A stretch of DNA of 42,769 nt, taken from Bifidobacteriaceae bacterium (GTDB lineage Bacteria; Actinomycetota; Actinomycetes; Actinomycetales; WQXJ01). Positions within the stretch are counted from its first letter, which is position 1, and the number at the start of each line of letters is the position of its first letter. The stretch covers positions 1 through 42,769 of the forward strand of contig JAITFE010000047.1 of the NCBI GenBank assembly GCA_031281585.1. Direction: 5' to 3'. Below, piece by piece: positions 1 to 42,769 of this stretch. The position numbers were made by a program, and so were the translations under genes. The notes below the pieces were generated by a model that saw nothing but the letters and a program-made list of their open reading frames with translations, was not told the origin of the DNA and ran no database searches.

Positions 1-815
1 TTGGCCGGGTCAAACCGCGGGCCCGGTTTGGCGGTGACCGTGGCCAGGATGCCCCGGCTCATGGGCACCAGGGTGGGAGTGAAGCTGATGGTGGGCTTGG
101 GCCCGCCCGGGGCTCCCGCTTTGGCCAAGTTCTGGATGATCTCAGGGATGTGACGGTGGCCGCCGCCCACCGCGTAGGGGCTGGCCGCGCCCAGGATTTC
201 GGAGGCGAGCAGGTGCGGCTTGAGGCTCTTGCCGGCGCCGGAGACGCCGTTGGCCAGGACTGCGGTCAGGTCACTGGGGCTGAGCAGGCCGGAGGTGATC
301 CCAGGCGCCAGCGCCAACGTCACCGCGGTGACGTTGCAACCCGGCACCGCGATGCGCTCCGCGCCCCGGAGGCGGTCGCGCTGCTTGGGCGCCCCGGTCC
401 CGCCCGCGCGCCAGCCGACCAGGAGTTCCGGCATGCCGTAGGTCCAGGTCCCGGGGTGCTCGCCGCCGTAGTAGTCGGCCCAGTCTTGGGGATCTTCGAG
501 GCGGTGGTCCGCGCCCAGGTCCACCAGGATCGAATCGGGGCTGGCTTGCTCCAAGGCGGCGGCCAACTCCCCGGACTTGCCGTGCGGCAGGGCGAGCACA
601 ATGACGTGGTGCCCGGCCAGGACCTCCGGGGTGGTGTCCGCAAGCACGCGCTCCCCCAAAGCGGCGATGTGCGGATGATGCCGGCGCAGCGTTTGGCCCG
701 TGCTGGAGTGGGCCGTCACCGCGCCGACCCGCGCCTTCGGATGGGCCGCCAACAAGCGCAGGGTCTCGCCGCCGGCATAGCCGGAGGCCCCCGCAACCGC
801 CACACTGAAACTCAT
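1..815 (-). CDS. argC: N-acetyl-gamma-glutamyl-phosphate reductase, partial (3' end beyond window)
   Basis: This gene runs off the left edge; 271 codons are visible from the ATG at 815. The product reduces N-acetylglutamyl phosphate to the semialdehyde with NADPH, the third step of arginine synthesis in the cytoplasm. The N-terminus has the Rossmann loop [10 protein letters not shown], followed by LALPHGKS and, near residue 157, the catalytic-cysteine motif PGCNVTA, which is the form usual in actinobacterial ArgC. The downstream GVSGAGKSL and [10 protein letters not shown] blocks also match the family. The rest of an arginine operon probably lies to the left of the window. A possible ARG box lies just upstream. 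Identification is firm. Confidence 0.95.
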
Positions 816-830
816 GCGCCCCAGCCTACC

Positions 831-864
831 GCATGATTATGCGCTCCACCGCAATTCCATGCAC
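831..864 (-). promoter_or_regulatory. possible ARG box pair upstream of argC
   Basis: A palindromic GCATGATTATGC at 831-842 and a second half-palindromic stretch with ATTCCATGCA at 851-864 lie 16-50 bp before the argC start. AT-rich islands flanked by GCAT/ATGC are typical of ArgR binding sites, which often occur in pairs. This is a pattern match in the right place, not a tested site. Confidence 0.4.
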
Positions 865-870
865 CCGCAG

Positions 871-924
871 AAATGGGGACGGTACCTGTTTCCGGCGAGC
901 CGGAAACAGGTACCGTCCCCATTT
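871..924. repeat. perfect 26-bp inverted repeat (REP-like palindrome)
   Basis: The arms 871-896 and 899-924 are exact reverse complements with a 2-base centre. Each arm contains GGGGACGGTACCTGTTTCC. It lies between the stop of the XRE-type gene (934) and the argC promoter, so it could end transcription from that gene, but there is no clear T-run on either side. The length and perfection are more like a mobile palindromic (REP-type) element than a simple terminator. Confidence 0.75.
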
Positions 925-933
925 TGGGTCGAC

Positions 934-1362
934 TCACGCCAGGCGGCGGATGCGCCGGAGCGTTGCCGAACCCGGCGTGACGCGGCCATTCACCCAAGTC
1001 GAAAGACGGGTGCGGGAGGTGCCCAGACGCCTGGCAAACTCGGTTTGGGTCAACCCGGAACCGGCCACCAGGGCCCGGATATCGGCGGCGACCGCCTGGG
1101 CGTCCTCCCGGTCCGCCTGGGCGCGGGCCTTCTTCAAGATCTCGGCCAGCAACACCGCGGCCGGGCTCGCGTCCACATAGCGAAGGACGTCGGCCAAGTT
1201 CGCGGCGGCCGCCCCGTACGGCTCTGCGCGAACCGCGTTGGCGACCCGCGCCCAGTCCGCCAGATAGCCGCGCTCGATCGCCGCCCGGAAGCCCTCTTGC
1301 GGCCAGGTCTCCACCGGATCCAGCGGAGACGCGTCCACATTCCTGAACGCCAGCCGGGTCAT
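934..1362 (-). CDS. small XRE-family helix-turn-helix regulator or antitoxin-like protein
   Basis: The product has 142 residues. The C-terminal half has a helix-turn-helix of the XRE/lambda-repressor type (LTQTEFARRLGTSRTRLSTW, then the wing-side sequence VNGRVTPGSATLRRIRRLA). The N-terminal half is an acidic helical domain of unknown fold. I chose the ATG at 1362 because GAGGAA lies eight bases upstream; the frame stays open further upstream but that stretch is not protein-like. Proteins of this build often act as antitoxins or autorepressors. No toxin gene is next to it, so the partner, if any, is missing. A palindrome at 1406-1421 may be its operator. Confidence 0.75.
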   Translation of the reverse strand: MTRLAFRNVDASPLDPVETWPQEGFRAAIERGYLADWARVANAVRAEPYGAAAANLADVLRYVDASPAAVLLAEILKKARAQADREDAQAVAADIRALVAGSGLTQTEFARRLGTSRTRLSTWVNGRVTPGSATLRRIRRLA

Positions 1363-1405
1363 CGGGCCATTTCCTCGGCCAGATTGATCTGCCACATCGG
1401 CAATC

Positions 1406-1421
1406 GTATCAATTGTGATAC
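1406..1421. promoter_or_regulatory. palindromic operator candidate (GTATCA-ATTG-TGATAC)
   Basis: Six-base arms GTATCA and TGATAC are separated by four bases, centred about 50 bp upstream of the XRE-type gene's start and in an AT-richer stretch than the surroundings. This is the expected position for autoregulation by a dimeric helix-turn-helix protein. The assignment to that protein is inference. Confidence 0.4.
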
Positions 1422-1603
1422 GCAGCCTTGAATTGCCCCAGTGGCGCTGTGGGGCTGCAAACGTACCTGCGTCTTCTCGGATACGAGGGTGGCGAGGGCT
1501 CGTCGAGTGGCCGACCCTGCCACCACGGCTCTGCCTTCGACCGGCCGTCAGACTTGGGTGGCAAGCTTGACCCGTCGAATCTGTGGTGCGCGAAAGGTTG
1601 CTT

Positions 1604-2350
1604 GTGAAGAAGACCAGCATCGAATGGACCGAACTGTCCTGGAACCCGGTGACCGGCTGTGACCGCATCTCCGCTGGCTGCGACAACTGCTACGCATTGG
1701 CCATGGCCCGGCGGCTCAAAGCGATGGGCACTCCCCAGTACCAAACCGATGGCAACCCGCGCACATCGGGGCCGGGCTTCGGCGTGGCCATGCACCCCGA
1801 ATCGTTGAGCCAGCCCCACACCTGGACCGGTCACAGGACGGTGTTCGTGAACTCAATGAGCGACCTGTTCCACGCCAAGGTGACCACTGAGTTCATACTC
1901 GAGGTCGTGGAGGTGATCCGCGAGACGCCCCAGCACACCTACCAGGTCTTGACCAAGCGCCCTATACGAGCTCGTCGGCTCAGTGCCAGCGTCGAGTGGC
2001 CGGACAATCTGTGGCTGGGAGTGTCGGTGGAGAATATGGGGGCCAGCCGCCGTGTGAGCGAGTTGCGCGTCATCCCGGCCGCCGTCAAATTCTTGTCCTG
2101 CGAACCGCTGCTCGGCGACCTCTCAACGCTCAACCTCGCCGGTATCGACTGGGTGATCGCCGGAGGCGAGTCCGGCCCGCGCTGCCGGCCCATGCACATC
2201 GACTGGGCGCGCGGCATCAGGGACAACTGCCTTCAAGCGAACGTACCGTTCTTCTTCAAGCAGTGGGGCGGGCGGGCGCCCAAGGTCCGGGGACGTGAAC
2301 TCGACGGCCGCACCTGGGACGAGAAACCATTGTTGACCGGCACCGGATGA
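1604..2350 (+). CDS. DUF5131 / phage Gp37-Gp68 family three-Cys-motif protein
   Basis: The 248-residue product begins VKKTSIEWTELSWNPVTGC, the usual opening of the DUF5131 (Gp37/Gp68) family, and carries the family's three-cysteine motif (C-x6-C-x2-C-Y: CDRISAGCDNCY), which resembles a radical-SAM or metal-binding cluster. The later blocks VFVNSMSDLFH, QVLTKRP, LWLGVSVEN, SCEPLLG and WVIAGGESG are also family hallmarks; the end contains FFFKQWGG. I chose the GTG at 1604 because GAAAGG precedes it by six bases; a GTG at 1583 is possible. The gene converges on a TcmP-like gene with one base between the two stop codons. The biochemical function of this family is not established. Confidence 0.9.
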   Translation: MKKTSIEWTELSWNPVTGCDRISAGCDNCYALAMARRLKAMGTPQYQTDGNPRTSGPGFGVAMHPESLSQPHTWTGHRTVFVNSMSDLFHAKVTTEFILEVVEVIRETPQHTYQVLTKRPIRARRLSASVEWPDNLWLGVSVENMGASRRVSELRVIPAAVKFLSCEPLLGDLSTLNLAGIDWVIAGGESGPRCRPMHIDWARGIRDNCLQANVPFFFKQWGGRAPKVRGRELDGRTWDEKPLLTGTG

Positions 2351-2351
2351 C

Positions 2352-3530
2352 TCACCGGGAATACAACCGGCGCTGAAGCCGCTTGTCGGCCCGAACCAAC
2401 CGGATTTCGCCGCGTTTTAGCAAGGCGGCGACGGCGCTGCGCGCTTGCTTTTCGCGCGCGATTCCGAGGACGTCGGCGAAGACCTCGGCCACATGGTCAA
2501 CCAGCCGGAACTTTTGGCCTGTGGCCGCGATCCTTCGGATGTTTGCCTCCACTGCGGCCGCCGATTCGGCCTGCTGACGTAGCGCGTCGCGTTTGAGTTG
2601 CGCCCTGAGGGTGGCGCCTTCGAGCGTGACTCCGGCCCCGTTGAAAAGGTCGGGCTGCGACCGGTCCGGCTCGCGCGCCATCGCCTCGACCCATTCCGGC
2701 CAGGCCGCGCCGAGGCAATCGGCGAAGCTCCACAGCCCTTCCGTGTGCCTGGTCAGGAAAATCAGGTGGTAAATGGGCTGGTGGTCAATGCGTTTGCGCA
2801 CCGGCACGACGATCCCGTCCATGCTGGTGGCAGACGCCAGACGCCGGGCATATTCGTTGGCGACCGCTTGGGCTATGGCTTCGAAACTCTCAGCCGCATC
2901 CCTGGGACGCAATCGCGCCGCAATGTCCCGCCACCATGGGCCGCCGCACACGCCGTCGAGGCGCGCTGCCCCTTCTTGGTCGCTGGAGTGCTTCAGAACC
3001 TGTCCCGCCGCTCTGCGCACAAGGCCGTCCGAGAAATTGAGGAAGCCCTCGGTCGGCGGGAACTTGGCGGCTCTCGGGCCGGTCAGCGTGTCGCGCACGT
3101 AGTCAAATGGCATTAGCGCGCCACAGGGGTCGAGGAACAAGAACAGCGCAGCGCCCTTCGACCCGGCGATGATGGGCGGCAACTCGTCTTCGATGCGGCC
3201 CTTGCGGTCCTGCACCTGGATGCCGTTTTGCCTGAAAAGGGCCGCCGTCTCGCTGAGTCGCTTGTAGTTGGTGGCATTGCTCTCGACCAGGTAGATGTCC
3301 ACCTGCGTCAGGCTGCCCGTGTCCCGCGCCGCTTGCAGCATCAGCTTCGCCGAACCAGGACCCGCGCCAGAATCGCCTGTGCCAGCGTAGCCGTCAACGA
3401 GGAGCACTCGGGGGCTCCGGGAACCGGTCTTGGCGATGAAGCGGGGAAGGTATTGTCGCAAGATCGCGTGTTTGAACATTGATTGCGCGTGCTTCTCATC
3501 CAGCAGCCCTGCGCTGGTTCCCGTCGCCAT
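2352..3530 (-). CDS. tcmP: three-Cys-motif partner protein (TcmP family)
   Basis: The 392-residue product has the features of the TcmP family, found repeatedly beside DUF5131 genes. An N-terminal block (KHAILRQYLPRFIAK) is followed by VLLVDGYAGTGDSG, which looks like a methyltransferase-type nucleotide/SAM motif, then VDIYLVESN (acidic end of the second strand) and ALFLFLDPCG (a DP-x-G motif as in Rossmann methyltransferases). A winged-helix-like C-terminus (VADVLGIAREKQARSAVAALLKRG, quoted in parts) follows. SAM-dependent activity is inference from these motifs. It is transcribed toward the DUF5131 gene rather than with it. The start ATG at 3530 has only a weak ribosome binding site. Confidence 0.85.
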   Translation of the reverse strand: MATGTSAGLLDEKHAQSMFKHAILRQYLPRFIAKTGSRSPRVLLVDGYAGTGDSGAGPGSAKLMLQAARDTGSLTQVDIYLVESNATNYKRLSETAALFRQNGIQVQDRKGRIEDELPPIIAGSKGAALFLFLDPCGALMPFDYVRDTLTGPRAAKFPPTEGFLNFSDGLVRRAAGQVLKHSSDQEGAARLDGVCGGPWWRDIAARLRPRDAAESFEAIAQAVANEYARRLASATSMDGIVVPVRKRIDHQPIYHLIFLTRHTEGLWSFADCLGAAWPEWVEAMAREPDRSQPDLFNGAGVTLEGATLRAQLKRDALRQQAESAAAVEANIRRIAATGQKFRLVDHVAEVFADVLGIAREKQARSAVAALLKRGEIRLVRADKRLQRRLYSR

Positions 3531-3596
3531 GTGCCAATCATTCCAGCGGGGTCTGACACCCGTCTGAGTTGAAGTGGATAGAAGCGGCGGGTGGGA

Positions 3597-6500
3597 CTAG
3601 GCGCCCGGAGGGCGGACGAACGGGAAAGTCAGCGTGTCGCGGATGGTGGTGCCCGTCAAGGTCATGACCACGCGGTCCACGCCCAGGCCCAGGCCGCCCA
3701 TGGGCACCAGGCCGAAGTCCAGGGCGTTCAAGAAGTCCTCGTCGATCTCCATCGCCTCCGGGTCGCCGGCGGCCGCCTTGGCGGATTGGGCGGTCAGCCG
3801 CTGGCGCTCGTCCACCGGGTCCGTCAACTCCGAATACGCGGTGCCTACCTCCGTGCCGAACGCCACCAGGTCCCAACGCTCCGCCAAACCGGGCTGGGAA
3901 CGGTGCTTCCGGGTCAACGGCGAGGTCTCGACGGGGAAGTCCTTGTAGAACGTCGGCTCGAAGGTCTGGCCCTCCACCAACGCGTCGTACAGCTCCGCCA
4001 CGACCTCCCCCGCGGTCCACTCGTCGCGGAACGCGACTCCCGCGCCCGCGGCCAGCGGGCGGAGCTCGCCCAGCCCCGTGGCCGCCGTGACGGGCGCCCC
4101 CAAAGCCTTGGAGACGGCATCGTGCACCGAAACGACCGGCCAATCCCCCGCCAAGGAGACTTGGCGCCCGTCCGGAGCCACGGCCACCGGCTCGCCGTGC
4201 ACCGCCAGCGCCGCCGCGCGGATCAAGTCCTGGGTCAGCAACCGCATGCCCTCGTAGTCGGAGTACGCCTGGTAGGCCTCCAACGACGTGAACTCCGGAT
4301 TGTGTTTGCGGTCCACGCCCTCGTTGCGGAAGTTCTTGCCCAGTTCGAAGACGCGTTCCACGCCGCCCACGGCCAGCCGCTTGAGGTACAACTCCGGCGC
4401 GATCCTCAAGTAAAGGTCCATGTCATAGGCGTTGATGTGGGTCCTGAACGGGCGCGCGTTGGCGCCCCCGTGGACTGGCTGGAGGATGGGCGTCTCCACC
4501 TCGATGAAGCCCCGTTCCCCGAGCGCGGAGCGCAAAGCCGCCGTCGCGGCCGACCGCGCGTAGATCAACTCCATCGCCCGGTTGTTGGTCGCCAACACCA
4601 GGTGCGGCGCCCGCGCCAACGCCGGGGTGGGCTTGGGCGCGGCGTTTTCCAGGCGCCGCTTCGACGGCGGGTGCGCCACCGATTTGGCGGCCATGGCCCA
4701 ACTGGTGGCTTCGAGGCTCAGTTCCCCGGTGCGGGTGAGCGTCAGGGAGCCCGTGACCGAGACCACGTCGCCAAGCTGCGCGTGCCGTTTGAACAGGTCG
4801 AAGCCCGCCAGCGTGCCCCGCCCGGCCAACACCTGAAGTTCGACCACGCCTTCCCGCAAGTCCGCGAAGACCACCCCGCCGTGGTCCCGTTTGCGCAGGA
4901 TGCGCCCCACCACGGAGAATTCCGCCGCCGATGCCGTCCGGTCGCCCGCCGCCACGCCGTCCGAACGTTGGAGGGCCTCCCGCAGCGACATGGTGCGCGG
5001 GACCGCCACCGGGTTCGGCTCCACGCCCGCCGCCGCCAACTCGTCCCGGTGCTTGAGGCGGGCGGCCACCACCCTGTCGGGGGCCGGCTCGCGTGTCGGC
5101 GCGGCCAGTTCGGCGCGGTCCAACTCCGCGACGGCGGCCACCAGCGCCGGGTCGCTGGGACCGCCCAGGCCGCCTCCGCCGCCCGGCAGGAGGTCCGCGG
5201 GCGAGCGGTCCGGCAAGAAGCCCTCCGCCCGGCCGATCGCCACGATCACCTCCGCCAGGGACGCCCCGTGGTCGAAGCAGATCATGCGGGGCTGCCAATC
5301 CGGCAGGTACTTCTCATTCGACCGGTAAAGCCCGTCGATCTGCCACCAGCGCGAGGCCACCAGCAACAACCGGCGCACCAGCCGCGCCATGGGGTAGGCC
5401 CCCACCTGGGCGCCGTCCACCAAGAACCGCCGCAGCACCGCGAAGTTAAGGGAGACGCGCTCAATCCCGCTGTCCCGCGCCGCCTCCACCAAGGCGGTCA
5501 CCATCAACTCGGTGGTGCCGCCGTGCGCCCTCGGATCGTGGCGCATCACGTCCAGCGAGGCACCGCGCCGCCCCCAGGGCGCGAACGTCAGCAGCGCCCT
5601 GACCTGCCCGGTCGAGTCATGCGCTGTGACGATCAGGTCGCGCCCGTCGCTCGGGTCGCCGACCCGCCCCGACGTCATGGAAAAACCGCGCTCGTCGCCC
5701 CGGCGCCAGAACTCCGCGTCCCGGGCGAGGGTCGCCAACTCCTCGGCCGGAATGTCCTGCTGGCGCCGGACCCGCGTCGTATAGCCGGCGCGGCGCGCCC
5801 GCCTGGCCGCCTCCGCCACCGGCCGCAGCCTGGGGTCGCGGAGCGAGAAGTGGTCGGGGCGGATGATGGCCTCGTCGCCGAGTTCCAGCGAGCGCAGCCC
5901 CGCCGCCTGCCAGGCCCGCCCGCCCCGCCGGGTGGCGGAGACCACCGCAGGCGTCCAGCCGTGCCGCCTGGCCAGGTCGATCCAGCGTCCGATGGCGTCC
6001 CCCCAGGACGCCCTGTCCCCCACCGGGTCCGAACTGGCCAGCAAGACGCCGCCGATCACGCGGCCCACCACCGCTGCCTGGCCGTCCGCCGAGAAAACGG
6101 CCGACTTGTCGCCGCGCAGGTTGTAATAGCCCAGCGAGTCTTGCTCGCCGTACCGCCAGAGCAGCCGGCGCAACGCCAGCTCTTGCGCGTCGGTGATGGC
6201 GGTCAGGCGCCGGTCGGAGCGGGTGAACACGATCAGCGCGGCCAGCACGGCGAGCATGCCCAGCGCCGAGGTGGAGCGGATGACCCACCACGGCGCCACC
6301 GCGTCCGTCATAGCCGGGTGGAACTCCGGCCGTCCGCCAATCCCCGAGCCGGTGATGATCTCCTCCGGGCCCTGCCCCAGGGTGACGTTCACCGCCCACC
6401 AGGCTTTGAGGGCCAGCGAATCCGCCTTCGAGCCGATGGCGGCGGCCCAGGCGAACGCCCACGCGGCCGCCAGGGCCAGGCCGGCCGCCAAAGTGGCGAC

Positions 6501-7001
6501 GGCCTTGACGGCCGCCCCTTTGGACACCAGCGCGCCGAAGGCTTTGCGTTGCGCCACCAACCACCCGGATACGGCGGCGGCCACGACCACGCTGACACCC
6601 ACCCGCACCGGCACGGCGGCCACCCCCAAGCGGATGACCAGGCTGGGGTAGACCAGGCCGTGCCAGTCGAACCCGGCCGCCCACGCCGCCACGAGGACGC
6701 CCGCGTAGATCACCGCCGGGGCCTGGATCACCAGGATGACCGTCCACATGGCCGCGCGCTTGCGGTGCCGGATGGCCACGGCCAGCACCAACAGCGCGGC
6801 GAAGTTGAAGAAGGAGGGGTTGCCGGGCAGGTTGAGGGCGTCCAGCACCGTCCAAACCGCGCGGTAGGCGTGCGGGAAGAGGCGGCGGGTGGGCCCCGCG
6901 ATCAGCGCCCATACGGCCGCGAAACCCAGAATGCGGGCGGCCCAGACCGGCGTGCGGTTGGCACGCCAGTCGCGGGCCTCGGTTGTCTCCCGCTTGGCCA
7001 T
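3597..7001 (-). CDS. lysX: bifunctional lysylphosphatidylglycerol synthase / lysine--tRNA ligase LysX
   Basis: The 1134-residue product fuses an MprF-type membrane protein to a lysyl-tRNA synthetase, as in LysX of mycobacteria. Residues about 20-260 hold several hydrophobic membrane segments. About 284-570 is the DUF2156 lysyltransferase domain (DSLGYYNLRGDKSAVF). From about 694 there is an OB-fold anticodon domain (VVGRILRKRDHGGVVFADL) and from about 813 the class II core, with motif 2 (FRNEGVDRKHNPEFTSLEAY) and motif 3 (GLGLGVDRVVMTL). It charges tRNA-Lys and transfers lysine to phosphatidylglycerol, making the membrane less anionic and more resistant to cationic peptides. The ATG at 7001 follows GGGAAAGG. 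Such actinobacteria usually also have a separate housekeeping LysRS, not seen here. Confidence 0.95.
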   Translation of the reverse strand: MAKRETTEARDWRANRTPVWAARILGFAAVWALIAGPTRRLFPHAYRAVWTVLDALNLPGNPSFFNFAALLVLAVAIRHRKRAAMWTVILVIQAPAVIYAGVLVAAWAAGFDWHGLVYPSLVIRLGVAAVPVRVGVSVVVAAAVSGWLVAQRKAFGALVSKGAAVKAVATLAAGLALAAAWAFAWAAAIGSKADSLALKAWWAVNVTLGQGPEEIITGSGIGGRPEFHPAMTDAVAPWWVIRSTSALGMLAVLAALIVFTRSDRRLTAITDAQELALRRLLWRYGEQDSLGYYNLRGDKSAVFSADGQAAVVGRVIGGVLLASSDPVGDRASWGDAIGRWIDLARRHGWTPAVVSATRRGGRAWQAAGLRSLELGDEAIIRPDHFSLRDPRLRPVAEAARRARRAGYTTRVRRQQDIPAEELATLARDAEFWRRGDERGFSMTSGRVGDPSDGRDLIVTAHDSTGQVRALLTFAPWGRRGASLDVMRHDPRAHGGTTELMVTALVEAARDSGIERVSLNFAVLRRFLVDGAQVGAYPMARLVRRLLLVASRWWQIDGLYRSNEKYLPDWQPRMICFDHGASLAEVIVAIGRAEGFLPDRSPADLLPGGGGGLGGPSDPALVAAVAELDRAELAAPTREPAPDRVVAARLKHRDELAAAGVEPNPVAVPRTMSLREALQRSDGVAAGDRTASAAEFSVVGRILRKRDHGGVVFADLREGVVELQVLAGRGTLAGFDLFKRHAQLGDVVSVTGSLTLTRTGELSLEATSWAMAAKSVAHPPSKRRLENAAPKPTPALARAPHLVLATNNRAMELIYARSAATAALRSALGERGFIEVETPILQPVHGGANARPFRTHINAYDMDLYLRIAPELYLKRLAVGGVERVFELGKNFRNEGVDRKHNPEFTSLEAYQAYSDYEGMRLLTQDLIRAAALAVHGEPVAVAPDGRQVSLAGDWPVVSVHDAVSKALGAPVTAATGLGELRPLAAGAGVAFRDEWTAGEVVAELYDALVEGQTFEPTFYKDFPVETSPLTRKHRSQPGLAERWDLVAFGTEVGTAYSELTDPVDERQRLTAQSAKAAAGDPEAMEIDEDFLNALDFGLVPMGGLGLGVDRVVMTLTGTTIRDTLTFPFVRPPGA

Positions 7002-7145
7002 GGCGGTTCCTTTCCCCCGATGCGTGCGCCCTATGGGTGCGGGGGCGCCGCTAAGGCCATTGTGCCGCACCGGAGCCTGAGGCGGGCGGGACCGCAGGTG
7101 GACCGACCACCGCGCGGCGGCCAGGGTGGCCGGCCTACGGGGCCA

Positions 7146-7170
7146 GGAGCGTGGTGAATAACCACGCTCC
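7146..7170. repeat. hairpin upstream of lysX
   Basis: Ten-base arms GGAGCGTGGT and ACCACGCTCC flank a five-base loop, about 145 bp before the lysX start. There is no T-run after it. It may be part of the lysX 5' leader or a second barrier to read-through from the traX-like gene. Confidence 0.5.
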
Positions 7171-7255
7171 GACCGTGTTGACGAGGGGCGGCGGAACGCT
7201 GACCAGCGGAAACTCCCCACCTTCGGTGTGGGCCCAAGCAGGAAAACACCGTTTC

Positions 7256-7294
7256 GGTCCTAGGAGGCCGGTTTTTCACCGGCCTCCTAGGACC
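7256..7294 (-). terminator. strong hairpin terminator overlapping the traX-like stop codon
   Basis: Seventeen-base perfect arms (7256-7272 and 7278-7294) flank a five-base loop. The stop codon TGA of the upstream gene occupies 7276-7278, at the edge of the loop, so the last four codons form one arm. On the minus strand the stem is followed by a short run with TGTTTTCC. It should separate the mal/traX transcription unit from lysX. Confidence 0.75.
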
Positions 7295-8043
7295 CGGTAG
7301 AGACCCGCCGCCACCAGGAACAACGGGTACAGGAAATAGAAGAGGTATTTCTCCCAGTTGTGGCCAAGGCCTTGGCGGCCGTTGCCGAAGTGCAAGACCA
7401 CCAGTCCGGCGGCGGGGGTGATCCCGCCCAGCACGCCGATGGCCGCGCCCGTGAACATCATGGTGTTGCGCCGCTCCGCGAGCAGCCGGAACACCAGGGC
7501 GAACGCCAAGACCAAGAGGCCCGTCGGCATCAGGCCCAGGCGCAGGCCCACGTTGAACAGCAACAGCCAGAGCGCCCCCGCGACGCCGAGCACGGCCCAC
7601 AACGCCCCGCGCGCGAGGCGCGAAGTGGCCTGGAACCGGCCCGCGCCGGCGCCCATAGCCAGCACCGCCAGGGCGGCGAGCAGGGCCCACACCGGGTTCT
7701 GCGACGACATGTCCCACGCCCGGCCGCTGGTGGCCAGGTCGTAGGGCACCTCGCTGACGGCGGCCAGCGCCGCCAACCGCAGCGCGTAGAGGCCGACCGA
7801 GCGGGTGCGGGAGAAACCCTGGCAGACGAACCAGGCGTAGATCGGGATGGCCGCCCAGGAGGCGGCCTCCAACAGGATCGCCGCGCTCAGGCGGCCAACC
7901 CCGACCTGCGCCAAGTCCGCCGGCATGCCCTTTTGGACCACTGCCGTTCCGACCATCGAGGCGGCGAGCAGCGTCAAGCCGATGACCTTGAGTTGCCGGT
8001 CGGTCAGCCCGCGCGCCTTGGCGCCGCTTGTCGCCTGATCCAT
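7276..8043 (-). CDS. TraX-family integral membrane protein
   Basis: The 255-residue product is almost wholly hydrophobic, with about eight likely membrane helices. It has the TraX family layout: LTDRQLKVIGLTLLAA near the start, YALRLAALAAVSEVPYDL in the middle and the terminal KYLFYFLYPLFLVA, as in TraX proteins (F-pilin acetylase family). Chromosomal relatives are common in Gram-positive bacteria, where the substrate is not known; I do not infer conjugation. The start lies 25 bp after the malG stop, so it may be co-transcribed with the mal genes. AGAGG directly abuts the ATG, an unusually short spacing, so the true start could be slightly further in. Confidence 0.8.
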   Translation of the reverse strand: MDQATSGAKARGLTDRQLKVIGLTLLAASMVGTAVVQKGMPADLAQVGVGRLSAAILLEAASWAAIPIYAWFVCQGFSRTRSVGLYALRLAALAAVSEVPYDLATSGRAWDMSSQNPVWALLAALAVLAMGAGAGRFQATSRLARGALWAVLGVAGALWLLLFNVGLRLGLMPTGLLVLAFALVFRLLAERRNTMMFTGAAIGVLGGITPAAGLVVLHFGNGRQGLGHNWEKYLFYFLYPLFLVAAGLYRVLGGR

Positions 8044-8068
8044 CCTCTGGGACCGCCGCTCGCGGCCC

Positions 8069-8983
8069 TCAGCCCTTGACGGCCCCGGACATGGAGGTCT
8101 GGTAGAACCGCTGCATCAGCACGAACAGGATGGCGATCGGCAACGACACGCAGACTGCCCCCGCCGCGAAGCGGGCGAACCACGTGCCGATGTACTCGCG
8201 CTGGAGCATCTGCCACAGGCCCAGCGACACGGTGTAGTTCTCCTGGGTGCGGCAGATGGCCTTGGCCAACACGAAGTCCAGCCAGGGGACCATGAAGCCG
8301 ACAATGGCCTGGTAGACGATCATCGGCTTGGTGATCGGCAGGATGATCTTGGTGAAGACCTGCCAGCCGGTGCAGCCGTCCAGGATGGCGGCCTCGTCCA
8401 GCGAGAAGGGGATGGTGTCCATGAACCCCTTCATGACGTAGAACGTGGCCCCGGACCCGCCCGCGTACACAATGATCAACGCGACCGTGGTCCCCGTCGT
8501 GGAGGACGTCAGCCCCATGGCCTTCAGGATGAAGTAGATCGCCACGACGGACATGATCCCGGGGAACATGCCCAGGATCAGCGCGCCGTTCATGAAGGGC
8601 TTGCGCATGCGGAAACGCAGCCGGCTCATGCAGTACGCCACCGACAGCACGAAGAACACGCTGATCACGCACACCACGATCGCGATGATCAGCGTGCGCA
8701 GGAACATCTGGCCGAAGTTCATGACCTCGGTCTCCGTGAACAACTGGATGTAGTTGTCGAACGTGTACTCCGTCGGGAAGAACGTGGTGGTGTAAGGCTT
8801 CGTGTTGGCGTTGAAGCTCTCCATGAACACCCACGCCACCGGGACGAGCCACGCCACCGCCATGACCGCCAAGAAGAGGTGGCTGGCCACGTCGCTGACG
8901 ATCCGCCGGGTCCTCAGGCCCGCGCCGTGGCGCTCCTCGGGCTCCAAGCCGGGGCTTTCCAGGTCGATAACTGTCGCGCTCAT
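8069..8983 (-). CDS. malG: maltose/maltodextrin-type ABC transporter permease MalG
   Basis: The 304-residue product is the second membrane permease of a carbohydrate uptake ABC importer. It has six predicted membrane segments and the conserved cytoplasmic EAA loop (DEAAILDGCTGWQVFTKIIL) that contacts the ATPase. It ends with QTSMSGAVKG, typical of MalG, where the C-terminal tail enters the ATPase dimer. Its ATG overlaps the malF stop (TGATG), which indicates translational coupling; GAGGAGG lies upstream. No malK-type ATPase gene is nearby, so a shared MsiK-like ATPase elsewhere probably powers it, as is common in Actinomycetota. Confidence 0.92.
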   Translation of the reverse strand: MSATVIDLESPGLEPEERHGAGLRTRRIVSDVASHLFLAVMAVAWLVPVAWVFMESFNANTKPYTTTFFPTEYTFDNYIQLFTETEVMNFGQMFLRTLIIAIVVCVISVFFVLSVAYCMSRLRFRMRKPFMNGALILGMFPGIMSVVAIYFILKAMGLTSSTTGTTVALIIVYAGGSGATFYVMKGFMDTIPFSLDEAAILDGCTGWQVFTKIILPITKPMIVYQAIVGFMVPWLDFVLAKAICRTQENYTVSLGLWQMLQREYIGTWFARFAAGAVCVSLPIAILFVLMQRFYQTSMSGAVKG

Positions 8984-10413
8984 CAGCGGAATCCCTCCTC
9001 GTTCTTGTACGACCCGCTGCTGCGGTAGGTGACCAGCGCGACCACCGCCAGCACCACAAAGGTGAAGATGCCGATCACGGCGCCAACGTTGTAATTGCCC
9101 TTGTCGACCGTCAGCTTGTACAGCCAGGTGATCAACAAGTCCGTCTTGCCCGCCGAATCGCCCACAGGCGTCGGCGCGCCGTTCGACAGCAGGTAGATGA
9201 CGTTGAAGTTGTTGACGTTGGACGTGAACGTGGTGATCAGGTACGGGGTCATGACGAAGAAGATGTACGGCATGGTCACGTAGATGTAGCGCTCCCACCA
9301 GTTCGCGCCGTCAATCTTGGCCGCCTCATGCGTCTCGGCCGGAATGTTCTGCAGGATGCCCGTCACCTGCATGATGGTGTAGGGAATGCCGATCCACAGG
9401 TTGACCACGATCACGGTGACCCGCGCCCAGGTGGCGTTGGTGAAGAACGGGAGCGACTCGTCGATCCAGCCCCAGTTCCGCAGCATTTGGTTGACTATGC
9501 CCTCTTGCTGCAGCATCTGGTTGATCGCCAGCAGGGACACGAACTGCGGCACCGCGATCGACATGGAGAAGCAGACCCGCCAGAAGCTCTTGAGCCTGGT
9601 CCCCACCCGCAAAATGATCATCGCCATGAACATGCCGAGGAAGAAGTTCAAGAAGGTGGCGAAAAACGCCCAGACCAAGGTCCAGATCAGCACGGAGACG
9701 AACAGCTTGGCGTTGACGCCAATGTCCCCGGACCCCTGGCTTGAGAGCACCACGGAGAAGTTCTTCAAGCCCACCCAGTTGAAGGCGGGCGTGTGGTTCT
9801 GGTCGAAGCTGGTGAACGCCATCGAGATCATGAAGACCAGCGGCAGGACCGTGAAGACCAGCAAACCCAGAGTCGGCAACGTCATCAAAGTGCCGTACAG
9901 GCGCTTGTCTGCGAGCGACTTCAGGTCCTGGCCGAACGAGGGCGCCTTGCCCTTCTCGCGGACCAGCACCTCGGCCTTGTAAGCGCTGCGGACCGCGAAC
10001 GACCACAGGACAATGAAGAGCAGCACGATCAGGGCCCAGGCGATTCCGTAAAGCAGTACCTGCACGGAATTGGTGGGGTTGAGGACAACGTAATTGCCGT
10101 CCGCGTCCCAGTCCTGGGTGCCTTTCGTGATGGGGCCCAACTCGCCCAGGCCCTTCAAGCTGCCTATCCCAGAGGTAATGAGCAGCCAGACGAACACCGC
10201 CTCCGCCGCCAGGAAGATCAGGCCCTTCACGACCTGGCCGCGAACCATGTTGCCCAGACCCATCACCAGAGCGCTCGCTTTTGTGAACGCGTCCCCGCGC
10301 CTAAAGGCGGCGCCCAGGGAATAAGGTGACGGCGGGACTCGAGCCGGGGCTTTCCGTCCCGGTTTGCTCCTGGGGCGCTTTTCCGCGCCGACCGGAGCCG
10401 TCGTTTGTGTCAC
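8983..10413 (-). CDS. malF: maltose/maltodextrin-type ABC transporter permease MalF
   Basis: The 476-residue product is a MalF-type permease. After a proline- and lysine-rich cytoplasmic N-terminus it has about eight membrane segments, with a large extracytoplasmic stretch between early segments (about residues 85-115), and the EAA loop HEAAKIDGANWWERYIYVTM near residue 360. The closing region SNVNNFNVIYLLSNGAP is typical of MalF. It forms the channel with MalG and receives sugar from the malE product. It lies 150 bp after malE, separated by a GC-rich hairpin. Confidence 0.92.
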   Translation of the reverse strand: MTQTTAPVGAEKRPRSKPGRKAPARVPPSPYSLGAAFRRGDAFTKASALVMGLGNMVRGQVVKGLIFLAAEAVFVWLLITSGIGSLKGLGELGPITKGTQDWDADGNYVVLNPTNSVQVLLYGIAWALIVLLFIVLWSFAVRSAYKAEVLVREKGKAPSFGQDLKSLADKRLYGTLMTLPTLGLLVFTVLPLVFMISMAFTSFDQNHTPAFNWVGLKNFSVVLSSQGSGDIGVNAKLFVSVLIWTLVWAFFATFLNFFLGMFMAMIILRVGTRLKSFWRVCFSMSIAVPQFVSLLAINQMLQQEGIVNQMLRNWGWIDESLPFFTNATWARVTVIVVNLWIGIPYTIMQVTGILQNIPAETHEAAKIDGANWWERYIYVTMPYIFFVMTPYLITTFTSNVNNFNVIYLLSNGAPTPVGDSAGKTDLLITWLYKLTVDKGNYNVGAVIGIFTFVVLAVVALVTYRSSGSYKNEEGFR

Positions 10414-10476
10414 TGGTTATCCACCTTCTTCGACAAGAAAGAAATACGGGAGGTGACCTAAGGGGGACGACATGAG

Positions 10477-10510
10477 GGCCGCGGCAGGGGCCACCGCCCC
10501 GGCCGCGGCC
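10477..10510 (-). terminator. intercistronic hairpin between malE and malF
   Basis: Fifteen-base arms (10477-10491 and 10496-10510) pair at 14 positions around a four-base loop. Hairpins in this place in mal-type operons commonly stabilise the upstream binding-protein message or weaken read-through, giving more binding protein than permease. That role here is inference. Confidence 0.55.
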
Positions 10511-10563
10511 TTCATTCAACTCCAAGGGTCCACACTACCCCTCATGAGTCAGCGAGTTGGCTG

Positions 10564-11805
10564 CTAGCTGCCCGCATTCAGGGAAGAATTCCAGGCTTCC
10601 GTCTGCTCGGCCGCGTTGGCGGCGGTGACCTCCTTGGAAACCAGCGCCTTGCCGAAGTTTTCCGTGGGCGTCCAGAAATTGCCCATCGCCGGAACGGTCG
10701 GCTGGAACACCGATGTGGCGGCCACCGTGTCGATCTGGGCGAGCGCCACCGGGTCCGCCGCGACGGCGGAATCAGAGGCCAGCGACTTGTCCGTGGGGAT
10801 GATCCCGCGCATGTCGTAGTGGGCCTTTTGAGCCTCCGTCGAGCCGAGGAAAGCCGCGAACGCCGCAGCGGCCTGCGCGTTCTTGGCGTTCGGGTTGAAA
10901 GCGATCGCCTTGGAGCCCGCGAAGGACTTCATCTGGACCTGCTGGCCGCCCAAGGTGAACGTCGGCAATTGGGCTGCCCCGAAATTGTCGCCCAAAGCCT
11001 CTTGGACCGCCGCGCCGTCCCACGAGCCGGAGAAATAGGCGTTGATGGTCTTGTTCTGGATCCCCGCCAGGCCCGCGCCATTCGAGTCGACCACGAAGTT
11101 GGGGTTGGCCACCAGCCCCACCAGGTAGGCGGTCACATCCGCCGCCTTGGCGCCCGAGAAATCGACTCCGGCCGCCTCATCGGTGCCCTCCGGGCCGTAC
11201 AGCGTGCAGCCGTTCCCAATGTAGAACGAGGGCAGGTACCAGGCGGTGTCCAGCGGGAAGGCGACCTTGCCCTTGGCCAGCATGGCGTCCAGGCTCTTGA
11301 CGTCCTCCTCCGTGAAGACCGACTTGTCGTAGTACATGAACCAGGTGTTGGCCGTGAACGGGACGCCGTAGACCTTGCCGTCCGCGCCCGTCACAGATGT
11401 GATCATGATGTCTTCGTTTTGCTCTTGCACCTGGGACAGGACGTTCGCCGGAACCACGCCGATCGCGCTCGCCTCAACCAGGTTGCCAAGCTGGTCGTTG
11501 GCGAACATGTACACGTCGGCCGCAGCGGACGTGTCCTGCTTTACGGTGGTGGCGGCGTCGCCTTCCGACACCACGGAGTTCTTCCAGGTGATCTTCCATT
11601 CAGGATGCGCCTTTTCGAACGCCGCCTCTTGGGTCTGGAGCCATGACGAGGCGTTAGCCTGGTCTTCTTTTGGCCCCCACACGCTCAGGGTCACTTCGCC
11701 GGTCGACCCTGAGCCATTGTCGTTGTCTTTTGAATCGTCGCCGCAGGCCGCCAGGCCGGCGGTCAGGCCCAGTGCCAAGACGGCCAGGACTGTAACACGC
11801 TTCAT
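10564..11805 (-). CDS. malE: maltose/maltodextrin-binding lipoprotein MalE
   Basis: The 413-residue product starts with a lipoprotein signal peptide with the lipobox LAAC and lipidated Cys21, followed by an acidic, serine-rich linker. The mature protein is a family 1 solute-binding protein: VTLSVWGPKEDQ at the start, DVYMFANDQLGNLVEASAI, YGVPFTANTWFMYYDKSVF and YFSGSWDGAAVQEALGDNFG, all typical of MalE/maltodextrin binders. It captures sugar outside the membrane and delivers it to MalFG. GGAGGCGA precedes the ATG. It is the first gene of the operon; the AACGTT palindrome upstream may be a LacI-family operator. Confidence 0.93.
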   Translation of the reverse strand: MKRVTVLAVLALGLTAGLAACGDDSKDNDNGSGSTGEVTLSVWGPKEDQANASSWLQTQEAAFEKAHPEWKITWKNSVVSEGDAATTVKQDTSAAADVYMFANDQLGNLVEASAIGVVPANVLSQVQEQNEDIMITSVTGADGKVYGVPFTANTWFMYYDKSVFTEEDVKSLDAMLAKGKVAFPLDTAWYLPSFYIGNGCTLYGPEGTDEAAGVDFSGAKAADVTAYLVGLVANPNFVVDSNGAGLAGIQNKTINAYFSGSWDGAAVQEALGDNFGAAQLPTFTLGGQQVQMKSFAGSKAIAFNPNAKNAQAAAAFAAFLGSTEAQKAHYDMRGIIPTDKSLASDSAVAADPVALAQIDTVAATSVFQPTVPAMGNFWTPTENFGKALVSKEVTAANAAEQTEAWNSSLNAGS

Positions 11806-12041
11806 TTATTCGCCTCCATATTGTTATGACTCCCGCGAGCGCACCGAGGGCGTCCGCGACATCGGTTGTCAAGGAGCAACGCTAGTGGCGGAAACACAGC
11901 GGAAACAAAAACGCGTGAGTAGCCTCACATCCTGGACGGTGGTCGGGAGCCCGTTTCGATCCCCTTGTTGCGCGGCCAGCCGATGCGCTGAACTGGCCTT
12001 TTTTTGGTGCTTTGGCTCCCGCTTGAGGAGTCCTTGGGCCA

Positions 12042-12051
12042 ATAACGTTAT
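12042..12051. promoter_or_regulatory. LacI-family operator candidate ATAACGTTAT
   Basis: This is a perfect 10-bp palindrome with the AACGTT centre typical of LacI/MalR-type operators, in an unusually AT-rich patch about 240 bp upstream of malE. It could control malE, the symporter gene or both. Short palindromes arise by chance, so confidence is low. Confidence 0.3.
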
Positions 12052-12190
12052 AAAGTTGTAACGCGCGGCAGCGCCCCGGCCCGCGCCCGGCGGCCGAATT
12101 GCGGATCGGGCCCCAAAAACGGGGGGCGACCAGGCGGCATCGTGCGCCGGATTTGTATCAATTCCGTAACGATTTGCGGCTACGCTACCC

Positions 12191-12212
12191 AAGGGCGCGG
12201 CGCCGCGCCCTT
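12191..12212. repeat. 22-bp perfect palindrome in the symporter gene leader
   Basis: The arms AAGGGCGCGGC and GCCGCGCCCTT are exact reverse complements with no spacer. It ends 30 bp before the symporter ATG and just before the ribosome binding site (TGGAGG), so it could be an operator or a leader stem-loop. Confidence 0.5.
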
Positions 12213-12242
12213 GCGGCCAATCCCCCAACCTGGAGGCTCCCC

Positions 12243-13592
12243 ATGGCAAAACCGGCTTCGCACAAAGAAGCGACCACACCCTCAGCCCAGCACGGCGGAA
12301 ACGCTTTTTCCTCCGCCTATGGCTTCATCATCACAACGATCGGCTTCGCGGTCGGCGTGGGCACCATCTGGCGCTTCCCCTACATGCTGGGAGAGAACGG
12401 CGGGTCGCTCTATCTGATCACCTACCTGGTCATCATCGCGGTCATCTGCGTGCCGCTGCTCGCGGCGGAAATGGTGATCGGGTTCAAAGGGCAAGGCTCG
12501 GCGGTCAAGGCGTACCAGGCGCTGGAGCCCCGCCGCCAGCCCTGGCACCTGGCCGGTTGGCTCCACCTGGCGACCGCCCTGATGCTGATCGGGTACATCA
12601 CGCCGATCTTCGGCTGGATCCTCAAGTACATCGTGGCGACCCCGCTGGGCGAGTTGAAAGGCCTGGACGCCGAGGGCACGCAGGCCTATTTCAACGACCT
12701 GGTTGGCCACCCGTGGGAGGTGGCGGCGTTCTGCCTCGCCAATCTGGCGATCAACGCCCTGGTGGTGGTCGGCGGCGTCAAGCGCGGCGTCGAAATGCTC
12801 TCGAAGGTGCTGCTGCCGCTCTTGGCCGTCGTGATGGTGGGGCTAATCATCTTCGGGCTCACCCTGCCGGGCGGCGGCGAGGGGCTGACCTTCCTGCTCA
12901 AGCCGGACTTCTCGGAATTTGGGCTGGGCACCGTCCAATCGGCGCTGGGGCAGTCCTTCTTCGCGGTCGGGATCGCCATGCTGGCGTCCATGATGTTCGG
13001 CTCCTATGTCAAGAACCCGCGCGAGAAGATCGCGCGGGCCTCCGTCATGGTGTGCTCCTCGCTGGTGGTGGCCGGGCTGTTGGCCGGCTTCATGATCTTC
13101 CCCGTGCTGTTCTCCGCCGGCTTGGCGCCGGAGGCCGGCCCCGGTTTGGTCTTCATGACCCTGCCGAACGCCTTCAACCAGATCCCCTTCGGCACGGCCT
13201 TCGGCACGCTGTTCTACGTGGGCTTCTACTTCGCCGCCCTGACCTCCATGGCCGGGGTGATCGAGGCCTGCGTCGGCATGATGATGGACCAGTTCAACCT
13301 CAAACGCGGCGTGTCGCTGGTGATCACCCTGGCGATCCAGAACGTGGTGGCGCTTGTCGCCGTTTTCTCCTTCGACCCGATGTTCGACGTCTTCGACTCG
13401 CTGGCCAACAACTACCTCTTGCCGATCGGCGCGTTCATCATCGCGGTGTTCGTGGGCTGGATTTGGGGCGCCGACAAGTTCGTGGCGGCCTGCAACGTCA
13501 AATCGGCCTTCGCCAAGGTCTGGCTGAAAGTGGCGATCAAGTACCTGTGCCCGATCGCCGTGCTGGTGATCTTCGTCAGCGCGTTCTTCTAG
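12243..13592 (+). CDS. neurotransmitter:sodium symporter (NSS/SNF family) transporter
   Basis: The 449-residue product has about 11 membrane helices and the family's first-helix motif GFAVGVGTIWRFPYMLGENGG (quoted region lies near residues 34-53), where LeuT-type transporters bind sodium and the amino acid substrate. Later blocks GSYVKNPREKIARAS and FYFAALTSMAGVIEACVG (the sodium-site helix) also fit. It should import an amino acid or related amine with Na+. TGGAGG lies seven bases before the ATG. The stop codon overlaps that of the convergent flavin oxidase gene in the sequence CTAG, which hints that the two may work on the same substrate, although convergent genes need not be co-regulated. 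Confidence 0.92.
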   Translation: MAKPASHKEATTPSAQHGGNAFSSAYGFIITTIGFAVGVGTIWRFPYMLGENGGSLYLITYLVIIAVICVPLLAAEMVIGFKGQGSAVKAYQALEPRRQPWHLAGWLHLATALMLIGYITPIFGWILKYIVATPLGELKGLDAEGTQAYFNDLVGHPWEVAAFCLANLAINALVVVGGVKRGVEMLSKVLLPLLAVVMVGLIIFGLTLPGGGEGLTFLLKPDFSEFGLGTVQSALGQSFFAVGIAMLASMMFGSYVKNPREKIARASVMVCSSLVVAGLLAGFMIFPVLFSAGLAPEAGPGLVFMTLPNAFNQIPFGTAFGTLFYVGFYFAALTSMAGVIEACVGMMMDQFNLKRGVSLVITLAIQNVVALVAVFSFDPMFDVFDSLANNYLLPIGAFIIAVFVGWIWGADKFVAACNVKSAFAKVWLKVAIKYLCPIAVLVIFVSAFF

Positions 13593-14893
13593 CCGGACAC
13601 GCCGCCGGAGGTGGTGTGCGCCGACCGCAACCGGGAGAAGAAGCCCAAGCCGACCTGGCGCCCGGTCCTCGGGCTTTGCCAGGTGGCCGGCACGGCATCG
13701 TGATCCTGGCCGTCCTCCGTGGCCGTGACGATCGCGTTCAGGTACTCCCCCAGCAGTGGGCCGTACTTGAACGAGTTCCCCGAGGTCCCAATGCCCACGT
13801 AGAACCCCTCGGCGGCTGTCTTGTCGAGGATCGGCGTCCAGTCCGAGGCCACGTCGTAGACGCCAACCACGCCGCTCGGCCGGGGCGGGATGGCGATGTC
13901 CGGGAACCGCCGCGCGGCGCGCGTGACCTGTGCGTCGAACAGGGCCTGGGTCCGGTTCATGTCGACCTGGTCGACCGGGCCGTCCACCCAGTCGAACCCG
14001 TCGCACTCCGGTTCCGCGCCGCCCACGATCAGCGACCCGCTCGGCTCGGGGCGCAGGTAGTAGCCCAGGTCCTCGTCCACCACGACCGGCCCCAGCTGGC
14101 CGCCTTGGTTGTAGGAGGGCGGCGCGGCGACCGCGTGGACCTCTTGGCGCATGGGCCGGGTCGTGATGTTGAACTCCGCGCCCACCCCGGCCAGTTTCAG
14201 AAGCTCGGCGGACCACGGGCCGCCCGCGTTGACCACCTCCGGCGCCTCCGCCACCGTCCCGTCGCTCAGGTCGATCCGCCACACGCCGCCACGTTGCCCG
14301 ATGCCGACCACCCGGGTCTTGTAGCAAGTCCTAGCGCCTTGGCGTTCGGCCGCTTTGGCGAAGTTCTGGGCGGCCAGCCGCGGGTCGTCGATGAACCCGG
14401 CTTGCGGGGTCAGCATGGCGCCAAGCTCTCCGGTGGGGTCCGCCCAGAACTCCTCCGTGTCGATTCGCTTGGGCGGATAGAAGCGGCCGTTGTCGATGCT
14501 GGGATAGGCGGCCCTGAGGCCGGCCGGGTCGAACTCCTGGTAGTCCACCCCCAACTCTTCGAAGAGCGCCCGCAGATGCTCATGGGTGAAGGAGACGGAA
14601 TCCATGATCAAGATGCCGATCTGGTGGAACTTCGCCACGTCCTCGCTTGGCGGCGCCTCCAGGTAGTCGCGCAGGTTCTGCCAGACGAACCTCGACTCCC
14701 AGGCCGTCGCGGCGGTCTCCAGCTTCGAATACTCGAAGCGGATGACGGCGCTCGAGGCGCTGGTCGAGCCGAAACCGGGCCCCGCGCCCTTGTCGATCAG
14801 GACGACCTTGCGCCCGGCTTTGGCCAACTGGTAGGCGGCCGAGGAGCCGACAATGCCGGCCCCGATAACAATGACGTCGCCGGTGAGGGCCAT
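13589..14893 (-). CDS. FAD-dependent oxidoreductase, DAO family (sarcosine/glycine-oxidase-like)
   Basis: The 434-residue product begins with an FAD-binding Rossmann motif (VIVIGAGIVGSSAAYQLAKAG, residues about 7-27) and the FAD-ribose acid in LIDKGAGPGFGSTSASS. The substrate domain follows (NAGGPWSAELLKLAG, TRPMRQEVHAV), and the C-terminus has GTSGNSFKYGPLLGEYL, as in sarcosine oxidase and related amine oxidases. It probably oxidises an N-methyl or D-amino acid or a cyclic imino acid; the substrate is not visible from sequence. The ATG follows AGGAG. It converges with the symporter gene, overlapping by four bases. Confidence 0.88.
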   Translation of the reverse strand: MALTGDVIVIGAGIVGSSAAYQLAKAGRKVVLIDKGAGPGFGSTSASSAVIRFEYSKLETAATAWESRFVWQNLRDYLEAPPSEDVAKFHQIGILIMDSVSFTHEHLRALFEELGVDYQEFDPAGLRAAYPSIDNGRFYPPKRIDTEEFWADPTGELGAMLTPQAGFIDDPRLAAQNFAKAAERQGARTCYKTRVVGIGQRGGVWRIDLSDGTVAEAPEVVNAGGPWSAELLKLAGVGAEFNITTRPMRQEVHAVAAPPSYNQGGQLGPVVVDEDLGYYLRPEPSGSLIVGGAEPECDGFDWVDGPVDQVDMNRTQALFDAQVTRAARRFPDIAIPPRPSGVVGVYDVASDWTPILDKTAAEGFYVGIGTSGNSFKYGPLLGEYLNAIVTATEDGQDHDAVPATWQSPRTGRQVGLGFFSRLRSAHTTSGGVSG

Positions 14894-15062
14894 GGCGCGC
14901 TCCTGTCCTTCGCGATAGCGGGGTTCCGCCGCATGGCGCGCGGGTCCCCTGGGGGTGGGTCCATCTTGCGTGCAAACCGCAAGCCGCCGGCCCGAACGCC
15001 GCGACGGCGGGGCTTTAGCGCGGTCGGTCTTGCGGCATTCAGCATACCCGCGTCAATCCGAG

Positions 15063-16022
15063 TCAGGCGGCGGCGAGGATGTCCACCACGAAGACGAGGG
15101 TCGAGTTCGGAGGGATTGTGCCCATGTCCTGGTCCTTGTAGCCCAGTTCGGGCGGTACTACCAACAAGACGCGGCTGCCCACCGGCACGCCGGTCAGCCC
15201 TTGCGCCCAGCCTTGGACCACGCCGGACAGGAAGAAGGCGGTCGGCGCCCCCCGCTCCCAGGAACTGTCAAACTGGGTTCCGTCCCACAGCCAGCCGGCG
15301 TAGTTGACGCCCACGGCCTGATCTGCGGCGACGGCGGGGCCGGTCCCCTCAATCAGGCGTTGGCTGACCAGTTCGGCGGGCGGCTCGGCGCCCTCGGGGA
15401 TGGCGATCGAAGGTTTGCCGTCCTCGCCGAATGAGACTGTGGGCAGGCCTGGCTGGTCCGGGGTGAGGGCTTCGCCTTCGGCGCTTTTGAGCATGGGTTG
15501 CGCCTTCTTGATGCTCAACGCCACCAGATAGGTGTCATCCGGGGCGGGGGAAGCCGAACCGTCCGCGTTGGCGGCCGCCTGCCCCGGCGTGGTGAAGCTG
15601 AGCACCACCTGGGCCCCGACCTTTTGCCCGTTGATCGCCTCGCGAATGTAGTCGCCGTCGGTCGGCTGCTCGGTGACTATGTAGGCGTCAGGCGGGCCGC
15701 CCTCATAGGTCGAGGCCTGCAGCGACCCGTCCAACCCGCCGAAGAGCGCGTAGTCCATGAGCACAAGGTCGCCGGGTTTCACCTCGGCCCCGTCGCCAGC
15801 CTTGGCAACCCGTGAGGCGCTGGGTTGGTTCAGGTTGAACGGCTTCGCGAAGTCAAGCGAAGGCGAGTCGCCCTCCACCCATTCCACCGCCGCCAGCGGG
15901 TTGGCCGCCGCGGGGCTCCCCGAGCCATCCGGCGTCTTGGCGCCGCCGTCCCCCTCGCCGCTGCACGCCGTGACTGTCAAACCGACGCACACCAACCCCG
16001 CCAGCACCATGCGTTTCCTCAT
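15063..16022 (-). CDS. FKBP-type peptidyl-prolyl isomerase lipoprotein
   Basis: The 319-residue product has a lipoprotein signal peptide with lipobox TVTAC (Cys20) and a glycine/alanine/serine-rich linker. The C-terminal third is an FKBP domain: VGVNYAGWLWDGTQFDSSW, FFLSGVVQGWAQGLTGVPVG, VLLVVPPELGYKDQ, GTIPPNSTLVFVVDILA. The central part (about residues 80-170) looks like a second, degenerate FKBP-like unit (GDLVLMDYALFGGLDGS, INGQKVGAQVVL), an arrangement common in actinobacterial lipoprotein FKBPs. It probably helps fold secreted proteins at the outer face of the membrane. GGAGGAA precedes the ATG. Confidence 0.93.
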   Translation of the reverse strand: MRKRMVLAGLVCVGLTVTACSGEGDGGAKTPDGSGSPAAANPLAAVEWVEGDSPSLDFAKPFNLNQPSASRVAKAGDGAEVKPGDLVLMDYALFGGLDGSLQASTYEGGPPDAYIVTEQPTDGDYIREAINGQKVGAQVVLSFTTPGQAAANADGSASPAPDDTYLVALSIKKAQPMLKSAEGEALTPDQPGLPTVSFGEDGKPSIAIPEGAEPPAELVSQRLIEGTGPAVAADQAVGVNYAGWLWDGTQFDSSWERGAPTAFFLSGVVQGWAQGLTGVPVGSRVLLVVPPELGYKDQDMGTIPPNSTLVFVVDILAAA

Positions 16023-16084
16023 GCCGATTCCTCCGTTTCAAGTGACTGAGCCATCCTAGAGGCTGCCTCGGCGGGTTCGGCCGC

Positions 16085-17311
16085 TCAGTCGTCTCGGTCA
16101 AGCAGTTCGTTCACGAACTCCAACACATCCGGCGACAGGGCTTCCGCCAGAATGCGGGCCACATTCTCGCGGTCTCTTTCCCAAGTGCCCGCCTCCTCGG
16201 CCGCCTCCCGGAACGCGGCGAGGCTCTCCGGGGATGGGTCCAGCGGCAGGTAGCGCAACCAAACCGCCGCAGCGCCCTCCAGGTCGCCGCGCCGCTTGGC
16301 CGCCTCCGCCAACAGGTCGGCCAGGCTGGGGTCAGGTTCGACGTCCGGGCCGGCCGGATTCCTGGAAAGGCGCTCCATCGCCTCGAAGCCGCTGGTCGCC
16401 GCCGCTTGCGCGGCGTCCTCAAAGCCCGCCCGGCTCAGCGCGTGCGCCAGGTCCGAATAACTGTCCGGATCATCCGGCTCCACGGTTATCAACTCGCGAA
16501 TCAGGTCTTCGTCGCGGCCCAGGATGGCGAATTCGCGGTCAATCCAAGCCCCCGCTCGCTGAACGCTCTCGTGGCGTCCGCGCCGACGCCGGGTCTCGGC
16601 CGCTTTCGAGCGGAAACGCCCCCAAGCGGACGTGTCCAACGCCCCGTCGTATTCGGCCACGGGCACCAGCATGCCGCCGCCCGGAGCTTCAAAAGTCAGC
16701 CAATGCAGCCAGTCGGCCAGCTTCTCCCGCTCCTCGCGGGTCAAGGATTCCGCAAGGCCGGTCGCGGCCTGCTGGTGAAGCATCCCCAACACCTGCGCCC
16801 CCACGGCGGGCGCCGCCGCCCCCGGCCCCTCGCTGGCGGACAGTTCGCGGAGGTGAGTCACCCCGGCCTCGATGGCGCGCAGCAATTCGACGCTCGGCGC
16901 GTGCGTCGCCCGTGTCGCGATCTCGGTGAGCAGGTCCGTGTTCAGGTCCCAGTCGTCGTCAAAGTCCTCGTCGTCGAAGTAGTCCTCGAAGTCGTCTTCG
17001 TCGTCGAGTTCGTCGTCGTCAGGCTCGTCGTCGTCATTGTCGTCATCGTCGTCAAAGTAGGCGAGTGGGTCGAAATCGTCGTCCTTCGCGGTGACGAACG
17101 CCTCCACGATCCTTTCCCCCAGGTCGCCCACGTCCAGGGCCTTGACGGTGCCCTCGCGCTCGGCGAACGCGGCGAACTCCGGGACTTGCGCGGCGGCGGC
17201 GCGGATGAACTCCGCCAGTTCGTCTGAGGCCGCCCATTTCAGCCAGCCTTCGACTGGACGGGACAGCACTGCCTTCGGGGAGTCGTCGTTACGGGTGTCG
17301 TTTTGGTCCAT
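16085..17311 (-). CDS. hypothetical protein with long Asp/Glu-rich tract
   Basis: The 408-residue product is not one I recognise. Residues about 77-122 are a nearly unbroken acidic run of Asp, Glu and Phe/Tyr, encoded by GTC/GTCGTC-like repeats on the plus strand at about 16950-17090. The part after it is helical and TPR-like (DPDSYSDLAHALSRAGFEDA, LEGAAAVWLRYLPLDPSPES). I chose the ATG at 17311, which starts the acidic, soluble N-terminus; the frame is open upstream but that part is basic and unlikely. It lies 62 bp before the FKBP gene and may share its transcript. The protein at 34850-36523 has a comparable build. Confidence 0.75.
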   Translation of the reverse strand: MDQNDTRNDDSPKAVLSRPVEGWLKWAASDELAEFIRAAAAQVPEFAAFAEREGTVKALDVGDLGERIVEAFVTAKDDDFDPLAYFDDDDDNDDDEPDDDELDDEDDFEDYFDDEDFDDDWDLNTDLLTEIATRATHAPSVELLRAIEAGVTHLRELSASEGPGAAAPAVGAQVLGMLHQQAATGLAESLTREEREKLADWLHWLTFEAPGGGMLVPVAEYDGALDTSAWGRFRSKAAETRRRRGRHESVQRAGAWIDREFAILGRDEDLIRELITVEPDDPDSYSDLAHALSRAGFEDAAQAAATSGFEAMERLSRNPAGPDVEPDPSLADLLAEAAKRRGDLEGAAAVWLRYLPLDPSPESLAAFREAAEEAGTWERDRENVARILAEALSPDVLEFVNELLDRDD

Positions 17312-17437
17312 GCTCCAATTGTCGGGGGACGGTTCCAGATCCACCCCGACGCCGCGCCGGGCCCGACGCGGAATCCGCAGCCGGTCAGCGGCCGTCAACT
17401 GGGTCGTCTGGGCGACTTCCACGACTTTTAGGCTGTA

Positions 17438-17749
17438 TCACCCGAAGCGGTACTGGACGCCGGCCGCGCCCTCCGGGTAGGTCCACTCCAGCACGTCGGG
17501 GCCGCACAGCAGCCAACACGCCCCGCATTCCAGGCAGCCGTCCCGGCCCAATTCGACCCTGCCGTCACCCCCGACGGTGTAAAGGCCCGCCGGGCAGGCC
17601 GCCACCGCCAGGAGCAGGCGCGGATCGCCCTCGCTGCCGGGCTTGACCCGGATGTGGAAGGCTTTGCCCTCCCTGAAGACGTTCAGGCCTAACAGCGCCG
17701 TGGCCGCGCCAGGCGCCTGTGGCGCCGCCTGGCCGCCGCCCCCGCTCAC
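17438..17749 (-). CDS. fixX: ferredoxin-like protein FixX
   Basis: The 103-residue product closely follows FixX: VFREGKAFHIRVKPGSEGD, then the cysteines in ACPAGLY, DGCLECGACWLLC and the conserved end WTYPEGAAGVQYRFG. It should carry an Fe-S cluster and pass electrons with FixC toward quinone. The GTG start at 17749 overlaps the fixC stop (GTGA), which implies translational coupling and supports the choice. It is the last gene of the fix operon. A longer open frame upstream in the same phase is only the shadow of fixC. Confidence 0.93.
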   Translation of the reverse strand: MSGGGGQAAPQAPGAATALLGLNVFREGKAFHIRVKPGSEGDPRLLLAVAACPAGLYTVGGDGRVELGRDGCLECGACWLLCGPDVLEWTYPEGAAGVQYRFG

Positions 17750-19041
17750 AGCCGCACCACCTTCGGCAGGTCCCTCACGGCCGCGCGGGCCAGATCGCGT
17801 AACGTGAGCGCGCCCGCCAGCGTTTTGAAGATCCTTGGCTTGGGACCCGGCGGCATCCGGTACAGGGCGCCCAGAACCGAGGTCGCCAACTCCGGGTAGT
17901 AGGCGAAGAACCGGTCGTGGTCCAAGGCGCGCGCCACTTTGCGGTGCTCTTTGAAGTCCGCCATGACGAAGCTGTCCCGCAAGAGGCGCTCGTAGAGGCC
18001 CAAGGACGCGGCGCCGTAGTCGCCCCGCTCGGATGCCGCGACCGCCGTTCGCGCCGCCAGATGCCCGCTCATCAGGGCGTATTCCATGCCGCGCACCGTG
18101 ATGCCCGCGTTGATGGAGAAGCCGGCCGCGTCCCCCGCCACCAGGATCCCCTCCCCGCTCAGGCGCGACAACGCGTCGTAGCCGCCCTCGGGGATGAGGT
18201 GCGCCGAGTATTCCACCGCCTGGCCGCCGTCGATCAGCCGGGCCACCTCCGGGCGGGCCTTGAAACGCTCGAGCAGCTCCCAAGGCGCGGTCTTCGGCTC
18301 GCGTTCCGCGAGGGCCGTCAAACCCACCACCAATCCAAGGCTGATGCTTTCCTTGTTGGTGTACAGGAAGCCCCCGCCGAACTTGCCCTGGGTCGGGTCC
18401 CCCATGAACAGTCGCGCCACCCCGGCGCCCGGCGCAAGGTTGAACCGGCTTTCGATCGCCTCGGCGGGAAGCTCTATCACCTGCTTCACCCCCAGGGCGA
18501 ATTGCCCGGGCGGCATGGGGCCGCGCAGCCCCGCCTCGCGGGCCGTGAACGACAGCACCCCGTCGCAGCAGATGACCACGTTGGCGCGCAACTCTTCGCC
18601 GCCGGCCTCCACCCCGTCGACCTTCCCGCCCGCCCAGATCAGGCGCTCGACTTTCTGCTTGGTCGCCACCACCGCGCCGCGACTTTCCGCCCGCCTGGCC
18701 AAGTGCCGGTCGAGCTTCGCGCGGCTAACCGAGTAGCTCTGGTGGGGTTCCGCCTCGATCTGCGGGTCGCACAGGCGCGCCAACAAGCTTGACCCGCCGC
18801 TCATCACGCACAGTTCCTCCTGGGTGATGGGGCGCTCGAACGGCGCGCCGTCCAGCAGGTCGCCCAACGCTTCCCGGATTGGCGACACGTACAGCCGCCC
18901 GCCCGTGACGTTCTTGGCCCCGCAGTAGTCCCCGCGCTCCAACACCAAGGCCTCGCGGCCGGCCGCCGCCAGGGTGTGCGCGGCCGCCAACCCGGCCAAC
19001 CCGCCGCCCACAATGATCGCGTCGAATCGATCCTCTGCCAT
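17746..19041 (-). CDS. fixC: FixC, flavoprotein of the ETF:quinone oxidoreductase family
   Basis: The 431-residue product matches the usual FixC length. It begins with an FAD motif (AIIVGGGLAGLAAAHTLAAAG) and then ALVLERGDYCGAKNVTGG, the FixC/ETF-QO signature. It also has FSINAGITVRGMEYALMSGH and FGGGFLYTNKESISLGLVVG. It takes electrons from the FixAB electron-transfer flavoprotein and, with FixX, passes them to quinone. Bifurcating complexes of this kind also reduce ferredoxin. The ATG at 19041 follows GGAGG; the frame continues upstream but that part is not FixC. The next gene upstream ends 20 bp before it. Confidence 0.95.
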   Translation of the reverse strand: MAEDRFDAIIVGGGLAGLAAAHTLAAAGREALVLERGDYCGAKNVTGGRLYVSPIREALGDLLDGAPFERPITQEELCVMSGGSSLLARLCDPQIEAEPHQSYSVSRAKLDRHLARRAESRGAVVATKQKVERLIWAGGKVDGVEAGGEELRANVVICCDGVLSFTAREAGLRGPMPPGQFALGVKQVIELPAEAIESRFNLAPGAGVARLFMGDPTQGKFGGGFLYTNKESISLGLVVGLTALAEREPKTAPWELLERFKARPEVARLIDGGQAVEYSAHLIPEGGYDALSRLSGEGILVAGDAAGFSINAGITVRGMEYALMSGHLAARTAVAASERGDYGAASLGLYERLLRDSFVMADFKEHRKVARALDHDRFFAYYPELATSVLGALYRMPPGPKPRIFKTLAGALTLRDLARAAVRDLPKVVRL

Positions 19042-19060
19042 CGCCAGCCTCCGACCTTTC

Positions 19061-20200
19061 CTAGCCGCGCAACAGTTGGCCGGCCACCACCAGGCGCTGA
19101 ATCTGGGCGGTGCCCTCGTAGATCTGCGTGATTTTGGCGTCTCGCATGAGCTTCTCAACCGGGTAGTCGCGGCTGTAGCCGTAGCCGCCAAAGACCTGGA
19201 CGGCATCCGTCGTGACGCTCATCGCGGTGTCCCCGGCGAAGGTCTTGGCCATGGCCGCCTCTTTGGTGCTCGGCAAGCCCGCGTCCTGCAACCAGGCGGC
19301 GCGCCGGGTCAGCCACCGGGCGGCCTCGGTCTTGATGGCCATGTCCGCCAGCATGAATTGGACGCCCTGGTTCGCCGCGATCGGCTTGCCGAACTGTTTG
19401 CGTTCGCCGGCGTAGACGACAGCCAGGTCGAGGGCGGCTTGCGCTATCCCGACCGCCTGCGCCGCCACCACCGGCCGCGACAGATCCAGCGTCTTCATGG
19501 CGATTTTGAACCCGTCGCCCTCGCCGCCCAACAAGTGGTCGGCGGGCACCCGCACGTCGGTGAAAACCACGTCGGTGGTGCTGGTGGCGCGGATCCCCAT
19601 CTTGTCCTCTTTGGCCCCGATTTGGACGCCCTCGCGGTCCCGTTCCACCATGAACGCCGTCAGCCCCTTCAACCCCAGGGCGCGGTCCACCGTGGCGAAA
19701 ACCGTGTAGACGCCCGCCACGCCGCCGTTGGTGACGAACCGCTTGGTGCCGTTCAGCACCCATTCGTCGCCGTCCCGCACCGCCGTGGTGGCCACCGCGC
19801 CCGCGTCTGACCCGGCGCCCGGCTCCGTCAGGCAGAACGCGGCCAGTTTCCCGCCCAGGATCAAGTCCGCGAAGTACCGCTTTTGCTCTTCGTTCCCCGC
19901 GATCAGCACCGGATAGCTGGCCGGGTTGCAGGCCAGGAGGGTGCCGGTGATGCCGGTGCAGGCCTTCGAGATCTCCTCCACCAGGATGACGCTCAGCACG
20001 TGCGAGACGCCCGGCCCGCCGTATTCGGCGGGGATGGCCAGCGCGTGGAGGCCCAGTTCGATCCCCCGGTTGACCGCCTCCCAGCAGACCTCGCCCGCGC
20101 GGTCGGCCCCCTTCGCGGCCGGGGCCACGTGCTTCTCGGCGTACTCCCGCACGGCCTTGAGGATCAGTTGCTCTTCCTTGTTCAAGCTCATGTCATACAT
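19061..20200 (-). CDS. acyl-CoA dehydrogenase (CaiA/butyryl-CoA dehydrogenase type)
   Basis: The 379-residue product has the full acyl-CoA dehydrogenase layout. FAD-binding motifs [14 protein letters not shown] and [14 protein letters not shown] are clear, and the catalytic glutamate lies in YEGTAQIQ near residue 366, the position of short-chain acyl-CoA dehydrogenases. The block [20 protein letters not shown] precedes it. It would interconvert an acyl-CoA and its 2,3-enoyl-CoA with EtfAB (FixAB) as electron partner. The ATG at 20200 follows GAGGAA by six bases. It sits between fixB and fixC, which ties it to this electron chain. Confidence 0.94.
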
Positions 20201-20259
20201 TTGGTTTTCCTCTTCGAGTTTTCCCCTTGGGTTGTGGTGCGCGACTGGGCGAGCCGCGT

Positions 20260-21195
20260 TCACCCGATCGCGGCCAGCAGTCCCGGCAGCACTTCGCGCA
20301 CGTCGCCCACCAGCGAATAGTCCGCCATGGCCATGGCCGGCGCCCCTTCGTCCGTGTTCACGGCGATGATCGTCTTGGCGTCCCTGACGCCCGCCCAGAA
20401 CTGGACCTGCCCCGAGACACCCAACAGGAGGGCCAGCTGCGGCGCGCAGGACTTCCCCGAGATGCCAATCACCCGGTCTTCCCCCAGCCAGCCCCGGTCC
20501 GTCGCGAGCGGCTTGGAGCAGCCCACGGCGCCGCCCAGCCGGGTCGCCAACGCCTCCGCCCCGAGCGCCGCCTCCCGCTCGGCGAACCCGCAGCCGACCG
20601 CCACCAGGACGTTCGCGGCCGCCACGTCGACTCCGCCCGCCGGTTTCGCCTCCCGGCCGACCACCCGCACGTTCGAACTGGAAGCCGGCAGGTCGATCGG
20701 CTCCACCTGCGGTTCGCCCGCGGCCGGGGCCTCCGCGAAGCACCTGGGCGCCACGGCGAAGACCGCCGTCGGCGTGGCCACCACGCACCGCTCCACCACG
20801 GCGCCGCCCAGGGCGTCGCGCCGCGCGACCGTTCCGTCCTCCCCCGGCTCAAAACCGGTGACGCCGCTCACCACGCCCGCGCCCAGCTTTTCCCCGACCC
20901 GGCCGGCTAGTTCTTTGCCCCGCCGGTCGCCGCCCAGGAGCACGATGCCGCAGTCCAGCTTCCGAGCCGCCGCCGCCACCGCTCCCGCCACGGCGGCGAC
21001 GTCGCCGATTGAGACCGGGGCCGTCGCCGCGCGAACCCGCGCTCCCCCCAGTTCGTCCGGCTGGCAGCCCTCCCCCAAAGTCAGGGCGTAGACAGGGGCT
21101 GACTGGCCGGGACCGGCCGCCGCCACCCCGGCGGCCGCCGTCAGCAGTTCGCGGGCCAGGCCGGCGTTGGCGCTGTACACCAAGATTCCAGGCAT
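20260..21195 (-). CDS. fixB: electron transfer flavoprotein alpha subunit FixB
   Basis: The 311-residue product has the ETF-alpha C-terminal FAD domain: [40 protein letters not shown] and [21 protein letters not shown]. The N-terminal domain ([18 protein letters not shown]) is the ETF adenine-nucleotide-fold part. It forms a heterodimer with FixA and carries electrons from NADH or an acyl-CoA dehydrogenase to FixCX. AGGAG precedes the ATG. In the FixB FAD domain the usual sequence begins SGQ-x-x-P; here it is SGKSCAP, a minor change. Confidence 0.94.
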
Positions 21196-21210
21196 GTTGA
21201 TCGCTCCTTC

Positions 21211-21963
21211 TCAAATCAGGTTTTCGTCTGCCAGCACCGCCGCCAGGTCGGCCACGCCGCCCAGCCGCTCGCCGCGGCGCCGAACCTCGGGCGCCAGCGC
21301 GCTCAAAGTCCGCGTGCCGGGCGGGGGCGGTTCCACGACCAGTTCGGCGGCGTTCAGCGATCGTTTCGGTTTGCGGCCCGCCCGCAGGATGGCCGTGACG
21401 GCCGGGATGCGGGGCTCGTTGATCTCCGCCGAGACGGAGACCACCGCGGGCAGGGGGACTGCGACCGTCTCCAACACGTCTTCCAGGCTGCGCACGGCCA
21501 CGACCTCCCCCTGCTCCAGGCGGAGTTCGCGCGCGAAACCCACTTGCGGCCAACCCAGCAGTTCGGCCACGCGGCCGACCACCTGGCCGCTGTAGCCGTC
21601 GCCGCTGCCCTCGCCCATGATCAGCAGCGCCGGCGCCTCGACCGTCTTGACCGCCGCCGCGAGCAGCGCCGCCGTCACACGGGAGTCCGGCGCGCCGACC
21701 GGCGTCCCCTCTCCGACCAGCACCAAGACCGCCTCGTCGGCGCCAGCCGCCAACGCCTCCTTGACGGTGTCCTCAAGTTCGGCGTCGCCCACGCCGAGGA
21801 CGGTCACCTTGTCCCCCTCGGCCTTCAGGGCCACCGCGGCCTCGAGGGCGTTCTTGTCCAAGTCGCCGAAGGTCTTGGGCGCCCCCTCCAGTACCGGCCG
21901 CCGCTCGCGCAAGCGAAGCTGGCGCAGGTCCGGCGTCTGCTTCATCGCCACCAGGATGTTCAT
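21211..21963 (-). CDS. fixA: electron transfer flavoprotein beta subunit FixA
   Basis: The 250-residue product is an ETF-beta subunit: NILVAMKQTPD at the start, DKNALEAAVALKAEG, VTVLGVGDAELEDTVKEALAAGADEAVLV and IMGEGSGDGYSGQVVGRVAELLGWPQVGF, where the subunit binds a nucleotide or FAD and its family signature lies. FixA-type ETF-beta in bifurcating systems carries a second FAD that accepts a hydride from NADH. It lies 15 bp before fixB and 22 bp after the acyl-CoA dehydrogenase gene; the tight spacing indicates one operon. Confidence 0.94.
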   Translation of the reverse strand: MNILVAMKQTPDLRQLRLRERRPVLEGAPKTFGDLDKNALEAAVALKAEGDKVTVLGVGDAELEDTVKEALAAGADEAVLVLVGEGTPVGAPDSRVTAALLAAAVKTVEAPALLIMGEGSGDGYSGQVVGRVAELLGWPQVGFARELRLEQGEVVAVRSLEDVLETVAVPLPAVVSVSAEINEPRIPAVTAILRAGRKPKRSLNAAELVVEPPPPGTRTLSALAPEVRRRGERLGGVADLAAVLADENLI

Positions 21964-21985
21964 CGCGTTTCCCCTTCCCGGTCTT

Positions 21986-23140
21986 TCACTGATAGGCCGC
22001 GATGATCGAGTTGGCCACGATCACCTTTTGGATGTGCGCCGGCCCTTCGATCTGCGGGAACATGACCGCCTCGCGGTACCGCCGGGCGATCGGGTAGTCC
22101 TCCATCAGGCCGTAGCACCCGTGCATGTCCAGCGCCGTGTTGACGATCTCGCGGGCGGTGCCGGTGACGAAATCCTTGGTGGCGGCGCACTCGCGGGCGA
22201 AGACGGCGGGGTTCTTCTTGGCCGCCCAGTTCGCGTCCGTCGCGGTCTTGTAGAGCATCAGGCGGATAGCCGTGAGCTTCTCGTAAATGTCCGCCAGCAT
22301 CAGCTGCAGCGCCTGGAACTTCGCCAAAATGGGGGTCCCCCGGTGCAGCTTCGACATGCAGTACGCCAGCGCGTCGTCATACGCCCCCTGGGCCAGCCCA
22401 AGGCTGTACGCGGCCATGCCCAGTTTGCCGAAGCCGATCCCGGCCAGGAGCTGCTTGTAGCCGTCGCCGATCTGGCCCATCAGGTTGGCGGCCGGCACCC
22501 GGTAGTCCTCGAAATACAGGTCCAGCAGTTGCCCGCCGTGCATGGCGAGCTTCCGCCACGGCTTCGACGTCGAATAGCCGGCCGAGCGCTTGTCCACCAT
22601 GAACGTGGCCAACTGGCCCGTCTCGGACTCTTTGACCACCACGCCCAGGTAGCCGGGGTAGGCGGCGTTCGTGATGAACCGCTTGGTGCCGTTCAGGATG
22701 TACCAGTCGCCGTCGCGGCGGGCCGTGGCGGTGATCTGTTTCGGGTCGCTGCCGGTGGTCGGCTCGGTGAACGCGAAGGAGGCGATCAACTCGCCCGAGC
22801 AGCCCGAGGGCAGCGCCGCCTGGCGTTGGGCCTGCGTGCCGAACACGTCGAAACAGGCCAATCCCAACGTGTGGGCCGCGATCGCCATGGCCAGGGAACT
22901 GGACACGCGGCCGATCTGCTCCACCGCGAGCACGTAGCCGTCATAGCCGCCACCCGCGCCACCCACCTCTTCCGGGAACGGGATGCCGAGCAGCCCGTGC
23001 TCGCCGGCCTTTTGGAACACCTCCATGGGGATTGAGTGCTCCTCCTCGATCTGGTCGACCAGAGGCGCGAGGAATTTGTCGGTGAACTCCCTGGCCGTTT
23101 GCTGGATCAGCAGTTGTTCTTTGCTCAAATTGAAATCCAC
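21986..23140 (-). CDS. acyl-CoA dehydrogenase, first gene of the fix operon
   Basis: The 384-residue product is a second acyl-CoA dehydrogenase. It has FAFTEPTTGSDPKQITATA, WYILNGTKRFITNAAYPGY, and near its end MHGCYGLMEDYPIARRYREA and the glutamate in FPQIEGPAHIQK (about residue 363), the normal catalytic position but in an altered motif (EGPAH rather than EGT). It is clearly diverged from its neighbour and may act on a different or earlier substrate. The GTG at 23140 follows AGGAG by six bases. It is the promoter-proximal gene, opposite the CoA-transferase gene. Confidence 0.93.
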   Translation of the reverse strand: MDFNLSKEQLLIQQTAREFTDKFLAPLVDQIEEEHSIPMEVFQKAGEHGLLGIPFPEEVGGAGGGYDGYVLAVEQIGRVSSSLAMAIAAHTLGLACFDVFGTQAQRQAALPSGCSGELIASFAFTEPTTGSDPKQITATARRDGDWYILNGTKRFITNAAYPGYLGVVVKESETGQLATFMVDKRSAGYSTSKPWRKLAMHGGQLLDLYFEDYRVPAANLMGQIGDGYKQLLAGIGFGKLGMAAYSLGLAQGAYDDALAYCMSKLHRGTPILAKFQALQLMLADIYEKLTAIRLMLYKTATDANWAAKKNPAVFARECAATKDFVTGTAREIVNTALDMHGCYGLMEDYPIARRYREAVMFPQIEGPAHIQKVIVANSIIAAYQ

Positions 23141-23428
23141 GATTTCTCCTGTTCGAATGCGACCAATCTCAGTTGCACGCGCCCCTGTGCGCGTCCCGGC
23201 TAAGCCGCCTCTTGCGAACCTAGTGAGACGGGGCTGCCCTTGTCCAATCCCCGTACACTATGGATTCATATCCTGCGGCGATGAATGACGCGCGACTCCC
23301 AGGCCGCCGCAAACATCTTTCTCAGGAATGAACTCATACAAAATCTGGCATTGGACCGGCCGCCGCCCGACCGTTAGTCTCATTCGTTACCCGAAGATCA
23401 ACGACGAACCGAAGGAAGGCGAACAATC
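23141..23428. promoter_or_regulatory. divergent promoter region of the fix operon and CoA-transferase gene
   Basis: This 288-bp region separates the two arms of the metabolic module. It is more AT-rich than the genes around it. It contains the inverted repeat ATTCAT-N11-ATGAAT (23264-23286) and the palindrome ATGA-AC-TCAT (23328-23337), both plausible sites for the LysR-type regulator encoded at 26617-27546. I did not identify convincing -35/-10 boxes. Confidence 0.6.
23264..23286. promoter_or_regulatory. LysR-type regulator box, ATTCAT-N11-ATGAAT
   Basis: The two six-base arms are exact reverse complements separated by 11 bases, the spacing of the classic T-N11-A site bound by LysR-type proteins. 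It lies 163 bp from the CoA-transferase start and 124 bp from the dehydrogenase start, a typical activator position for a divergent pair. The LysR-type gene three genes away is the natural candidate; that link is inference. Confidence 0.5.
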
Positions 23429-24658
23429 ATGGCTGACGGAATCCTCAAAGGGCTGCGCGTCGTAGAGTTGGCCACCCTGGTGGCAGTCCCCTACGCTGGC
23501 AGAGCGTTGGCCGACATGGGCGCCGAGGTGATCAAAGTCGAAACGCTGCAAGGCGAAATCTACCGGGGCAAGGCCGGAATGCTTTTCGGGATGCCCAACG
23601 CGCCGAAGCACGACTACATTTTCACGCCCTACAACGTGAACAAGTTGAGCGTCAGCCTGAACCTGAAGGCGGAAGCCGGCATGGAGGCCTTCCGGAAGCT
23701 GCTCGCGACTGCGGACATTTTCCTGACCAATAACCGCGAAGCGGCGCTTGAGCGCTTGGGACTGGGCCTTGACGCCCTCCGCGAGGAATTCCCCTCGATG
23801 ATTATCGCGTCCGTCAGCGGCTTTGGCCGCAAGGGACCGGAGAAAGACCGCGGCGGTTACGACGCGACGTCCTTCTGGAGCCCCGCCGGGCCCATCCAGG
23901 AGTGGACGGCGGCGGACGGGCGGGCCTTCAAACCCTTCTACGGCTTTGGCGACTCGGTGGCGGCGGCGCACCTGACGGCATCGATCATGGCGGCCCTCTA
24001 CCACCGGGAGCGGACAGGCCAAGGCGACCTGATCCGGTCCTCGCTGCTGGGAACAGGACTGTGGACCAACATCGGCGGGATCATGCGCTACCAGGCCGGC
24101 CAGACGTTCCCCAAGGACTTCTACGAGCCGCCCATGCCGCTGGACAACTTCTACAAGACCAAAGACGGAAAGTGGTTCATCACCTCGGAGGAGAACTGGG
24201 ACACTCGCTGCCACGCCTACTTCGACCTGTTCGGCACGCCCGAACTGGCGGACGACCCGGCGTGGACCACCCAAAAGGGCTACCTGGACCCCGCCACCAG
24301 ACGCGAAAAGGCCAAGTTCTTCGAGGCGCACATAGCGCAAGTGACCTCGCAGGAGATCACCGAGAAGCTGGCGCCGGCCGGCTGCATCTTCGAGTTCCTC
24401 TATGAGACCGACCAGGTGGTCCACAACCAACAGGCCTGGGAAAACGACTACTTCCGGCACGTGGTCACCCAAGACGGCACCGACCTGGTCATAGCCAATT
24501 TGCCGTGTGAGCATGCGGCGCATCCGCGGATCGAAAAGATCACGCCCGCGCCGCTGCTGGGCGAACATACCGCCCAGCTCCTAGCTTCACTGGGCTATTC
24601 GGAGGCAGAGCTGGGGCAGCTCGAAAACGCTGGGGTAATCCGGGTAGACCGAAGCTAG
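23429..24658 (+). CDS. class III CoA-transferase (FldA/HadA/CaiB-like)
   Basis: The 409-residue product is a family III (CaiB/BaiF) CoA-transferase. The N-terminal block LRVVELATLVAVPYAGRALADMGAEVIKVE is typical, and the catalytic aspartate is probably Asp145 in GGYDATSFWSPAG. The blocks DIFLTNNREAALERLGLGLDAL and SVSGFGRKGPEKDRGGYD (with aspartate at the end) resemble HadA and FldA, the CoA-transferases of 2-hydroxyisocaproate and phenyllactate fermentation, more than CaiB. It would move CoA between carboxylic acids. GAAGGA precedes the ATG. It is the first gene of the divergent arm. The substrate cannot be read from sequence. Confidence 0.93.
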   Translation: MADGILKGLRVVELATLVAVPYAGRALADMGAEVIKVETLQGEIYRGKAGMLFGMPNAPKHDYIFTPYNVNKLSVSLNLKAEAGMEAFRKLLATADIFLTNNREAALERLGLGLDALREEFPSMIIASVSGFGRKGPEKDRGGYDATSFWSPAGPIQEWTAADGRAFKPFYGFGDSVAAAHLTASIMAALYHRERTGQGDLIRSSLLGTGLWTNIGGIMRYQAGQTFPKDFYEPPMPLDNFYKTKDGKWFITSEENWDTRCHAYFDLFGTPELADDPAWTTQKGYLDPATRREKAKFFEAHIAQVTSQEITEKLAPAGCIFEFLYETDQVVHNQQAWENDYFRHVVTQDGTDLVIANLPCEHAAHPRIEKITPAPLLGEHTAQLLASLGYSEAELGQLENAGVIRVDRS

Positions 24659-24733
24659 GAGGAGGCCGGGCCGGGGCCGTGACTGCCAGTCGGGCGGCTC
24701 CGGCTCGGTCTCCGTCAAGGGTGGCGGGAGTTC

Positions 24734-26401
24734 ATGGGTCAGGTGATCGGGGCGACGGTGTCCCTTCAAATCGGCATGTCGGCGGCCGCGCATGGCGCCC
24801 GGACCGCGTTCGTCTTCCCCGCGGAAGACCTGCGTCTGGGCTTCGCGGAGTTGGACGCGAGGACCGACCAGGCCGCCAGGGCGCTGTTGGCCTTGGGCCT
24901 GCGGCGTGGCTCCCGAATCGGCTTGTGGAGCGTCAACACCTCCCGTTGGCTGGTCACGGCGCTAGCGGCGGCCAAGATTGGGGTTGTCTTCGTGCCGATC
25001 AACACCTCTTACCGGCGCTTTGAACTCGACGACGTGATCACGCGGTCGCAAATCGATTGCCTGTTCGCCCAATCCCGGTTGGCTGAGGACGCGCTGGGCG
25101 GGGACCCCCTCGCTGTGGACGGGCTGACCGGCGGCCGGGTTGGTGGCGGCCAGACGGCATCGTGCAAGGGGGTGGTCTGGTTGGACGGCCAGGCGGCAGA
25201 CGCCCCGGCGGGCTGGGAGGCCTTCTTGGCGGGCGCGGACCGGGTGGGCGCCGCGTCGCTGGCCGCCGCCAAAGCCGAGGTCCGCCCGGAGCACGACTAC
25301 GTGGTGCAATACACCTCCGGCACCACCGCCAGACCCAAAGGCGCGGTGTTGACCCACCGGTCGGTCCTGAGCGCGGCGGCGGCGTTTGGCCAGGTCATGC
25401 GGCTCAGCCCAACGGACGTGACCTGCGTGCCGCTGCCCCTGTTCCACTGCTACGGCAACGTCTTGACGCTGCTCGGCGGCCTGATCCGGGGGAGCGCCAC
25501 GGTCTACCTGGAGCATTTCCGCGCCAGGGAGACGCTCGACGTGCTCGAGCGGGAAAGGTGCACCGCGTTCATGGGCGTGCCGACCATGTACCTGGCGCTG
25601 GTGGACGCCGACGGGCGGGGCCGGCGCGACTTGTCCGCTCTGCGCAAGGGCGGGATCGGCGGGGCGTGCTGCCCGCCGGGGATGACCCAGGCGATCGCGG
25701 CTGAACTGGACATGGACCAGTTGACCGTTGGCTACGGGCTGTCCGAAGCCTCCGCGCTCTGCCTCATCTCCCCCGTCGACGCCCCCGCCCACCACCGGCT
25801 GCGGACCACCGGCTTCCCCATCCCCGGGTTGGAGGCCAGGATCCTGGACCGCGCCACAGGCCGGGCCGCGCCTCCGGGCGTGGTCGGGGAACTGCTGGTC
25901 CGGGGGCCGGGAGTGATGAGCCGCTACCTCGACGCGCCGGAGGCGACAGCCGCGGTGATCGACCCGGATGGTTGGCTCCACACCGGCGACCTGGCGAAAC
26001 GCAGCCCCGACGGGTCGTACAAGTTCGCCGGCCGCGTCAAAGACATCATCATCCGCGCCGGCGAGAACATCTCCCCAACCGAGATCGAAGAGGTCCTCCT
26101 AGAGTTGCCCCGCGTCCGCGACTGCCAGTGCGTGGGCGTGCCGGACCGCCTGCGCGGCGAGGAGATCGCCTGCTGCCTCATCACCACCGACGGCTCCAGA
26201 CTCGACCCGGGCGCCGTGCGGGACCATGTGGCCCGCCGTCTGGCCCGTTTCAAGGTCCCCAAACACGTCCTCACGCTGCCGGCCTTCCCGCTCAACGCCG
26301 CCGGGAAGGTGGCGCGGGACCGGTTGGCGCGCGTCGCCGCGGCCGCCGTGGCGTCTTCCGGGATTGCGGAGTCCTCCCCCGTCTCCGACCGGCCGCTTTG
26401 A
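24734..26401 (+). CDS. acyl-CoA ligase (AMP-forming), CaiC-like
   Basis: The 555-residue product has the ANL superfamily motifs: YTSGTTARPKGAVLTHRS (nucleotide loop), YGLSEASALCLIS, TGDLAKRSPDGSYKFAGRVKD and IIRAGENISPTEIEEVLLEL. The C-terminal lysine for adenylation lies in NAAGKVARDRL. It should activate a carboxylic acid to its CoA ester with ATP. It may supply the primer CoA ester for the CoA-transferase, as CaiC does with CaiB. It starts 75 bp after the CoA-transferase stop with GGGAG just upstream of the ATG. Confidence 0.93.
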   Translation: MGQVIGATVSLQIGMSAAAHGARTAFVFPAEDLRLGFAELDARTDQAARALLALGLRRGSRIGLWSVNTSRWLVTALAAAKIGVVFVPINTSYRRFELDDVITRSQIDCLFAQSRLAEDALGGDPLAVDGLTGGRVGGGQTASCKGVVWLDGQAADAPAGWEAFLAGADRVGAASLAAAKAEVRPEHDYVVQYTSGTTARPKGAVLTHRSVLSAAAAFGQVMRLSPTDVTCVPLPLFHCYGNVLTLLGGLIRGSATVYLEHFRARETLDVLERERCTAFMGVPTMYLALVDADGRGRRDLSALRKGGIGGACCPPGMTQAIAAELDMDQLTVGYGLSEASALCLISPVDAPAHHRLRTTGFPIPGLEARILDRATGRAAPPGVVGELLVRGPGVMSRYLDAPEATAAVIDPDGWLHTGDLAKRSPDGSYKFAGRVKDIIIRAGENISPTEIEEVLLELPRVRDCQCVGVPDRLRGEEIACCLITTDGSRLDPGAVRDHVARRLARFKVPKHVLTLPAFPLNAAGKVARDRLARVAAAAVASSGIAESSPVSDRPL

Positions 26402-26616
26402 CGCCGCCGATGCCGTGTGGTCCAGCCCCGCCCTGGGCCTCCCCGCAGGCGCTTCCCCGGCCTGCGGGCATTTCCCGCGCGCCGAACGTCCCGGCGGCGC
26501 GGGAGGCCCGGTCAGTAAACTGGCGCAACCAAAGACGGTGCCAACTGTGGCGAAAACAGATGAAATGTGGGAGTTGCGTCGAGGATCCGGCGGCGCGTTG
26601 AAAGAAAGAGGCGGAT

Positions 26617-27546
26617 ATGGAATTGAGACATTTGGTGTTCTTTGCGAAAGCAGCGGAACTCGAGCATATAACAGAAGCGGCCGACGAATTGTCCACGTCA
26701 CAGCCGTTCGTGTCAAAGACGATACGCGAGCTCGAGCGCGAGCTCACGGTCAATCTATTCGAGCACGTTGGCCGGCGGATTCGCCTGACCGAACACGGGC
26801 GGGTCTTCTACAACCGCACCCGCCATATCCTTCAAGATTTAGACAACGCCAAACGCGAAATGCTTGACGCGGCCGAGGCCGGGTCGCACCGCGTCAGCGT
26901 TGTCACCAACGTTGGCCTCTACATGCCGGAGATTGTGGCCGCCCTCCACAAGGCCGACCCGGACGCGCACCTCACTTTGACCGTGGCGAAACGCGGCAAG
27001 CTACTCGAATACTTGCTCAAGGGCCGCGCCGACTTCGCCGTCTGGGGACCCGGCAACCCCGACGATCGGCTGCCCGGAATTGCCACGGAACACGTCCTGC
27101 TTGAGGCAGTCGCCATTGTTTTCTCCCCCAAGCACGTGTTCTGCGGGAGAGAATCGGTGGACGTGAGAGAACTCGACGGGATGGAGTATTACACCTCTCC
27201 CGCCGGCTTCGGAATGCGGGACACAATGGACCGGGCCTTCGCGGAGGCGAACGTGCGCCCCCAAATCGCGATCGAGTCCCCGGACACGGCGGCGATCGCC
27301 CACTTCGTCCGGACCGGCTCCGGTTTCGCCTTCGCCCCGCGTTCCCTGGTCAACCGCTCCCCCGACCTCTACCCGCCCAGGGCCGACCTGACCGGCTACC
27401 AGAGGGTGCACGTGTCGGTCTCCTGGTCCACCAGCGCCTTCAAGTCCAAGACCCAACGGCTGTTCCTGGACCTGGTGCGGCGGCACTTCCGGGAACTCCA
27501 GCCCTGGGCGGATGGCCTCCCCGCCGACCTGTCGGCGGCTCGCTGA
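26617..27546 (+). CDS. LysR-type transcriptional regulator
   Basis: The 309-residue product starts with a LysR winged helix-turn-helix (MELRHLVFFAKAAELEHITE, then ELSTSQPFVSKTIRELEREL) and continues with a substrate-binding domain (HRVSVVTNVGLYMPEIVAAL, KLLEYLLKGRADFAVWGPGN). It should bind DNA as a tetramer and respond to a small ligand, probably the substrate or CoA ester of the adjacent pathway. The ATG follows AGAGG. The T-N11-A type site at 23264-23286 is a likely target. It lies 215 bp after the ligase gene, so it may have its own promoter. The intervening 26402-26616 holds no gene I can see. Confidence 0.92.
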   Translation: MELRHLVFFAKAAELEHITEAADELSTSQPFVSKTIRELERELTVNLFEHVGRRIRLTEHGRVFYNRTRHILQDLDNAKREMLDAAEAGSHRVSVVTNVGLYMPEIVAALHKADPDAHLTLTVAKRGKLLEYLLKGRADFAVWGPGNPDDRLPGIATEHVLLEAVAIVFSPKHVFCGRESVDVRELDGMEYYTSPAGFGMRDTMDRAFAEANVRPQIAIESPDTAAIAHFVRTGSGFAFAPRSLVNRSPDLYPPRADLTGYQRVHVSVSWSTSAFKSKTQRLFLDLVRRHFRELQPWADGLPADLSAAR

Positions 27547-27940
27547 CCCCGGCGCCAGCGGTGCCGTCTTGCGCAAGCAGATCAGGGCGCTGCCCGCGGG
27601 CGCCGACGCCACCGCGCACCTTGTCGGCAGCCAACTGCGCGGCAGGCGGTGGTTCGTGGAGGAACACGGCCTGCCCTTCGGTGCCTGGCCCAAACGCCAA
27701 GGCGCCGCCGCGACGAAGGCCTTCAAAACGGCATCGACCGCTGTCGCCAAATCCGCAGGCGCAGACGCGGCGCGAGAAGCCATCATCGGCTTCACCGACG
27801 CCCTGAACCGGCTCGGGAGCCTTGAGACCTCCGAACGCGAAGACGCCGCGACCGCGGTGTCGCTCTTGGCCGAGCTCAGCCGGGCGCCCGTGGACCGGGC
27901 GACCGCCTTGGCCTGGTTCGACCAAACCCGCGACTTCTGA
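27512..27940 (+). CDS. hypothetical protein, possibly a gene remnant
   Basis: The open frame has 142 codons and begins inside the end of the LysR-type gene. The first 20 residues are unlikely to be real; a TTG at 27569 after the LysR stop is an alternative start, with no clear ribosome binding site. The remainder reads like soluble protein (LRKQIRALPAGADATAHLVG, WFVEEHGLPFGAWPKRQG, ALNRLGSLETSERE) and ends five bases before the convergent ABC transporter stop. I do not recognise it. It could be a real small gene or the C-terminus of a lost larger one. Confidence 0.4.
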   Translation: MASPPTCRRLADPGASGAVLRKQIRALPAGADATAHLVGSQLRGRRWFVEEHGLPFGAWPKRQGAAATKAFKTASTAVAKSAGADAAREAIIGFTDALNRLGSLETSEREDAATAVSLLAELSRAPVDRATALAWFDQTRDF

Positions 27941-27944
27941 CCGC

Positions 27945-29687
27945 TCAGGCGGCCCGCGGCGAATCGGCCAGTTTCCAGCCCGCAGCGGCCACGCGGTCCC
28001 GCCAGTAGCTGGCGTAGGCGCCGCCCGCCGCGAGCAACTCCTGGTGAGTGCCGGACTCCCGGATGCCGCCTTCGCCGTCAAGCATGATGATCTGGTCCGC
28101 CGTCATGATCGTTTGCATCCGGTGGGCCACCACGATCAGGGTTCGCCTCGCGCGGATCGCGTCGATCACCTCGCCTATGGCGATCTCGTTGCCGATGTCC
28201 AGCGCGGCGGTCGCCTCGTCAAGCAGCACGATTGGGGCGTCCTTGAGCAGGGCGCGGGCGATCGACACCCGCTGGCGTTCGCCGCCGGACAGGTTTGAGC
28301 CGCCCTCCCCGACGCGGGCCTCCCAGCCGCCGGGCAGCCGCTCGGCGATCTCATCCACGCGGGCCAACTTGGCGGCCGCGATCACCTGATCCCGGTCCAG
28401 GTCCGGGTTTCCCAGCCAGACGTTGCCCAGGATGGTGTCGTCGAACAGGTACACGTCCTGGAAGACGGGCGCCACGGCCGCTTCCACGACCTTGGTGCCC
28501 AGTTCCGGCAGCGGCTTTCCGCCTATCGACACCTCCCCGCCCTCCGGGTCGTAGAAGCGGGCGATCAGGCGTGTGATGGTCGTCTTCCCGGAGCCTGAGG
28601 GGCCCACGATCGCGGTCATGGTGTTCGCCGGGACCCTGAAGCTGAGGTCCCGGAGCACCGGCTCGCCGCCGTATCCGAAGGTGACCTTCGAGAAGGCCAC
28701 GCCCCAATCCGCCGGTTCGGCCCCGGCGGCCGGTTCGGGCAGGTCCTTGACCGCGCGGAGATCGTCCAACTGGTCCAGGGTGGTGTTGGCGACCGCGATC
28801 CCCCCGCTCAGGGCCCCCGAAGTTGAGATCGGCTCCACGAACCGCACGCCCAGGACCAGGAGCGCCACCAGCGTCGCCGCGTCGACCGACCCGCCGAGGG
28901 CCAAGTACGCGCCCAACACGATGATCGCGGTCAGGGCGAGCTGGACGAACCCGCCGAAGAGGGCTATCCCCGCCCCGCCGGTGAGCAACAGGCCCCGATA
29001 GGCGTGATGTTGGGCCGACAACGCCTCCTGCACCAGCCTGTCCCCCGCCGAGCCGGGGCCCGCCGTGCGCAGCGCGGGCTGCATCCGCGCGAACTCAATG
29101 GCCCGGTTGGAGGCTTCGGCGGTCGCCTGCGCGTGGACGGCGTCCGCCTTGGCCATGGCCTTCTTGATGGCGACGTAGGCGAGCCACAGGACGGGCGCCG
29201 CGCCCGTCATGGCCAACGCCAGGCGCCAGTCGAAGAAATACATCCCGACCAGCACGGTGGCCGGCGTGATCAGGCCGCCCAAGATGCGCCTGAGGACCGA
29301 GTAGGGGGCGGAGCAGACGAACATGGCCCCCTGGGTGGCGATGTGGCTGATCTGGCCCGAGCGGTCCTGGGTGAACCAGTTGACCGGCAGTTCCACAAGG
29401 CGGTCTCCCAGCCACGATATGACCGCGTCCAGCGCGTCCATCGCCGCGAGTTGGCTGGCGTAGCTCGCCACGTAGAAAACCACCAGATACGCCGCTGTCG
29501 CCCCCGCGAGGACTCCCAGCCACCGGGTGGCCCCGGCCATGTCGGGTTCGAACAGCGCCCTCAGCAGCGGAACCAGCAGCAGGAACACCACGCCCTGCAG
29601 GACGGCGGAGACAATCACCAGCGTCAGCGAGCGAATCAGGGCCCTGCGGGTGTGGTCGTCGCAGTAAGTCAGGATGCGGCGGATCAT
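27945..29687 (-). CDS. ABC exporter-type half-transporter, second subunit (YbtQ/IrtB-like)
   Basis: The 580-residue product has about six membrane helices in the first 310 residues and an ATPase domain with Walker A (GPSGSGKTT), signature (LSGGERQRVSIARALL), Walker B (IVLLDEATAALD) and a switch histidine (VVAHRM). Its neighbour has the same build, so the two should form a heterodimer. Pairs of this kind with an iron box upstream (YbtPQ, IrtAB) import iron-siderophores although their fold is that of exporters. Its ATG overlaps the stop of the first subunit gene (ATGA), a sign of translational coupling. Confidence 0.9.
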   Translation of the reverse strand: MIRRILTYCDDHTRRALIRSLTLVIVSAVLQGVVFLLLVPLLRALFEPDMAGATRWLGVLAGATAAYLVVFYVASYASQLAAMDALDAVISWLGDRLVELPVNWFTQDRSGQISHIATQGAMFVCSAPYSVLRRILGGLITPATVLVGMYFFDWRLALAMTGAAPVLWLAYVAIKKAMAKADAVHAQATAEASNRAIEFARMQPALRTAGPGSAGDRLVQEALSAQHHAYRGLLLTGGAGIALFGGFVQLALTAIIVLGAYLALGGSVDAATLVALLVLGVRFVEPISTSGALSGGIAVANTTLDQLDDLRAVKDLPEPAAGAEPADWGVAFSKVTFGYGGEPVLRDLSFRVPANTMTAIVGPSGSGKTTITRLIARFYDPEGGEVSIGGKPLPELGTKVVEAAVAPVFQDVYLFDDTILGNVWLGNPDLDRDQVIAAAKLARVDEIAERLPGGWEARVGEGGSNLSGGERQRVSIARALLKDAPIVLLDEATAALDIGNEIAIGEVIDAIRARRTLIVVAHRMQTIMTADQIIMLDGEGGIRESGTHQELLAAGGAYASYWRDRVAAAGWKLADSPRAA

Positions 29688-31444
29688 TTGACTGCCCCTT
29701 CCGGAGTCGAGCGCGCGTGCCGCGCCTGGTAGTCCGCCCACATCCGGGCGTAGCGCCCCCCGGAGCGGACCAGGTCCGCGTGAGTGCCCCGTTCGACCAC
29801 CCGACCCTCGTCCAGCACCAGGATCTGGTCCACCCCCACAATGGTGTGCAGGCGGTGCGCTATCACCAGCACCGTCCGCCCGGCCGCCAGGACGCTCAGG
29901 GCGTCCTGGATGGCGGCTTCGGAATCCGGGTCGGCGAAGGCCGTCGCCTCGTCCAAGACCAGGATGGGCGTGTCGGCCAGCAGCGCGCGGGCTATGGTGA
30001 CTCTCTGCGCCTCGCCGCCGGACAAGTTGGCGTCAACTCCTACGACGGCATCGTAACCCCGTTCGAAACGCGTGATGCGGTCGTGGATCTGGGCGGCGCG
30101 GGCGGCAGCGGCGACATCGGCGTCGCTGGCTTTAGGCCGGGCCAGCCGGATGTTGTCGCGCAGAGAGGCGCGGAGCAACTGCACGTCCTGGAAAACGAAG
30201 CCGACCTGCCGGTATATCTGGTCAGCGGCGACCTGGCGCACGTCGGCCCCGCCGATCGACACCGCGCCGGCCGCCACGTCGTAGAAGCGCGGCACCAACC
30301 GGGCCAGCGTGGACTTCCCCGAACCCGAAGCACCCACCAGCGCCGTGACCGTGCCCGGCGAGCATGTCTCGCAAATCTCGTGGAGCACCGCGTGTTCGCC
30401 GTCGTAGCTGAACCCCACATTGTCGAGGGCCACCGCGTGCCCTTCCGGCGCTTGGGGCGCGTCGGCATACCCGATCTCCGGAATGGCCAGGAACTCGGCC
30501 AGCGTCTTCTGCGCGTTCGCGGCGTTGCGCAGGAAGGACGCGCTGGCGCCCAAACTCATGATGGGGCCGGTGACGCCGGAGCCGAGCAGCACCGCCGGCA
30601 GGATCTCGATCGGGTCGGCCCAGCCCTGATGGACCAGCGCCACGCCCACAGCCAATAGGTAGACGATGACGACCGCCGGGGAGCACAACGCCTCAACCGT
30701 CGCCATTTTGCCCAGCGTGTCTTTGGTCCAGTCGGCGTTGAAATCCACGTACCGCCTCGCCTCCGCCCGGAACCGCTGGTGCGACCGGCCCACCTGCCCG
30801 AAGCGCTTCACCACCGCGATGCCGTGGACGTACTCCACGGTGGCGCCGCCAAGGCGTTCGGACGCCTGGTCGTAAAGCTTGAACTTCTCGGTGCCCCCGC
30901 CCATCATCGCCGCGAACAGGAAGAGGACCACCACCAGCGGAATCAGGGTCGCCAGGCCGAGAATCCATTGCGTCCAGAACAGGTACGCCAGGATCAGGAT
31001 GGGAACCACCGTCGCGGAGATCAGGTCGTTGATCGAATGCGCGATCAGTTGGTGGAGCGCGGACACGTCGCTTTCCACCAGCTTCCGCACCGCCCCCGAG
31101 TGGCGCGCGTCGAACCAACCCAGCGGAAGCCGTTGCAGGTGCGCGATGATCCGCCGCCGAAGCGACAATTGGAGCTCCGCGTCCGCCAGGTGGCTGACAA
31201 AGCCAGACCCGAAGGTGCAGGCGAAAGAGACAATCAGGGCGCCGACCGCCACCCAGACGACCAGCCAAGCGTGGTCCCGGTCCACCGCCTGGCCGCCGAG
31301 GCTCGGCAACAAGGTGCGCGCCAATTCGACAATCGCCACGTAGGGGACAACGCTGCTCGCCGAGCCGAGGACGCTCAAAGAGATGATCGCCGCCAGGGCG
31401 CCTTTGACCGGCGCAAAGAAGTCGGCGCGGGGTTTGGAAGGCAT
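29684..31444 (-). CDS. ABC exporter-type half-transporter, first subunit (YbtP/IrtA-like)
   Basis: The 586-residue product has an N-terminal membrane domain of about six helices (VVPYVAIVELARTLLPSLGG early) and an ATPase domain with Walker A (GASGSGKST), signature (LSGGEAQRVTIARALL), Walker B (ILVLDEATAFADPD) and switch region (VIAHRLHTI). The Walker B glutamate is present, so both sites of the pair may hydrolyse ATP. Mycobacterial IrtA has an extra siderophore-reductase domain; this protein does not. GGAG lies six bases before the ATG at 31444. A DtxR/IdeR-like box 62-80 bp upstream suggests repression by iron. An alternative is export of a small molecule. Confidence 0.9.
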   Translation of the reverse strand: MPSKPRADFFAPVKGALAAIISLSVLGSASSVVPYVAIVELARTLLPSLGGQAVDRDHAWLVVWVAVGALIVSFACTFGSGFVSHLADAELQLSLRRRIIAHLQRLPLGWFDARHSGAVRKLVESDVSALHQLIAHSINDLISATVVPILILAYLFWTQWILGLATLIPLVVVLFLFAAMMGGGTEKFKLYDQASERLGGATVEYVHGIAVVKRFGQVGRSHQRFRAEARRYVDFNADWTKDTLGKMATVEALCSPAVVIVYLLAVGVALVHQGWADPIEILPAVLLGSGVTGPIMSLGASASFLRNAANAQKTLAEFLAIPEIGYADAPQAPEGHAVALDNVGFSYDGEHAVLHEICETCSPGTVTALVGASGSGKSTLARLVPRFYDVAAGAVSIGGADVRQVAADQIYRQVGFVFQDVQLLRASLRDNIRLARPKASDADVAAAARAAQIHDRITRFERGYDAVVGVDANLSGGEAQRVTIARALLADTPILVLDEATAFADPDSEAAIQDALSVLAAGRTVLVIAHRLHTIVGVDQILVLDEGRVVERGTHADLVRSGGRYARMWADYQARHARSTPEGAVK

Positions 31445-31505
31445 GGGGGCTCCGTTTCCCTGAGGGGCCCTCGGCTCGTCGGGACACCGAAGACCGTAGT
31501 GCGGG

Positions 31506-31524
31506 TTAGGTAAGGCTACCCTAT
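31506..31524. promoter_or_regulatory. DtxR/IdeR-type iron box
   Basis: The 19-bp site TTAGGTAAGGCTACCCTAT matches the DtxR/IdeR consensus (TTAGGTTAGSCTAACCTAA) at about 15 of 19 positions, including both outer TTAGG/CCTA arms. It lies 62-80 bp upstream of the first half-transporter's start. Binding of the iron-loaded repressor would silence the transporter when iron is plentiful. Confidence 0.7.
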
Positions 31525-31598
31525 TTTGCTGGCCATTCTGCGCAGATGACCGGGCTCCCTCTCCGGGTCCGCGCGATTCCCCGGCTTCCCCGGTCGGC

Positions 31599-31892
31599 TC
31601 AACCCATCCCGCCGAGTTCGCCCTCCCACCAGTCGATGTCGCCCGCCGGCTCGTACCGGGTACGCCCCTCGGGCAGGGGCACCTGGCTCGGGTGGGGCTC
31701 CACGGTGACCGCCTCGATTCGCCACTCAACGCCCTCTTCGCTGGCGTAGGCCAGCGCGGCCTGGTCAAACGCCGCGGGGTCGATCGGCCGGTCGCCCGGC
31801 CCAGACATGACGGCATTCGTCAGCCGGACGTTGACGAAGGCGTCCTGCACAATGGTCCGCCGCAACCGGTACTGGATCGAAAACGTTCCCAT
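31599..31892 (-). CDS. small hypothetical protein (97 aa)
   Basis: I do not recognise the family. The sequence is acidic and soluble (FSIQYRLRRTIVQDAFVNVR, ending DIDWWEGELGGMG), with no signal peptide or membrane segment. The ATG at 31892 has only a weak ribosome binding site. Composition and codon use match neighbouring genes, so it is probably real. Confidence 0.65.
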   Translation of the reverse strand: MGTFSIQYRLRRTIVQDAFVNVRLTNAVMSGPGDRPIDPAAFDQAALAYASEEGVEWRIEAVTVEPHPSQVPLPEGRTRYEPAGDIDWWEGELGGMG

Positions 31893-31997
31893 AGTCCCAG
31901 TATCCCGGCCGCAGGTCGTCGAGCGTCACGCCTCAAGGGTGGCCAGCGGACAATTGGCGTGGCGTGGAGGCGCAGCCAGTGATCTCCAGCAATGCCG

Positions 31998-32250
31998 CTA
32001 TCCCGGCGACGACGCCGTCCAGGTCGCAGCTTCCAAGTCGGCCGATCCGGTCGCCAAGCTTTGAGCGCGCCACCGCCGCGCGTTGAAGGCGGCCACGAAA
32101 ATGCGAATCGCGTCGCCCGGGGTTGTGCCCAGTTCCTTGGTCAGTTCCCGGAAAGCTTGTCAACCGCCGCCAAGACCGTGTCGCCGGAAACGAGGTTGGC
32201 TTCCGGGACTTCGACGTCGCTTCCAGCGGGCAGGCGCGGCGATCCCTTGG
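31998..32250 (-). pseudogene. decayed RelB/DinJ-like antitoxin fragment
   Basis: The stretch 31893-32330 holds no intact gene. Within it, one frame reads VSGDTVLAAVDKLSGN and stops, while the frame one base over continues ELTKELGTTPGDAIRIFVAAFNARR (read in two parts). Together these match the RelB/DinJ ribbon-helix-helix pattern (x-LTxxLGxTPSDAIRxF). A single-base frameshift near 32150 therefore appears to have broken an antitoxin gene. No toxin reading frame remains next to it. The rest of 31893-32330 shows no recognisable coding sequence. Confidence 0.4.
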
Positions 32251-32330
32251 CTTGGGGGGGTTGTCGCCCTCGGCGAAGCTGATCTTGCCATCCCACCAGA
32301 CGGCCCAATCCGCCGTCTGGGCCGCCCATG

Positions 32331-32822
32331 TCAGCGCCTGCGCAGACCCGGAGTGTCAAAGGTGCGGATCTGCCGCACAACACTCAGGTAATCGGCGCGG
32401 TCGAACCGCGCCTGGGGCACCCTCTCGAAATCCGGGTCCGGCTCCAACTGGGGCTCGTACTCCGTGTCAAACGAGGTGAAATCGCTCCAGGTGACCGTGT
32501 CGGCGTCAAAGGTGACCCGGACCGCGAAGGCGCCGCAGTTGAGGTCGCCGCACTGTGAGCACCGGTACAGCGGAACCCGGCCGGATGGCAGGCGCAACGG
32601 GTAGCCGGGATCCTCGGGATACAACTCGGCGATGCGGTCGCCCTGGCCCGCGAGCAGCAAGAAATCCTCAGCCGCGTGGGTGGGTAGCAAACCTCCCCGG
32701 CCAAGCCGCAAGACGGGCTCTTTGACCCAACGCGCCAGCCACTCCCCCAGCGGGCGCCCGTCAACGCCCCAATCAAGGCCGCCCACCGCGAAGTCGGCTG
32801 AAAGCCAACTGAGCTTGTTCAC
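32331..32822 (-). CDS. hypothetical protein with CxxC-x4-C motif
   Basis: The 163-residue product is not one I can name. Its centre has YRCSQCGDLNCGAFAVRV, a cysteine cluster that could bind zinc, followed by an acidic stretch (SFDTEYEPQLEPDPDFE). Proteins with the phrase CGDLxCGA are common uncharacterised actinobacterial genes. The GTG at 32822 follows GGGGAG. It is divergent from glnS, with a 151-bp shared promoter region. Confidence 0.75.
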   Translation of the reverse strand: MNKLSWLSADFAVGGLDWGVDGRPLGEWLARWVKEPVLRLGRGGLLPTHAAEDFLLLAGQGDRIAELYPEDPGYPLRLPSGRVPLYRCSQCGDLNCGAFAVRVTFDADTVTWSDFTSFDTEYEPQLEPDPDFERVPQARFDRADYLSVVRQIRTFDTPGLRRR

Positions 32823-32973
32823 GGGCGACTCCCCTCCGCTCGGCCTTGACGTGTGGGTAGATCATCCCAGAAACCGCGGCACCGCTGAGAACGCCGACCG
32901 ACCTGGCGTTGAGAACCAGTACCGGCCCGGTTTCCCCACCGATCGGCGAACCGGCACGTGGTACTTTGGGCCG

Positions 32974-34677
<1,704 letters not shown>

Positions 34678-34849
34678 CGCCGCGGCAAGACCCCCGGTCA
34701 CGATGCCGTCGCCTCGGTCCAGCGCGTCGCCGTCGTTTGCCGGAGCTTGAGAACGGCCGCACTATTGTGGTGCCGGTCTGTTCGCAGGCGTCCCGCCTGC
34801 TCTGACGGCGGGCCGCGCACCCCGGGCAAGGCAATCCAGGAGGACAGCC

Positions 34850-36523
34850 ATGGAGGTCAAGGAATTCGTCGACGCGCTGGAGCGTTACCTTGTCGCGGCT
34901 GGCGAGGCGGATCGCCGCGCCACCCTGCGGGCGGTGGCCCGGCGGTTGGGGGCGGAGGGGCGGGCGGCGGTCGCGGACGGCATCGGCGGCCTGTCGCAGG
35001 AGGGGGCGGCGGACGGCGGGGCCCCGGCGGGCGGAAAGCGGCCCGACTTGGGAACTCTGCTGGAGCGGGCGGCGGCGCTGGTCGGACGGGTGGAGGCGGG
35101 GGAATACGGCTTCGAGTACGGCTACGAGGAGTACGGCTACGGCGAGTACGGCGACTACTGGGATGACGAGGGATTCCTGGTCGACCAGGACGGCCTCTGC
35201 CCCGAAATCAAGGCGCTGCTCCAAGAGGCCGTTGACGGGATCGACGACGGCCACCACGCGCTGGGCTTGGCCGTGATCGACTTGCTGGCGGACATCGACG
35301 TGCCGTGCGACTATGACGGCGCCGACTTCGTCAGCCTGCTGGAAGAGGGGCGCCTGGGCTTGGGCCGGGATCGGGTCTTGGCGCCTTGGGTCGCGGCCGC
35401 GTTCCACGCGTTGGAAGGCGACGAGCGGTTGGCCCGCGTGCTTGAGGTTGGGCGGCGCTTCCACTGGCGGCTGCCGCTGAAAAAAGCCTTGGAAGCCGCC
35501 GGGGCGGAGCCTGAGGCGGCCGACCGGTTCTTGGGGGAACTGGCCCGGAGGATCATGGCGGAACTGGGCCAGTCCGTGCCTCCCAACCCGTTCGCCTTTG
35601 ACGCGACCGAGCTTGACCAACTGCTGGCCGACGCGGTCAGCTTGCGCGGGCGCGGCGCTCTGCGCGAGGCGGCGTCTCGCCACGGCCAAAGGCATCCCGT
35701 TCTGTATTCGCGGCTGGTCGGGGAGCTTTCGGCCGCAGGCGAGTTGGAGGCCGCCGTTGACGCGGCGGCGGCGGCGCTGACCGCGGTTCCGAGCGCCCGG
35801 CGGGCCGAACGCGCCCTGATAGCCGACCTCATGTTTCAAGCGGCCGAGGAGGCCGGCCTGGCGGACCAGGCCGCCGCGGCGGCCGAGGCCGGGTTCGCGG
35901 CGGGCCTCGACCTGCCGCGCTTTCTGAGGTTGCGCCGGGTGGGTTCGGCAGCGGCCGTGGCGCGGGGCGTTGCCGCGCTGAAAGGCGCTCCGCCGCGCGG
36001 GGATGACGCGATGGCGGTGCTTTTCCTGGCGGGGGAATTCCAGGTGCTGTGGCGCGCGGTCAGCAGCGACAAGGCCGCGTTGGGCTGGTCGGGGAGCGAC
36101 AAGGGCGCAGCCTTTCCGCTGATCCTGGCTTTGCTGTTCGAAGGCCGCGAGTGGGGAGCGGTGGCTCGGGGCCTCGTCCGGGCGGTGGCGGAACCCCGCG
36201 GCGCGGAGGTCGCCGACCAGTTCATGCGGGCCGCGGAGGAGGTGGACACGGCCGTGCCGCCCGCCGACTTGGCCACCTACAGGGGCTGGTGCCGGGCGGA
36301 GGTCGCGGGCCGGGTGGACGGCATCGTCCAAAACCAACACCGGGGCGCCTACGCCCGGGCCGCGACGCTGGTGGTGGCCTACGCCGAAGCGGTGGCGGCC
36401 ACCGGCGGCGGGGGCGATCCGAAACCGCTCGCCTATGTGGCGGGATTCCACGAGCGGTTCCCCAAGCACGGCGCGTTCCGCCGGGAGTTGGAAGCCGCCC
36501 TGGCCAAGTCGTCGCTGCGCTGA
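34850..36523 (+). CDS. hypothetical helical-repeat protein with Gly/Tyr/Glu tract
   Basis: The 557-residue product is not one I recognise. Residues about 84-106 are a tract of Glu, Tyr and Gly (EYGFEYGYEEYGYGEYGDYW), possibly flexible. The rest is alanine- and leucine-rich and helical, with TPR-like pairs (ESRLVGELSAAGELEAAV-type pattern from about 285, MFQAAEEAGLADQAAAAAEA). The end, VAGFHERFPKHGAFRRELEA, resembles the C-termini of SWIM-zinc-finger companion proteins, but no SWIM motif is present. AGGAGGA lies five bases before the ATG, so translation should be strong. It has the same overall design as the protein at 16085-17311. Confidence 0.8.
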   Translation: MEVKEFVDALERYLVAAGEADRRATLRAVARRLGAEGRAAVADGIGGLSQEGAADGGAPAGGKRPDLGTLLERAAALVGRVEAGEYGFEYGYEEYGYGEYGDYWDDEGFLVDQDGLCPEIKALLQEAVDGIDDGHHALGLAVIDLLADIDVPCDYDGADFVSLLEEGRLGLGRDRVLAPWVAAAFHALEGDERLARVLEVGRRFHWRLPLKKALEAAGAEPEAADRFLGELARRIMAELGQSVPPNPFAFDATELDQLLADAVSLRGRGALREAASRHGQRHPVLYSRLVGELSAAGELEAAVDAAAAALTAVPSARRAERALIADLMFQAAEEAGLADQAAAAAEAGFAAGLDLPRFLRLRRVGSAAAVARGVAALKGAPPRGDDAMAVLFLAGEFQVLWRAVSSDKAALGWSGSDKGAAFPLILALLFEGREWGAVARGLVRAVAEPRGAEVADQFMRAAEEVDTAVPPADLATYRGWCRAEVAGRVDGIVQNQHRGAYARAATLVVAYAEAVAATGGGGDPKPLAYVAGFHERFPKHGAFRRELEAALAKSSLR

Positions 36524-36528
36524 CGGGG

Positions 36529-36843
36529 CCTCAGGCCGCCCGAGGACGGTACTTCACCCCGGAACTTGCCGCGCAACTGACTGCCTGGCCGCCGAGGCTG
36601 CCGAAGGCGGACTGTTTGCAGGTTCTTGACCCGGGAGCAGGCTCGGGCATGCTGACCGCGGCCATCGTGGACCGCCTCTGCCGGAAGGGCAAGATCGGGC
36701 GAGTAGAGGCCACGGCGGTCGAACCCGTGCCGCACTGTGGCATGGAGTTGATTCTGAACCCCGAGCTTCACGCGCTCGCCACCGTCGCGGGCCGGACGCG
36801 ACCGGCCTTGGACGCAGGGGCCTTCGCTAGTCCCACATGCTGA
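36529..36843 (+). pseudogene. truncated N6-adenine DNA methyltransferase fragment (Eco57I/PstI-like)
   Basis: The frame directly after the 557-residue gene reads RGRYFTPELAAQLTAWPP, then LQVLDPGAGSGMLTAAIVDR and VEATAVEPVPHCGMELIL, before stopping at 36843. These match the N-terminal part and SAM motif I of type II N6-adenine methyltransferases. The catalytic NPPY-type motif and everything after it are missing, and there is no start codon of its own. It is the left-hand scar of a lost restriction-modification gene. Confidence 0.65.
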
Positions 36844-37237
36844 CGAGAAACTCGCGCAGAGTGCCACGGGGCTGATTCCGCGTCCGCCAGATCCCGCCGC
36901 ACAGGCTCACCGCCATGCTGCCGAGCCCCCAGCAAGTCCAATACCAATCACCGGTCGCAGCCCAAACTGCTGCGCCGAGGACCACGCACGCAACCTCAAG
37001 CGAGCCCATCCAGATCCACCCGCGCCTGTTTGGGCGCCCGTCGCCCTCCCGGCCGGGAGGCCCCTGCCTTCGCCAGACAAGCAGAAGCGCGCACAAGTCG
37101 CCCAACGCCGCTCCCATTGCGATCGCACCGGCCACGTATCGCGCGGAGAGGACCAGGTAGAGGGCCAATCCAAGACAAAGCAAAGCCGCAGAGCCCAGCG
37201 CGAAGTACAGCTTGCCCTTGGTCGCATCCGTGTTCAC
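36827..37237 (-). CDS. small integral membrane protein
   Basis: The 136-residue product has four likely membrane helices: LYFALGSAALLCLGLALYLV, YVAGAIAMGAALGDLCALLL, a third near LEVACVVLGAAVWAATG and a fourth near CWGLGSMAVSLCGGIW. A charged loop (GREGDGRPNRRG) lies between the second and third. I chose the GTG at 37237 because GGAGGG lies just upstream; a longer frame upstream is possible. I do not recognise the family. Its 3' end overlaps the methyltransferase fragment by 17 bases on the opposite strand. Confidence 0.65.
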   Translation of the reverse strand: MNTDATKGKLYFALGSAALLCLGLALYLVLSARYVAGAIAMGAALGDLCALLLVWRRQGPPGREGDGRPNRRGWIWMGSLEVACVVLGAAVWAATGDWYWTCWGLGSMAVSLCGGIWRTRNQPRGTLREFLVSMWD

Positions 37238-37672
37238 GTAAACCCTCCGGTGAAAACTGACAGTGAATTCTTTCACTGTCCCCGGCGACCGCGCGGGGTG
37301 GGGCCGCACCGCAGAAATGAAGACGTGTCGCGTGTGACCGCCTCTCCTTCAGCCGCCCGCCGTGCCCGAACCTGCCGGCTCGCACGGCCGGAATCGCCGC
37401 AGGGCATGGTCCTGACACCGCTGACGTGGCACATGATGGTCTGCATCTACAGCAGAGCACGCCTGATCGGATCCCCGTCGCTCTGCTTCTTTGGTGCCAC
37501 CAGTGCACGTCGTCCGGTGCAGACAGGGGCTCCAGGGCCACCGCTACCAGCGAGTGCGTCATCTGCACAAGTCTCTACATAGGTGAGTAGGTGCCGTCTG
37601 AAGAACCCGCGCCGGCGTGTCGGAGACCAGCAAGTCGGCGCTCTGTCAGCGGTGGCCCGCCCCCCAACGTGG
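37238..37672. other. intergenic region with one palindrome
   Basis: About 435 bp without a convincing gene. At 37259-37280, eight-base arms GACAGTGA and TCACTGTC flank a six-base AT-rich loop, 22 bp upstream of the membrane protein's start; this could be an operator. I see nothing else with clear structure. Confidence 0.5.
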
Positions 37673-38542
37673 TTAGTCTGGCGCATCACTGGACTTGGAC
37701 CTACCTGCGGAAGTGCCGAGCAAGAGTCGGCCGGGGCGACCCTCCACGCGGTCAATGACGTGGAACCCACCGCGCCTGGAGCCCGTGTCGTTGACGTAAA
37801 CGTATTCCAGGGCGGCGAGCCGATTCCCGAGCATGCGCCGCACCAGATCGTAGGACGGCGACAGATGCGGCGTCGACCCGTCCAAGACCGAATAGGCGGC
37901 GCACGCCGCCGGGTACGCCAATCCCGACGCGACAACGTCCGCGATCTGCAGCGCCGGGTGAGTGTCCGAGTGACCGAACACCGGCGACTCGATCAATTCC
38001 GGGAACACTCCGCCGCCTCGGCGGAATCGGCGCGTCGTGATCGTGTGGACATTGCCCTCGTTCTTCACCTTGGTCTGCGAGTCCAACACCATCAAACCCC
38101 TAGCTCCCAGATCGGCGAGTTGCCGCGCGAACGTCTCCGCCATCACCGCGACAGCGCTCGGGTATGTTGACGCGGCGCTGTAGACCTCGCCGGGCCGCTT
38201 GACGAGGACCCGCCCAAACAGCCGCGCGCCGCGCGACTCCAGCAGACGCACCGTCTTGTCCAGGAACCCAATCGCGCGCCGCCTCGTGTCCCGCGAACCC
38301 TCTTCACGGATGTCGCGCCGCAACGACGCTCCCTTGACCTCGTGGCTAATCGCCTCCGACAACTCCCGGCGGCCCAACGACGGCTCGAATCTGGCCTTCA
38401 GGCGTAGGTACGCCATCGTCAAGTCAGGCACCACGGCGGCGTCCACACTGACGCCGGCCACCACGAAGACAGGCGTAGACGCGGGATCCACCGGCGCGTA
38501 CACGCCCGCGTTCCCTGCTTCATCGACGTAGCACAGGCGCAC
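37673..38542 (-). CDS. DUF3800 family protein
   Basis: The 289-residue product starts LCYVDEAGNAG, the YxDExG motif of DUF3800 proteins. It also has a second acidic motif in LMVLDSQTK and the C-terminal HPALQIADVVASGLAYPA, which matches the family's LQLADxxA. The conserved acids suggest an RNase H-like metal-dependent fold. The family is often found near mobile elements and defence genes, but its activity is not established. The GTG at 38542 follows GGGAAGGTGA. Its leader contains several hairpins and a conserved 112-bp element also found upstream of the Abi gene. Confidence 0.88.
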   Translation of the reverse strand: MRLCYVDEAGNAGVYAPVDPASTPVFVVAGVSVDAAVVPDLTMAYLRLKARFEPSLGRRELSEAISHEVKGASLRRDIREEGSRDTRRRAIGFLDKTVRLLESRGARLFGRVLVKRPGEVYSAASTYPSAVAVMAETFARQLADLGARGLMVLDSQTKVKNEGNVHTITTRRFRRGGGVFPELIESPVFGHSDTHPALQIADVVASGLAYPAACAAYSVLDGSTPHLSPSYDLVRRMLGNRLAALEYVYVNDTGSRRGGFHVIDRVEGRPGRLLLGTSAGRSKSSDAPD

Positions 38543-38565
38543 CGCTCACCTTCCCGCAAACGCAA

Positions 38566-38632
38566 CTGTGGCCGCCCGCAGGCGGCCACAGGACTCACCG
38601 CACCACGTGCGGCTAAAGCGTTCACTGAACGC
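38566..38632 (-). promoter_or_regulatory. three consecutive hairpins in the DUF3800 gene leader
   Basis: Stem 1 has 11-base perfect arms (38566-38576, 38581-38591) with a four-base loop. Stem 2 has six-base arms (38598-38603, 38607-38612). Stem 3 has GCGTTC/GAACGC arms (38618-38623, 38627-38632). They end 23 bp from the start codon. On the minus strand stem 1 is followed by TTGCGTTTGC, so it could act as an attenuator. Confidence 0.5.
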
Positions 38633-38670
38633 CACAACCACCCTAAAGGAAAAGGTCCCAAGCCGACAAC

Positions 38671-38785
38671 CGCCGCCAATGCCATGCATAACATCCACGT
38701 CCCGGGATCCGTCGTCAGGCCAACCTGTGACGGAACAGACCGCCCGCCTGGAACACATGTCCGGGCAATCGAGAAGGAGACCCCC
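38671..38785 (-). repeat. 112-bp class element, copy 1 (upstream of DUF3800 gene)
   Basis: This stretch matches 41673-41783 in the same orientation with only three substitutions and one short indel region near one end. It ends 128 bp before the DUF3800 start. No protein in it is convincing. The close match despite unrelated flanks shows recent duplication, transfer or selection. Confidence 0.85.
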
Positions 38786-38800
38786 TGGCGGATAGCCGCT

Positions 38801-38880
38801 CCTGGTAGCGCGTGTCTGGGTTGTTGGTAGCGGTTTTCCGGGTGGTTGGTAGCGCGGGGTGTGGCGGAGCGGTTGTCCGG
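38801..38880. mobile_element. possible insertion-sequence end with tandem TGGTAGCG motifs
   Basis: TGGTAGCG occurs at 38803-38810, 38825-38832 and 38846-38853, spaced by 22 and 21 bases, directly next to repeat copy 1. Several ~20-bp repeats at an element's end are typical of IS21-type transposase binding sites. No transposase gene is present, so this would be a relic end. Confidence 0.35.
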
Positions 38881-39114
38881 TCGGGCGGCGCCAGATCGTC
38901 ATCTTTGATCGGCAGCAGCCCGAAGTCCTATTCGCCCGACGTACGTCCACCGCCGTGAAGAACAGCGCTGTCTCCATGTAAAGCGCCTCTCCGTCACCCG
39001 CTCGAACGAACAGGCCCAATGCTGGGGAGGCGGCACACGCCAGGCAGAGTCCTTGCCGGGTCGGGCGCGACGCCATCGGGCTGCTGTTGCCAGGTGTTCT
39101 CCTGGAACTCAGCG

Positions 39115-40515
39115 TCAGCCTGAGCGTCCGGTCATGATCTGGGCCGCGACGTCGCGGATGGCATCATAGGCGTCCAAAAGGCATTCCTCGACTATCCCGT
39201 CCGACAGAGCGTGCTTGTCCCGCATCAAGTTGACTGCGTTCGCCCGGCAGATGGAGCACGGCGTCTGCCGATAGACGTATTCCAACACCCCGGTGGTCAC
39301 CGGCCTGTCATCGGGTTTGAGTAGATCAATGACGCGGTCGTAAGCGGCATGCCCGGCATCGCGACGAAGTGACGCACGCCGAATAGCCGCCCCGACAGCC
39401 GACTCATCCTCCGGCAAATAGCTGGCTTGGAGCAATTCCAGGGCTTCGTCCACATGCTCCCGGTCCTTCAGCAGATCGAGTGCGTGCCTGCGCTTCCAGC
39501 CTGCCGGCCGTTGGCCCAGGATCGACCGGACGACCTGCCGCAACTCGTCGTTGGCGGTGTCGACCAAGGACGCGAGATCATCGTCCGGCAAGGGGAAGGA
39601 CCAGGCGCGGAACGCCCACAGAACCTCGGCTTTGATAGTCGGATCAGACTCCGCCAGCCCGAGACGCGCTACCTCCTCGGTGTACGTCGGGCTTCGATGC
39701 CGGACGATTTGCATTCCCACTGACCTGAGGCGCCGCGGGTTGATGTCCCCGCGCCTGGCCTGGTCGACCAAGGCGGCCAGCTCCTCGATAGTCGGCTGCT
39801 GGCTGTGGGCTCCGGTCCGCCACGGCTTCGTGCGTGCCGTCGCCGCAGTGTCGCCGTACGCGCGCAGACCAGGTGAGGAATGGTCTTCCAGATAGGCGTT
39901 GACCTTCGCGTCGCCGAACTGTTCCCGGATGGCCGAGTCGAACCAGTCGGGAAAATACAGCCATCGTGCATGCTCGGCCTGGCTTCGCCACGCCGCCAGA
40001 CCTTCCCCAAAATCGGACACCGCCTTCCGCGCGGCATCCCAACCGCCCACACGCACCAAGTCGAGGGCCAAACTCTCAAGCGTGGAGACCGATCGCCACC
40101 AGCTATCACGGCGGACCACCCGTGCATACCGCGACATCAGCCGGGAGTAACCGGCCCACAGCGCTTGACGAGAAGACCCCGACCCATCCAACGCGAACTG
40201 AACCAGAATGTCCGCCAGATGGTCGAACCGCCACCCGTCCGGCGCGCACGCCGCGAACCGGTCGACCACATCCGCCTCGATAGACTCCGCCCACCCCGTC
40301 AGCACGGCAGCCTCATGCAGATACCAGCCCCGACTGCCCTCACACTGCGGGTCGTACGTTGTCACATGGAGACACGCCCAGCGCACCGCCTCCGCATATC
40401 TCTGCGGATCAGGGCTTGACCGCAGGGTCAACAGGGCCGACCCCAACCCCCGCCGAAGATCATGGCGAAACGTCCTCAGCACCGAGGTGTCTGCCCCGCT
40501 CTCCCAAGCACTCAT
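39115..40515 (-). CDS. hypothetical helical (HEAT-like) repeat protein
   Basis: The 466-residue product is not one I can name. The C-terminal half has HEAT-like helix pairs (LGLAESDPTIKAEVLWAFRA, DTANDELRQVVRSILGQ, IVEECLLDAYDAIRDVAAQI) and a CxxC in QTPCSICRANAV. The N-terminal half is rich in tryptophan and arginine (WSVSTLESLALDL-like region near 155) and has no membrane segment or signal peptide. It lies downstream of the Abi gene on the same strand, 184 bp away, so the two could be one module. The start ATG at 40515 has a weak ribosome binding site. Confidence 0.8.
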   Translation of the reverse strand: MSAWESGADTSVLRTFRHDLRRGLGSALLTLRSSPDPQRYAEAVRWACLHVTTYDPQCEGSRGWYLHEAAVLTGWAESIEADVVDRFAACAPDGWRFDHLADILVQFALDGSGSSRQALWAGYSRLMSRYARVVRRDSWWRSVSTLESLALDLVRVGGWDAARKAVSDFGEGLAAWRSQAEHARWLYFPDWFDSAIREQFGDAKVNAYLEDHSSPGLRAYGDTAATARTKPWRTGAHSQQPTIEELAALVDQARRGDINPRRLRSVGMQIVRHRSPTYTEEVARLGLAESDPTIKAEVLWAFRAWSFPLPDDDLASLVDTANDELRQVVRSILGQRPAGWKRRHALDLLKDREHVDEALELLQASYLPEDESAVGAAIRRASLRRDAGHAAYDRVIDLLKPDDRPVTTGVLEYVYRQTPCSICRANAVNLMRDKHALSDGIVEECLLDAYDAIRDVAAQIMTGRSG

Positions 40516-40681
40516 GTCCAGGCGGCCCGACCGACCGAGAACGCAGCGGCGAAAGGATCAAATCTCACGACCGAATTCTCCCACCACGGCACCGCCCCGC
40601 CAGGAGGGTCCAGCCGCAACCTACTGCCGCAATCGCGGCGGCCAGGGGCATCCAGCGAAATCTCAATGAGCGCTTTGTTGA

Positions 40682-40703
40682 TTAGCGCGGAAATCCGCGC
40701 TAA
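40682..40703 (-). terminator. hairpin overlapping the Abi stop codon
   Basis: Nine-base perfect arms TTAGCGCGG (40682-40690) and CCGCGCTAA (40695-40703) flank the loop AAAT; the TAG stop at 40702-40700 lies in one arm. On the minus strand no T-run follows, so termination would be weak or Rho-assisted. It may limit read-through into the helical-repeat gene. Confidence 0.5.
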
Positions 40704-41563
40704 CGGCCCGGCACATCGCGGGCGCTGAGACCAGGCAGGTCGATGCGCAGGCCGTCGAGGTCGTTTGCGGCTGGGTAGGCGGCCAGCTCGGCCTCGCCGG
40801 GGTATGCCTTGTCCTGCCAGTCGGCGGGCAGGTCCCTGGCTTGCAGGGCAGGCTTCACGGTTAGCACCCGGTTCCACAAGCGTTTGTTGTGGGCACAGGC
40901 GTTGCGGACGTGGTTCATGCTCCGCAACCAGGTCCGCATGGTGCGTTCCGCTGAAAGCCCTGCAGCCCAGGCCTTGCGATCCGAATACGGCATCAGTTCA
41001 TAGATGTCCGTGACCGCGCCGAAGTCGAATAACTCGCACGCGATCCAAATGGCCAGAGGCTGGCCGTACTTGGTCAGGTTGTGGCCGACGAACGGCTCCT
41101 TCTGCGCCCGCTCCTGGAGACTGTTGTACTTGGCCAGCCACCAGTTGAAGGCCGTGTCGGTCCTCTTTCCTCGGGCGAAACGGCGACCACAGGCCATCTT
41201 GCCCAGGCATTTCATGGCGACGTGGGCGAACAGGTCGCGTTGACCCAGGACGTAGGCGACCCTGGCTCGAGCGGCCACCTCGATCAGCCGAGCCCCATCG
41301 AGAAGGCAGTTGCGCAACTGGCGGTCATACTCGATGAGTGTCTCCACGTCGCGCAGGTCGGTGCCGGGCCGGAAGACGTCAAGCCTGCCCTTACTAGAGG
41401 GCGCGGGGCGTCGATACGGGTAGAGGTACCCTGTCAAGTTGTAGTAGCCGATGGCCTCCAGGAGCCGGATCGCTCCGGCGTCGTCGGGGCACGCCGTGCC
41501 CCTGGACTTGATCAGCGCCAACTGCTGTTGGTAGGTCAGGTGAGGCTTGGAGTAGGTGCTCAC
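40700..41563 (-). CDS. Abi_2 (AbiD/AbiF-like) HEPN-domain abortive infection protein
   Basis: The 287-residue product matches the Abi_2 family throughout: HLTYQQQLALIKSRG, LLEAIGYYNLTGYLYPYR, VETLIEYDRQLRNCLLDGAR, and LIEVAARARVAYVLG. Near residue 220 it has RNACAH, the R-x4-H active-site motif of HEPN ribonucleases (Arg220, His225). Lactococcal AbiD/AbiF proteins stop phage growth by killing or arresting the host, and members of this family have been related to Cas13. RNase activity here is inferred from the motif. The GTG at 41563 has no strong ribosome binding site. Repeat copy 2 lies 109 bp upstream. Confidence 0.9.
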   Translation of the reverse strand: MSTYSKPHLTYQQQLALIKSRGTACPDDAGAIRLLEAIGYYNLTGYLYPYRRPAPSSKGRLDVFRPGTDLRDVETLIEYDRQLRNCLLDGARLIEVAARARVAYVLGQRDLFAHVAMKCLGKMACGRRFARGKRTDTAFNWWLAKYNSLQERAQKEPFVGHNLTKYGQPLAIWIACELFDFGAVTDIYELMPYSDRKAWAAGLSAERTMRTWLRSMNHVRNACAHNKRLWNRVLTVKPALQARDLPADWQDKAYPGEAELAAYPAANDLDGLRIDLPGLSARDVPGR

Positions 41564-42020
41564 GGGCGGCCCCAGACATGAGACAACCGGCCTTGCCGTT
41601 GCTGGTAGAGGGCCGATCTTAGTGCAATCACTGTAAGTCCCCGATCAGCGCAAGGCAAGACGGACGGACGGACGCCGCCAATGCCATGCGGAACATCCAC
41701 GTCCCGGGATCCGCCGTCAGGCCAACCTGTGACGGAACAGACCGCCCGCCTGGAACACATGTGCAGTCGAGAAGGAGACCCCCCACCACGACTTCTCCTG
41801 GCCGCCCGCAGGGATTTCCCAGTGGCAACCGACAATTCGAACCGGCGCTACCGCCTTGAGCGCTTGGCTTGGAGGACGATGGCGTGCTTTGGCTCGCGTT
41901 GGAAACTTGCGTTCATCTGCGGTTTCGCCGTTGGGTGGCGTTGCCTCGGGTTGGTCCTTTCCGAACCTGGCACGGGACCAAGACGGGACAGATTGCTGTG
42001 AACGCGGTCAGCTTCGGCGT
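41564..42020. other. non-coding region upstream of the Abi gene
   Basis: This stretch contains the Abi gene leader (41564-41672), a run of four GACG units at about 41659-41675, repeat copy 2 (41673-41783), and then about 235 bp in which I see no gene or clear structure before the cytosine methyltransferase fragment. Confidence 0.6.
41673..41783 (-). repeat. 112-bp class element, copy 2 (upstream of Abi gene)
   Basis: It matches 38671-38785 in the same orientation. On the minus strand both copies precede an accessory gene by a similar distance (109 and 128 bp). The flanks beyond each copy are unrelated. It contains CTGT-N6-ACAG, a weak palindrome, and no open frame that is conserved in a convincing way. 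Confidence 0.85.
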
Positions 42021-42344
42021 CTATGCGAGAACCAACGGCTGTTGGTCGTCACGTGAATTGGCGATGCTTGGCGTCGCTGGGGTGCCGCCACGCTCGCAGG
42101 AAAGGGCCCTGGGCGGGGGCCCCTTGGGTCCAGCCACAATCAGCGCTCGGAGCGCTGCGACGGCCTGTTGCGGGACGACGCCGTTGCCGAGTGCGTGCAG
42201 TTGTTGGGTGAGGGTGAGCCCGGGGGAAGAGTCGGTGACCCAGCCCTCGGGCGCATCATCCATTCTGTGAACATCGCCGAGGATTGTCTCATGGGCGGGT
42301 CGCTCGTAAGCACACAAACCAAGCGTCACTTGATTTGCGAACAA
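42021..42344 (-). pseudogene. truncated C5-cytosine DNA methyltransferase, C-terminal fragment
   Basis: The frame ends GWVTDSSPGLTLTQQLHALG, NGVVPQQAVAALRALI, the C-terminal signature of actinobacterial and phage Dcm-type methyltransferases (motif X: LGNGVVPQQA). Nothing of the catalytic domain (PCQ, ENV motifs) lies upstream; the sequence instead runs into the gap before the AlbA_2 gene. The fragment therefore cannot be active. Confidence 0.7.
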
Positions 42345-42393
42345 CAGTTGGCAGACCGGTCACGAGGCTGACGATCAATCGAATCGTCGGGGC

Positions 42394-42769
42394 TCATTCT
42401 TCACCGCCCTCCACGATGATCCACTGTCCTTGCCTGTCGGAACCGACTCGACGGATGACGCCGGTTTCGCGCAGCTTCCTGATCTCCCGTGAGATCGTGC
42501 GTTCAGTGACGCCCACCAGGCGGGCAAGCTCCTTCTGGGTGATGCTCGGGTTGTCCGCCAGCGCCGACAGCACCGCCCTTGCCTGGGCCTCCCCAGCGTC
42601 CACGACACTTTCTACGACATCTACGACAGGGCCTGTCGGTGATGTCGTAGAAGTGGCGGGGAACGGGAAGGTGACGTTCACTTCGCCAGGCCTGGACCTG
42701 AAGACCGGGATCGGCTTGCGCGCCTCACGGCTGGCGGTCTCGATCTTCTCGATGCCTCGTCCCCACGCC
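42394..42769 (-). CDS. AlbA_2/Schlafen-like ATP-binding regulator, C-terminal part (5' end beyond window)
   Basis: The visible 125 codons start in AWGRGIEKIETASREARKP, a signature of the C-terminus of COG2865-type proteins (AlbA_2 plus ATPase-like C-terminal domain, usually EAWGRGIxKI), followed by VFRSRPGEVNVTF. The end is a winged helix-turn-helix (SITQKELARLVGVTERTISR, EIRKLRETGVIRRVGSDRQG). Such proteins are called transcriptional regulators or RecG-like in databases and turn up in defence and mobile regions; their function is not firm. A GTG at 42681 could be taken for a start, but the conserved sequence continues upstream off the window. Confidence 0.8.
   Translation of the reverse strand, partial: AWGRGIEKIETASREARKPIPVFRSRPGEVNVTFPFPATSTTSPTGPVVDVVESVVDAGEAQARAVLSALADNPSITQKELARLVGVTERTISREIRKLRETGVIRRVGSDRQGQWIIVEGGEE

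Follow-up and report, generated by a model that had tools for sequence, protein, structure and literature searches.

Tandem accretion of cis-mobilizable elements (CIMEs) at a tRNA or another att site has been described (Pavlovic 2004; Bellanger 2011; both reviewed in PMC5704250). The genomic islands at ssrA in Dehalococcoides, associated with a serine recombinase and carrying reductive dehalogenases as cargo, form a second described group (PMC3146451). RNA partners are also known for genes of the kind considered here: AbiF-type proteins have RNA antitoxins (RCd22, PMC12373285), AbiFr (PDB 8VZ6) is an AbiF system with an RNA antitoxin (PMC12737573), and the RNA motifs DUF3800-I and DUF3800-IX are held in Rfam (Weinberg 2017, cited in PMC10910872 and PMC11701678). 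In the window (the whole stretch of DNA analyzed, 42,769 nucleotides), a 112-bp repeat stands in front of both an Abi_2 and a DUF3800 gene, and it had originally been proposed to be a shared promoter, a non-coding RNA or a recombination site for the capture of defence genes. The last proposal is favoured by a duplicated tRNA-Glu 3' end and tandem defence modules, and the non-coding RNA is opposed by the lack of a fold signal and of copies at homologous genes. Very probably, integrative elements targeted to tRNA-Glu(CTC), devoid of an integrase and carrying defence-type cargo, have accreted one behind another in the space from glnS to tRNA-Glu, and the repeat is their left end, on the attachment-proximal side.

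The tRNA-Glu site and its putative attachment cores

The locus was followed beyond the window on a composite that depends on overlaps between contigs of a draft genome, probably a metagenome-assembled one: an exact 119-bp overlap joins the end of the window to the start of contig C162, and likewise the end of C162 to the start of contig C119. An intact tRNA-Glu(CTC) lies at C162:5773-5846, equivalent to C119:7-80 (loci L105 and L103), and is followed by tRNA-Gln and gltX; on the other side is glnS, identified by TIGR00440. The gap between glnS and tRNA-Glu is 90 bp in a genus-mate (G004), an unoccupied site, versus 13.7 kb here. The site of another member of the genus, G001, is occupied: a query made of att2 and the repeat matches directly downstream of the real tRNA-Glu on its contig C54 (80% over 138 nt, E 1.7e-27), and its contig C427 carries a right-end block, a core, the next left end and then glnS. 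Extra cores occur in G002 and G005.

Copies of the tRNA 3' end are found in tandem at this site, with att2 on C162 being a 42-nt exact run of the tRNA-Glu 3' end and att3 lying in the window (Table 1). Counted from the tRNA, the segments carry a methyltransferase (segment 1), an AlbA_2 protein (segment 2), the Abi_2 and 466-aa proteins (segment 3) and the DUF3800 protein (segment 4). Direct repeats of the tRNA 3' end bound segments 1 and 2, the Abi_2 segment has one on its left side only, and repeat copy A has none. The full core had no match in IMG/VR, and the core and close motifs are absent from homologous Abi_2 and DUF3800 loci elsewhere. No integrase or recombinase was found in the array by pattern and annotation, nor a decayed integrase between the segment ends; a crude pattern applied to 46% of the genome detected only Xer-like or unassigned tyrosine recombinases.

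Table 1. Positions, in the window, of the island and of its repeat copies, attachment features and gene modules
Feature	Position	Strand	Remarks
Island, part within the window	34678..42769	.	Starts after glnS; ends at tRNA-Glu past the contig end; 13.7 kb overall
DUF3800 protein, 289 aa	37673..38542	-	Pfam PF12686, E 4.6e-12
DUF3800-linked candidate RNA, model R2	38557..38631	-	Two hairpins, linker with conserved UCCU; between repeat and gene
Repeat copy A	38671..38785	-	Probable left (attachment-proximal) end of the DUF3800-module element; tRNA-like core missing
Arm-type-like motif CTGTGACGGAACAGAC inside copy A	38725..38740	+	
466-aa protein	39115..40515	-	Cargo of the same segment as Abi_2; no family match
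Abi_2 / AbiF-AbiD type HEPN protein, 287 aa	40700..41563	-	Motif RNACAH (Rx4H)
Abi_2-linked candidate antitoxin RNA, model R1, 49 nt	41572..41620	-	Hairpin with internal loop; between repeat and gene
Repeat copy B	41673..41783	-	Probable left (attachment-proximal) end of the Abi_2-module element
Arm-type-like motif CTGTGACGGAACAGAC inside copy B	41727..41742	+	Predicted tRNA 3' end lies 79 bp away, likewise in the C162 copy
att3	41835..41860	-	Matches the 3' part of tRNA-Glu(CTC) at 26/26 nt (CTCAAGGCGGTAGCGCCGGTTCGAAT); attachment core, decayed further on
Right-end block, core included, of the neighbouring element	41835..41943	-	76% to the block before att2 (C162); about 70% to G001:C427
Arm-type motif ACGGGACCAAGACGGGACAG, right arm of the neighbouring element	41972..41991	+	Left-arm partner at C162:1847-1866
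Schlafen AlbA_2 / HATPase_c_4 protein, C-terminal part	42394..42769	-	Continues at C162:1-1108; Pfam PF04326 and PF13749; cargo between att2 and att3

Copies of the repeat and candidate arm-type motifs

Copies A and B form a direct repeat in the same orientation, 93-97% identical, and the near-identical element with one short indel that had been described is borne out: identity is 97% over 90 nt (38671-38760 and 41673-41762) and, after a 4-nt indel (CCGG in copy A only), 95% (38765-38785 and 41763-41783), with BLAST giving 93% over 115 columns (E = 1.5e-43). The described spacing to the accessory genes also holds, with 128 bp from the end of copy A to the GTG of DUF3800 (38542) and 109 bp from the end of copy B to the GTG of Abi_2 (41563). 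The flanks had been called unrelated, and the likeness between A and B does break off sharply on both sides; however, the stretch adjoining copy B (41835-41943) shares 76% identity across 109 bp with that adjoining a third, diverged copy at C162:1838-1908 (72% over query positions 6-65, E = 1.7e-5). Copy B and the C162 copy each lie just downstream of a duplicated tRNA-Glu 3' end. Near copy A there is no tRNA core within 5 mismatches, and no right-end block beside it, so this copy is assigned only through its 93% identity to copy B. Degenerate 22-bp tandem units adjoin copy A (38803-38868), and BLASTN of the adjoining stretch against plasmids for an insertion sequence gave no match.

The search of the own genome returned two copies at E<1e-40 and no further ones at E<1e-5. 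No other genome yielded the repeat in its 112-bp form, and neither an exact 32-mer search of 84,980 genomes, a 21-mer search of IMG/VR nor blastn against plasmids and phages yielded anything. Partial matches of 22-27 nt at or beside unrelated genes in G015 and G073 (L003, L004) were attributed to chance, as were, on inspection, weak matches in the own genome (L088-L094).

Candidate arm-type motifs were found at both ends of two segments. In 1.82 Mb of the own genome, TGACACAGAAATGACAC occurs exactly twice, at the two ends of the tRNA-to-att2 segment, and ACGGGACAGATACGGGACAG has one exact and one 3-mismatch occurrence, at the two ends of the att2-to-att3 segment. Distances from motif to core agree, at 75, 70 and 79 bp on the left and 109 and 111 bp on the right. 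The motif of copies A and B, CTGTGACGGAACAGAC, is a single unit and not a clear direct repeat, and no partner was found at the far end of segment 3 or 4. On an IMG/VR phage contig (L111), a tRNA-Thr next to a Phage_integrase gene is flanked by ATGACACAGAAATGACAC and by a closely similar copy; the arm-2 motif had no match in IMG/VR. The arm-1 motif was also seen on IMG/VR contig L110, between other open frames and with no adjoining tRNA.

The duplicated tRNA ends, the motifs at conserved distances and the 13.7 kb versus 90 bp argue together for the repeat as an element end, the one proximal to the attachment site. In attP it would have formed the side to which the integrase arm-binds, in elements that lack an integrase here and would have piled up in tandem at tRNA-Glu, each with defence-type cargo. 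The candidate arm motifs might bind an integrase supplied in trans, and segment 4 (DUF3800) presumably lost its core. Every element would then have the repeat as its constant end, followed by an RNA and protein module as the first cargo, which would account for its place upstream of two genes that are unrelated.

Candidate RNAs and rival readings of the repeat

The true RNAs of both genes are most likely separate conserved hairpins, R1 and R2, located between the repeat and each gene. The Abi_2 protein matches Pfam PF07751 (E 4.4e-38), PADLOC AbiD (E 2.4e-43) and PDB 8vz6 (E 2.6e-20), and its HEPN motif falls within the Rx4-6H pattern of AbiF type III toxin-antitoxin. In the R1 alignment, 98.4% of cells are paired and two-sided changes occur in four of the seven pairs; R1 was recovered genome-wide, and this type of RNA occurs twice at certain loci (G003, G017). 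For the Rfam abiF motif RF03085, the stretch searched in the window gave no match at E≤10, and twelve loci gave none at E≤1. The Abi_2 gene very likely has an RNA partner, as had been suggested, namely the conserved and covarying candidate R1, but this RNA is not the repeat. R2 is also conserved and covarying, and the one terminator-like hairpin found by a terminator scan lies inside it; Rfam DUF3800 models gave no match at E≤10 here and none at E≤1 at two homologues (L036 and L037). R1 and R2 may act as antitoxins.

It is very unlikely that the repeat is itself a non-coding RNA or part of the RNA partner of Abi_2 or DUF3800. Its strand and general position would fit, three minus-strand hairpins that tolerate the A/B differences can be drawn, and RNA antitoxins of AbiF-type proteins exist (PMC12373285). 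However, the fold energy is no better than that of shuffles (z +0.72 and +0.90), an equally good consensus fold is kept by 79% of random mutants carrying changes of matching kinds, and the diverged C162 and G001 copies align without these hairpins (by eye, pairs uncounted); folding, the mutant test and this alignment thus lend no support to an RNA. Moreover, BLAST finds no copy upstream of any examined Abi_2 or DUF3800 homologue, Rfam gives nothing on the window and both intergenic stretches, and the expected place is taken by another conserved RNA.

Co-regulation of both modules by the repeat, as a shared promoter or operator region, is very improbable, even if the repeat ends beside the point where each RNA unit is inferred to begin and contains short inverted repeats, with GGACATGTGTTC, close to a LexA box on inspection, in copy A. 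A consensus scan finds no sigma-70-like site, the likely -10 hexamers (TAAGAT, TAGGGT, by inspection) lie outside the repeat, homologous modules exist elsewhere without it, and the diverged copies, which adjoin tRNA-Glu 3' ends, precede other genes; a secondary regulatory role may nevertheless exist. Two near-identical, abrupt-ended copies 3 kb apart, together with the tandem units beside copy A, could also evoke a miniature transposable element or the remnant of an insertion sequence with no link to the tRNA. This is very improbable, given that no terminal inverted repeats or target duplications were seen, that no further copies were found at E<1e-5 and none at non-tRNA positions, and that in two species the distance between diverged homologues and tRNA-Glu cores is fixed. 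The copies are not confined to one insertion sequence, and the constant reference for their position is the tRNA-Glu attachment site and not, as had been expected, the genes.

Comparison with known arrays

With the repeat as an element end, the locus would illustrate concretely how a defence island grows, by small elements that stack up at a single tRNA gene and each leave behind a constant arm region along with a copied tRNA end. The combination of tRNA-Glu core and arm motif could serve as a cheap marker for such arrays in related actinobacteria. The site-bound repeat can now be told apart from the gene-bound RNAs, and the latter, two elements supported by covariation, are candidate antitoxins of Abi_2 (Cas13-ancestor type) and DUF3800 proteins. 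It is also conceivable, though doubtful, that the 93-97% identical ends reflect a reusable chassis of small elements without an integrase, in which constant att ends are kept while defence cargo is exchanged, the tRNA-Glu site being a cassette array of defence modules moved by a helper integrase; R1 and R2 would then be actinobacterial variants that Rfam does not yet include and would confer addiction on the array. An integron gene cassette was rejected, since the cores are tRNA-Glu 3' ends rather than attC and the array holds no integrase.

For the cargo, resemblance to AbiF type III toxin-antitoxin lies in a short structured RNA that precedes an Abi_2 HEPN gene on the same strand, and to AbiFr in the match of the protein to 8vz6 by sequence; unlike in AbiF systems, the candidate RNA has no Rfam match at the thresholds used. 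The DUF3800 module shares with the Rfam DUF3800 motifs a structured RNA immediately upstream of the gene, but differs in that neither this locus nor two homologues gave an Rfam family above threshold. As in CIMEs, att copies flank segments without integrase and transfer genes, several of them in tandem at one tRNA 3' end; unlike CIMEs, these segments are small (about 3-4 kb), carry mainly defence-type cargo and showed no decayed integrase between their ends. The Dehalococcoides ssrA islands are also arranged in tandem downstream of one RNA gene, have direct repeats of the 3' end of that gene as their borders, with extra conserved sequence next to each repeat, and in some cases lack integration modules (PMC3146451), but whereas those islands target ssrA by a serine recombinase and carry reductive dehalogenases, the target here is tRNA-Glu and the cargo is different.

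The 112-bp repeat and the tRNA-Glu site

The pair of near-identical, same-orientation copies named in the original prediction was borne out by repeat comparison in its coordinates and indel: the sharply bounded copies A (before the DUF3800 gene) and B (before the Abi_2 gene) are 97% identical across the first 90 nt, with a single 4-nt indel, and 93% identical across 115 columns (E 1.5e-43). A relaxed whole-genome search recovered a diverged third copy (E 1.7e-5) on C162, another contig of this genome. The 112-bp form had no copy in 99 relatives and 167 further genomes of the phylum, no exact 32-mer match in 84,980 species genomes and no exact 21-mer match in IMG/VR, and was absent from the plasmids and phages searched.

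The sequences adjoining copy B (41835-41943) and the C162 copy are 76% identical over 109 bp, and both blocks contain a tRNA T-arm-like stretch. Exact occurrences of this stretch were found at C162:1940-1964, C162:5776-5800 and, on a further contig, C119:10-34, the last two belonging to one and the same intact tRNA-Glu(CTC) gene. Exact 119-bp overlaps between C162 and C119, and between the window end and C162, place the contigs of this draft and probably metagenome-assembled genome in the order window - C162 - C119. The composite obtained by assembly overlap spans glnS (in the window, to 34677) through tRNA-Glu, tRNA-Gln and gltX.

Table. Array between tRNA-Glu and glnS, listed on the minus strand leading away from tRNA-Glu (att2 and att3, copies of the tRNA-Glu 3' end)
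Order	Feature	Position	Strand	Description
1	Segment 1			424-aa protein, 311-aa protein, C5-methyltransferase
2	att2	C162		42-nt exact run, tRNA 3' end and beyond
3	Diverged repeat copy	C162:1838-1908
4	Segment 2			AlbA_2 / HATPase_c_4 protein, spans contig end
5	Right-end block
6	att3	41835-41860		26 nt identical to tRNA
7	Repeat copy B	41673-41783
8	Abi_2-linked hairpin element (R1)	41572-41620	minus	between copy B and Abi_2 gene
8	Abi_2, 466-aa protein
9	Repeat copy A	38671-38785
10	DUF3800-linked RNA element (R2)	38557-38631	minus	belongs to DUF3800 gene
10	DUF3800

The C162/C119 junction (end of locus L107, start of L108), where the assembly breaks, falls only a few bases from the 3' end of tRNA-Glu; one possible cause is a population in which occupied and other states of the site coexist. 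Next to the third repeat copy, at C162:1179-1637 (L107), an open frame of 152 aa runs into an interrupted continuation; it matches no family and may be left over from a mobile element. Near the contig break, a 21-bp near-perfect inverted repeat (90%) lies within the AlbA_2 protein gene (42610-42652).

Probable integration between glnS and tRNA-Glu

From sequence comparison, the glnS-tRNA-Glu gap appears to be an integration hotspot, with the repeat as the end of what integrates there, because the gap is short in one genus-mate (90 bp in G004, against 13.7 kb here) and occupied in another (G001), and because G002 and G005 have extra cores, the tRNA-like attachment sequences. In G001, a relative of att2 plus the repeat, carrying the arm-2 motif, directly follows the real tRNA-Glu (80% over 138 nt, E 1.7e-27). 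A different contig of G001 has at its end a right-end block, a core and a second left end, then glnS.

In the 1.82 Mb of the genome examined, exact matches to TGACACAGAAATGACAC are confined to the two ends of segment 1, and ACGGGACAGATACGGGACAG is confined to the ends of segment 2 (left exact, right with 3 mismatches). Distances from motif to tRNA-like core agree on each side: 75 and 70 bp (left), 109 and 111 bp (right). An arm-type-like motif inside copy B stands 79 bp away from where the tRNA is predicted to end, precisely the distance of its counterpart in the C162 copy. On an IMG/VR contig (L111), a Phage_integrase gene and tRNA-Thr flank TGACACAGAAATGACAC, and a near copy, ATGACACAAAAATGACAC, stands across the tRNA. 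We infer that these motifs are integrase arm sites, in the arrangement expected of them.

It is proposed that small elements with a core identical to tRNA-Glu inserted successively at the tRNA 3' end, each insertion restoring the tRNA and leaving one core copy behind, the integrase being probably supplied in trans or lost. Arrays built in this way have been described (PMC5704250; PMC3146451). The 112-bp repeat would be the constant element end adjoining the core. Copy A would be such an end solely by its identity to copy B; its core and the neighbour's right end would have been lost, perhaps through the event behind the degenerate 22-bp tandem units (TGGTAGCG...) that adjoin it where the core is expected (38803-38868, plus strand).

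The original prediction also allowed the repeat itself to be a non-coding RNA, which the folding results disfavour. Minus-strand fold energies were no better than those of shuffles (z +0.72 and +0.90), the consensus folded at least as well in 79% of 400 random mutants carrying the same kinds of change, and the hairpins of copies A and B were not seen on inspection of the C162 and G001 relatives. A role in expression, additional to that of element end, is possible, if unsupported.

RNA elements linked to the accessory genes

The repeat seems to go with the site and the RNA with the gene, since the DNA fetched around the same RNA-plus-gene modules at other loci held neither a core nor a close arm motif, and gave two weak matches (3 and 5 mismatches). 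Six DUF3800 loci (order and class) share two hairpins and a conserved linker between them, with 97.4% of cells paired and two-sided changes in 11 of 20 pairs, against 1-2 in the slid control. Among 395 genomes of the class, the model R2 ranked the set's five DUF3800 loci, all training sequences, at the top (E <= 5e-14); the next best match (E 1.3e-7) had no DUF3800 gene found nearby. R2-like RNAs lacking this gene in the fetched DNA occur at L079 (G439) and L080 (G518), at E 1.3e-7 and 4.3e-7. No Rfam family was reached, although Rfam holds DUF3800-I and -IX.

A short hairpin element, different from the 112-bp repeat, directly precedes the start codon of Abi_2 homologues (55-61% identity) in G017, G003 and a Propionibacteriaceae MAG, and precedes almost all of about 30 further actinobacterial Abi_2 genes. 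In a 26-sequence alignment, its 7-bp outer stem has 98.4% of cells paired, with two-sided changes in 4 of 7 pairs; sliding the partner by 1-3 columns lowers pairing to 11-51%. The corresponding model, R1, matches the window copy (E 2.1e-9, 5.3-kb stretch searched) and 69 places in 297 genomes of the order. An Abi_2 gene is present at 22 of 30 fetched loci, most of these 22 being training sequences, and at 3 of the 11 loci outside the training set (8 without). R1-type hairpins with no Abi_2 gene within the fetched DNA were seen at L055 (G150), L067 (G133), L059, L064, L066, L057, L069 and L073. Such RNAs may occur orphaned before other defence genes, as proteins with a FokI recognition domain (G150) and a SIR2_2 domain (G133) each start ~220 nt downstream. 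Near one actinobacterial Abi_2 locus, an ALIL pseudoknot-like match (L010:791-925, minus strand; 48.1 bits, below the gathering score of 50) is presumably an IS3-family frameshift element.

Rfam includes abiF (RF03085), yet the R1 element reached none of its families. By sequence, the Abi_2 protein matches 8vz6, a solved AbiF structure (E 2.6e-20), and it carries an Rx4H motif (RNACAH). In G003 and G017 the R1 element occurs as a tandem pair, like the two abiF motifs of RCd22 in C. difficile (PMC12373285).
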